Assembly (NCBI GenBank): GCA_019638935.1
Contig: JAHBSW010000019.1
Location: forward strand, 1-43,520
Direction: 5' to 3'
Length of the DNA stretch: 43,520 nt
Source: Cryobacterium sp.
GTDB taxonomy: Bacteria; Actinomycetota; Actinomycetes; Actinomycetales; Microbacteriaceae
Of the stretch, positions 1-43,520 are shown in pieces (position 1 is the stretch's first letter; every line of letters starts with the position of its first letter). The position numbers were made by a program, and so were the translations under genes. The notes under the pieces were generated by a model. It saw only the letters and a list, made by a program, of their open reading frames with translations, was not told the DNA's origin and ran no database searches.

Positions 1-288
1 TCCTCCCGCGATGAACTCTGCCTGCAGGAGTTCGATCGTGCGACCGGGTCGCAGCATGGTCGTCACGATCTCGAACTCGCCGTCCGGAATGAGCCCGAGG
101 ATCTCAAAGCTGAGCCGGGCCATCCTCAGATCCGGCCGCGGCGCGAAGGTCTCGAGACAGTGCGCGAGCAGTCCCGACACGGGGGCCATGTGCTGCTCGT
201 GGTCGTTCCACGCCCCCTGAGCATGAGAGGTCGAGGCGAATCGCCCCTCTCCGAGAGCGCGGTAATACGGTTCCGGGTTCGGCGTCAC
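1..288 (-). CDS. Thioesterase-family protein (partial, C-terminus outside window)
   Basis: Only the first 96 codons are in the window; the reading frame is still open at base 1. The start is taken as the GTG at 288, and the product begins MTPNPEPYYRALGEGRF. The stretch with SHAQGAWNDHEQHMAPVSGL followed by RLSFEILGLIPDGEFEIVTT resembles the N-terminal half of actinobacterial hotdog-fold acyl-CoA thioesterase-like proteins. This is family resemblance judged by eye; no catalytic residue can be confirmed from the fragment. It is transcribed leftward, downstream of the CsbD gene. The substrate is unknown. Confidence 0.7.
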   Translation of the reverse strand, partial: MTPNPEPYYRALGEGRFASTSHAQGAWNDHEQHMAPVSGLLAHCLETFAPRPDLRMARLSFEILGLIPDGEFEIVTTMLRPGRTIELLQAEFIAGG

Positions 289-340
289 CGCTCAAGACTA
301 CCGAGCGTCGTCAGCACGCCGAACCCGGTTCGCGCCGAGG

Positions 341-514
341 CTACCCGCGGAAGGCGTCCTTGACGTTCTCACCCGCCTGCTTGAGGTTGGCCTTCACCTG
401 ATCGGCCTTGCCCTCCGCCTCGAGCTTCTCGTCGTCGGTGAGCTCGCCCAGCTGTTCCTTGATCTTGCCGGCGATCTCCTCGCCCTTGTTCTTGATCTTC
501 TCGTGAGCACCCAT
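341..514 (-). CDS. CsbD family stress protein (57 aa)
   Basis: A short gene encoding 57 residues. The product is highly charged and Lys/Glu-rich, beginning MGAHEKIKNKGEEIAGKIKE, with the GKIKEQLGELTDDEKLEAEG pattern typical of CsbD-like proteins. The start ATG is preceded by a purine-rich GGAAGGAA ribosome-binding site about 7 bases upstream. CsbD-family proteins are general-stress proteins of unknown biochemical role, usually 55-70 residues, so this one is full length. It has no membrane segment or signal peptide. The neighbouring glutathione peroxidase is divergently oriented, so the two stress genes share an upstream region of about 150 bases. Confidence 0.88.
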   Translation of the reverse strand: MGAHEKIKNKGEEIAGKIKEQLGELTDDEKLEAEGKADQVKANLKQAGENVKDAFRG

Positions 515-666
515 GATGTCGTTCCTTCCATTCGGTTGCTCCGACGATAGGGACCGCGACTGGGAAGGCTGGCGATTCTCACACGAAACGGTCGGCCCAT
601 CCTCACCTCACGCTCGGTGAATCCTCAGCCCAGCGCGCGGCCAGCATTTCGACGTATTCTGAGCAC

Positions 667-1191
667 ATGACTTCCAGCACCACGCCCGGCGGGTCGCCGC
701 ACGGTGACAATCCCCTCAGTGAGATCCCCCTCACCACCCTCGACGGAACCGCGACGACCTGGAGAGAGTCCGCCGGCAAGGCGACCCTCGTCGTCAACGT
801 CGCATCGAAGTGCGGCAACACCCCGCAGTACGAAGGCCTCCAGAAGCTCTACGAGAAGTATCACGAGCAGGGTCTCGAGATCCTGGGCTTCCCCTGCAAC
901 CAGTTCGGTCTGCAGGAACCGGGCCGAGCGACGACCATTCAGGAGTTCTGCACTCTCAACTACGGCGTGACGTTCCCGCTCATGAAGAAGACCAACGTCA
1001 ACGGCAAGAACCGCCACCCTCTCTACGCGAAACTCACCGAGACCCCGGATTCGGAGGGCGAGGCGGGCAACGTGCAGTGGAATTTCGAGAAGTTCCTCAT
1101 CGCACCCGATGGCACTGTGACTCGCTTCCGCCCCAAGACTCAACCGGATTCGGACGAGGTCATCACGGCGATCGAGGCAGCGCTCTCCTAA
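667..1191 (+). CDS. Glutathione peroxidase family protein (thiol peroxidase)
   Basis: A 174-residue protein of the GPx/BtuE family, which reduces peroxides in the cytoplasm. In most bacteria these are non-selenium enzymes driven by thioredoxin or mycothiol-type thiols rather than glutathione. The catalytic triad can be placed: Cys49 in NVASKCGNTPQY, Gln79 in FPCNQFGLQEPG and Trp138 in VQWNFEKFL. Cys77 and Cys95 are candidate resolving cysteines. The family is normally about 160 residues; the first 15-18 residues here are an unconserved extension, so translation may start a little later. The upstream ribosome-binding site is weak. The stop codon overlaps the stop of the converging nicotinamidase gene by 3 bases. 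Confidence 0.92.
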   Translation: MTSSTTPGGSPHGDNPLSEIPLTTLDGTATTWRESAGKATLVVNVASKCGNTPQYEGLQKLYEKYHEQGLEILGFPCNQFGLQEPGRATTIQEFCTLNYGVTFPLMKKTNVNGKNRHPLYAKLTETPDSEGEAGNVQWNFEKFLIAPDGTVTRFRPKTQPDSDEVITAIEAALS

Positions 1192-1796
1192 GAGTTGTCG
1201 TCGCTCTCGTCGGAGAGCAGCGCCTCGCTCGTGACGATCTCGGCACCCGCATGCCCGAGCTCAGCAAGCGCGGCCTCTGACGATTCTGCGCCGACGCCCG
1301 CGATGAGGTCCGTGAACACCCGCACGTGACGGCCATGCTCGAGCGCACCGAGCGCTGAGGCGCGAACGCAGTGATCGGTCGCGATGCCGACGACGTCGAT
1401 ATCGAGAACCCCCAGCTCCTCGAGCTTGTCGGCGACCGACGCGCCGTCGTCCGTGGTGCCCTCGAAGATCGAGTACGCGGGAACTCCCTGCCCCTTGCGC
1501 ACGTGCACCGTCACCTTCTCGAAGTCGAGTGCCGGGTGGTAGTCGCTGCCGGGGGACTCCGCGACGCAATGTCTCGGCCATGTGTCGACGAAGTCTGGGT
1601 TCTCGGAGAAGTGACCGCCGTTGTCGTTGTCGGCATCATGCCAGTCGCGCGACGCGAACACGTGATCGTAGACATCCGGATGCTTCGCCAGCAGTGCAGA
1701 AACGCCCTCGGCGACCGCCGCGCCTCCCTCGACGCCGAGGGCACCGCCCTCGGTGAAGTCGTTCTGGACGTCGATGATGAAGAGTGCTTTGCTCAC
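1188..1796 (-). CDS. pncA: Nicotinamidase (isochorismatase superfamily)
   Basis: Encodes 202 residues and hydrolyses nicotinamide to nicotinate plus ammonia for NAD salvage in the cytoplasm. The catalytic triad is visible: Asp9 in IIDVQNDF, Lys101 in HVRKGQG and Cys143 in ATDHCVRA. Asp51 and His53 in SRDWHDAD are candidate metal ligands. The GTG start at 1796 is chosen because a strong AGGAGGA site lies just upstream; the open frame extends to 2114, but only by running inside the PBP4-like gene. It follows that gene with 19 bases between, suggesting co-transcription. At its 3' end it converges on glutathione peroxidase, and the two stop codons overlap. Confidence 0.93.
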   Translation of the reverse strand: MSKALFIIDVQNDFTEGGALGVEGGAAVAEGVSALLAKHPDVYDHVFASRDWHDADNDNGGHFSENPDFVDTWPRHCVAESPGSDYHPALDFEKVTVHVRKGQGVPAYSIFEGTTDDGASVADKLEELGVLDIDVVGIATDHCVRASALGALEHGRHVRVFTDLIAGVGAESSEAALAELGHAGAEIVTSEALLSDESDDNS

Positions 1797-1815
1797 CGGT
1801 TCCTCCTGGGTGGTC

Positions 1816-3459
1816 TCAGTAGTTCGACAGGTTGTTTCCACAGGTGTAGACGGCAGCGGCGAGCGAGTCGATCGCCGCTGCCGCGTTCGCGTCGACGCTG
1901 CCGAGCGCGTAGAACGCGAATGCGAGCAGCGTGCCGTCTTCGGCTTCGATGAGTCCGGCGAGGGTGCGCGCCGTCGAGATCGCGCCCGCCATGCCCTTGA
2001 TGTGCCCCCGGGCCGCTTCATTCGCACCGACAAAGCGCGAGGCCAGCGAGCCGCTCTCTCCGGCAACCGGCAGTGGCTCATAGACCGCGAGCTGGTGGCC
2101 GGTCTCCTCCGCAAGCTCGGCCATGAGCTTGGCCATGAGCCTGGGCGACACCGTCGACCGCGGGCTCAGTCCGCTGCCGTCGACCACGGAGATCTGCGAG
2201 CCGTCGAGGCCGAGCTGTGCGACAGCACCCGGAATCACCTGATTGAGGGACGCCGCCGACCCGTTGAGCCCGGCCTCAGACGACACCTTGCGCGCGAGCA
2301 TCTCAGCGAGGGTGTTGTCGTTCGCGGCGATCATGTAGCGCACGAGCACGTGCACGGGCTGAGACTTGACCTCGCCGAGCAGAGTCGCACCGGGGGCAAC
2401 GGAGCCGGGCGTCACGGAGATGACGTCCGGGTTGAGTCCCAGCGCGCTGGCAAACGTGCGAGCGGCTCGCAAAGCGGGATCGGTGCTGCGGGCGCTCGAG
2501 AGCGAATTGGGGTCTGCACGGTCGCCATCGATCATGAGCGGCACGACACGCGGCACGGAACCGGCCGTGAGCGCGCTCGAATCCCAGTCCGCGTTCCAGA
2601 TGTCAGCGGAAGACCACACTGCCGTGTCGTAGTAGATCTTGGTGATCGGCTGCTCGACGATCGTGTCCGGTGCGGTCGATGGCGAGGGTGACGGCGTGGG
2701 TTCCTCAGGATCTTCCGGGTCTTCGGGGTCGGCCGGTGGAAGCGTCGCACCGGGGATGACCGTGGGCGGATTCACCGCGTTCCACTGGGTTTTCGTCGCG
2801 GCGGCGAGACTCGAAAGCTTCGGTGCGCCGCGGTAGAGGCTCTCCCCGCTGGTCAATCGGCTCAGCGTGGGGTCGCCGCTGCCGACGAGCACGATACTCC
2901 CGGGCTCGGACCCCGCATACACCCGGGTCGAGAACTGGAAATCTGGGCCGAGCGATGCGATCGCCGCGACTCCCGTGAGCACTTTCACGAGATCGCCCGG
3001 CGCAGCACCGGCTTCGCCCGCGCGGTCGAAGAGCACCTCGCCCGTTCGCGCGTTGATGACCGAGCCTGCGAAGACTCCGAGGCGAGCGTTCTCAGCCAGC
3101 TCTCCGACTGAGCACGTGCGCAGCGCGGCGGGCTGGGCGATGTCGAGTGGAATCAGGCGCTTCTCGATGGGCTCGTCAAGGGGTGGCGCCGCCTCGGGCT
3201 GCGAACCGACCTGGGCACCCGCATACACGGCGCCCGCGCTCAACATGACGAAGACGACTCCCAGCGCCGTGGCGATGAGCGTCGTACGCTGCCGCTGGGT
3301 GAGGCCTGTCTTCTTGGACCTCGGCCCGTCAGGGCCACCCGAGCCGCCGTCCGCAGGGTCGACGGATGCCGGGCGCGCCTTCGAGTTCCGCGCCGTCTTT
3401 CGCGCGTCGCCGGCGGCTTGTTTGGCAGCCCTACGGCTAAGCGGTTGCTGGTCAGTCAC
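1816..3459 (-). CDS. PBP4-like D-Ala-D-Ala carboxypeptidase homologue (S13), active-site motifs altered
   Basis: A 547-residue membrane-anchored protein that aligns with DacB/PBP4 proteins (peptidase S13). Residues 1-59 are a charged cytoplasmic tail, 60-81 a membrane anchor, and the rest is extracytoplasmic. A Pro/Asp/Glu-rich insert lies at about 240-265. Family landmarks survive: GSGDPTLS (193-200) and VVDGSGLSPRSTVSP (425-439). All three penicilloyl-serine motifs deviate. Where SxxK is expected the protein reads PGDLVK (154-159, Asp in the Ser position); SxN reads NDN (380-382); KTG reads KGM (488-490). The frame is intact and long, so this looks like a maintained non-catalytic homologue rather than a decaying gene. 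The GTG start lacks a strong ribosome-binding site. It lies between tRNA-Thr and nicotinamidase. Confidence 0.85.
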   Translation of the reverse strand: MTDQQPLSRRAAKQAAGDARKTARNSKARPASVDPADGGSGGPDGPRSKKTGLTQRQRTTLIATALGVVFVMLSAGAVYAGAQVGSQPEAAPPLDEPIEKRLIPLDIAQPAALRTCSVGELAENARLGVFAGSVINARTGEVLFDRAGEAGAAPGDLVKVLTGVAAIASLGPDFQFSTRVYAGSEPGSIVLVGSGDPTLSRLTSGESLYRGAPKLSSLAAATKTQWNAVNPPTVIPGATLPPADPEDPEDPEEPTPSPSPSTAPDTIVEQPITKIYYDTAVWSSADIWNADWDSSALTAGSVPRVVPLMIDGDRADPNSLSSARSTDPALRAARTFASALGLNPDVISVTPGSVAPGATLLGEVKSQPVHVLVRYMIAANDNTLAEMLARKVSSEAGLNGSAASLNQVIPGAVAQLGLDGSQISVVDGSGLSPRSTVSPRLMAKLMAELAEETGHQLAVYEPLPVAGESGSLASRFVGANEAARGHIKGMAGAISTARTLAGLIEAEDGTLLAFAFYALGSVDANAAAAIDSLAAAVYTCGNNLSNY

Positions 3460-3504
3460 TCAGCAATGATAACCATCGGAATCTGTGACGAGAGTGGAGA
3501 TCGG

Positions 3505-3580
3505 TGGAGCCGCCTGTGGGAATCGAACCCACGACCTTTTCATTACGAGTGAAACGCTCTGCCGACTGAGCTAAGGCGGC
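3505..3580 (-). tRNA. tRNA-Thr (anticodon CGT)
   Basis: Read on the minus strand, the sequence folds as a full cloverleaf: acceptor GCCGCCT pairs with AGGCGGC, the D arm is GCTC-AGTCGGC-AGAGC, the anticodon stem TTTCA/TGAAA encloses loop CTCGTAA (anticodon CGT), and the T arm is GTGGG-TTCGATT-CCCAC. The discriminator is T and the CCA end is encoded. It lies between the PBP4-like gene and the hydrolase gene, all on the same strand. Confidence 0.96.
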
Positions 3581-3659
3581 GGGTCTTCGCCGAAGTGAAG
3601 ACACAGCACGAAAGCTTAGCCGATCATCGGCCGCCACAGTAACCGGTGACGACAGCCTT

Positions 3660-5219
3660 CTAGCACCGCAGGTCTGCCGTTGGCAGTGTGCCGTTGATGA
3701 AGAACTCGTCGACGGCATTGTTCACGCATCGGTTCGACTTGTTGTACGCCGTGTGACCCTCACCGTCGAAGGTGACGAGCTGTCCGCTCTCGAGCTGATC
3801 GGCCAGGTTGACCGCCCACTCGTATGGAGTGGCGGGGTCTCCCGTCGTACCGATCACGATGATCGGCGGCGCGCCAACCGCATGAATAGGCCCGCGTTCC
3901 CGAGTGGCAGGGTAGGGCCATCCGTCGCACGAGGTGTCGTAGCCCATGTAGGGGCCGAAGAGCGGCGAGACCGTCACGAGTCGATCGGTGCTGGCCCGCA
4001 CCTCGTCGTTCGTCGCCGTGTTGACGTAGTCGAGGCAGTTAATCGCCCAGAACGCCTCGGACGAGTTGTTCGCGTAGTTCCCGTCGCTGTCGCGGTCGTT
4101 GTAGGCATCGGCGAGCACGAAGGCGAACTCGGGGTCGCCACTGAACACGCTCGCGAAGAGGTCGTCGAGGTAGCTCCACGTGTCGGCGGAGTAGAGGGGA
4201 AGGATGATCGCGGTGAACATCGTGCTCGCACCCAGGAGCCGGCCGTCAGGGGCGCGAAGGGGACTGCGATCGAGTTGACTCATCAGCGCGGCGACGCGCT
4301 GCATTCCAGCCTCCGCGGTGCCGCGGAAGGGGCAGCGGGCGCCCTCGAGGCACGATTCGAGATACGCGCGCAGGGCATTCTCGAATCCGACCGACTGGAA
4401 CTCGACGACATCATCGAGACTCGTCGCCGGATCGAGCGCACCGTCGAGCACGAGACGGCCAGCGCGCTCGGGGTAGAGCTCAGCGAAGCTCGCACCGAGC
4501 AGGGTGCCATAGGAGTAGCCGAGGTAGTGAAGCTGCTCGTCGCCGAGAATGGCGCGCAAGAGGTCGAGGTCACGAGCGGCACTGGTCGTGTCGACGTAAC
4601 CGAGCAGCTCACCGGAGTGCTCGAGGCACGCTTCGCCCAGCTCGCGCCACTCGGCACGCCCCTCATCGAGCCACTCGTCAGAACCACGCTCCGGGTCGCC
4701 CACCTCGTACTGATACAGGAACCTGTCGAGATCCTCGTCGCGACTCGCGCAGCGGATCGCCGACGAGGAGCCCACCCCGCGCGGGTCGAAACCCACGATG
4801 TCGAAGTTCGCGATGAGCCGGTCGCTCACGACGTATCGCAGACTGTCGCGCACGATCTCGACGCCCGATCCACCAGGCCCACCGGGGTTGATGAGAAGGG
4901 AGCCGATCGGGTTGCTCGCGGTGTGCCGGATGAGTGACAGCTCGATCTCGTCGCGCTGCGGGTCGGACCAATCGAGTGGCGCCTTCGCGATCGCGCACTG
5001 CAGGCCGCGATGACACTCACGCCAGGTGAGCTCTTGGGAGTAATACGACTGCAGGTCGGAGGCCACCGGTTCACCCGTCGGCGTCGAGGTGAGCCGCGGA
5101 GGCTCCGTGACGCTCACGAGCGTGCACGACGACAGCGCCACGATCGCGCCCAGCGCAAGGGCGAGACCAGCGGTGAGGCGAGTGGCGATGCCTCGGAGCG
5201 TTCGCGTCGACCGATTCAC
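3660..5219 (-). CDS. Alpha/beta-hydrolase lipoprotein, TAP/SlpD-like tripeptidyl aminopeptidase family
   Basis: A 519-residue exported hydrolase. The N-terminus is a lipoprotein signal: basic start, hydrophobic stretch 15-30, then lipobox LSSC with Cys32. The alpha/beta-hydrolase core has the oxyanion-region motif NPGGPGGSG (111-119), the nucleophile elbow GYSYG (Ser236), an acid near GTTGDPATP and the catalytic His in GEGHTAYN. The C-terminal TAP-like domain with paired cysteines is typical of Streptomyces SlpD/SlpE and tripeptidyl aminopeptidases, so peptidase activity outside the membrane is likely but the substrate is unproved. The GTG start overlaps the holB stop codon by 4 bases (GTGA), so it is translationally coupled as the last gene of the topA-tmk-holB operon. 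Confidence 0.92.
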   Translation of the reverse strand: MNRSTRTLRGIATRLTAGLALALGAIVALSSCTLVSVTEPPRLTSTPTGEPVASDLQSYYSQELTWRECHRGLQCAIAKAPLDWSDPQRDEIELSLIRHTASNPIGSLLINPGGPGGSGVEIVRDSLRYVVSDRLIANFDIVGFDPRGVGSSSAIRCASRDEDLDRFLYQYEVGDPERGSDEWLDEGRAEWRELGEACLEHSGELLGYVDTTSAARDLDLLRAILGDEQLHYLGYSYGTLLGASFAELYPERAGRLVLDGALDPATSLDDVVEFQSVGFENALRAYLESCLEGARCPFRGTAEAGMQRVAALMSQLDRSPLRAPDGRLLGASTMFTAIILPLYSADTWSYLDDLFASVFSGDPEFAFVLADAYNDRDSDGNYANNSSEAFWAINCLDYVNTATNDEVRASTDRLVTVSPLFGPYMGYDTSCDGWPYPATRERGPIHAVGAPPIIVIGTTGDPATPYEWAVNLADQLESGQLVTFDGEGHTAYNKSNRCVNNAVDEFFINGTLPTADLRC

Positions 5220-6358
5220 AGGCTGGACCTCCGGGCAGAAACGAGCATGGCCTCGAGTGCAAGGGCAGGTGCGACGTTCGACTCGATGCGTCGTCTCGCG
5301 GTCGCGATGGCGTCGAGGGTTGCGAGGGTCTGCTCCGGCGAGGATGCCGCGGCAAGTTTCTCGAGCTGACCGACGATCTCGCTGTTGACCAGCTCGAGTT
5401 CCGCGTCGAGCTGCAGGAGGAGCACGTCGCGGTAGAGCGACAGGAGGTCGACGAGGATGCGGTCGATTCCATCTCTCAGGCTGCGAGTCGCGCGGCGCTT
5501 CTGATCTTCGTCGAGATTCTTGAGCTGCCCGCGCAGAGCCGGTGGAACGGCTGCCCCGGGCTCGAGTCCCAGTGATCGCATCGCCGCTGCGCGCTCATCG
5601 GTGTCACGCTCCTCGGTAATGGCCTTGGCGTCGTCTGCCGCGACGTCGAGCAGAGTCGCAGCGGCGAGCACGGCATCCGTCACCGTGCGGATGCCGAGCG
5701 CGGTCTGCAGGGTCTGCTCGCGCCGCAGTCGCGCCTCGTCGTTCGTGGCGAGGCGATGCGCCATGCCGATGTGACTCTGGGCTTCACGAGCGGCTCTCTC
5801 CGCGAGTGCCGTCGGAACCCCATCGCGCTTGTGCAACAGCTCGGCGACGTCGCCCACCGAAGGCACGCGAAGCCGCACACTGCGAACGCGCGATCGGATC
5901 GTCGGAATGAGATCGGCTTCGCTCGGCGCACAGAGAATCCAGACGGTGCGCGGTGGCGGCTCCTCGAGCGCCTTGAGCAGAACGTTCGAGGTGCGCTCAG
6001 TCATTCGGTCGGCATCCTCGATGACCATGACTCGAAACCTGGAGACCGAGGGAGAGAACTGCGAGCTCGCGACAAGAGCCCGCACCTCCTCAATGGTGAT
6101 GATGACGCGCTCGGTCGCAAGCACGCCGAGGTCGGGGTGCGTGCGCGCGTCGACCTGACGCCAGGTCGCCTCGTCGTTCTCGCCCCCGAGCAGGGCCGAG
6201 GCGAACGCATAGGCGAGGTTGGAACGACCGGATCCGGGCGGGCCGGTGATCAGCCAGGAGTGCGCCATTCCCTGATCATCCGACTGGGCAGCAGCAACGG
6301 CCGCGCGAAAGACGGCGATCGCCTCGTTCTGGCCCGTCAGCTCATCCCACACCCTCAT
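5216..6358 (-). CDS. holB: DNA polymerase III subunit delta'
   Basis: A 380-residue AAA+ clamp-loader subunit. The region near residue 40 reads GPPGSGRS, a Walker A position with Arg where an active ATPase would have Lys; delta' is a non-hydrolysing member, so this fits. Further hallmarks are VIEDADRMTERTSNVLLKAL and EEPPPRTVWILCAPSEADLI, the sensor-1 region and the SRC-like position reading SRVRSVRLR. It works with the gamma/tau protein encoded by dnaX at 28-30 kb to load the sliding clamp. It follows tmk by 61 bases and is coupled to the hydrolase gene downstream. Length and neighbourhood are those normal for actinobacteria. Confidence 0.95.
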   Translation of the reverse strand: MRVWDELTGQNEAIAVFRAAVAAAQSDDQGMAHSWLITGPPGSGRSNLAYAFASALLGGENDEATWRQVDARTHPDLGVLATERVIITIEEVRALVASSQFSPSVSRFRVMVIEDADRMTERTSNVLLKALEEPPPRTVWILCAPSEADLIPTIRSRVRSVRLRVPSVGDVAELLHKRDGVPTALAERAAREAQSHIGMAHRLATNDEARLRREQTLQTALGIRTVTDAVLAAATLLDVAADDAKAITEERDTDERAAAMRSLGLEPGAAVPPALRGQLKNLDEDQKRRATRSLRDGIDRILVDLLSLYRDVLLLQLDAELELVNSEIVGQLEKLAAASSPEQTLATLDAIATARRRIESNVAPALALEAMLVSARRSSL

Positions 6359-6419
6359 GCCGACAGCCTAAAGGGAGCGGATGACGGCGCGGCTACCGAT
6401 GCGGTCACGCACCGCCGGC

Positions 6420-7040
6420 TCACGCGAACAATGCTGCCGCACGCGTGCGCACCGCCGCAGCGAGGTCGTCGACCGGCAGGCTCGCATCGAGCACGAGAAA
6501 GCGAGACGGCTCCGTCGCGGCGATCTCGAGGTAGGCGGCTCGAACACGCGCATGAAAGTCACGTTCCTCGGCCTCGAGGCGGTCGTAGCGCGTCCGCGCG
6601 TCGTGGAGGCGATCGCGGCCCGTGTCTTCGTCGACGTCGAGCAGCACCGTGAGATCGGGGAGCAGGTCTTCCGTCGCCCACAGTGAGATGCTGCGCACAT
6701 CGTCGGCGCCAAGCCCGCGCGCAAAGCCCTGGTACGCGACGGAGGAGTCGAGGTAGCGGTCCATGATCACGATCTCGCCGCGTTGCAGCGCCGGCCGCAC
6801 CTTCTCGGCGACGTGCTGCGCTCTGCTCGCGGCGAAGATGAGTGCCTCGGCACGCGGGTCGATGTGGCCCCTGCTGTGCAGCACGATCTCGCGCAGCTCG
6901 TCACCGACGGCGGTGCCGCCGGGCTCGCGCGTGCGCACGACGGTGTGACCGGCATCCGTCAGCCACTGCTCAAGCAGACCGGCCTGCGTCGACTTGCCGC
7001 TGCCGTCGCCGCCCTCGAAGGTGATGAAGATGCCGACCAT
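6420..7040 (-). CDS. tmk: Thymidylate kinase (dTMP kinase)
   Basis: A 206-residue P-loop kinase converting dTMP to dTDP. The P-loop reads FEGGDGSGKSTQ (residues 8-19), followed by the DR[YH] site MDRYLDSSVAYQG and the lid region DEDTGRDRLHDARTRYDRLE. All key positions are present. The start lies 3 bases after the topA stop, so it is translated from the topA message, with holB next. A thymidine kinase gene that would feed it dTMP is at 19.7-20.4 kb, but that gene is frame-broken in this sequence. Confidence 0.97.
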   Translation of the reverse strand: MVGIFITFEGGDGSGKSTQAGLLEQWLTDAGHTVVRTREPGGTAVGDELREIVLHSRGHIDPRAEALIFAASRAQHVAEKVRPALQRGEIVIMDRYLDSSVAYQGFARGLGADDVRSISLWATEDLLPDLTVLLDVDEDTGRDRLHDARTRYDRLEAEERDFHARVRAAYLEIAATEPSRFLVLDASLPVDDLAAAVRTRAAALFA

Positions 7041-7043
7041 GGG

Positions 7044-9788
7044 CTATTTCTTCTTCGCGGCGGGCTTGCGCGCGGTGGTCTTGCGCGTCGTCGTGCGCTT
7101 CTTGGCCGGCCCCTTCGCGCGTCGATCGGCGAGCAGCTGGATCGCGCGCTCGAACTCGATGTCCTCGGGGTTCTCGCCGCGGGGAATCGTCGCGTTGGTC
7201 TCGCCATCGGTGACATAAGGCCCGAAACGGCCATCCTTGACTCGCACCGGCTTGCCGCTCACGGGGTCGGCGTCGAACTCCTTGATCGACGTCGCCGTGC
7301 GCTGGCCGCCGTACTTCGGCTGGGCCAGGATCTCGAGGGCGCCGGCGAGGTCGAGGTCGAAGATCTGCTCGGGTGTCTGCAGCGAGCGGGTGTCGGTGCC
7401 CTTCTTGAGATACGGCCCGTAGCGGCCGTTCTGCGCCGTGATATCCACGCCCGATTCGGGGTCCTGGCCGATCACTCGGGGCAGGTTCAGCAGCCTGAGC
7501 GCGGTCTCGAGGTCGACGGTGTTCGGATCCATCGAGGGGAAGAGGGATGCCGTGCGCGGCTTCGGGGCGGCTTTCGCCTTCGCGCTCTTCGTCTTGGGCT
7601 TGGTCTTGGTCTCGGCATCCTCAGCGGCGGCCGGGGCCTCCGGCTCAGATGCAGGCTCGGGCTCGGGCTCGAGCTCGGTCACGTACGGCCCGTAGCGGCC
7701 ATCCTTCGCGACGACGAGCTTGCCGTTCTCGGGGTTCTCGCCGAGCACGCGGTCTCCCACAACGGGAGCGTTGATGAGCTCATGCGCCTTCTCGACCGTG
7801 AGCTCGTCGGGCGCCAGCTCATCGGGAACGTTGACCCGGCGGGGTGCCGCATCCAGATCGCTGGGGTCGATGACCTCGAGGTAGGGGCCGTACTTGCCGA
7901 TGCGCAGCGTGACGGTCTCGTCGAGCGGAATCGAGTTGATGCTGCGCGCATCGATGTCGCCGAGGTTGTCGATGACCTTGCGCAGACCGGGCTGCTTGAC
8001 GTCACCGAAGTAGAAGCCCGTGAGCCAGTCGACGCGATCGGTCTCGCCGCTCGCGATCTGGTCGAGGTCGTTCTCCATGTCGGCGGTGAAGTCGTACTCG
8101 ACGAGCCCCCCGAAGTACTCCTCGAGCAGGCGGATGACCGAGAAGGCGATCCAGTTCGGCACGAGCGCCGTGCCGCGCGGGGTGACATAGCCGCGGTCGA
8201 TGATCGTGGAGATGATCGAGGTGAAGGTCGAGGGGCGGCCGATGCCGAGCTCCTCGAGCTTCTTGATGAGGCTCGCCTCGGTGTACCTCGGCGGCGGGCT
8301 CGTCTCGTGCCCCTTGGCCTCGACCGAGCCGAGCACGATCGACTGGCCCTCGGCGAGCGGCGGCAGCTTCGCCTCGCTCGGCTCGGCGGGCTCGTTGCGC
8401 TCCTCGTCGTGGCTCTCCTCGTAGGCGGCGAGGAATCCGCGGAACGTGATGACGGTTCCGGATGCGACGAACTCGGCGGTCTGCGACTCCCGCCCCCCAG
8501 CACCACCGGTGGTGGTCGCGGCGATCGTCACCGTCGCTGTCGACCCCTTCGCGTCGGCCATCTGCGAGGCCACGGTGCGCTTCCAGATGAGGTCGTAGAG
8601 CTTCCAGTCGTTGCCGTGGAGCGTGCCCTGAAGCTCGCTTGGCGTACGGAAGGTATCGCCCGAGGGACGGATCGCCTCGTGCGCCTCCTGCGCGTTCTTC
8701 GACTTGCCCGCGTAGCTGCGCGGCTTCTCGGGAACACTGTCGGCCCCGTAGAGCGCCGCGGCCTGCGTGCGCGCCGCCTGGGTGGCCTGCGACGACAGCG
8801 AGGGCGAGTCGGTGCGCATATAGGTGATGTAGCCGTTCTCGTAGAGACCCTGCGCGACGCTCATCGTCTGGCGTGCGGAGAAACGCAGCTTGCGCGCGGC
8901 CTCCTGCTGCATCGTCGAGGTGGTGAAGGGTGCGGCGGGGCGACGCGTGTAGGGCTTCGACTCGACCGAGGCGACAGTGAAGCTCGTCGAGTCGTCGCGA
9001 AGTGCGGCCGCGAGAGCTTCCGCCGCGGTCTCGTCGAGCACGACAGAGTCGTTCTTGAGCTCACCCGCGTCATCGAAGTCGCGGCCCGTCGCGACGCGCC
9101 TGCCGTCGATACGCGCAAGGCGTGACTCGAAAACGTCCTTGACCTCGCCCGGCGTCAGCTGCGCGAGCAGATCCCAGTAGCTCGCCGCCGTGAACGCGAG
9201 GCGCTCGCGCTCACGATCCACGACAAGCCGCGTCGCCGCCGACTGCACGCGGCCCGCGGACAGACCCGGCCCCACCTTGCGCCAGAGCACGGGTGAGACC
9301 TCATAGCCGAAGAGCCGGTCGAGGATGCGCCGGGTCTCCTGCGCATCGACCAGGTGCTCGTCGATATTGCGAGTGTTGTCTCGGGCGTGCTCGATGGCAT
9401 CCTTCGTGATCTCGTGGAACACCATTCGCTTGACCGGAATCTTGGGCTTGAGCTCCTGCAGCAGGTGCCACGCGATGGCCTCGCCCTCGCGATCCTCATC
9501 AGTGGCGAGGTAGAGCTCGTCGGCATCCTTGAGCGCGCGCTTGAGCTCGGTCACCGTCTTGCGCTTCTGGTCGCTCACGACGTAGTAGGGCTCGAACCCG
9601 TTCTCGACGTCGACCGAGAACTTGCCCAGCGAGCCCTTCTTGAGCTCGGGGGGAAGGTTCTTCGGCTCGATGAGGTCACGAATGTGACCCACCGAGGCGA
9701 GCACCTCGTAGTCATCCCCCAGATACTGGGCGATGGTCTTCGCCTTGGCAGGCGACTCGACGATGACGAGTTTCTTCGTGCTGGGCAC
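7044..9788 (-). CDS. topA: DNA topoisomerase I (type IA)
   Basis: A 914-residue type IA topoisomerase that relaxes negative supercoils. The N-terminal TOPRIM domain begins KKLVIVESPAKAKTIAQYLG and contains the acidic motif ATDEDREGEAI. The catalytic Tyr is in the motif ENGYITYMRTDSPSLS. The C-terminal third carries four repeats around G[KR][YF]GPY (GKYGPYLE, DGRYGPYVT, NGRYGPYLK, DGRFGPYVT), separated by an Ala/Lys/Pro-rich linker, and ends in a Lys/Arg-rich tail as usual in actinobacteria. An upstream ATG at 9848 would add 20 unconserved residues; GTG at 9788 is preferred because AAGGAG sits 4 bases before it and the family consensus starts there. tmk, holB and the hydrolase follow. Confidence 0.96.
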   Translation of the reverse strand: MPSTKKLVIVESPAKAKTIAQYLGDDYEVLASVGHIRDLIEPKNLPPELKKGSLGKFSVDVENGFEPYYVVSDQKRKTVTELKRALKDADELYLATDEDREGEAIAWHLLQELKPKIPVKRMVFHEITKDAIEHARDNTRNIDEHLVDAQETRRILDRLFGYEVSPVLWRKVGPGLSAGRVQSAATRLVVDRERERLAFTAASYWDLLAQLTPGEVKDVFESRLARIDGRRVATGRDFDDAGELKNDSVVLDETAAEALAAALRDDSTSFTVASVESKPYTRRPAAPFTTSTMQQEAARKLRFSARQTMSVAQGLYENGYITYMRTDSPSLSSQATQAARTQAAALYGADSVPEKPRSYAGKSKNAQEAHEAIRPSGDTFRTPSELQGTLHGNDWKLYDLIWKRTVASQMADAKGSTATVTIAATTTGGAGGRESQTAEFVASGTVITFRGFLAAYEESHDEERNEPAEPSEAKLPPLAEGQSIVLGSVEAKGHETSPPPRYTEASLIKKLEELGIGRPSTFTSIISTIIDRGYVTPRGTALVPNWIAFSVIRLLEEYFGGLVEYDFTADMENDLDQIASGETDRVDWLTGFYFGDVKQPGLRKVIDNLGDIDARSINSIPLDETVTLRIGKYGPYLEVIDPSDLDAAPRRVNVPDELAPDELTVEKAHELINAPVVGDRVLGENPENGKLVVAKDGRYGPYVTELEPEPEPASEPEAPAAAEDAETKTKPKTKSAKAKAAPKPRTASLFPSMDPNTVDLETALRLLNLPRVIGQDPESGVDITAQNGRYGPYLKKGTDTRSLQTPEQIFDLDLAGALEILAQPKYGGQRTATSIKEFDADPVSGKPVRVKDGRFGPYVTDGETNATIPRGENPEDIEFERAIQLLADRRAKGPAKKRTTTRKTTARKPAAKKK

Positions 9789-9792
9789 GGTG

Positions 9793-9798
9793 CTCCTT
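9793..9798 (-). promoter_or_regulatory. Ribosome-binding site deciding the topA start
   Basis: AAGGAG on the minus strand, 4 bases upstream of the GTG at 9788. The alternative ATG at 9848 has no comparable site, and the 20 residues it would add do not match the family. Confidence 0.7.
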
Positions 9799-9896
9799 GA
9801 CTTTCGGGCAAATGCAGTGGTCGAACAGGTGACACCATACAGCGACATTCCTCGGCGTCAATCATTGAGTGCACACATTGGCCGTCGTGGCGATCG

Positions 9897-10292
9897 TCAT
9901 CGTGCGCCTGGCGGGCCGGCCGTGGCGGTTGCCGTGATCGCCGCGATCCCGGAGCTGCTCCCCACGCGAACGGTGACGATGACACCGTCGACGATGCACC
10001 GGTCGAGCACCGCCTGATTGGCAGCGGCGAGCTGCGCGGCAACGACGCAGGGAACCCCCGGCTCCCTGCCCACCGCCACATCGGCCGCGGCGAGCGCGGC
10101 GGCATCGGCAGCGCCGGCGATCCGCTGCCGCTCGATGAGCGCACCATAGAGAGGTACGCACGCGAGAGTGAGCGCGAGCGTTGCCGCAAGCAGTGCGACG
10201 GCCAGCACGGATGCGGCCCCACGGTCTGCTGCGCGCGGTGACCGTCCACTCCGGGGCCGCCCGCCGGCGTCCACGAGGCGCACCCTCCTCAT
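9897..10292 (-). CDS. Rv3654c-like / TadE-like pilus-locus protein
   Basis: A 131-residue protein: a basic N-terminus, then one hydrophobic helix (ASVLAVALLAATLALTLACV, about residues 27-46), then an Ala-rich extracytoplasmic region with GAADAAALAAADVAVG. This matches the TadE-like family found beside tad genes and a helicase in actinobacteria. The ATG start overlaps the upstream TadE-like stop codon (ATGA), indicating coupled translation; a GTG three codons later is an alternative. The likely role is a minor pilin or assembly component of the Tad/Flp apparatus. It is the last gene of the cluster; topA starts 108 bases further on. Confidence 0.8.
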   Translation of the reverse strand: MRRVRLVDAGGRPRSGRSPRAADRGAASVLAVALLAATLALTLACVPLYGALIERQRIAGAADAAALAAADVAVGREPGVPCVVAAQLAAANQAVLDRCIVDGVIVTVRVGSSSGIAAITATATAGPPGAR

Positions 10293-10669
10293 CCGCTGGA
10301 CATCGCGGCGCAGCTGCGGGCGCTGAGCGCAATGCTCCCGAGCAGACCGCCCACGATCGGCGAAGAGACGCCTACCGTCACGCACAGGAGTTGTCCCTCG
10401 CGCCTCGACGTTGCCGCGGCACCAGCGACGAGCGAGGAGACCGCGATCGCGTCGCCTCGAGAACCCGCCCGCGCGACCACGGCAGCGGCATCCTGAACTC
10501 GCACCTGGAGCGTTGCGAGCTGCACCCCGGAGAGGCAGCACGCGAGCACGAGCAGAACCGCGGGAACAACCGCGACGAACTCGGCGGTCACCGACCCTCG
10601 CTCCGCTGCTGCGTCACGGGCGAGTGCCCGCCGACCCGCCGTGGGGTCAGCCCGCGAAGGTGAGCGCAC
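10289..10669 (-). CDS. TadE-like minor pilin protein
   Basis: A 126-residue protein with the TadE signature at its N-terminus: ERGSVTAEFVAVVPAVLLVL, where the acidic Glu after a small residue precedes the hydrophobic helix as in prepilin-like proteins. The C-terminal half is small and Ala/Val-rich. The GTG start at 10669 lies inside the end of the DUF4244 gene (23-base overlap); a later GTG within GSVTAEF would remove the basic leader, so the earlier start is preferred. The stop overlaps the next start by 4 bases. Like its neighbours it probably contributes to a Tad pilus, exported and processed at the membrane. Confidence 0.8.
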   Translation of the reverse strand: MRSPSRADPTAGRRALARDAAAERGSVTAEFVAVVPAVLLVLACCLSGVQLATLQVRVQDAAAVVARAGSRGDAIAVSSLVAGAAATSRREGQLLCVTVGVSSPIVGGLLGSIALSARSCAAMSSG

Positions 10670-10838
10670 GTTCGACGAGGTCGGTGAGCATCCCGCGCAC
10701 CTGATCGCTGCGCATGATGACGACGAGCAGTCCGGCAAACCCGACCGCGGCCATCGTCGCGATGACGTACTCGGCAGTGGCGGCGCCATCGTCCTTTCGC
10801 AGTCGCCGAAGCATGGTGGACATGGATTTGGTGAGCAT
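10647..10838 (-). CDS. DUF4244 protein, probable Flp-type pilin
   Basis: A 63-residue protein. After a basic N-terminus (MLTKSMSTMLRRLRKDD) comes GAATAEYVIATMAAVGFAGL, a type IV/Flp-like pilin motif with the conserved Glu before a hydrophobic helix. This is the DUF4244 pattern of actinobacterial tad loci, and it is the best candidate here for the main pilin subunit. The start at 10838 is supported by GAGGAGA 5 bases upstream; the open frame continues to 10925 without family similarity. About 105 bases separate it from the TadC-like gene, leaving room for its own promoter. Confidence 0.85.
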   Translation of the reverse strand: MLTKSMSTMLRRLRKDDGAATAEYVIATMAAVGFAGLLVVIMRSDQVRGMLTDLVERALTFAG

Positions 10839-10944
10839 GCTGTCTCCTCGAGTGTTCGCGGTACACGCTCGTCGTGCACCGTGCCCAGTGTCGATCGTGC
10901 GCCACGGCTCAGCCCTCGCGGGCACCGTCTCCGGTGCAAAGCCG

Positions 10945-11919
10945 TCACAGCTGTGTCACTGTGGACGAGATGACGGCGATCATGAGCGGCGCCACCCCGA
11001 CGAGCATGAAGGCGGGCAGGATGCACACCCCCAGCGGAACCATGAGGGTCACCGCGAGCTTCGCGGCCCCCTGTTTCGCCGCTGACCTTGCGACGCGCCG
11101 CGCCTCCTCCGCCTCGGCGCGCAGGAGTTCTGCCGCAGGAACACCGGCACGGCGAGACAGTGCGATCACCTCGTCGACGGCGTCGGCCCCGCGGGGCGAG
11201 ACGGCACAGTGCTCGAGCGCCGCATCGACGCTCGCGAGCGCGCGGTCGAGTGCGGCACCACCCGATACGGCGATGGCGACGAGATCGAGCCGCAGCCCGG
11301 GTGCATCATCGTCGGGAGTCGCCGAAAGCAGCAGTCGACGGTTCCAGCGGCGAGCGACGAAGAGCAGGGCGACGCCCACCACAGAGCACAGGGCACCGGG
11401 GACGGTTCCGAAGATCACACCGAGGGTGTCGAAGCCCAGCGCCACCCCGAACAGCAGCCCGATCAGCGGCAAGAGCATCACGATGCGCGTCGTCGCCGCG
11501 GGACCGGCGAGTGCCACTCTCAGGTCCCGTCGCGACTCGGCAAGCTCCCGCAGCGAGCCCGCGAACGACCTCAGAGCAGGAGCGAGCGGGGCGCCTGCCG
11601 CCGTCGCCACCTGCCACGCGGCCGCGACAGCGCGCCACGGAGCACCGTTCTCGCGACCACGGGCGGGCACGGTGTCGTCGACCGCGGAACCCGTCGCAGC
11701 GAGGATCGCCTCGGTCACGCTGACGCCCGACTGCACTTCGTGAGCGACGGAGTGCGCCACCACGTCCCCTCCTGACTCCATATAACCCCACGCGCCGTGC
11801 GGAGCAACGCCCGCCGCAAGCAAGACGGCGAGTCGATGCACGACGGTGGCGACTCGCTCGATGGCCTCGGCATCCGTCGCCTCTGCCACCCGGCTCGGCG
11901 TCGGATCGCCGCGCGTCAC
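10945..11919 (-). CDS. Type II secretion system F family protein (TadB/TadC-like)
   Basis: A 324-residue inner-membrane platform protein of a Tad-type secretion/pilus system. The N-terminal cytoplasmic T2SSF-type helical region contains LAVLLAAGVAPHGAW; the central pair of membrane segments is around VMLLPLIGLLFGVALGF and ALCSVVGVALLFVA; a second helical region holds SGGAALDRALASVDAAL; and a C-terminal membrane pair ends LVGVAPLMIAVISS. Two F-like halves in one chain suggest it does the job of separate TadB and TadC proteins; only one F gene is present here. The GTG start is 10 bases after the TadA stop. Confidence 0.86.
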   Translation of the reverse strand: MTRGDPTPSRVAEATDAEAIERVATVVHRLAVLLAAGVAPHGAWGYMESGGDVVAHSVAHEVQSGVSVTEAILAATGSAVDDTVPARGRENGAPWRAVAAAWQVATAAGAPLAPALRSFAGSLRELAESRRDLRVALAGPAATTRIVMLLPLIGLLFGVALGFDTLGVIFGTVPGALCSVVGVALLFVARRWNRRLLLSATPDDDAPGLRLDLVAIAVSGGAALDRALASVDAALEHCAVSPRGADAVDEVIALSRRAGVPAAELLRAEAEEARRVARSAAKQGAAKLAVTLMVPLGVCILPAFMLVGVAPLMIAVISSTVTQL

Positions 11920-11929
11920 GGTCCCGCCA

Positions 11930-12925
11930 TCAGACGAGCACCACCAGCCGATCCCGGTCGTCGAGCTCGAGCCGTCCGTGACCGGCGATCACCCTTCGCG
12001 TCCCGCGACGCTGGAGATGCAGCACCGCATCGAACGCGCTGACAGCCTGACGCGCGATCGCCCACGGATTGAGTCCCGCGAGCGCACCGAGCGCTTCGAG
12101 TCGTGCAGGCACGTCGCCGAGCGAGTTCGCGTGCAGGGTGCCCGCACCGCCGTCGTGTCCGGTGTTGAGCGCGGCAAGAAGCTCGCGAACCTCTGGCCCG
12201 CGACACTCGCCGAGCACGAGTCGATCGGGTCGCATGCGCAGCGCCTCACGAACGAGGCGCTCGAGACCGACACCACCGACTCCCTCCAGATTGTCCTGCC
12301 GCGCCTCAAGCGAGACGAAATGGGGATGCTCGACACACAGTTCCGCGACATCCTCGATGGCGACGATGCGGTCGCTACGGTCGGCCGCCGCGAGCATCGC
12401 ACCGAGCAGAGTCGTCTTGCCGCTGCCGCTCGCTCCTGTGATCAGCACGTTCCGTCGCCGCGCGACGAGATCGGCCACCGTCGACAGCGACACGACATCG
12501 AAGAGGCCAGCAGCGTCGAGCGACTCGAGCGAGTAGCGCTCGACGCGCGGCAACCGGATCGACAGAAGCGTGCCGCCGGTCGAGATGGGCGGCAGCACGA
12601 CGTGCACACGGATGCCGTCGCGAAGCCTCACATCGACCGCCGGTGTCGCTTCATCGATGTGCCGACCTCCGCGCGCGATCAGCTTCACGGCGAGCGCGCG
12701 AAACTCGGTCTCGCTCAGCGGAAGCGCCGCAGCGGGCACGAGCCCCTCACCGCGATCGACCCACACGGCGTTCGGGCCGTTGACGAAGACGTCCGTCACG
12801 GCGGGATCGGCCACAAGGCTGGCGAGCTCTCCGAACTCGGGCGCGTGACGAGGTGCCGGGGCACTCGGACTCGCTGCCGCCAGCCGATGCGCGACGAAAC
12901 GCTCCCCTGCACCGACCACATTCAT
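11930..12925 (-). CDS. TadA-family secretion/pilus assembly ATPase
   Basis: A 331-residue type II/IV secretion NTPase powering pilus assembly. Visible features are the N-terminal domain with DVFVNGPNAVWVDRG, Walker A GASGSGKT (164-171), the Asp box/Walker B region LVLGECRGPEVREL, and the His box TGHDGGAGTLHAN. It is shorter than E. coli-type VirB11/PilT relatives but normal for the actinobacterial conjugal-transfer-like TadA. It heads the five-gene cluster. No CpaE/Ssd-type ATPase gene, which often precedes tadA in actinobacteria, lies between it and acs. Confidence 0.92.
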   Translation of the reverse strand: MNVVGAGERFVAHRLAAASPSAPAPRHAPEFGELASLVADPAVTDVFVNGPNAVWVDRGEGLVPAAALPLSETEFRALAVKLIARGGRHIDEATPAVDVRLRDGIRVHVVLPPISTGGTLLSIRLPRVERYSLESLDAAGLFDVVSLSTVADLVARRRNVLITGASGSGKTTLLGAMLAAADRSDRIVAIEDVAELCVEHPHFVSLEARQDNLEGVGGVGLERLVREALRMRPDRLVLGECRGPEVRELLAALNTGHDGGAGTLHANSLGDVPARLEALGALAGLNPWAIARQAVSAFDAVLHLQRRGTRRVIAGHGRLELDDRDRLVVLV

Positions 12926-13078
12926 GACGCGAGGTTACGATCCCTCGCGGTCCGGCCGCGGCATCCGATTCGCCCCTTGAGCACGGTGCTCTCGCGTGAC
13001 ACGCTGTGGAGGAGCAGAACACCATAAGCGCGTGCGTGTCCGCGACACCGCGCATTCGCGTGAATTCTTAACGAGAGG

Positions 13079-13109
13079 GGCGGCGCCGTTGGGGGAAACG
13101 AGCGCCGCC
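13079..13109. promoter_or_regulatory. Strong unassigned hairpin upstream of acs
   Basis: GGCGGCGC at 13079-13086 pairs with GCGCCGCC at 13102-13109, and CGTT (13087-13090) continues the stem with AACG (13097-13100) past one bulged A. That gives a 12-bp stem around a six-base G-rich loop. There is no T tract on either side, so it is not a classical terminator. It could be an RNA leader element or protein site; I do not recognise a known family. Confidence 0.45.
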
Positions 13110-13189
13110 ACAGCACCAGGGGATTGGGGGAATCGGCACCCGGCGCATGAGTCAAGACCGTAGGCTCGACTCAGTCAGTGTACCGGTTT

Positions 13190-13202
13190 TTGACACAGTG
13201 TC
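13190..13202 (+). promoter_or_regulatory. Possible acs promoter element with overlapping palindrome
   Basis: TTGACA (13190-13195) matches a -35 hexamer, but the -10 position 17 bases on (TCCTGC) is poor. GACAC-A-GTGTC (13192-13202) is an 11-base perfect palindrome overlapping it, as a repressor site might. A palindrome this short can occur by chance in 356 bases. Confidence 0.25.
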
Positions 13203-13281
13203 GATGGGGAATTCCTGCGAGAGTAATGTCAATAGCTACGCCCCCTGAGGGCGGTGACGGCAACGACGCACGGAGTGATAG

Positions 13282-15249
13282 ATGAGCGACATCGATAGCC
13301 TGCTTCATGAGGACCGACGTTTTGCGCCGGACCCCGATTTTGCCGCCCAGGCGGTGGCGGGGTCCGAGCTGTACGACCGGGCCAAGGCCGATCGGCTCGG
13401 ATTCTGGGCCGATCAGGCGCGGGAACTCCTCCACTGGAGCACACCCTTCACACAGACCCTCGACTGGAACAACGCGCCCTTTGCCCGCTGGTTCGCGGAC
13501 GGCCGGCTCAACGTCTCCTACAACTGCCTCGACCGTCACGTCGAAGCGGGCCAAGGAGATCGTGTCGCGATCCACTGGGAGGGTGAACCGGGCGACTCGC
13601 GCTCCCTCACCTACGCCGAGCTCACCGCCGAGGTGAAGAGGGCCGCCAACGCCCTCACGTCACTCGGGGTTCGCCACGGAGATCGTGTCGCGATCTACCT
13701 GCCGATGATCCCCGAAGCCGTCGTGGCAATGCTCGCGGTCGCGCGCCTCGGCGCAGTCCACTCCGTCGTGTTCGGCGGCTTCAGCGCCGAATCCCTGCGA
13801 TCGCGCATCGACGACGCCAACGCCAAAGTCGTCATCACGGCCGACGGTGGCTGGCGCAAGGGCAAGGTGTTTCCCCTCAAGCCCGCCGTCGACGCCGCCC
13901 TTGCCGACGGAAAGACGAGCGTCGAGAGCGTGCTCGTCGTGAAACGCGGCGAGAACGTCGTCGACTGGACCGACGGCCGCGACCGCTGGTGGCACGACGA
14001 ACTCGCGGCCGCAGCCGCCGAGCACGAGGCGCAGCCGTTCGAAGCCGAGAACCCGCTCTTCATCCTGTACACCTCGGGCACGACGGGAAAGCCCAAGGGC
14101 ATCCTGCACACATCCGGCGGTTACCTCACCCAGGCGGCCTTCACTCACAAGGCGGTCTTCGACCTCAAGCCCGAGACGGATGTCTTCTGGTGCACCGCCG
14201 ACGTCGGCTGGGTCACCGGGCACAGCTACGTCGTCTATGGGCCGCTGGCCAATGGTGCTACCCAGGTGATGTACGAGGGAACACCCGACACGCCGCATCC
14301 GGGTCGCTGGTGGGAACTCATCGAGAAGTACAAGGTCTCGATCCTCTACACGGCGCCGACCGCGATTCGCACGTTCATGAAGCTGGGTCGCGAGCATCCG
14401 CAGAAGTTCGACCTGTCGTCGCTGCGCGTGCTCGGGTCGGTGGGTGAGCCCATCAACCCCGAGGCGTGGATCTGGTACCGGGACATCATCGGCGGAGGAA
14501 AGACCCCCGTCGTCGACACGTGGTGGCAGACCGAGACGGGCGCGATCATGGTCTCGGCCCTTCCCGGTGTCACGACGACGAAGCCCGGGTCGGCCCAGGT
14601 TCCCCTGCCGGGGATCAGCGTCGACGTGCTCGACGAGAACGCGAAGCCCGTCGGCCTCGGCAGCGGCGGCCTGCTCGTCGTCACCGAGCCGTGGCCGGCG
14701 ATGCTGCGCGGCATCTGGGGTGACCCCGAGCGCTTCATCGAGACCTACTGGGAGAAGTTCGACTTCGAGGGCAGCCCCAACCGCCGCATGTACCTCGCCG
14801 GTGACGGCGCGCGGCTCGACGAAGACGGAGACGTGTGGGTGCTCGGCCGAGTCGACGACGTCATGAACGTCTCCGGTCACAGGCTGTCGACCATGGAGAT
14901 CGAGTCGGCCCTCGTCTCGCACCCCATCGTCGCCGAGGCAGCGGTGGTGGGCGCAAGCGACGAGAACACGGGGCAGGCCGTCGTCGCGTTCGTCATCCTT
15001 CGTGCGAAGCAGGCCGAGGCCCAGACCTCCGAAGAGGCGAGCGCGATCCTGCGCGCGTGGGTTGCGGAGCAGATCGGCGCGATCGCGCGACCGCGTCAGA
15101 TCTTGATCGTCTCCGAGCTGCCGAAGACGCGATCGGGCAAGATCATGCGGCGACTGCTGCGCGACGTCGCCGAGGGACGCGAGATCGGAGACACGACGAC
15201 ACTCGCCGACACGTCGGTGATGAGCGTTATCACGGATACGCTGAAGTAA
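13282..15249 (+). CDS. acs: Acetyl-CoA synthetase (AMP-forming)
   Basis: A 655-residue ANL-superfamily enzyme making acetyl-CoA from acetate, ATP and CoA. The N-terminal ACS domain contains FADGRLNVSYNCLDRHVE. The AMP-binding core has the P-loop-like motif ILYTSGTTGKPKG, then WCTADVGWVTGHSYVVYGPL and DTWWQTETGAIM. The C-terminal domain ends PKTRSGKIMRRLLRDV, where Lys620 is the conserved residue that is acetylated in regulated homologues. It is full length. The start has GGAGTG about 5 bases upstream. It complements the reversible Pta-AckA route encoded at 31.8-35.1 kb. An inverted-repeat element follows the stop codon. Confidence 0.97.
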   Translation: MSDIDSLLHEDRRFAPDPDFAAQAVAGSELYDRAKADRLGFWADQARELLHWSTPFTQTLDWNNAPFARWFADGRLNVSYNCLDRHVEAGQGDRVAIHWEGEPGDSRSLTYAELTAEVKRAANALTSLGVRHGDRVAIYLPMIPEAVVAMLAVARLGAVHSVVFGGFSAESLRSRIDDANAKVVITADGGWRKGKVFPLKPAVDAALADGKTSVESVLVVKRGENVVDWTDGRDRWWHDELAAAAAEHEAQPFEAENPLFILYTSGTTGKPKGILHTSGGYLTQAAFTHKAVFDLKPETDVFWCTADVGWVTGHSYVVYGPLANGATQVMYEGTPDTPHPGRWWELIEKYKVSILYTAPTAIRTFMKLGREHPQKFDLSSLRVLGSVGEPINPEAWIWYRDIIGGGKTPVVDTWWQTETGAIMVSALPGVTTTKPGSAQVPLPGISVDVLDENAKPVGLGSGGLLVVTEPWPAMLRGIWGDPERFIETYWEKFDFEGSPNRRMYLAGDGARLDEDGDVWVLGRVDDVMNVSGHRLSTMEIESALVSHPIVAEAAVVGASDENTGQAVVAFVILRAKQAEAQTSEEASAILRAWVAEQIGAIARPRQILIVSELPKTRSGKIMRRLLRDVAEGREIGDTTTLADTSVMSVITDTLK

Positions 15250-15255
15250 CGCGCT

Positions 15256-15341
15256 GGTCGAGTAACGCGGAGCACGTATCGAGACCTTCACCGCGTTTGT
15301 GGGCTGGGTCTCGATACGCCGCCTACGGCGGCTACTCGACC
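15256..15341. repeat. REP-like inverted repeat between acs and ridA
   Basis: Two half-elements face each other. The left one (15256-15286) starts GGTCGAGTA and ends GTATCGAGACC. The right one (15307-15341) starts GGTCTCGATAC and ends TACTCGACC, with an internal hairpin GCCGCC-TAC-GGCGGC. The inner arms match over 11 bases and the outer arms over 9. Lying between converging genes, it may also terminate transcription from both sides. The general pattern (TCTCGA arms around a variable stem) recurs near ackA. Confidence 0.8.
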
Positions 15342-15380
15342 TGCGGCGCGCGGATGGCGACCACTAGGCACGCGGTGTGA

Positions 15381-15842
15381 TCAGGCGAATTCGAAGACGA
15401 ACTCCACCTCGACGGGCGCGTCGAGCGGAAGCACCGCGACCCCGACCGCGCTGCGCGCGTGCGCGCCGACATCGCCGAAGATCTCGCCGAGCAGCTCGGA
15501 CGCGCCGTTGATGACACCGGGTTGACCGGTGAACGAGGGGTCGGATGCGACGAACCCCACCACCTTGACGACCTTGGTGATGCGGTCGAGCGAGCCGATG
15601 ACGGCATCCGCCGCTGCGAGCCCGTTGAGCACGCAGGTGCGCGCGAGAGCCTTCGCGTCGTCCGCGCTGACTTCGGCCCCAACCTTGCCGGTGGCGGGCA
15701 GCTGACCGCCGACCATCGGCAGCTGTCCGGAGGTGTAGACGTAGTTGCCCGTCACCACTGCCGGCACATAGGCCGCGACAGGCTTTGCCACGGGTGGAAG
15801 CTCGAGACCGAGTTCGGCAAGCCGATCAGCGATTCGGGACAT
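15381..15842 (-). CDS. ridA: RidA family protein (enamine/imine deaminase)
   Basis: A 153-residue YjgF/YER057c/UK114-fold protein. Members hydrolyse reactive enamine/imine intermediates formed by PLP enzymes, acting as cytoplasmic trimers. The motifs GNYVYTSGQLPMVGG, TCVLNGLAAADAVIG and VVGFVASDPSF fit the longer RidA subfamily. The canonical substrate-binding Arg near the C-terminus (C-x-R-V/A in E. coli RidA) is not obvious; the corresponding stretch reads HARSAVGVAVLPLDAPVEVE. It directly follows the DUF4177 gene with no gap. Confidence 0.9.
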   Translation of the reverse strand: MSRIADRLAELGLELPPVAKPVAAYVPAVVTGNYVYTSGQLPMVGGQLPATGKVGAEVSADDAKALARTCVLNGLAAADAVIGSLDRITKVVKVVGFVASDPSFTGQPGVINGASELLGEIFGDVGAHARSAVGVAVLPLDAPVEVEFVFEFA

Positions 15843-16001
15843 CTAGTTCTCCTCTTTCTCGCGCTTGAAATAGGCGACAAGCCCGCCTTCGGGACCGGTG
15901 ACGACCTGGACGAGTTCCCAGCCCTCGTCACCCCAGTTGTTGAGGATGGCCTGGGTGTTGTGAATCAGTAGCGGAGTTGTCAGGTATTCCCAGCGTCTCA
16001 T
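15843..16001 (-). CDS. DUF4177 domain protein (52 aa)
   Basis: A 52-residue protein beginning MRRWEYLTTPLL and containing NNWGDEGWELVQVVTGPEGG and a charged C-terminus. This is the DUF4177 pattern seen in small actinobacterial proteins that typically sit beside RidA. Its function is unknown. The stop is immediately before the RidA start, implying coupling. A second in-frame ATG at 16013 would add MDAV; neither has a strong ribosome-binding site, and the shorter start matches the family better. It is divergent from the bifunctional PBP gene, sharing about 51 bases of upstream sequence. Confidence 0.85.
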   Translation of the reverse strand: MRRWEYLTTPLLIHNTQAILNNWGDEGWELVQVVTGPEGGLVAYFKREKEEN

Positions 16002-16052
16002 CACGGCATCCATTCAGGTTCTCAGGGCTGCACATCCCGTACCCTGTATCTT

Positions 16053-18620
16053 ATGCCTGCCCAGAAATCGAAGCTTTCGTCTGCCCTCGGGGCCTTCTTC
16101 GGCCTGATCGGGCTCAGCGGCCTCGCCGGTATTCTGATCGCCGCACTCGTGACGCCCACGCTGGCGGTGGCGAGCATGACGGCGAACTCATCGATCGGCG
16201 TCTTCGACGCGCTCCCCGACTACATCCGGATCAATGAGCAGGCCCAGGCCAACGTGCTCTACGGAGTCGATGGCGTCGACGAGGAGGGCAACACCAATTA
16301 CGTGGCCTTCGCACGTCTCTTCAAGCAGAACCGTGAAGAGGTCGGCTGGGATCAGGTCTCTCAGTTCATCAAGGATGCCGTGGTCGCCGGCGAGGATCGC
16401 CGCTTCTACGAGCACGGCGGCGTCGACGTTCAGTCGATCGTTCGTGCCGCGGTGGGCAACGTGGCCTCCGGTGACATCGACAGTGGTGCGTCAACGCTGA
16501 CGATGCAGCTCGTCAAGAACATCAGGATTCAGGAGGCTCTGGAGATCACGGATCCGGACGAGCAGAAGGCGGCGATGGCGGAAGCCCAGGCCCAGTCGCT
16601 CGAGCGCAAGCTCAAGGAGGCCAAGCTCGCGATCGGTCTCGAGAAGCACTACACCAAAGAAGAGATCATGCTCGGCTACCTCAATATCGCGGGTTTTGGT
16701 GGCAACACCTACGGCATCGAATCAGCGGCGCAGCAGTACTTCAGCAAGAGCGCCGCGGATGTCACGCTCGCTGAGGCGGCGAGCCTCATCGCGATCGTGC
16801 AGCTCCCCAACACTCGAAACCTCGACAACCCCGACAAGTACGAGTCGAACACGAGCCGTCGCAACACGATTCTCAACATCATGCTGGAGCTCGGCTACAT
16901 CACTCAGGCTCAGCACACCGAGGCGTGGAACACCAAGGTCGAGGACTACGTCAACCTCACGTCGCCCAGCCAGGGGTGCATGTACGCCTCGGCCGCACAG
17001 ACGTTCTGCGACTGGGTTGTCAAGAACATTCGCAACTACGAATCCCTCGGGGCGAACCCGGAGGAGCGCATTGCCAACTGGAACCGTGGCGGCTATCAGG
17101 TCTACACGACGATCGACCTAGTGCAGCAGCGCGCCGCGCAGGCGGAGATCGACACGCACGCGCCAGGCTGGGAGGAGCGGTTCCAGCTGGGTGCCGCCGC
17201 GAGTGCGGTTCAGACCGGTACCGGTCGAGTGCTCGTCATGGCGCAGAACAAGAGCTTCAACGACTCGAATGAGGGGGGCGGCTGGTCCACTACGGCCGTG
17301 AACTACAACACGACGAAGGCGTACGGCGCGTCGTCGGGCTTCCAGGTGGGGTCGACCTACAAGATCTTCACCCTCGCCGCGTGGCTCAAGGCCGGTCACG
17401 GCCTCAATGAGGTCGTCGACGGCACCAATGGAAAGATCTTCAAGAGCGTGGCTGCCCGATGCATGGGCGGGTGGACCGGCAACTACCCCGGCAAGAACTT
17501 CGGCAACTCTTCGCCCGGCCCCATCACGGTTCAGGCCGCTACCAATGCGTCGGTCAACGTCGCCTTCCTTTCGATGGCTCAACAGCTCGACCTGTGCGAT
17601 ATCCGTGACACTGCCGCAGCGATGGGGGTCGAGCGCGCTGACGGTCGAGAGCTGGGAACGAACCTCGCCGACGTACTCGGGACGAACGAGATCGCCCCGC
17701 TCTCGATGGCGACCGCTCTCGCGACGATCGGAGGAGGCGGCCTCGCCTGCAAACCCATCGGTGTCGACAGGTTCGTCAACGCCCTGGGCGAAGAACTGCC
17801 CGGTCAGAGGCCACAGTGCTCGCAGGCGCTGACACCGGATGTCGCCGCAGCACTGGCGCACGGGTTGCAGCAGGTCATGAACGGCGGTACCGGTTCTCCG
17901 TCGAACCCGCGAAACGGAATCCCGGTCATGGGAAAGACCGGAACCACTGACTCCTCGGTGCAGACATGGATGGTGGGTGCCAGCACCACCGTCGGTTTGG
18001 CGGTCTGGGTCGGGAACATCGTGGGCTTCCAAGACACGAGTCGCGTTTCTCTCGGAACCGGCCAGGCGTCGACCGCTCGACACCGCATCTTCAGGCCGAT
18101 CATGCACAATCTGACGGGGTGGTACGGCGGAACGGCATTTCCGTCCGCTCCCGCCAACTTGCTCTCGGGCAACGTTCAGCCGCTTCCCGATTTCCGGGGA
18201 CAATCGGTCGAGGCTACGAGAGCAGCGCTTGAGGGGCTCGGGATGATCTACCAGGACGGTGGTCCCATTCCCTTCTCGCTTCCGCCGGGTATCGTCGTGT
18301 CGACAAACCCGGAGCCCGGAGTTCGGCTTTCTCCTGGGTTCACCGTCACGGTTTACGTCAGCGATGGCACATTGGCCGTGACCATGCCCGACGTCGTCGG
18401 GGACAAAGCGCCAGCCGCTAGAGCCGAGTTGCTGGGACTCGGATTCTACCCATCGGTCATCTCATTCAATTTCATTGAGTATCTTGATGATCCTACGAAG
18501 TGGTGTGATGTCGCCTCGACGGACCCCCCTGCGGGTACTGCGCACTCCAAAGAGTTCCCGGTGACACTGACGGTCTATTCGAATACCGCCGGCCAGGCGC
18601 CCCCGGGCTGCCTGCCGTGA
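16053..18620 (+). CDS. Bifunctional penicillin-binding protein (class A PBP) with PASTA domains
   Basis: An 855-residue PonA-type enzyme that polymerises and crosslinks peptidoglycan outside the membrane. A membrane anchor lies at about residues 12-40. The glycosyltransferase (GT51) domain carries AGEDRRFYEHGG with catalytic Glu114, STLTMQLVKN and EEIMLGYLN. The transpeptidase domain has all three motifs: STYK (Ser434), SVN (500-502) and KTG (628-630). Two PASTA repeats close the protein, around LPDFRGQSVEATRAAL (from about 707) and MPDVVGDKAPAARAEL; these bind peptidoglycan or beta-lactams in relatives. Its stop codon overlaps the start of the downstream phosphoesterase gene by 4 bases. Confidence 0.95.
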   Translation: MPAQKSKLSSALGAFFGLIGLSGLAGILIAALVTPTLAVASMTANSSIGVFDALPDYIRINEQAQANVLYGVDGVDEEGNTNYVAFARLFKQNREEVGWDQVSQFIKDAVVAGEDRRFYEHGGVDVQSIVRAAVGNVASGDIDSGASTLTMQLVKNIRIQEALEITDPDEQKAAMAEAQAQSLERKLKEAKLAIGLEKHYTKEEIMLGYLNIAGFGGNTYGIESAAQQYFSKSAADVTLAEAASLIAIVQLPNTRNLDNPDKYESNTSRRNTILNIMLELGYITQAQHTEAWNTKVEDYVNLTSPSQGCMYASAAQTFCDWVVKNIRNYESLGANPEERIANWNRGGYQVYTTIDLVQQRAAQAEIDTHAPGWEERFQLGAAASAVQTGTGRVLVMAQNKSFNDSNEGGGWSTTAVNYNTTKAYGASSGFQVGSTYKIFTLAAWLKAGHGLNEVVDGTNGKIFKSVAARCMGGWTGNYPGKNFGNSSPGPITVQAATNASVNVAFLSMAQQLDLCDIRDTAAAMGVERADGRELGTNLADVLGTNEIAPLSMATALATIGGGGLACKPIGVDRFVNALGEELPGQRPQCSQALTPDVAAALAHGLQQVMNGGTGSPSNPRNGIPVMGKTGTTDSSVQTWMVGASTTVGLAVWVGNIVGFQDTSRVSLGTGQASTARHRIFRPIMHNLTGWYGGTAFPSAPANLLSGNVQPLPDFRGQSVEATRAALEGLGMIYQDGGPIPFSLPPGIVVSTNPEPGVRLSPGFTVTVYVSDGTLAVTMPDVVGDKAPAARAELLGLGFYPSVISFNFIEYLDDPTKWCDVASTDPPAGTAHSKEFPVTLTVYSNTAGQAPPGCLP

Positions 18621-19540
18621 CCACACCGTCCCGGGTAGTCGGCTCCGCGTTAGCGGCTCTCGGCGCGATCGCCATCGGTGCCTTCGCCTGGGGCGCGCTC
18701 GTCGAGCGCAATCGCTTCACGGTGCGCCGCGAGACGGTGCCGATTCTCGAGCCCGGCGCGGAGCCGGTGCGCATTCTGCACCTCTCCGACATCCACCTGG
18801 CTCCGTGGCAGCGAGCGAAGCAGCAGTGGATTCGCTCACTCGCCGAACTGCGCCCCGACCTGATCGTGAGCACGGGAGACAACGTCGGACACGGTGACGC
18901 CCTCGATGCCCTCGCCTTCACATTGGAGGCGTTCCGCGGGGTTCCCGGCGTGTTCGTGCACGGGTCGAACGACTACGCCGGTCCCGAGTTCAAGAATCCA
19001 CTGGGCTACTTCCGCGATGGCCCGACCCAGCTCGGCATTGGCAACAACATCGACACCGCCACTCTGGAGGCCCACTACGAGTCCCTCGGCTGGCATGATC
19101 TCAACAACGGTGCGGTCGCCCTCGCCATCCAGGGTTCGAGGCTGGAGTTCGTTGAGTCGGGGATGCTCACCGTGGGGGGACAAGCTGCACGAACTCCCCG
19201 GCATCCTCGACGGCTTCACTGAGGATGTCGATGCGGGGCGACGGTCGGGAGGGCATCGAGCCCGTGACGATCGGTCTCACTCACGCGCCTTACCAGCGCG
19301 TGCTCAACTCCTTCGTCAACCACAGCGCGGACTGATTCTCGCGGGCCACACGCACGGCGGTCAGGTCTGCGTGCGCTCGGCGCTCTCGTCGCGAACTGCG
19401 GCATCCCCCTCGATCAGGCGAGCGGCCTGAGCATCTGGCAGCACGGTCGCGGTTCGTCGTATCTCAACATCTCCGCGGGTCTCGGAACCTCGATCTATGC
19501 GCCCGTGCGCTTCGCGTGCCGCCCGAGGCGGTTCTCCTGA
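18617..19540 (+). pseudogene. Metallophosphoesterase, broken by multiple frame changes
   Basis: The first 175 or so residues are intact: a membrane segment at 7-27, then the calcineurin-like motifs ILHLSDIHL, STGDNVGH and VHGSNDY. After about 19145 the homologous sequence continues only by hopping frames. The fragments are DAHRG (19162), DKLHELPGILDGF (19179), VTIGLTHAPYQRVLNSFV (19264), LILAGHTHGGQVC (19332), GALVANCGIPLDQ (19379) and AVLLTLTG (19528). That is six frame changes within about 400 bases, each fragment free of stops and well conserved, including the metal-binding GHTHGG motif. This looks more like clustered single-base read errors than old decay. In sound form it would be an approximately 300-residue membrane-linked phosphoesterase coupled to the PBP gene. 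The 3' end is uncertain. Confidence 0.8.
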
Positions 19541-19612
19541 CACTGACGGGTGACGATTTCGGCGCATCGCCCGATGAGTTCGGCGCATTCGAGGATGCAG
19601 GCGAGCAGATTT

Positions 19613-19686
<74 letters not shown>

Positions 19687-19703
19687 CATTGTGAAGAGAC
19701 ACT

Positions 19704-19734
19704 GTGAGGGCCGTCTCAGTTTTGCGGCCCTCAC
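19704..19734. terminator. Terminator-like hairpin after tRNA-Pro
   Basis: GTGAGGGCCG (19704-19713) and CGGCCCTCAC (19725-19734) form a perfect 10-bp stem with an 11-base loop. It lies between tRNA-Pro (rightward) and the tdk stop (leftward), so it could serve both. There is no long T run, as is common in high-GC actinobacteria. Confidence 0.65.
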
Positions 19735-19744
19735 GGCTGTTCGG

Positions 19745-20432
19745 TCACGTGAAGTCCGCGTCCGGCCCAGCAACATAGGCGGCCTCGACCGGTGTCAGTG
19801 CGCGAAGCGTGCGGTTGAACACTCCCCCGCTCTCCTCGAGATAGCAGCTGCCGCAGAGTGACTCGTACACCACCTCGACACCGTCTTCGATCGCGACCTG
19901 GTCGCCGGAGAAGATATACACTCCGTCGACGGTTCGCTACCATTCGAACACCGCCTTGCGCCCGCAGCGGCAGATGTGGTCTTGAGCTCCTCGGCGAGTG
20001 CGCGATCTCGAGCAGGCGACGACTTTGCCGGGAAAGGCCACCGTCTGAAAGTCGGTGCGGATGCCATGTAAAGAGCCCAGCACAGGGCACGTTGGCGACG
20101 ATCGCGATGCGCAGGAGGTCGTCGACCTGCTGCTCGGTCAGGAACTGCGCCTCGTCGACGAGCAGGCAGCTCACGTCGTCGCCGGTTTCGGCCTGGACTC
20201 GCTCGCGTTCCTCGGCGAAACGTGTCCACGCGTCATCCGTCGGCGACAGCACGAAATCGACCTCGCGAGTCACGCCGAGGCGAGAGATGATGTTGCGGTC
20301 GCCCTTCGTGTCGACGAGGGGCTTGGCGAGCAGCACCTTCTGCCCGCGTTCTTCATAGTTGTAGGCCGCCTGGATCAGAGCGGTGCTCTTGCCGCTGTTC
20401 ATCGCACCGTAGCGGAAGTAGAGTTTCGCCAT
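19745..20432 (-). pseudogene. tdk: Thymidine kinase, broken by multiple frame changes
   Basis: The N-terminal 115 or so residues read cleanly as a type II thymidine kinase: MAKLYFRYGAMNSGKSTAL with the P-loop, then VSCLLVDEAQFL (the DEAQ Walker B). From about 20090 down to 19890 the family sequence survives only in alternating frames: GIRTDFQTVAFPG, then RRLLEIAHS, EELKT, ICRCGRKAVF, and finally DGVYIFSGDQVAIEDGVEVV to the stop. Cysteine pairs CRC and CGSC, expected to bind zinc, are both there. At least five frame changes fall in about 200 bases. Its ATG overlaps the stop of the response regulator (TAATG). Intact, it would phosphorylate thymidine for the salvage route feeding tmk. Confidence 0.82.
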
Positions 20433-21091
20433 TACTGCAGGTACCCGTCCTCTGCCGCCCTGCGGATGAGATCCGCTTTCTTGCCGGCCGGTCTTCCCAC
20501 GCGTGCGTATTTCTCGCGCACACGCCGAAGATAGGTCTTCGCGGTCTCGTACTTGACGTTCATTCTCTCGCCCACCTCTTTCGTGCTGAGGCCCGACACA
20601 TAGTAGCGCAGGGCTTCCTCCTCGCCCTGGCTCAGGCGTGGCTTCTGGGCGGATGCTCCCGGTGGGGCAGGCCGCCAATCCCGTGGCGCGTTCGGGTCGA
20701 GCGCTTTGCCGACGACGGCGCGCGCGGCATCCATGACGTCGTTCATGGGCAGCGACTTCGAGAGGAACGCCTCGGCTCCCGCAGCGAGCGCACGCTCACG
20801 GGACTCGCGCGTGTCGAGGCTGCTGATGACGATGACCTTGGCTCCCACAGCGCGGCAGGTGCGCACGCGCGCCTCGATGGATACCGACTCCTGCAGCTGA
20901 AAGTCGAGAAACACGAGCTCGGTCGGAAAGTTGGGGCTGTGCACGAGGTCGAGCCAGGTCTGGGCACGCAGCACGAGATCGAAGTCGGGGGCGTTCGACG
21001 TGATCCAGCTCGAGAGGCTGTCAAGAAGCAGTTCGTGGTCGTCGAGAATCGCGAGACGCACTGGGCGGGGCATGTGTCCGGTGTTCGTCAT
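20432..21091 (-). CDS. LuxR/NarL-type response regulator
   Basis: A 219-residue DNA-binding regulator. The receiver domain has the acidic pair in LAILDDHELLLD (Asp17/18), the phosphoacceptor Asp63 in LVFLDFQLQ, Ser90/91 and Lys112 in FLSKSLP. The C-terminal HTH reads LSQGEEEALRYYVSGLSTKE, then KYETAKTYLRRVREKYARVG. The final part KKADLIRRAAEDGYLQ is family-like. It follows the kinase-like membrane protein by 6 bases and its stop overlaps the tdk start. It is almost certainly the phosphorylation target of the histidine kinase at 22.2-23.5 kb. The signal and target genes are unknown. Confidence 0.92.
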   Translation of the reverse strand: MTNTGHMPRPVRLAILDDHELLLDSLSSWITSNAPDFDLVLRAQTWLDLVHSPNFPTELVFLDFQLQESVSIEARVRTCRAVGAKVIVISSLDTRESRERALAAGAEAFLSKSLPMNDVMDAARAVVGKALDPNAPRDWRPAPPGASAQKPRLSQGEEEALRYYVSGLSTKEVGERMNVKYETAKTYLRRVREKYARVGRPAGKKADLIRRAAEDGYLQ

Positions 21092-21097
21092 GTCAGA

Positions 21098-22222
21098 TCA
21101 CCGGGTCTCATAGCCAAACTTTACAAGCACGCTCGCCTGGCCGCGCGATGTCTCGATTTCGGTGAACACGCTGCTCATGACGGTGAGAACGGCAGAGACG
21201 ACCGGATGCCCGGGCGGAGTCGTGTACTCAGCCGCGTTGAACTCTGCCGCGATCGTCAGTGTCGCGGCTCGCGTTCCCGATTCCAACCTCACCGTGCCGC
21301 CGACGAAGCCCGGTTCCCCCGCGAACGCGTCGAGCATGGCACGCAGCACGGTGCGACGGGTCGGTTCCATCTCGTTGGCGAGCCCTGACCGGTCGATGAT
21401 GGTGAACCGCGGACCGTTCCGCGTCTCTTGGCTTGCGGTGAGCCACGTTCGCCCGACTTCGGTGACGAGGATCGAACGCAGGGACGTGGCCGCTCGCGCT
21501 GCCTCTTCTCGATCGGCCCGAGTGACGACACCGCGCTCGAGCACGCGCTGCATGAGCGGCAGTGCCTCTCGCGAGAGCACGGTGATCCGGTCGTGCTGTG
21601 CTGACCCATCATCGGAGCTGAGTGTGAGTGGCCGCGCACTGGCGCGCCTCCGCCGGTCCTCGATGGCGGTGACGATGCCTCCGGTGAACGCGGCGGCACC
21701 GAAGGAGAGAGCGAGGATCGGTGTCACGGCGGGCAGAACGTGCGCGAGCGCAGAGGGCTCGGCGCCAGTTTCGCTGGCCTCGACGAGCACGAGAAACCCT
21801 GCGATCGTCGCGGAGGTGATCCCCAGCACCACGATCTCTTGAGCCGGCCTGTAGTTGCTCATCACGACAGCGAGGGCACCGATCGCGAAGGGGAACGGAT
21901 CGTGGCTGTGCGCATCGGCCTCCGAGTATCGCGACCACGCCGACAGCGCCATCGCGACGAGCATGATGCTGTGGACGGCAAGATGACGGTTGCCCGTGAA
22001 CGGCGCGGAGGCGGCGGATGTCCAGACGAGAACGAGTGCCATCGCTCCTGCCGAGACCGCGACGGAGGAGATCGCCAGCTGCGGGTGCGCGACGCCGGCC
22101 CACCCCCGAACGGTCGACAACACGACGAACCCGAGTGTGGCGATGCACAGCAGCACCCAGGTTCGATGGACGTCGTTCGCGCCCACGGGGTCGAGCTGCT
22201 GTCGTGTGCGTTCGAGCATCAT
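21098..22222 (-). CDS. Histidine-kinase-like membrane protein lacking an obvious phosphoacceptor
   Basis: A 374-residue protein. About five hydrophobic segments fill residues 20-180 (for example VLLCIATLGFVVLSTV, AISSVAVSAGAMALVLVW, ILALSFGAAAFTGGIV). A cytoplasmic part follows with a helical stretch LPLMQRVLERGVVTRADREE and a C-terminal alpha/beta region ending in VLVKFGYETR. The layout copies the adjacent sensor kinase, but I see no His-Asp dimerisation motif and no N or G boxes, so it may be a degenerate kinase or accessory sensor. The start is the ATG overlapping the kinase stop codon (ATGA), implying coupled, near-equal expression. Function is not established. Confidence 0.7.
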   Translation of the reverse strand: MMLERTRQQLDPVGANDVHRTWVLLCIATLGFVVLSTVRGWAGVAHPQLAISSVAVSAGAMALVLVWTSAASAPFTGNRHLAVHSIMLVAMALSAWSRYSEADAHSHDPFPFAIGALAVVMSNYRPAQEIVVLGITSATIAGFLVLVEASETGAEPSALAHVLPAVTPILALSFGAAAFTGGIVTAIEDRRRRASARPLTLSSDDGSAQHDRITVLSREALPLMQRVLERGVVTRADREEAARAATSLRSILVTEVGRTWLTASQETRNGPRFTIIDRSGLANEMEPTRRTVLRAMLDAFAGEPGFVGGTVRLESGTRAATLTIAAEFNAAEYTTPPGHPVVSAVLTVMSSVFTEIETSRGQASVLVKFGYETR

Positions 22223-23469
22223 GGCTGATCCGTCGCCTGTTCGGGCATGATCGCGGGCACTCGCAGCATGATCGAGGTTCCCTGGCCGAGAGTGGACCAC
22301 ACCTGAACACTGCCACCGACGCTCTCGATGCGACGCCGCACGGAGTTGCGCAGCCCCAGCCGATCACTCCCGGTCTGTGACTCATCGAAGCCACGCCCGG
22401 TGTCGATGACCATGACACAGACATCAGTGTCGGTTTCGTAGACCGCGATCTCGGCTTTCTCGGTGCCTGCGTGCTTCAGAACGTTGGCGAGGCACTGGGT
22501 CAGTGCCAGCCCGAGCGCCAACTCGGTGGGGCCGCTGATCCGCCGAAGAGCCTGAAGGTCGCCCGTGGTCTCGATGGTGAGGCCGAGCAGTCGACTGTCC
22601 TGCAGGGCGGCGAACACCGGCGACTGCCTCCACTGCGCGCTTGCGGCTTCGTTAGCATCGCTGACGGGGTCGAGCCATCCGTCACCGGTGAGATAACCGA
22701 CGTCCCTCGAAATGCGATCTCGCAGTCGCGGTGCGAGCGCGCCCTCCGGCGCCGCTGCGATACCCGCCAGCTGGTTGAGTACCGTGTCATGCACGAGAGC
22801 GGCCGCACGCTGTTCCAGAACGGCGCGCTGATTCGCCGCCTCGTTGTCAAGGGATGCCTGGCGCAGCTGTGGCAGCGCGGCACGCAGCTTCGAGCTCACG
22901 AGGCTGGCGAGTGGTCGAAGAAGCACGACGACGAGCGCCGCGAGGAGCGTCGGGGTGGAGAAGAGATACGCCTCCCCCGTGACGAGGCTCGACACGAGGG
23001 AGGCAAGCTCCGATGTGACGAACCCGGCTGCGGTCCACATGACGTTCGCCCGCACACTCGTTGCGGTGGCACCGCACAGCACGAGGGCGAACTTGACTCC
23101 GAGAAGATCGAATCGCTCGCCGGCGAGTTCGCCCGCCGCGAGTTCGTGGCGCGCCAGCTCGAGAGTGAACAGTGCGAACCCGCCGCCGGCGAGGTACACA
23201 GTGGCAAGGGTGTTGCTCGGCCACCTCAATCGCATGAACAACAGCGCGACGGGGAGCAGCAACGCGAGCGCTGGCACCCACAGGGAAAGCTCGGGACGAG
23301 CGCCGTGAACCACGCCGAGCGTCACCACGGTCACGATGAGACACGTGAGAGCGACCGTGTGTTGTGCTCTCGTGAGGGAGCGACCGATGGTCGCCTCGTC
23401 GATTCGATCGGGAAGCACCAGCGGCATCGAGTCACCCGCGTACGCAGTTCGACGACGTGAGAGCCTCAT
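22219..23469 (-). CDS. Sensor histidine kinase (HisKA_3/NarX type)
   Basis: A 416-residue membrane kinase. Hydrophobic segments run from about 37 to 190. The dimerisation domain has AALVHDTVLNQLAGI with His227 as the predicted phosphoacceptor. The ATPase domain follows: LTQCLANVLKHAG (N box), MVIDTGRGFDES (G1), DRLGLRNSVRRRIESVGG and STLGQGTSIML (G2). This type pairs with LuxR-type regulators, and one lies two genes downstream. It starts 15 bases after mqo, so it may be read from the mqo promoter. A later ATG at 23427 is also possible; neither start has a strong ribosome-binding site. Confidence 0.9.
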   Translation of the reverse strand: MRLSRRRTAYAGDSMPLVLPDRIDEATIGRSLTRAQHTVALTCLIVTVVTLGVVHGARPELSLWVPALALLLPVALLFMRLRWPSNTLATVYLAGGGFALFTLELARHELAAGELAGERFDLLGVKFALVLCGATATSVRANVMWTAAGFVTSELASLVSSLVTGEAYLFSTPTLLAALVVVLLRPLASLVSSKLRAALPQLRQASLDNEAANQRAVLEQRAAALVHDTVLNQLAGIAAAPEGALAPRLRDRISRDVGYLTGDGWLDPVSDANEAASAQWRQSPVFAALQDSRLLGLTIETTGDLQALRRISGPTELALGLALTQCLANVLKHAGTEKAEIAVYETDTDVCVMVIDTGRGFDESQTGSDRLGLRNSVRRRIESVGGSVQVWSTLGQGTSIMLRVPAIMPEQATDQP

Positions 23470-23484
23470 CGCTTGACTCGCCAG

Positions 23485-24960
23485 CTAACTCAGCTGAAGC
23501 GCCTTTGCGGTGGAGGAAAGCGCGTTCTTGACCGCTGTCTTGCTGGTGGCTACCTGGGCTCCGTAGCTCGGAACCAACTCGATGAGGGATGTTTTCCAGC
23601 CGTCGATTCGGTCGGGAAAGCACCGCTCGAGCACGTTGAGCATGATCGGCACAGCGGTTGATGCTCCGGGCGATGCTCCGAGAAGGCCGGCGATCGTGCC
23701 ATCGGCACCCGTGATCACCTCGGTGCCGAACTGGAGAATGCCACCCTTGTCGGCATCCTTCTTGATCACCTGCACGCGCTGGCCCGCCGTTATCGGGTAC
23801 CAGTCGTCCTCACGAGCTTCGGGCATGAACGTGAGCAGCTCCGCGAACCTGGTCGAGCGCCTGGCGAGCACCTGGGTGACGAGGTACCAGGTGAGGTCGA
23901 GGTTGTCGAGACCCGCCTTGAGCATGGGGCCGATGTTGCCGAACCGAATCGACAGTGGCAGATCGAGCCACGAGCCCCGCTTGAGGAACTTGGGCGAGAA
24001 TCCCGCGTAAGGGCCGAACATGAGGCTCGGGGTGCCGCCGATGATGCGGGTGTCGAGGTGCGGCACCGACATGGGGGGCGCGCCGACGGATGCCTTCCCG
24101 TACACCTTCGCGAGGTGCTGGGCGACCAGCTCGGGGTTGTCGGTGCGATAGAACTTGCCGCTCACCGGGAACCCGCCGAAGCCCTTCGCCTCGCTGATGC
24201 CCGACTTCTGCAGCAGCTTCAGCGCGCCACCGCCGGCGCCGACGAACACGAATCGTGCGTGGACCGCTGAGGGAGTCTGACCGATCGTGCGGCGCAGGCG
24301 AAGCCGCCAGGTTCCGTCTTTCAGTCGGCGGAGTCCGATGACTTTCTGATCGGTGTGCAACGCCGCTCCGTTGGCGGTTGCAGCGCGAAAGAGTCCATGA
24401 GTGAGGGCACCGAAGTCGACATCCGTACCCTCCGGCGAACGAGTCGCCGCGATGGGCTGGCCTTTCGTGCGGCCACGCAGCAGCACGGGTGCCCAGCCGT
24501 AGATGACGGCCGGATCATCGCTGAACTCCATGCTCGCGAAGAGCGGGTGCTCCTTGAGCGCTTCGTAGCGGCGGCGCAGGAACTTCACGTTCTCGTCGCC
24601 CCAGACGAAGCTCATGTGCGGCACGGTGTTGATGAATGCGTTCGGATCGGGCAAGACGCCGGTGTCCGAGAGGTGCGCCCAGAATTGGCGGGAGATGTGG
24701 AACTGCTCGTTGATCTTGACCGCCTGAGAGATGTCGATCGAGCCGTCGGCAAGTTCCTTGGTGTAGTTCAGCTCGCACAACGCCGCGTGACCGGTTCCCG
24801 CGTTGTTCCACGGGTTCGAGCTCTCGAGCGCGACATCCGACAGCGCCTCGAAGATCTGGATGCTCCACGACGGCTCGAGCTTCTGCAGCATGACGGCAAG
24901 GGTCGCGCTCATGATGCCGCCGCCAATGAGGGCGACATCGACGGGTTTAGCTGGACTCAC
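23485..24960 (-). CDS. mqo: Malate:quinone oxidoreductase
   Basis: A 491-residue FAD-dependent peripheral membrane enzyme oxidising malate to oxaloacetate and passing electrons to quinone. The dinucleotide-binding motif is VALIGGGIMSATLAVML near the N-terminus, followed by the family-specific NPWNNAGTGHAALCELNYT. Further matches are FVGAGGGALKLLQKSGI, GFGGFPVSGKF and the C-terminal LGASPGASTAVPIMLNVLE. Length is normal. It is the first gene of a leftward run containing the two-component locus and is separated by 77 bases from asd, which ends upstream of it. Confidence 0.96.
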   Translation of the reverse strand: MSPAKPVDVALIGGGIMSATLAVMLQKLEPSWSIQIFEALSDVALESSNPWNNAGTGHAALCELNYTKELADGSIDISQAVKINEQFHISRQFWAHLSDTGVLPDPNAFINTVPHMSFVWGDENVKFLRRRYEALKEHPLFASMEFSDDPAVIYGWAPVLLRGRTKGQPIAATRSPEGTDVDFGALTHGLFRAATANGAALHTDQKVIGLRRLKDGTWRLRLRRTIGQTPSAVHARFVFVGAGGGALKLLQKSGISEAKGFGGFPVSGKFYRTDNPELVAQHLAKVYGKASVGAPPMSVPHLDTRIIGGTPSLMFGPYAGFSPKFLKRGSWLDLPLSIRFGNIGPMLKAGLDNLDLTWYLVTQVLARRSTRFAELLTFMPEAREDDWYPITAGQRVQVIKKDADKGGILQFGTEVITGADGTIAGLLGASPGASTAVPIMLNVLERCFPDRIDGWKTSLIELVPSYGAQVATSKTAVKNALSSTAKALQLS

Positions 24961-24980
24961 TTCTCTAGTTTAGTCAGGTC

Positions 24981-25024
24981 GCGAGGAGCGAGTTCTCGCA
25001 CACACTGCCGGCACGATCCGTGCC
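24981..25024 (-). terminator. Paired small hairpins after asd, possible terminator
   Basis: In the asd-mqo gap, GGCACG-ATC-CGTGCC (25010-25024) and GCGAG/CTCGC (24981-24999) can each form short stems just after the asd stop. No T run follows. Their position between two same-strand genes fits termination or attenuation. Confidence 0.35.
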
Positions 25025-25037
25025 CACCGCGATCGCA

Positions 25038-27466
<2,429 letters not shown>

Positions 27467-27471
27467 GGACG

Positions 27472-27476
27472 CTCCT
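27472..27476 (-). promoter_or_regulatory. Ribosome-binding site supporting the lysC GTG start
   Basis: AGGAG on the minus strand, 5 bases before the GTG at 27466. It supports the full-length start and therefore the reading of a downstream one-base insertion. Confidence 0.65.
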
Positions 27477-27580
27477 GGGATTGTGGGGCCTTCAGTGGGG
27501 GACTGCCCCATTCTAAGCGAGCGCGTTCGCGTGTGACCGCGCAGGCCTGGCGGCCGGAGGGGCAGCACCGCCTACGTGAA

Positions 27581-28180
27581 TCAGCCCTCGAGCGTTCGAC
27601 GCCCCTCGAACGCACGACCGAGGGTGACCTCGTCGGCGTACTCGAGGTCGCCGCCGACGGGGAGGCCGGACGCAAGGCGCGACACCCGCAGGCCCGGCTG
27701 CTGCAGCAGTCTGCTCAGGTAGGTCGCGGTCGCCTCGCCCTCGAGGTTGGGGTTGGTGGCGATGATGACCTCGGTCACGGTTCCGTCGGCGAGGCGCTGC
27801 ATGAGCTGACGGATGCGCAGGTCGTCGGGCCCCACCCCCGCGATCGGCGAGATCGCTCCCCCGAGCACGTGGTAGAGGCCCTTGAACTCGCGGGTGCGCT
27901 CGATGGCTGCGACATCCTTGGCCTCTTCGACGACGCAGATCGTCACGGGCGACCGCCGGGGATCACGACAGATGGAGCACTGCTCGCCCTCGGTGACGTT
28001 GCCGCACACGTCGCAGAACCGCACCTTCTCGCGCACCTCGAGCAGCACGGCGGCGAGCTTCGACACGTCGAAGGATTCCGTCTGCAGAATGTGGAACGCG
28101 ATGCGCTGTGCCGACTTGGGGCCGATGCCGGGCAGGGCACCGAGCTCGTCGATGAGCTCCTGGACGATTCCCTCGTACAT
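27581..28180 (-). CDS. recR: Recombination mediator RecR
   Basis: A 199-residue protein that with RecO/RecF loads RecA on gapped DNA. The HhH region [20 protein letters not shown] is at the N-terminus, then the C4 zinc finger [16 protein letters not shown], then the TOPRIM domain with [16 protein letters not shown] and the Walker-like [19 protein letters not shown]. It is complete. The start is 4 bases after the dnaX stop. In many bacteria a ybaB/ebfC gene separates the two; here there is none. Confidence 0.97.
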
Positions 28181-28184
28181 GCGC

Positions 28185-30119
28185 TCAGGCCTCCGTCGGG
28201 GTCACTCGGGGAGCCAGCTCTTCCTCTTCGATGAAGCTGGCTCGCAGCACCTCGCGCACGACGGCCTCGCCGTAGCGCTGCCGCTCCGCGGGTGCCGCGG
28301 GGGTGGTGGGCTTTGCGGGTGCGGCAGCAGGTTGCGGCTCGGCGGGAGGGGTGGATGCCGCGGGTTCCGCCCCCGGAATCTCCGCGACCGCCCAGCTCGT
28401 CGAGGTGGTGAACCGGGGCAGGTCCTGCGGCTCGTCATCGACCGGGTCGGGCTCCGCATCTGCGGGCGGTTCGTCCTGCGGTGGCGGAGCCTGCTCGGCG
28501 TTCGCCGCGGGGCGGCGCGCCGCCGCGTCGACGCGAGCGAGGAACTTGACGCGAACGCCGAGCACCTCCTGAATGGCACTGCGCAGGATCTCGCTCACGC
28601 TGTCACCCGGTGCCTTCAGCTCACGGAAGCTGTTGGCATCGTTCTCGCTGGGGAACGCGAGTGCGAGCACATCGTCCTTGTAGCCCATGGGGCGTGCCGT
28701 GACGACGACGGTCCACGCCGTGCGCTTGACCCGTGCCACTGCCTCGAGCACCTGGGGCCACGCGTTGATCAGCTGCTCGCTCGTCACGGGTGTGGTCGAC
28801 GGAGTCGGCGCAGACGAAGGTGCAGGTGCGGCCTCATCGATCGGAGCGGTCGTGCTGCTGGGTGCCGGGGTCTCGGGCGCGGCGGGTGGCGCGGTCCGCA
28901 CGGGTTCGGACGGTCGTTCTGCGGCGACCGCCGGTTCGGAGGCGCCGTCCACCCCCACCACGCCCACGCGTCGCTCGAGTCGCTCGACGCGGGCGAGGGT
29001 GCCGCGCTCGGTGTCGTCCGACTCGGGAACGAGCACGCGCGCGATCATGAGTTCGAGATGCAACCGCGGACTGGTCGCTCCGGTGAGCTCGGTGAGGGCC
29101 GCGCCCACGACATCCGCGGTGCGACTGAGCTCTGCGGTACCGAAGCGCGCGGCCTGCACGGTCATCGACTCGAGCTCATCCTGCGGGATGCCGCGCAGCA
29201 CGGCGCCGGCTCCCGCCCCCGTCGCCGCGACGATGATGAGGTCGCGAAGGCGTTCGAGCAGGTCTTCCACGAAGCGGCGAGGGTCCTGCCCGGTCTGGAT
29301 GACGCGGTCGACGGCGCCGAACGCGGCGGCCGCGTCGCGTGCGCCGAGGGCGTCGATCACTTCGCCGAGCAGGCTCGAGTGGGTGTAGCCGAGCAGGGCA
29401 ACCGCACGCTCGTAGGCGAGCACGGTGCCCTCCGAGCCCGCGATGAGCTGGTCGAGCAGCGAGAGGGTGTCGCGCACCGAGCCCCCGCCCGCCCGCACGA
29501 CTAGTGGAAGCACGCCGGGCTCAGCGGTGTAGTTCTCCTCACCGATGAGCTGCTCGACATACTCGAGCAGCTGTGCGGGCGGCACCAGTCGGAAAGGGTA
29601 GTGGTGCGTGCGTGAGCGGATCGTGCCGATGACCTTCTCGGGTTCGGTCGTGGCGAAGATGAACTTGACGTGCTCGGGCGGCTCCTCGACGATCTTGAGC
29701 AGGGCGTTGAAGCCCTGCGGCGTGACCATATGGGCCTCGTCGAGGATGAAGATCTTGTAGCGGTCGCGGGCGGGCGCGAAGACGGCGCGCTCGCGAAGGT
29801 CGCGGGCGTCGTCGACCCCGTTGTGGCTGGCGGCGTCGATCTCGACGACGTCGAGCGATCCGCCGCCGTCGCGAGCGAGCTCGATGCACGACGAGCACTT
29901 GCCGCAGGGCGTGTCGGTCGGTCCTTCGGCGCAGTTGAGGCAGCGGGCGAGGATGCGGGCGGAGGTGGTCTTGCCGCATCCGCGTGGTCCGCTGAAGAGG
30001 TAGGCGTGGTTGACGCGGTTCGTGCGCAGGGCGGTCTGCAGCGGTTCGGTCACCTGAGACTGGCCGATCAGCTCGGCGAAGGTCTCGGGCCGGTAGCGGC
30101 GGTAGAGGGCGGTGACCAC
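28185..30119 (-). CDS. dnaX: DNA polymerase III subunits gamma and tau
   Basis: A 644-residue AAA+ clamp-loader ATPase. The start [15 protein letters not shown] is invariant in the family; Walker A is [14 protein letters not shown]; the zinc module is [19 protein letters not shown]; Walker B is [11 protein letters not shown]; sensor 1 is [10 protein letters not shown]. Domain III follows, then a long Pro/Ala/Thr-rich linker (about 370-445) and a tau-like tail to the end. I do not see a slippery frameshift site, so a separate gamma form is not predicted. The GTG start is at 30119. It leads the dnaX-recR-lysC-asd run. Confidence 0.96.
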
Positions 30120-30272
30120 CCACCCATGCTACTGGGCGCCACTGTCGCGAGACATGGGGTGATGGCGGCTGCAGCATCCCGAGCAAAATCGTGGGCCGCG
30201 CCTATTTGCTGCGAGCGCGCCGAGCAGTATGCTCAATTGCTTTTCGGATTCTCCGCCCCCTTGGATGGTCTG

Positions 30273-31568
30273 ATGTTCGCTTCACAACCCGAAGGTGACA
30301 GCGCCACTCGCCGCACGCGCGTGCGCAGATCTGTCGCGCCTCTGGCCGTGTCACTGCTCGCCGCACTACTGCTCGTCGCGGCGGGCAGCGTGCTCGGCGC
30401 GACTCCGGCCTATGCGGCGACCGTGATCGACGGACGCTACACGTTCGAGACCGACCCGGGCACCCTCACCGCGACGATCACCGCGTACGACGCGATCGGC
30501 GGCACGGGGGTGGAGGTGATTCCGTCGAGCGTCATGGACGGTCCCGACACCTACACGGTGACGGCGATCGCTCAGGATGCCTTCAACAACAAGGGTCTGA
30601 CGGGCGTGACCCTTCCGGCGACCCTCATCAGCGTCGGTGAGAGCGCGTTCGCGTTCAACTCGCTGACGAGCCTGGTGATTCCCGACAGCGTGACGTCGCT
30701 GGGCAACTGGGCGTTCTCGAAGAACGACCTCGTCGGCGTGACGCTGTCGAACTCGCTCACGAGCATCAGCAACGGCGCGTTCGCAGAGAATGAGCTCGCG
30801 AGCCTGACCCTGCCTGCGGGGGTCACGAGCATCGGCGACAACGCATTCTTCTTCAACCAGCTGCCGTCGGTGACGCTGCCCGCCGGGCTGACCCACATCG
30901 GCCATCACGCGTTCGACGGCAACCTGCTGACCTCGGTGGTGATTCCGGATGCCGTCACCTTCATCGGCGCGTACGCCTTCGACTTCAATGCGATCACGTC
31001 GCTGACCCTGGGCAGCTCGGTCGTGACGATCGATACGAGGGCGTTCATCAACAACCACCTGACGAGCCTGGTGATCCCCGACTCGGTGACCACGATCGAG
31101 AGCGGCGCTTTCTGGAACAACCCGTTGACGAGTCTCACCCTGGGCAGCTCGGTCGCCACGATCGGCACTAACGCGTTCACTGGGTCCCAGCTGACGACGG
31201 TGACGCTGCCCGCGTCGGTGACGAGCGTCGGCAATCAGGCGTTCGCGTTCAGCCCGACGCTCACATCGGTGCGGTTCGACGGGCCGGCCCCGTCAGCGTT
31301 CACGCCCCGGTCATCGGGCAACGGCTCGCTGGGCGACCAGGATGTCGAGGTCCTCTACCTGGGAATCAACGCCGCGGGCTTCACGCCCAGCCCGTGGCAA
31401 GGCTATAGGTCGACGATGGTTCCGGGCAGCGAGGTGCCGGGTAGTGGTTCGACGGGCGGCGGGCTGGCGGACACCGGAGTCGAGCCGCTGCCCCTGGCCC
31501 TGCTCGGCGGTGTGCTGCTGCTGGCGGGCGCGTTCGTGCGCGCTCAGCGATCGCCCACGCCGCACTAG
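30273..31568 (+). CDS. Secreted leucine-rich-repeat (BspA/LRR_5-type) surface protein with LAxTG anchor
   Basis: A 431-residue exported protein. A signal peptide spans residues 1-48 (basic start, hydrophobic VAPLAVSLLAALLLVAAG, cleavage after AYA). Ten tandem repeats of 22 residues occupy about 110-330, pattern T-S-L-x-I-P-x-x-V-T-x-I-G-x-x-A-F-x-x-N-x-L, which is the LRR_5/BspA consensus. The C-terminus has LADTG (398-402), a hydrophobic stretch and a basic tail RAQRS, a cell-wall sorting signal of the LAxTG kind used by class E sortases in actinobacteria. No sortase gene is in the window. The ATG at 30273 has only a weak GGATGG upstream. BspA-type repeats are often adhesins, but the ligand here is unknown. 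Confidence 0.88.
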   Translation: MFASQPEGDSATRRTRVRRSVAPLAVSLLAALLLVAAGSVLGATPAYAATVIDGRYTFETDPGTLTATITAYDAIGGTGVEVIPSSVMDGPDTYTVTAIAQDAFNNKGLTGVTLPATLISVGESAFAFNSLTSLVIPDSVTSLGNWAFSKNDLVGVTLSNSLTSISNGAFAENELASLTLPAGVTSIGDNAFFFNQLPSVTLPAGLTHIGHHAFDGNLLTSVVIPDAVTFIGAYAFDFNAITSLTLGSSVVTIDTRAFINNHLTSLVIPDSVTTIESGAFWNNPLTSLTLGSSVATIGTNAFTGSQLTTVTLPASVTSVGNQAFAFSPTLTSVRFDGPAPSAFTPRSSGNGSLGDQDVEVLYLGINAAGFTPSPWQGYRSTMVPGSEVPGSGSTGGGLADTGVEPLPLALLGGVLLLAGAFVRAQRSPTPH

Positions 31569-31648
31569 GTGGTTAAGGGCAGCGGGTTCAGGCGGTTGAG
31601 GGCAGCGGGTTCAGGCGGTTGAGGGCAGCGGGTTCAGGCGGTTGAGGG
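31568..31648 (+). repeat. Tandem 23-bp direct repeats after the LRR gene
   Basis: Three consecutive 23-base units (31568-31590, 31591-31613, 31614-31636) plus a 12-base partial unit. The consensus is GGCGGTTGAGGGCAGCGGG followed by TTCA. Units 2 and 3 are identical; unit 1 differs at two positions and overlaps the LRR stop codon by one base. The partial copy runs into the adjacent REP-like element, whose outer arm GGTTGAGG it shares. Confidence 0.85.
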
Positions 31649-31748
31649 ATTTCGCGCCAGCGAAATCGTCTCGAAACCACCGGGATAGTCGCGGTGAGTT
31701 CAGGTGGTGGTTTCGAGACGATCGCCGCTGGCGATCTCCTCAACCACC
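31637..31748. repeat. REP/BIME-like inverted element pair
   Basis: The first half has outer arm GGCGGTTGAGG, hairpin GATTTCGC-GCCA-GCGAAATC and inner arm GTCTCGAAACCACC. The second half has GGTGGTTTCGAGAC (exact 14-base complement of that inner arm), hairpin GATCGCC-GCT-GGCGATC and outer arm TCCTCAACCACC. The arms are conserved while the two stems differ in sequence but still pair. A third copy of TCCTCAACCACC occurs at 31775-31786, over the ackA stop. The overall plan resembles the element at 15256-15341. Confidence 0.82.
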
Positions 31749-31777
31749 TGACGCCTCCTCGAACTGATGCGGTCTCC

Positions 31778-32908
31778 TCAACCACCCAGTGTGCCGACCG
31801 CGGCGAGGGTCTGCCGCGCGATCTCGAGCTCCTCGTCGGTGGGGATGACGAGCACGGCGACCGCGGCATCCGGCGGCGAGATCCGCCGTGCCTCGCGCGA
31901 CGCCGACCCGTTCAAGACAGGGTCGACCGAGACACCGAGGAACTCGAGCCCCGCGAGCGCCCGCGCCCGCAGCGCAGGGTTGTTCTCGCCGATGCCGGCG
32001 GTGAAGACGATGGCGTCGAGCCCGCCGAGCACGGCCGCGTAGGCACCCACGTACTTGCGGATGCGGTGCGCCCACACGTCGAGGGCGAGCGCGGCATCCT
32101 GGTCTCCCCCGTCGGCGGCGGTGACGACGTCGCGCATGTCGCGGCGGCCGGCGAGTCCGAGCAGTCCGCTGCGGCGGTTGAGCAGCTCGTCGAGCGCGTC
32201 GGTGTCGTAGCCGGCGCGGGCGAGGTGCAGCAGGATGCCGGGGTCGAGGTCGCCGGAGCGGGTTCCCATGACGAGACCCTCGAGCGGTGTCAGCCCCATC
32301 GACGTGTCGACGGAGCGGCCTCCGTCGACGGCGGTGGCGGATGCGCCGTTGCCGAGGTGCAGCACGATGGTCTTCAGCTCGCCGAGCGGCCGGTCGAGCA
32401 GGGCGGCGGCCTCGCGGGAGACGTACTCGTGGCTGGTGCCGTGGAAACCGTAGCGCCGCACGTCGTGCGCTCGCGCCACCTCGCGGTCGATGGCGTAGGT
32501 GTAGGCGGCGGGCGGCAGCGTCTGGTGGAAGGCGGTGTCGAAGACGGCGACGTGCGGCACGTCGGGCATGGCCGCGCGGGCGGCGGCGATGCCGAGCACG
32601 TTGGCGGGGTTGTGCAGGGGCGCGAGGGCGGAGAGCGCGTCGATCTCGTCGACGATCTCGTCGGTGAGCAGGGTGGGTGCGCTGAAGCGGCTGCCGCCGT
32701 GGACGACGCGGTGCCCGACCGCGACGATGGGGTCGTCGGGCAGGCTCGCGAGCACGGCGCGCATGCCTGCCGTGTGGTCGGCGGCGTCGCCGCCGGGCTC
32801 GCCGATGCGCTCGAGCAGTCCGCTCGCGATCGATTCGAGAGTCGACGCGTCGAAGAGGTCGTACTTGATGGAGGACGAGCCGGAGTTGACGACGAAGACG
32901 GCGGTCAC
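31778..32908 (-). CDS. ackA: Acetate kinase
   Basis: A 376-residue ASKHA-fold kinase interconverting acetyl phosphate/ADP and acetate/ATP. The N-terminal VFVVNSGSSSIKYDLFD, the motif VGHRVVHGGSRFS (catalytic region), VFDTAFHQTLP, FHGTSHEYV, HLGNGASATAVDGG and the C-terminal FTAGIGENNPALRARAL are all present. The start overlaps the pta stop by 4 bases (ATGA), so the two are coupled. The last two Gly codons and the stop lie inside a copy of the REP-like arm, suggesting the repeat formed the present C-terminus. Confidence 0.97.
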   Translation of the reverse strand: MTAVFVVNSGSSSIKYDLFDASTLESIASGLLERIGEPGGDAADHTAGMRAVLASLPDDPIVAVGHRVVHGGSRFSAPTLLTDEIVDEIDALSALAPLHNPANVLGIAAARAAMPDVPHVAVFDTAFHQTLPPAAYTYAIDREVARAHDVRRYGFHGTSHEYVSREAAALLDRPLGELKTIVLHLGNGASATAVDGGRSVDTSMGLTPLEGLVMGTRSGDLDPGILLHLARAGYDTDALDELLNRRSGLLGLAGRRDMRDVVTAADGGDQDAALALDVWAHRIRKYVGAYAAVLGGLDAIVFTAGIGENNPALRARALAGLEFLGVSVDPVLNGSASREARRISPPDAAVAVLVIPTDEELEIARQTLAAVGTLGG

Positions 32909-35052
32909 GGGGCGATCCCGGCTGACCCCGCGGCATCCTGTGCCCGCGCACTCTGTGCCCCGGCATCCTGTGCCCCCTGCGCCTGGATGGCGGTGATGGC
33001 GATGGTGTTGACGATGTCCTGCACGGTGGCGCCGCGGGAAAGGTCGTTCACGGGCAGCCGCAGGCCCTGCATGATGGGGCCGATGGCGACGGCTCCGGCG
33101 CTGCGCTGCACGGCCTTGTAGGTGTTGTTGCCGGTGTTGAGGTCGGGGAAGATGAACACGGTGGCGCGGCCGGCGACCTCCGAGTCGGGGAGCTTGGTGC
33201 GGGCGACGGCGGCATCCGCTGCGGCGTCGTACTGGATGGGCCCGTCGACGGGGATGCTCGGGATGCGCTCGCGCACGAGCGCGGTCGCGGCCCGCACCTT
33301 GTCGACCTCGGCGCCGGTGCCGGACTCCCCCGTCGAGTAGCTCAGCATCGCGACGCGCGGCTCGATGCCGAACTGCGCCGAGGTGTCGACCGCGCTGACG
33401 GCGATGTCGGCGAGCTCGGCGACGGTGGGGTCGGGGATGACGGCGCAGTCGCCGTAGACGAGCACGCGGTCGGCGAGGGCCATGAGGAACACGCTGGAGA
33501 CGACGTCGATGCCGGGGGCGGTCTTGATGATCTCGAAGGCGGGGCGCACGGTCTGGGCGGTGGTGTGGGCGGCGCCGGAGACCATGCCGTGGGCGTGGCC
33601 GAGGTGCACCATGAGGGTTCCGAAGTAGTTGGGGTCGGTGACGGTGTCGAGGGCGCGCTCGTAGGTGACGCCCTTGTGGGAGCGCAGGCGGGCGTACTCC
33701 TCCGCGAATTTGACGCGCAGCACGTCGTCGAAGGAGCTGACGACGTGGGCGGCCTGGATGTCGAGACCGAGCCCGATGGCGCGGGACCGCACCTCTATTT
33801 CTTCGCCCAGGATCGTGAGATCGGCGATGCCGCGGCTGAGCACGGTGGCGGCGGCGCGCAGGATGCGGTCGTCGTCCCCCTCGGGCAGCACGATGTGGCG
33901 GCGCTCGGCGCGCGCCCGCTCGATGAGGGAGTACTCGAACATGAGGGGGGTGACGACGTCGCTGCGTCCGAGCTGCAGCAGGCTGAGCAACTCGTCGTGG
34001 TCGATGGCGGTGTCGAAGAGGGCGCGGGCGGTGTCGAGCTTGCGCTGGGAGTCGGCGGCGAGGCGGGGCCGGATGTCGTTGATGCGCACGGCGGTGTCGA
34101 AGCTTCCGAGCGGACTCTCGATGATGGGGATCGAGGGACGGATGCCGTCGATGAGGCTGCCGACGTGCTCGGGCAGTTCGAAGCCCCCGTTGAGCACGAC
34201 GCCGGAGAGGGAGGGGAAGGTGGCGGACTCGTGGGCGAGCAGCACGGCGAGCAGCACCTCGGTGCGGTCGCCCGGAACGACGACGACGGATCCCTCGATG
34301 AGCCGCTTGAGCACGTTGTCGACGCCCATGGCGGCGATGACGACGCCGAGGGCCTCACGGTCGAGCAGCTCGGGGTCGCCCTTGATGAGGGTGCCGTGGG
34401 TGGCATCCATGATGGCGCGCATGGTGGGGGCGACGAGCACGGGGTCTTCGGGGATGACCCATACGGGTGCGCCGGGCTCGGCATCCTGAATCGCCGAGTG
34501 GATGTCGGTGAGCCGGTCGGGGTCGGCCCGGTTGGCGATGATGGCGAGCAGGTGCGCGTGCTCGTGGGCGAGCTCGGCGACGGCGACCTCGGTGGCGAGG
34601 CGCATGGCGTCGGGGGTGCGGTACTCGCTCTGCGAGCGCGGGTGTCCGCCGAGCACGAGGAGCACGGGGGCGCCGAGGTTGGCGGCGATGCGGGCGTTGT
34701 ATCCGAGCTCGGTGGGGGTGCCGACATCCGTGTAGTCGGACCCGAGGATGACGACGACGTCGCACTGCGCCTCGACAGCCTTGTAGCGCTCGACGATGCG
34801 GGCGAGGGCGCGGTCGGGATCCTCATGCACCTCGTCATAGCTGACGCCGACGCTCTCGTCGTAGCCGATCTCGACGCCGTCGTGCTGCAGCAGCAGGTCG
34901 AGCACGTAGTCGTTCTCGGTGGTGGACCTCGCTATGGGTCGGAAGACGCCGACTTTTTCGACACTGCGCCGGAGGGTAGCGAGGACGCCCAGCGCGATGG
35001 TCGACTTGCCGGTATTGCCTTCGGCGGAGGTGATGTAGATGCCGCGGGCCAC
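32905..35052 (-). CDS. pta: Phosphate acetyltransferase
   Basis: A 715-residue enzyme converting acetyl-CoA and phosphate to acetyl phosphate. It has the long three-part form: an N-terminal BioD-like P-loop domain (IYITSAEGNTGKSTIALG, residues 5-22), a central DRTGG-type domain, and the C-terminal catalytic PTA domain beginning near ERRHIVLPEGDDDRILRAA, with MVHLGHAHGMVSGAAHTTA and FPDLNTGNNTYKAVQR. It is complete. The final 20 residues are an Ala/Gln-rich tail with a degenerate repeat (AQGAQDAGAQSARAQDA). It is the first gene of the pta-ackA operon. The sequence upstream drops sharply in GC. Confidence 0.97.
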   Translation of the reverse strand: MARGIYITSAEGNTGKSTIALGVLATLRRSVEKVGVFRPIARSTTENDYVLDLLLQHDGVEIGYDESVGVSYDEVHEDPDRALARIVERYKAVEAQCDVVVILGSDYTDVGTPTELGYNARIAANLGAPVLLVLGGHPRSQSEYRTPDAMRLATEVAVAELAHEHAHLLAIIANRADPDRLTDIHSAIQDAEPGAPVWVIPEDPVLVAPTMRAIMDATHGTLIKGDPELLDREALGVVIAAMGVDNVLKRLIEGSVVVVPGDRTEVLLAVLLAHESATFPSLSGVVLNGGFELPEHVGSLIDGIRPSIPIIESPLGSFDTAVRINDIRPRLAADSQRKLDTARALFDTAIDHDELLSLLQLGRSDVVTPLMFEYSLIERARAERRHIVLPEGDDDRILRAAATVLSRGIADLTILGEEIEVRSRAIGLGLDIQAAHVVSSFDDVLRVKFAEEYARLRSHKGVTYERALDTVTDPNYFGTLMVHLGHAHGMVSGAAHTTAQTVRPAFEIIKTAPGIDVVSSVFLMALADRVLVYGDCAVIPDPTVAELADIAVSAVDTSAQFGIEPRVAMLSYSTGESGTGAEVDKVRAATALVRERIPSIPVDGPIQYDAAADAAVARTKLPDSEVAGRATVFIFPDLNTGNNTYKAVQRSAGAVAIGPIMQGLRLPVNDLSRGATVQDIVNTIAITAIQAQGAQDAGAQSARAQDAAGSAGIAP

Positions 35053-35152
35053 GGTGTTGAGTCTAACTGGCGGAGGTTGACGGGAAAGCGACGGCTAGCA
35101 GTAGAGATATTGAGGACGGCACAGTGGTCTGGGCATCAACTCGAGATCATGC

Positions 35153-36958
35153 TCAAGAGGACGACGCGTCAGGAGTTCTCCATGCCCCGCGGTCCTCGAC
35201 TAGATGGAACATGTCTCGCAAGACGTCCTGGGAGAACCGGTTGTACTGACTGGATGCATAAGGGAACTTCTCCTTAGAGAAGTTGATGTTCCAACTCTTT
35301 ACCAGCGATTCGTACTGCCGAAACTCTTTCGTTCCGATCGCAGGAAGAGAGCGACGCAGCGCGATAAGCATGCCGTTGATCACGGTGGTCGAAGTGATCT
35401 TTGAATCCACATTGCGCCACTGATCCGTATGACAGCTCTTGAGCGCTCCGAAGTACTGGTCCAGGAAGGCCGCCGCATACTCGACGTACTCCTCCAGCAA
35501 TTTCGAGTCAGACTTGTTTCGAAGACCAGCGCGAGCCTTATCGCCACTCACCCACTCGGAAAAAAGGCCGTGGTTGCCTTCCGCGCGCTCATCAATGTCA
35601 ACCAAGTATCGAAGCGCGAATTTAATGATCGATGCCACCTTGATCGGCGCGTCCTCGACTTGGGACAACTGGAACATGCCCTTGAATGTCGATCGTTTGT
35701 TCAGTGCCTCGACAACCTGACGAGCAACTGCGATGTCCGCGTAGGGATCTCGCAGCGTTTCGATAGCTAGCAGCACATCCGGCGGGACCGGCTTGGCATT
35801 GGAATTGATATCCAGGAAGATCGTGCTCTCGATCTTCCGCCGTTCCAGACTGCTCATCGCCTTCGGAAATACGAGGCCCGTCGCCAGGAGGTGCATCTTC
35901 CCCCGGAGAGCGGCAATTTTGCCCTCCAGCGCATCTGTTCCTTCGTAGTGTGCGTAGACCCGATGTTGCCCGTCAATGAGGCAGATCGAATTGAACTCAT
36001 CCGGAATCGTCATCCGATAACCGGCATAGTCCTGGATGGCGTCCAACTCAATCGCGTCGCCACCAGCGGTCTGAAACCCAACCTCTGCCGGAAGGCTAAC
36101 GATGATGTTGTTCAGGAACGCCGCACCTTCGCTCGCCACAAACTTCCGTATCTTGTTGATCCGTGTAGCCTCGATTAGTCGCTGATACAACTCAATAGAG
36201 AGATCCCAGTTATCTTTACGCAAAACGAAAGCGTTTCTTAGAAGCGTCTCTGCTGAGATCATGAATGACACGATCCGAATACCGTTCCCGAATCCGGTGC
36301 TATCAATTGGAGCGATGATCGTCGTCTCGATTGTGCTCTTCTGGTTCGAAGACCTTACTTGACCAATATCGGTCGAGCTTAGATCGAGATAACGGAATAG
36401 ATCAGTTCTAGCCGAACGGCGGATGTTCGCAGAGAGCTTGTAGAAGTAGTTCAGCGCCTTCCCCGTTACTACCTTCATTGGCTGAAGCAACCGCTCTTGG
36501 TCCTCGTCGAGATCCATGTCATGGAGCGATGCGTACAGGAAGAAAACACGGAACCGCTGCGTGCTGTAGGTGTTGAGAGCGTTGCTGTGCTCTGGGAAGG
36601 TCTCTCTTAGCCACGCGAGGAAGCTGGCCTTGTTGTCCAGGATCTGATCGGCAAGTATCTTCTTGTTCTTCGCATGGTCGAACACTCTGGTCGTTGCCGT
36701 CGTGTCTTCCACAATCAGAATCAGGTTCTGAAAAAGGTAGACCGCATCAAGCTCTCCGGTCTTGCTCCCGAACTTCGCCTCCTTGCCGGCGGTCCGAAGA
36801 TGCGCGAAGCCCATGTTCGTGAAAATGGTACGGATTCGCCGGAAGAAGCGTCGTTGCTCGAGCACGGCTGGATCAAGCGGCTTCCGCTTACTCCTAGGCT
36901 TGCCTCTCGGTGAAGGTCTCGCCATCGTCTGCATCCCCTCAATGTGCTCATGGCCCAT
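35153..36958 (-). CDS. DGQHR-domain protein with N-terminal nuclease-like region
   Basis: A 601-residue protein of the DGQHR class, related to DndB and, more distantly, to ParB/DUF262-type domains. The defining motif SICLIDGQHRVYAHYEG is at residues 325-341. The N-terminal region has FTNMGFAHLRTAGKEAKFG, then GELDAV (68-73) and LILIVEDTTATT (79-90). These suggest a PD-(D/E)XK-like fold with the Asp and Glu positions, but Thr stands where the usual Lys would be, so activity is uncertain. No signal or membrane segment is seen. GC and codon use are far from the neighbours (23/60 G+C in 36181-36240), indicating transfer. The ATG at 36925 (residue 12) with GAGGGG upstream is an alternative start. 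It is divergent from the DNA methyltransferase gene. Confidence 0.82.
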   Translation of the reverse strand: MGHEHIEGMQTMARPSPRGKPRSKRKPLDPAVLEQRRFFRRIRTIFTNMGFAHLRTAGKEAKFGSKTGELDAVYLFQNLILIVEDTTATTRVFDHAKNKKILADQILDNKASFLAWLRETFPEHSNALNTYSTQRFRVFFLYASLHDMDLDEDQERLLQPMKVVTGKALNYFYKLSANIRRSARTDLFRYLDLSSTDIGQVRSSNQKSTIETTIIAPIDSTGFGNGIRIVSFMISAETLLRNAFVLRKDNWDLSIELYQRLIEATRINKIRKFVASEGAAFLNNIIVSLPAEVGFQTAGGDAIELDAIQDYAGYRMTIPDEFNSICLIDGQHRVYAHYEGTDALEGKIAALRGKMHLLATGLVFPKAMSSLERRKIESTIFLDINSNAKPVPPDVLLAIETLRDPYADIAVARQVVEALNKRSTFKGMFQLSQVEDAPIKVASIIKFALRYLVDIDERAEGNHGLFSEWVSGDKARAGLRNKSDSKLLEEYVEYAAAFLDQYFGALKSCHTDQWRNVDSKITSTTVINGMLIALRRSLPAIGTKEFRQYESLVKSWNINFSKEKFPYASSQYNRFSQDVLRDMFHLVEDRGAWRTPDASSS

Positions 36959-37062
36959 CGGTCTACCTTGGCGTAACCGTACCGTGATGCCCAGTCGGAT
37001 CTCATCCTGGCGCGCGGCCGTCTCTGATTGTCGACGGCTGGGTTACTGTTGATCTTGTTGCG

Positions 37063-37095
37063 GGAGGAACGTCGATGGAAGAGGCAGCATGGTGA
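37063..37095 (+). promoter_or_regulatory. Ribosome-binding site and 6-codon leader frame overlapping the methyltransferase start
   Basis: GGGAGGAA (from 37062) is well spaced for the ATG at 37075, which opens a tiny frame (MEEAAW) ending in TGA at 37093-37095, across the methyltransferase ATG at 37089. The methyltransferase has its own weaker GAAGAGG 4 bases before its ATG. This arrangement would couple methyltransferase translation to the leader. Confidence 0.45.
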
Positions 37096-38489
37096 GTGAA
37101 GCGGTCACCGGAGTCGATGGAGAGACCGCCTCCGACCCGCTCGGTCGCGGATTTTGGACAGTGCATCAGGGCGATGCGCGGCAACTCGCCGACTTTCTCC
37201 CGCGTGGCGCGCAGCAGCACGGTTCCGAAGGTGCGCCTTTCATCCAGACCACGATCACATCCCCGCCGTATGCCAATCTCGTCGACTATGGCGCGGCGAA
37301 TCAGATCGGATTTGGCCAGTCTTACCAGGACTACCTAGCCGCCTGTCGCACTGTGTTCGAAGACGTCTATCGATGGACACTTGACGGTGGATCCCTGTGG
37401 CTTGTCGCAGACAGTTTGATGACGCCGAATGGTCGGGGGACTCCGTCCCGACTAGTTCCTCTACCCTTTGACCTGGCCGCCGAGGCTGCCAAAGTCGGCT
37501 GGACCCTGCGCGAGGTCATCGTGTGGCGCAAGGATCGAACCAGGCCATGGTCTCATCCGGGAAAGTTGCGGAACGGTTTCGAGTACGTACTGTTTTTCGT
37601 CAAGTCGAAATCTTTCAAGTTCAATGTGGATCGACTCCGAGAAACCAGCAGCTTGAAGTCCTGGTGGGTGAAGTATCCGGAGCGCCACAACCCATGGGGG
37701 ATGACACCGGACAACGTGTGGGATATCCCGATCCCGGTTCAGGGCAGTTGGGCCGACTCCTCCCTTCGGCATGCATGCCCATTCCCACCCGAGCTCGTAC
37801 GGCGAATGGTGGCGCTGTCCTCAGAGGAAGGGGACGTGGTCTTTGACCCGTTCGCCGGTAGCGGGATGGTCGTCGCTACCGCAGAAAGCGAAGGCAGACG
37901 GGCGCTGGGTGTGGAACTAAATCCAGAGTACGTTGAAGCATTTCATCAGCGGGTGCGGCCGGTCTTGACACGCCGCAGCACGGCTGGTTCCGTAAAACCG
38001 GTCGGGCTGATGACCCAACGGCTGCTCGAACTTCGAGTGCTGAAGTATCCCAAGGAATTGGCCAAACAGCTGCTGCGAGAAGGCTTCACCGCGGCGCAAC
38101 TCATAGGCATGATCGTTGATGTTGAGTCGATCAACTGGACGCCTGCGCAAACCGGCTACGCGTCGATCATCTGCACCGTCGTTGTCAGCGAACAACTCTC
38201 CGAGATCGAGCGCGCCCGGTTGTCAAAGGCGGTTGAAGACGCAACTAGCCGAGCTCCACTGTCTCGGTATGGACTGCGTGTGAGCTGTTCGATACTACCC
38301 CTCACCGACATACTTGAGGATCGCGACGAAACATCGCTGGCGGTATACACCAAGGGGCGAACTTGGAACGCGTCGCATGTCATACCCGCGTCAGCTTTAG
38401 CTGGTTGGCTGCGCGAACAAGGTAGCCAATCTGTTGTGCCGATCGTCTCGGAACTTCAGGTGAACCAGTCTCTCGAAGAATATCTGTGA
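37089..38489 (+). CDS. Site-specific DNA methyltransferase (beta class, SPPY-type)
   Basis: A 466-residue amino-methyltransferase acting on DNA. The catalytic motif IV is TTITSPPYANLVDYG (Ser-Pro-Pro-Tyr at 58-61), the form most often seen in N4-cytosine enzymes, though N6-adenine cannot be excluded. The AdoMet motif I, VFDPFAGSGMVVATA (251-265), follows later with LGVELNPEY (273-281); the order IV before I is the beta class. Between them, residues 150-240 (HPGKLRNGFEYVLFFVKS and a Trp-rich stretch) probably hold target recognition. Residues 295-466 form an extra domain I cannot assign. It is divergent from the DGQHR-nuclease-like gene, with about 130 bases between. Composition is intermediate between island and host. 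Confidence 0.88.
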   Translation: MVSEAVTGVDGETASDPLGRGFWTVHQGDARQLADFLPRGAQQHGSEGAPFIQTTITSPPYANLVDYGAANQIGFGQSYQDYLAACRTVFEDVYRWTLDGGSLWLVADSLMTPNGRGTPSRLVPLPFDLAAEAAKVGWTLREVIVWRKDRTRPWSHPGKLRNGFEYVLFFVKSKSFKFNVDRLRETSSLKSWWVKYPERHNPWGMTPDNVWDIPIPVQGSWADSSLRHACPFPPELVRRMVALSSEEGDVVFDPFAGSGMVVATAESEGRRALGVELNPEYVEAFHQRVRPVLTRRSTAGSVKPVGLMTQRLLELRVLKYPKELAKQLLREGFTAAQLIGMIVDVESINWTPAQTGYASIICTVVVSEQLSEIERARLSKAVEDATSRAPLSRYGLRVSCSILPLTDILEDRDETSLAVYTKGRTWNASHVIPASALAGWLREQGSQSVVPIVSELQVNQSLEEYL

Positions 38490-38740
38490 GTGGCACCCAT
38501 GATCGTTAGGTCAGTCACGAATCAGTGATCTGCGGTAAGACGCCCGCCACGAACTCGCTACTTACGAGTAGAGAAATCGCCTCACGAATCGAGATAGGCC
38601 AATAGAGTCACTATGAGGTCGCGGCCTCGGTTCCCCCTGATCAGCCCAGGAAATCAGCCAGATTTCGAGCCGACAGTTGTCGTTCCTGAGTGGGAACATC
38701 CAAACGGTCGCAAACTCAAATCCACCTCTAGCGCAACACC

Positions 38741-40510
38741 TCACTCAGGCGACATCGCCCGTTCCAGCTGCACCCTCAGCGCTTCATCGCACACATACAC
38801 ATACGTGCCCCGTATCCCGCGCGTGAGCAGTACCGCGTAGATGTTGGTGATGTAGCGGAGCAGGTCCTCATCGCTGTAGGTCTTGCCGAGAACGGGGTTG
38901 TTCTCCTTGCCCTTCTTGTCGAAGTAGAGAGAGCGATCGACCGCCAGTCGTCGCTTCTTCTGATCCCAGAAGAGATCCGGGCCGATGATGACCCCTGCGT
39001 AGTTCAGGTCATAGCCCTGCACCGTGTGAATGGAGCCGACCTCCTCCAGGGCATTCGGGGAGTTGATCCAGTCTTTGTCGGTTCGGTTCCAGCGCAGCTC
39101 GCTCCCATCCAATGAGATGTCGACTGCCGAGGGGTCCTTGCGACTGCGCCACTCCCAGGCGTAGCCCGCTACGAGCCGGGCCAGCCCGTGCTCGTGATCC
39201 CGCGCGCGGATCGCGTCGTGCATCTGCCCGACGTCGTCGAAGAAGCGCAGGTCGTAGTCGCCGAGATCCTCCGGTCGGCGGGGCAGAACGTCAGAGGGGT
39301 CCGCCCCGGCGCGGAACACGTCGCGCACCCACGAGATGTAGCCATCTCCCGCCCGCACACGAAGCTGTGACGTCAGAGGGAAGAAGCGATGACGCTCCTT
39401 CGCATCCGTCACCACCGCCCGCACCCGCTCGGCTGCCAGATCGGCCGGCCGCACGCTCTGCTCGGGATCCACGAGAAGCAGTTGGTGGCGGCTCTGGGCA
39501 GTCACCCAGTCCAACTGGGTCTTCTGGATGTCGTCCGCGCCGAACAACTTGGTGTTGATGTCGATGAACTTCTTGTTGAGCACCCCCGACGACTGGTTCG
39601 CACGTTGCGTGAGTCGGTGCGCCTCGTCGACGATGAGCAGATCCCAGGGTTGTTCGCTGGCACCGACCTCGAACGGTGTCAGCACCTGCGCGGCGCTGAG
39701 GCCAGGGGTGCGTCGAAAGACCCTCTGGATGCTGGCACGCAGCGACTGCTGCGGCACGACCAGCCCGACCCGAAAACCGCGAAGGAGCTCCCGATAGCCC
39801 GCCGTGAAGAACTCCGCGAAGATGGAGTCCGAGTCCTGCTCGTCGTCGGGCCTGGACACGGCGACATCGGCAAGCAGTTTCATCAGGTAGATCGCGATGA
39901 TCGTCTTGCCCGTGCCGGGCTCGCCCTGCACGACCACGAGCTCGCCCACGTCGTTCTCGAGATCGTCGAACAGGCCCTCCAGAATGTCGACCGCCGCTGC
40001 GGCTTGGTCACGTTTCAAGACCTTGTACGGTGACAGCTTGAAGAGGTCGTCGTTCTCGATGTCCGCGACGCTTCGGGTCAAGACGCCCTCATCCAGCAAC
40101 CGCTCGAAGACCGCCCCGAAAGAACGCCGGTAGCGCTCACGGTCGAAGTACGCCCGATCCGTGATGCTGACATTGCGGTTCAGAATCCGGTACGCCCCGT
40201 CGCCGGCGAGCAGCCGGATGAGATGAGACTCGAGATCCAGGCACGCCGACTTGTTGAAGGTGTCGTCGAGCACCACCCTCACCGAGCGGAGGTGCTTCTT
40301 GTCGGGAGAGCCGAGGTGCTGCAGCAATCGTTTTCTCGCGTTCAGTGTCTCCCCCACGTAGACGTCGCTCAGAGCCGCCTTCGAGCCGCCGCGCCTTGCC
40401 TCGTCCAGGACATAGACGACCGGCCAGTCCAGATGCCGACTGTCATCGAGCGCCCACTTTCGAACGGCATCCTTCTCGAAGGGCACCTGCCGAATCTCAA
40501 AGCCGGTCAT
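38741..40510 (-). CDS. GIY-YIG nuclease-like / DUF2075 helicase fusion
   Basis: A 589-residue two-part protein. The N-terminal GIY-YIG-like domain has VVYVLDE (31-37) and DVYVGETLNARKRLLQHL (49-66), with Glu94 as the likely metal ligand. From about 165 onward is a superfamily 1-type DUF2075 ATPase: Walker A GEPGTGKT (196-203), Walker B LLIVDEAHRL (291-300), LLLVDPEQSVRP, and the late motif SIHTVQGYDLNYAGVIIGPD (493-512). Its partner in DNA or RNA processing is unknown; such fusions are frequent in phage-defence neighbourhoods. Its start overlaps the end of the pyrophosphohydrolase gene by 14 bases, so the two are co-translated. Confidence 0.9.
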   Translation of the reverse strand: MTGFEIRQVPFEKDAVRKWALDDSRHLDWPVVYVLDEARRGGSKAALSDVYVGETLNARKRLLQHLGSPDKKHLRSVRVVLDDTFNKSACLDLESHLIRLLAGDGAYRILNRNVSITDRAYFDRERYRRSFGAVFERLLDEGVLTRSVADIENDDLFKLSPYKVLKRDQAAAAVDILEGLFDDLENDVGELVVVQGEPGTGKTIIAIYLMKLLADVAVSRPDDEQDSDSIFAEFFTAGYRELLRGFRVGLVVPQQSLRASIQRVFRRTPGLSAAQVLTPFEVGASEQPWDLLIVDEAHRLTQRANQSSGVLNKKFIDINTKLFGADDIQKTQLDWVTAQSRHQLLLVDPEQSVRPADLAAERVRAVVTDAKERHRFFPLTSQLRVRAGDGYISWVRDVFRAGADPSDVLPRRPEDLGDYDLRFFDDVGQMHDAIRARDHEHGLARLVAGYAWEWRSRKDPSAVDISLDGSELRWNRTDKDWINSPNALEEVGSIHTVQGYDLNYAGVIIGPDLFWDQKKRRLAVDRSLYFDKKGKENNPVLGKTYSDEDLLRYITNIYAVLLTRGIRGTYVYVCDEALRVQLERAMSPE

Positions 40511-40817
40511 ACTTCTCGCTGCGGCCGCGGGCCTTCTCCACCGGGTACTTGCGGCGGGTCTGCTCCAGCTTCTCCAGCACCAGTTCCGAGGGATCGACGC
40601 CGATGCGATCCGCGAGCAGCAGGGCGTAGGTCAGCACATCGGCCAACTCGTCTCGGAGGCGCTCGTGATCGGCATCCGACCCCCACTGGAAGCACTCGAG
40701 CAGTTCCGCAGCCTCGATCGAGATGCTCTTCGCCAGATTCTCCGGCGAATGGAACTGCGCCCAGTCCCGCTCGGCGACGAAGGCGCGAAGTGCGGAGAGC
40801 GCAGCATCCTCGGACAT
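40497..40817 (-). CDS. MazG-like nucleotide pyrophosphohydrolase
   Basis: A 106-residue all-alpha NTP pyrophosphatase of the MazG/RS21-C6 (dCTPase-like) group, expected to split non-canonical or excess NTP/dNTP to NMP plus pyrophosphate. The metal-binding EXXE-EXXD pattern is present: Glu35-Ala-Ala-Glu38 in ISIEAAELLECFQW, then Glu57-Leu-Ala-Asp60 in RDELADVLTYALL. The C-terminal RRKYPVEKARGR is typical. It is the first gene of a two-gene operon with the GIY-YIG/DUF2075 fusion, overlapping it by 14 bases. The pairing suggests that nucleotide control and the helicase work together, perhaps in defence; that is inference. Confidence 0.92.
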   Translation of the reverse strand: MSEDAALSALRAFVAERDWAQFHSPENLAKSISIEAAELLECFQWGSDADHERLRDELADVLTYALLLADRIGVDPSELVLEKLEQTRRKYPVEKARGRSEKYDRL

Positions 40818-41006
40818 GTCATCACGCTAGCAGTCGGGTCGGCTGAGAGCGTGGTTCCCGCAGCGCCATTCCAGATGACTCGGCCAGTACGGGGAAGCGC
40901 TGCGACAGCAAGAGAGTGAGAGGTCAGCCCTCCAGAGACTCCCCCGAGCGATGATGCGGTGTCACTCCGACCACCGCCAACTCACTGGACAGAGACGATG
41001 AGCCCA

Positions 41007-41753
41007 TCACGTCCAGCGGATCAGCTGTCGGCCGACGAGAGAGATGACCGCCATCGAGGCGAAGGTGAGAACGAGCGCGACGGCGATGAGCGCGTAGAGA
41101 GACGCGAAGTCGAAGGCGCCACCGAAGTACATCATCTTGCCCCCGAAGCCGCGGATCGAGATCAGCAGCTCGGCGAGAATGCCGCCGTTGAACGCGCGGG
41201 CCATCGCGAGCCGAAGACCGACGATGATCATCGGCATCGATCCCGGCACCAGCACCTTGCGAAAGAACAGCCAGCGGGAAGCGCCGAAAGTGGCCGACAT
41301 GTCGTGCAGGCCGCTCTCGATGCTGCGCGCGCCGGCGGCCGTGCTCACCGCGATGATGAAGTAGCAGAAGATGACCACGATCGTGATCATCGCCTCGCGC
41401 CCGAATCCGAGAATCACGACGATGATCGGAACGAGCGCCGCGGACGGCGCGCTCTGGAACACATCGACGAAGAAGCCGATCGTGTCGCGCCCGAGACGTG
41501 ACACGCCCATGATCAGGCCGCTGGCGATCCCCAGCGCAGCGGCGATGAAGAAGCCCGCGGCGATGTTGATCATCGTGCTCACAAGATCATCCAGCAGGCC
41601 GCCCTCGACCACGAAGTAGACGAGCCTCTCGAAGATGGCGAGGGGCGTGGGCAGGTAGCTCGAGGGGGCGATTGCCGCCACTCCCCACCAACCCGCCAGC
41701 AGCAGCAGGAAGGTCGCGAACGCAACCCACGCGGTTCGAATGCTCGACGACAC
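41007..41753 (-). CDS. ABC transporter permease (NitT/TauT family)
   Basis: A 248-residue inner-membrane permease of the BPD_transp_1 (SsuC/TauC-like) type with about six membrane segments (the first AWVAFATFLLLLAGWWGV). The cytoplasmic EAA-type loop is within ATFGASRWLFFRKVLVPGSM, where it contacts the ATPase. The GTG at 41753 is preferred: it lies 5 bases after the ATPase stop with GAGGG upstream. An upstream ATG at 41819 would overlap the ATPase gene and add unconserved residues. It is the last gene of the importer operon. Substrates in this family include sulfonates, nitrate and thiamine precursors; none can be chosen here. Confidence 0.9.
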   Translation of the reverse strand: MSSSIRTAWVAFATFLLLLAGWWGVAAIAPSSYLPTPLAIFERLVYFVVEGGLLDDLVSTMINIAAGFFIAAALGIASGLIMGVSRLGRDTIGFFVDVFQSAPSAALVPIIVVILGFGREAMITIVVIFCYFIIAVSTAAGARSIESGLHDMSATFGASRWLFFRKVLVPGSMPMIIVGLRLAMARAFNGGILAELLISIRGFGGKMMYFGGAFDFASLYALIAVALVLTFASMAVISLVGRQLIRWT

Positions 41754-41758
41754 TCTCG

Positions 41759-42607
41759 TCAACCCTCGACCACGGCCTGCGAGTTGCTCAGCGTCACGTG
41801 GGCTTTCAGTTCCTGCCACACCTGGTCGACCAGCTCGGTGAACTCCGGGGTGCTGCGGAACCTTTCGCCTCGAGGCCTGGGGATGTCGATCGAGAACGCC
41901 TGGGAGATGCGTGCCGGTCGGTTGGTGAGCACGACGATGCGGTCGCAGAGGTACACCGCCTCAGACATGTCGTGGGTCACGAGCAGAGTCGTGCAGCCCT
42001 CTTCCTGAAGGGTGGCGCTCATGTCATCCTGCAGCAGAGTCTTCGTCTGAGCGTCGAGAGCTCCGAACGGCTCGTCGAGCAGCAGCACGGTGGGGTTCAC
42101 CGCGAGAGCTCGCGCAAGACCAACCCTTTGCTTCATTCCCCCGGAAAGCGCCTTGGGAAGGTGATCCTCGAAACCCGAGAGCCCTACGCGCGCCAACTCC
42201 GCACGCGCCCTCGCCACGCGTTCCTCTCTGCTCAGCTTCGTCGCCGCCATGCCGAAGACGACATTCTCGAGCGCGCTCTGCCAGGGCAGCAGGGCGAAGT
42301 CCTGAAACACCATCGCGCGCTCAGGCCCCGGTCCGGTGACCTCCTTGCCGTCGACCACGATCGAGCCCGAGCTGGGGCTGTCCAACCCCGCCACCATCCT
42401 CAGGATGGTGGTCTTTCCACATCCGCTCGGGCCGATCAGTCCCAGCACCTCACCGCGGCGCACATCAAGACTGAAGTCGGTGACGGCCTCCAGAGGAGCC
42501 TTCTTGCGCTGCGCGAACACCTTCTGAAGGTGCGAGATCTCGATGATCGGGGAGTCGGGTGCGGGGTCGTCGAGACGTTGCACTGACAGGGTCTGATTTA
42601 GCGCCAT
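41759..42607 (-). CDS. ABC transporter ATP-binding protein (NitT/TauT family)
   Basis: A 282-residue ATPase energising the importer. Walker A is GPSGCGKT, the Q loop is in AMVFQDFALLPWQSALENV, the signature is LSGGMKQRVGLARAL, Walker B is TVLLLDEPFGALD, and the H loop is LLVTHDMSEAVYLCDRI. The ATG at 42607 overlaps the last codons of the upstream permease by 10 bases, indicating translational coupling; the much longer open frame to 43174 is an extension in the permease's antiphase. The C-terminal tail (about 235-282) is the usual SsuB/TauB-like extension. Confidence 0.95.
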   Translation of the reverse strand: MALNQTLSVQRLDDPAPDSPIIEISHLQKVFAQRKKAPLEAVTDFSLDVRRGEVLGLIGPSGCGKTTILRMVAGLDSPSSGSIVVDGKEVTGPGPERAMVFQDFALLPWQSALENVVFGMAATKLSREERVARARAELARVGLSGFEDHLPKALSGGMKQRVGLARALAVNPTVLLLDEPFGALDAQTKTLLQDDMSATLQEEGCTTLLVTHDMSEAVYLCDRIVVLTNRPARISQAFSIDIPRPRGERFRSTPEFTELVDQVWQELKAHVTLSNSQAVVEG

Positions 42608-43452
42608 ACTAGGAACCTTCTCTCGGCGAAACTGACGAGTTGAACGAGGAGCAAGCCGACCGCGAGGAACACGATCACGAGGGCGAAGACGCCGACGGGA
42701 TCGAACGTGGCTTGATACCGCTTGAGCAGAGCCCCGATCCCCGTGCTGACGATGATGAGCTCTGCGACGACCATGCCGATCACCGCGCGACCGACTCCGA
42801 GTCGAATGCCGGTCATGATCCCGGGCACTGCACCCGGAATGAGCAATCGGAGGAAACGGCGAACCGGGGGCACGCGGAAAGAGCGCGCCATGTCGAGAAC
42901 AGAGGGACTTATGGCGTGGATGCCGGCGATCGTGTACTCCGCAACCATAGGGAAGGAGAAGATGACGATCGCTGCAACGCGCACCGCCGGCCCGAGCCCG
43001 AAGACCGCCACCAGCAGCGGAATGAGGGGAGCGATCGGCACGGCGATGAGAAACCCGATGTAGAGGCGCGACACCTCGGCGACATTCCTCCTGACGCCGA
43101 ACGCCATGCCGAAGGCGATTCCACCGACGATGCTGATCGCAAGTCCGATCGCGAGAGCGGAGAGCGTGGTCCACGCGGCCGCCCAGAACTCGGGCGTGAT
43201 CAACTCGACAACCAGGCGAACGAAGACCTCACTCGCGGGGGGAACCCGGCGAGCATCCCCGAGACGACCGACAGCCTCCCAGACCAGGAGGAATACGACG
43301 ACGGATGCCGAGCGAACCACCCATGAGCGATAGGAGAGTCGCCGACCCGCCTTCCGGCCAACTACGGCTCGGTCTTCCAGGGCACGCTGCGTACCGGCGT
43401 CGCGGCGATCGTCGATCGGGGGCGTGGATGGCGAACGTGAGCTGCTGCGCAT
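42598..43452 (-). CDS. ABC transporter permease (NitT/TauT family)
   Basis: A 284-residue inner-membrane permease, the second of a pair, with an N-terminal cytoplasmic extension of about 45 residues before the first membrane segment (VVRSASVVVFLLVWEAVG). The EAA-type loop is around MARSFRVPPVRRFLRLLIPG. Two different permeases plus one ATPase imply a heterodimeric channel. It is the first gene of the operon inside the window; the substrate-binding protein, usually adjacent, must lie to the right of 43520 or elsewhere. Confidence 0.92.
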   Translation of the reverse strand: MRSSSRSPSTPPIDDRRDAGTQRALEDRAVVGRKAGRRLSYRSWVVRSASVVVFLLVWEAVGRLGDARRVPPASEVFVRLVVELITPEFWAAAWTTLSALAIGLAISIVGGIAFGMAFGVRRNVAEVSRLYIGFLIAVPIAPLIPLLVAVFGLGPAVRVAAIVIFSFPMVAEYTIAGIHAISPSVLDMARSFRVPPVRRFLRLLIPGAVPGIMTGIRLGVGRAVIGMVVAELIIVSTGIGALLKRYQATFDPVGVFALVIVFLAVGLLLVQLVSFAERRFLVWR

Positions 43453-43477
43453 GTGTCCTCGGTTCTATATGTCCTAG

Positions 43478-43492
43478 GGTTCCATGTGAACC
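43478..43492. promoter_or_regulatory. Palindrome upstream of the ABC importer operon
   Basis: GGTTC-CATGT-GAACC, a 5+5 inverted repeat 26 bases upstream of the first permease start. It could be an operator for a local repressor, but a match this short may be chance. Confidence 0.3.
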
Positions 43493-43520
43493 GCCGATGT
43501 CATCGCCGCGACGGATGCTT

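What the first reader, a model, noticed from the sequence alone, without database searches (positions are those of the whole stretch)
35153..38489. Divergent pair: DGQHR protein with nuclease-like N-terminus, and a beta-class DNA methyltransferase
The sequence shows a foreign-looking segment (GC drops abruptly after pta) holding two divergent genes. One is a 601-residue protein with the DGQHR motif of DndB-like proteins plus a GELD/LIVED motif like PD-(D/E)XK nucleases. The other is an SPPY-type methyltransferase with an unassigned 170-residue C-terminal domain. No restriction endonuclease, dndACDE, BREX or DISARM genes are beside them. DGQHR/ParB-like proteins and methyltransferases are both established parts of DNA-modification and defence loci. 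The inference is a compact two-gene modification-restriction or modification-regulation system in which the DGQHR protein senses or cuts DNA lacking (or carrying) the methyl mark.
Basis: partly seen in the sequence, partly recalled or inferred. Interest (0 to 1): 0.78.

Follow-up and report, generated by a model that had tools for sequence, protein, structure and literature searches.

The report
Two-gene methylation-and-nuclease defence module
A bacterial DNA-marking enzyme and a nuclease-like protein that carries an ATP-binding-type domain travel together as neighbours across many distantly related microbes, which points to a compact, apparently undescribed kind of restriction-modification defence.

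Summary
The 601-aa protein (35153-36958, minus) has an N-terminal domain that models as a PD-(D/E)XK nuclease fold, a ParB/sulfiredoxin-like DGQHR domain and a helical tail. Its neighbour (37089-38489, plus) is a beta-class SPPY DNA methyltransferase whose C-terminal domain is shared by 34 partners aligned here. Of 88 distinct loci with the long DGQHR protein (ten named phyla, two archaeal records), 84 can be judged: a beta-class methyltransferase is the direct neighbour in 80 and within 5 kb in the other four. The usual order is methyltransferase then nuclease on one strand; the window alone is divergent. No third gene recurs in more than 5 loci. Seventeen other DGQHR places from the window's phylum show neither the N-terminal domain nor a methyltransferase close by. 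Nuclease-site residues and DGQHR motifs are near-invariant. Best reading: a two-gene restriction-modification system whose nuclease cuts DNA lacking the partner's mark, probably gated by nucleotide. Cleavage, target and NTP use are untested. Two loci also carry a BglII- or BamHI-family enzyme, so an accessory role is not excluded.

The parts
35153..36958 (-). Putative restriction component: 601-aa PD-(D/E)XK + DGQHR (ParB/Srx-like) protein; possible start at 36925 (Met12)
   Evidence: ORF; TIGR03187 above cut-off; 76-row alignment A3; AlphaFold2 mean pLDDT 91.4, pTM 0.89; Met12 aligned with Met in 72 of 81 rows
36374..36871 (-). N-terminal nuclease-fold domain (residues 30-195)
   Evidence: Model elements helix 30-48, strands 60-63, 66-69, 72-76, 79-86, helix 92-108, strand 137-144; Foldseek matches to PD-(D/E)XK proteins, placed here by inference; no match in this part in Pfam, PADLOC, NCBIfam or PHROGs at E up to 1
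36662..36748 (-). Putative nuclease active-site stretch, residues 71-99: D71, E84, T86, H95, K99
   Evidence: Conserved in 80, 81, 81, 81 and 80 of 81 full-length rows
35789..36334 (-). DGQHR / ParB-Srx-like domain (about residues 209-390) with Q259-R260, D329-R333 and F381xxxN385
   Evidence: Q259, R260, D329-R333, F381 and N385 in 81 of 81; Foldseek to pNOB8-like ParB-N and GmrSD N-terminal domains
35189..35788 (-). Helical C-terminal region (about residues 391-590), role unknown
   Evidence: Secondary structure of the model; W514 in 81 of 81
37089..38489 (+). Beta-class SPPY DNA methyltransferase, 466 aa
   Evidence: PF01555 E 2.8e-42; Foldseek to TTHA0409, CcrM, M.RsrI, M.PvuII; 33% identity over a 448-column BLASTP match to the Akkermansia phage partner
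38001..38486 (+). C-terminal domain of the methyltransferase (residues 305-466)
   Evidence: Aligned in 35 methyltransferases, window included; modelled as an alpha/beta domain; the 50 PDB matches listed all describe methyltransferases and none singles out this domain
36959..37088 (.). Intergenic region between the divergent genes
   Evidence: Sequence read; no sigma-70-type consensus promoter found in 35000-38800

Best explanation
The two genes form a self-sufficient restriction-modification system. The beta-class methyltransferase (SPPY motif, so probably N4-cytosine) marks the host's copies of its target. The 601-aa protein is the restriction subunit: its N-terminal PD-(D/E)XK domain cuts DNA in which that target is unmarked, and its DGQHR domain, related in sequence or fold to the ParB/Srx-type domains of DndB, DpdB and GmrS, binds or hydrolyses a nucleotide and gates the nuclease or the DNA search. 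Shown here by computation: near-obligate linkage, conserved active-site residues, the fold model, no recurrent third gene found. Inferred: N4C chemistry, cleavage, preference for unmarked DNA (a nuclease that cut its own partner's mark would be suicidal), NTP gating, phage defence.
For: Linkage: classes 89 rows (88 distinct; L005 and L093 are the same phage): 74 methyltransferase upstream on the same strand, 4 convergent (two of these the same phage), 1 same strand downstream, 1 divergent (the window), 4 cut at a contig edge, 5 further apart. Of the 5, L079 has the methyltransferase 9 bases from the N-terminal half of a split gene; the other four have one within 5 kb. In 35 of 75 same-strand neighbours the frames overlap, taking the first start codon of each frame. 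Third genes: the commonest neighbour families occur in 5 of 88 loci. Control: of 17 other DGQHR places from the window's phylum, 0 hit the N-terminal-domain profile and 0 show a beta-class methyltransferase within 1.5 kb of the matched domain. Conservation. Fold; Foldseek to PD-(D/E)XK proteins with probabilities 0.87-1.00 (Cdn1, XisH, VC1899, AF1548, R.BspD6I small subunit). Partner classes follow the DGQHR tree: 12 changes against a shuffled mean of 40.2; distances correlate (r 0.35, highest of 1000 permutations 0.12). SPPY in 69 of 74 methyltransferases. Three loci (L016, L065, L079) have the nuclease gene in two pieces beside an uninterrupted methyltransferase, the expected direction of decay. 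The pair is in an Akkermansia phage near its integrase.
Against: Two loci carry a recognised type II enzyme between the methyltransferase and the long DGQHR gene: BglII family in L006, BamHI family in L082; there the long protein cannot be the only nuclease. L035 has its nearest methyltransferase 4.5 kb away. In L059 the methyltransferase is in two overlapping frames while the nuclease gene is whole, which would be lethal if real and not a sequencing error. Methyltransferase classes are exchanged beside the protein, hard to reconcile with strict sequence-specific recognition unless the classes share a target. The same-genus genome G005 keeps the methyltransferase with other partners and no long DGQHR gene. 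The third catalytic position is Thr86 instead of Lys; K99 on the next helix is only a proposed substitute. Foldseek gave no PDB match at E 0.001 or better and printed no query ranges, so assignment of the nuclease matches to the N-terminus is my inference. No enzymatic evidence.
Confidence: 0.62

Rival explanations
1. Accessory or backup effector. The long protein is not the sequence-specific restriction enzyme but a second nuclease that works with the modification system, for example degrading DNA already recognised as unmarked or responding to phage nucleotides or loss of methylation (abortive type).
For: Coexistence with BglII- or BamHI-family enzymes in L006 and L082 and with a GHKL-ATPase plus ~300-aa protein module in L071, L074 and L085; exchange of methyltransferase class within that four-gene set; viral-library structure match to an AIPR protein (E 1.2e-3, probability 0.99).
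Against: In 80 of 84 assessable loci the methyltransferase is the direct neighbour, and one search found no third gene family in more than 5 of 88 loci, so in most loci no other candidate restriction enzyme recurs beside it (unique or very diverged ones would be missed).
Confidence: 0.2
2. Regulator. Like DndB as described in Salmonella, the DGQHR protein represses or tunes the methyltransferase operon and the nuclease fold serves DNA binding.
For: DndB is reported as a regulator (title and start of abstract of PMC4507180 in the listing; passages of PMC10853773). The window's pair is divergent around a 130-base intergenic region.
Against: The five proposed nuclease-site residues are near-invariant across ten named phyla. 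Operon order is M then R in 74 of 89 rows, where repression from a divergent promoter does not apply.
Confidence: 0.1
3. The pair is an accident of a defence island in this one genome and the genes are unrelated in function.
For: The window pair alone is divergent, and the next genes (SLFN-g3 helicase and MazG-like) form another pair. The same-genus genome G005 keeps a 51% identical methyltransferase without the DGQHR gene, and none of the 7 same-genus genomes has the DGQHR gene.
Against: 80 of 84 assessable loci have the two side by side, from ten named phyla.
Confidence: 0.03

Closest known systems
Type II restriction-modification systems (beta-class N4-cytosine methyltransferase plus PD-(D/E)XK enzyme)
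   Same: Two adjacent genes, one methyltransferase and one nuclease-fold protein; no helicase or specificity subunit recurring beside them; uninterrupted M beside split R in three loci
   Different: The nuclease carries a ParB/Srx-like DGQHR domain and a helical tail; no known type II enzyme family matched it; target and cofactors unknown
GmrSD-type enzymes (ParB-Srx DUF262 domain plus HNH nuclease); SspE by recall
   Same: A DGQxR ParB/Srx-like domain coupled to a nuclease domain; QR, DGQ[HQ]R and FxxxN motifs described in PMC4619093 (passages); viral-library model matches to GmrSD N-terminal domains
   Different: PD-(D/E)XK at the N-terminus instead of HNH at the C-terminus; partnered with a methyltransferase; GmrSD is described there as modification-dependent
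DndB and DpdB (DGQHR proteins of phosphorothioate and deazaguanine systems)
   Same: DGQHR domain (TIGR03187 above cut-off)
   Different: TIGR04172 47.1 against 450 bits and DpdB NF041060 37.5 against 300 bits, both far below cut-off; extra N-terminal nuclease-fold domain; no third gene in more than 5 of 88 loci
GHKL-ATPase (MORC/paraMORC-like) restriction-modification operons
   Same: The related methyltransferase in G005 sits with a HATPase_c_3 protein 37% identical over 406 residues to the one in L071, where the long DGQHR gene is in the same gene row; such operons are described in PMC2292703 (passages)
   Different: The window has no GHKL gene in the pair; the words ParB and DndB do not occur in that paper

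Membership tests
Restriction-modification system (type II-like) | Adjacent DNA methyltransferase gene | tested here: met
   PF01555 E 2.8e-42; adjacent in 80 of 84 assessable distinct loci
Restriction-modification system (type II-like) | Nuclease fold with conserved active site in the partner | tested here: met
   Model pLDDT 91.4; Foldseek probabilities 0.87-1.00 but no E-value at 0.001 or better; D71/E84/K99 in 80, 81 and 80 of 81; canonical third Lys replaced by Thr86
Restriction-modification system (type II-like) | Cleavage of unmethylated DNA, protection by methylation | not testable with these tools
Restriction-modification system (type II-like) | No further recurrent subunit | tested here: met
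   Commonest other neighbour families in 5 of 88 loci; only ORFs of 90 aa or more within 6 kb, clustered by BLASTP over 55 bits
DGQHR domain family (TIGR03187) | Score over the curated cut-off and QR, DGQHR, FxxxN motifs | tested here: met
   87.7 against 58.85 bits; motifs in 81 of 81
DndB / DpdB | Equivalog cut-off | tested here: not met
   47.1 of 450 and 37.5 of 300 bits
GmrSD type IV enzymes | DUF262 plus DUF1524/HNH domains | tested here: not met
   Neither domain matched in Pfam at E up to 1
N4-cytosine methyltransferase | SPPY catalytic motif (recalled rule) | tested here: met
   TSPPY in the window; SPPY in 69 of 74 partners, DPPY in 4, one without a regex match
N4-cytosine methyltransferase | m4C found in host DNA | not testable with these tools
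   Needs long-read kinetics
BREX, DISARM | Core genes beside the pair | tested here: inconclusive
   Only the pair and its two next genes were scanned in PADLOC. The rows shown name no BREX part and one DISARM part, a weak DrmD match (E 0.0017) of the neighbouring helicase; for the methyltransferase 25 of 73 families were shown

The most novel reading that the evidence does not exclude
A widespread, unnamed class of nucleotide-gated restriction-modification in which one polypeptide joins a PD-(D/E)XK nuclease to a ParB/Srx-like DGQHR switch, with no helicase or translocase, and whose methyltransferase partner is a replaceable cartridge: the same nuclease lineage has been re-paired several times with methyltransferases of different classes, so self/non-self discrimination may be passed from methyltransferase to nuclease instead of being read independently by each.
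Probability: 0.35. Interest if true: 0.78.

Novelty: new variant of a known kind. Interest (0 to 1): 0.62.

Why it matters
If true, it assigns a restriction role to a protein family now annotated, in the plasmid records seen, only as 'DGQHR domain-containing protein', and supplies the missing partner for methyltransferases that would otherwise be called orphans. It would also put a ParB/Srx-type nucleotide switch on a PD-(D/E)XK nuclease, giving a directly testable case of how such DGQHR domains control DNA cleavage, a question I take to be still open for DndB, DpdB and GmrSD.

Tried and rejected
Single-sequence scan of genome contigs for the DGQHR protein found nothing; the profile of four relatives then gave 84 relatives, of which 80 loci were kept, and the viral scan 4. 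Searching 60 relatives and 396 genomes of the phylum with the protein gave only the window itself and one partial match.

DndB-type regulator, GmrSD membership and chance neighbourhood were considered and lowered for the reasons given. The idea that the divergent arrangement is the hallmark was dropped. The idea that the SLFN-g3 helicase and MazG-like gene belong to the system was dropped: the two are neighbours in all 7 relatives' loci fetched for the helicase (18 of 60 genomes, own included, had a match, many partial), and those 7 loci show no methyltransferase hit.

Target site: class-6 methyltransferases of L090, L017 and L024 are 70-73% identical to the one beside the BglII-family enzyme in L006, which hints at a GATC-centred site for that class (BglII site by recall), but the window's class 3 has no such neighbour, so no site is proposed for it. 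A uracil-glycosylase guess for a ~250-aa neighbour in five loci was not supported by Pfam in the two members scanned. Repeat and promoter scans around the pair gave nothing useful. Literature: searches showed no paper describing this pair in the listings or passages seen; most subscription papers are missing from the library and REBASE is not held. PMC5608340 looked promising but reports only the absence of DndB homologues. A search for the phage's name found no paper.
Full report
Observation. The minus-strand protein matches the DGQHR domain model above its cut-off over residues 231-535 and nothing named over its first 220 residues at E up to 1. The plus-strand protein is a beta-class DNA methyltransferase by PF01555 and by fold.

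Relatives. tblastn found seven plasmid records and one phage record. The three with most of the protein sit beside a methyltransferase: Phyllobacterium and Rhizobium plasmids with the methyltransferase directly upstream, and Akkermansia phage Chantilly, convergent, with a methyltransferase that matches the window's over its whole length including the C-terminal domain. A Spirosoma plasmid match runs off the end of the record; there a BglII-family enzyme lies between methyltransferase and DGQHR frame. The other matches (Leptospira, Acinetobacter, two Novosphingobium records of which one was opened) are partial and mark other DGQHR genes. A profile of the window, Phyllobacterium, Rhizobium and phage proteins gave 84 relatives in species genomes, 80 kept, and 4 viral contigs. 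The seeds were chosen by similarity of the DGQHR protein alone, not by their neighbours. The two peptide patterns used make this a lower bound.

Linkage. In a mechanical census of 89 rows (88 distinct loci, since L005 and L093 are the same phage), a methyltransferase profile hit lies within 300 bases in 80 rows: 74 upstream on the same strand, 4 convergent, 1 downstream same strand, 1 divergent, the window. Four rows begin at a contig edge and cannot be judged (L015, L030, L047, L092). Five rows are further apart: L079, where the nuclease gene is in two frames and the methyltransferase is 9 bases from the first; L006 and L082, with a BglII- or BamHI-family enzyme between; L071, with a GHKL ATPase and a 300-aa protein between; and L035, 4.5 kb away. 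So, counting distinct loci, 80 of 84 assessable are direct neighbours (79 plus L079) and 84 of 84 have a beta-class methyltransferase within 5 kb. One of the adjacent ones (L068) is a fragment cut by the contig edge, and L059 is in two overlapping frames. The 80 species loci span Bacteroidota (28), Pseudomonadota (28), Bacillota (9), Planctomycetota (4), Mycoplasmatota (2), Thermodesulfobacteriota (2), four further phyla with one each, and 3 without a phylum in the tool's table; two are archaeal by that table. None is from a record it calls actinobacterial. The window's own phylum is not named by the tools; that it is actinobacterial is my recall of its gene style.

Control. The DGQHR model found 18 places in 396 genomes of the window's phylum, one of them the window. 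The other 17 are 16 genes in 14 genomes, 4 of them below the cut-off. None hits a profile of the N-terminal domain (E up to 1) and none of these loci holds a methyltransferase hit (E up to 1e-3) within 1.5 kb of the matched domain, less where a contig ends. The linkage therefore belongs to the long architecture, not to DGQHR genes at large, with the limit that flanks were short.

Is it self-contained? Clustering all other ORFs of 90 aa or more within 6 kb of the gene over 88 loci, the commonest families occur in 5 loci each (a ~250-aa protein, two members of which had no Pfam match over cut-off, and a 404-452-aa family that by recall looks like a tyrosine recombinase), and the GHKL ATPase with its 300-aa partner in 3. 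No third gene recurs more often. Some loci are cut by contig ends, and single or very diverged neighbours would be missed.

Anatomy of the nuclease candidate. The AlphaFold2 model from 76 window-and-locus sequences has mean pLDDT 91.4. The N-terminus reads helix, short strand, four strands, helices and strand. Among Foldseek's first PDB matches are Cdn1, XisH proteins, VC1899, AF1548, the R.BspD6I small subunit and Can2-type nucleases, all with the PD-(D/E)XK fold by recall, plus pNOB8-like ParB-N domains. E-values are weak (none at 0.001 or better) and query ranges are not printed, so the split of matches between domains is inferred from target lengths and element order. In the viral library GmrSD N-terminal domains and an AIPR protein match. 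D71, E84, T86, H95 and K99 are kept in 80, 81, 81, 81 and 80 of 81 full-length rows, and Q259-R260, DGQHR and F381xxxN385 in 81 of 81. Those three motif groups are the ones listed for this superfamily in PMC4619093 (passages). The usual ExK lysine is Thr86; K99 on the following helix may replace it, as I recall for some viral endonucleases of this fold.

Anatomy of the methyltransferase. Motif IV is TSPPY and precedes the FAGSG motif, the beta-class order by recall. SPPY occurs in 69 of 74 partners, DPPY in 4, and one had no regex match; by recall SPPY favours N4-cytosine. The C-terminal domain aligns across 35 methyltransferases and is modelled with fair confidence (mean pLDDT 80.7 for the protein), but the 50 listed PDB matches describe methyltransferases, none singling out the domain.

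Evolution. With the partners cut into six classes (an arbitrary number), the classes fall on the DGQHR tree of 74 rows with 12 changes, against a shuffled mean of 40.2 and as low in 0 of 200 shuffles; the least possible is 5 (a quick tree, on which the window and seven other rows have unusual composition). Partners are thus inherited together but exchanged several times. The window is one exchange: its nuclease groups with nine proteins whose partners are class 5, while its methyltransferase is class 3. A second is L071: its nuclease is 62-63% identical to those of L074 and L085, which have class-2 methyltransferases and the same GHKL module, but its own methyltransferase is nearest to class 6. 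In the same genus as the window, G005 has a methyltransferase 51% identical over 446 residues; it sits behind a GHKL ATPase and a 326-aa protein (21% identical to the 300-aa one of L071, E 5e-5) and the genome has no long DGQHR gene. None of the 7 same-genus genomes has it. The methyltransferase family therefore plugs into at least two effector modules.

Mechanism. The simplest account is restriction-modification: methylate self, cut unmarked DNA, with the DGQHR domain as a nucleotide-dependent gate. That the nuclease must spare methylated DNA follows from its being encoded with the methyltransferase; the rest is inference. Against a strict type II enzyme stand the two loci with an additional classical enzyme, the partner swaps, and L059. 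A backup or helper nuclease is the main rival. The pair in a phage near its integrase and on plasmids fits a mobile defence module.

Known or new. PADLOC, NCBIfam and Pfam give the long protein no system name: its matches are the general DGQHR domain model over cut-off, and DndB- or DpdB-type models that carry no cut-off or that it misses; PHROGs gives none. Papers holding 'DGQHR' number six in the library (listing). Passages were seen of PMC4619093, PMC10853773, PMC12839542, PMC2292703, PMC8011034, PMC5608340, PMC8649781, PMC12707154 and PMC13343189, and none of those passages describes this pair. No paper was read whole. REBASE could not be checked, so 'apparently undescribed' is limited to these searches.

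Noticed in passing
window 38741-40817 (minus): SLFN-g3 (DUF2075-type by recall) helicase with a weak GIY-YIG match at its N-terminus, overlapping a MazG-like pyrophosphohydrolase gene. A MazG-like relative (69-76% identity) lies beside the helicase in 7 of 7 loci fetched, so this is a second conserved pair beside the finding.
   Followed up: partly
L128:4508-8578 (G005, same genus): Three-gene cluster: GHKL ATPase (562 aa), 326-aa protein without Pfam match, and a methyltransferase 51% identical to the window's. SAD/SRA-HNH and NERD-UvrD helicase genes lie nearby.
   Followed up: partly
L071:2393-7698: One row of genes on the same strand: a class-6-like methyltransferase, GHKL ATPase, 300-aa protein and the long DGQHR nuclease. 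L074 and L085 have the same set with a class-2 methyltransferase.
   Followed up: partly
L006:15173-17271 and L082:3649-7605: Methyltransferase, BglII- or BamHI-family restriction enzyme and long DGQHR nuclease in one cluster. In L082 the BamHI-family gene is on the opposite strand.
   Followed up: partly
L007:427-4303 (Acinetobacter plasmid): A short DGQHR protein (324 aa) follows a methyltransferase and a NotI-family enzyme, with a 325-aa protein without a PADLOC match behind it; a possible separate DGQHR-associated type II set.
   Followed up: no
L094 and L095 (haloarchaeal plasmids): Matches to 93-95% of the window's methyltransferase, C-terminal domain included. In Halococcus it is a 514-aa protein next to a 965-aa DNA methyltransferase, with a PD-(D/E)XK nuclease-family gene; in Halobaculum it is the C-terminal half of a 975-aa DNA methyltransferase next to a 509-aa one. 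Both clusters hold an AAA-family ATPase.
   Followed up: no
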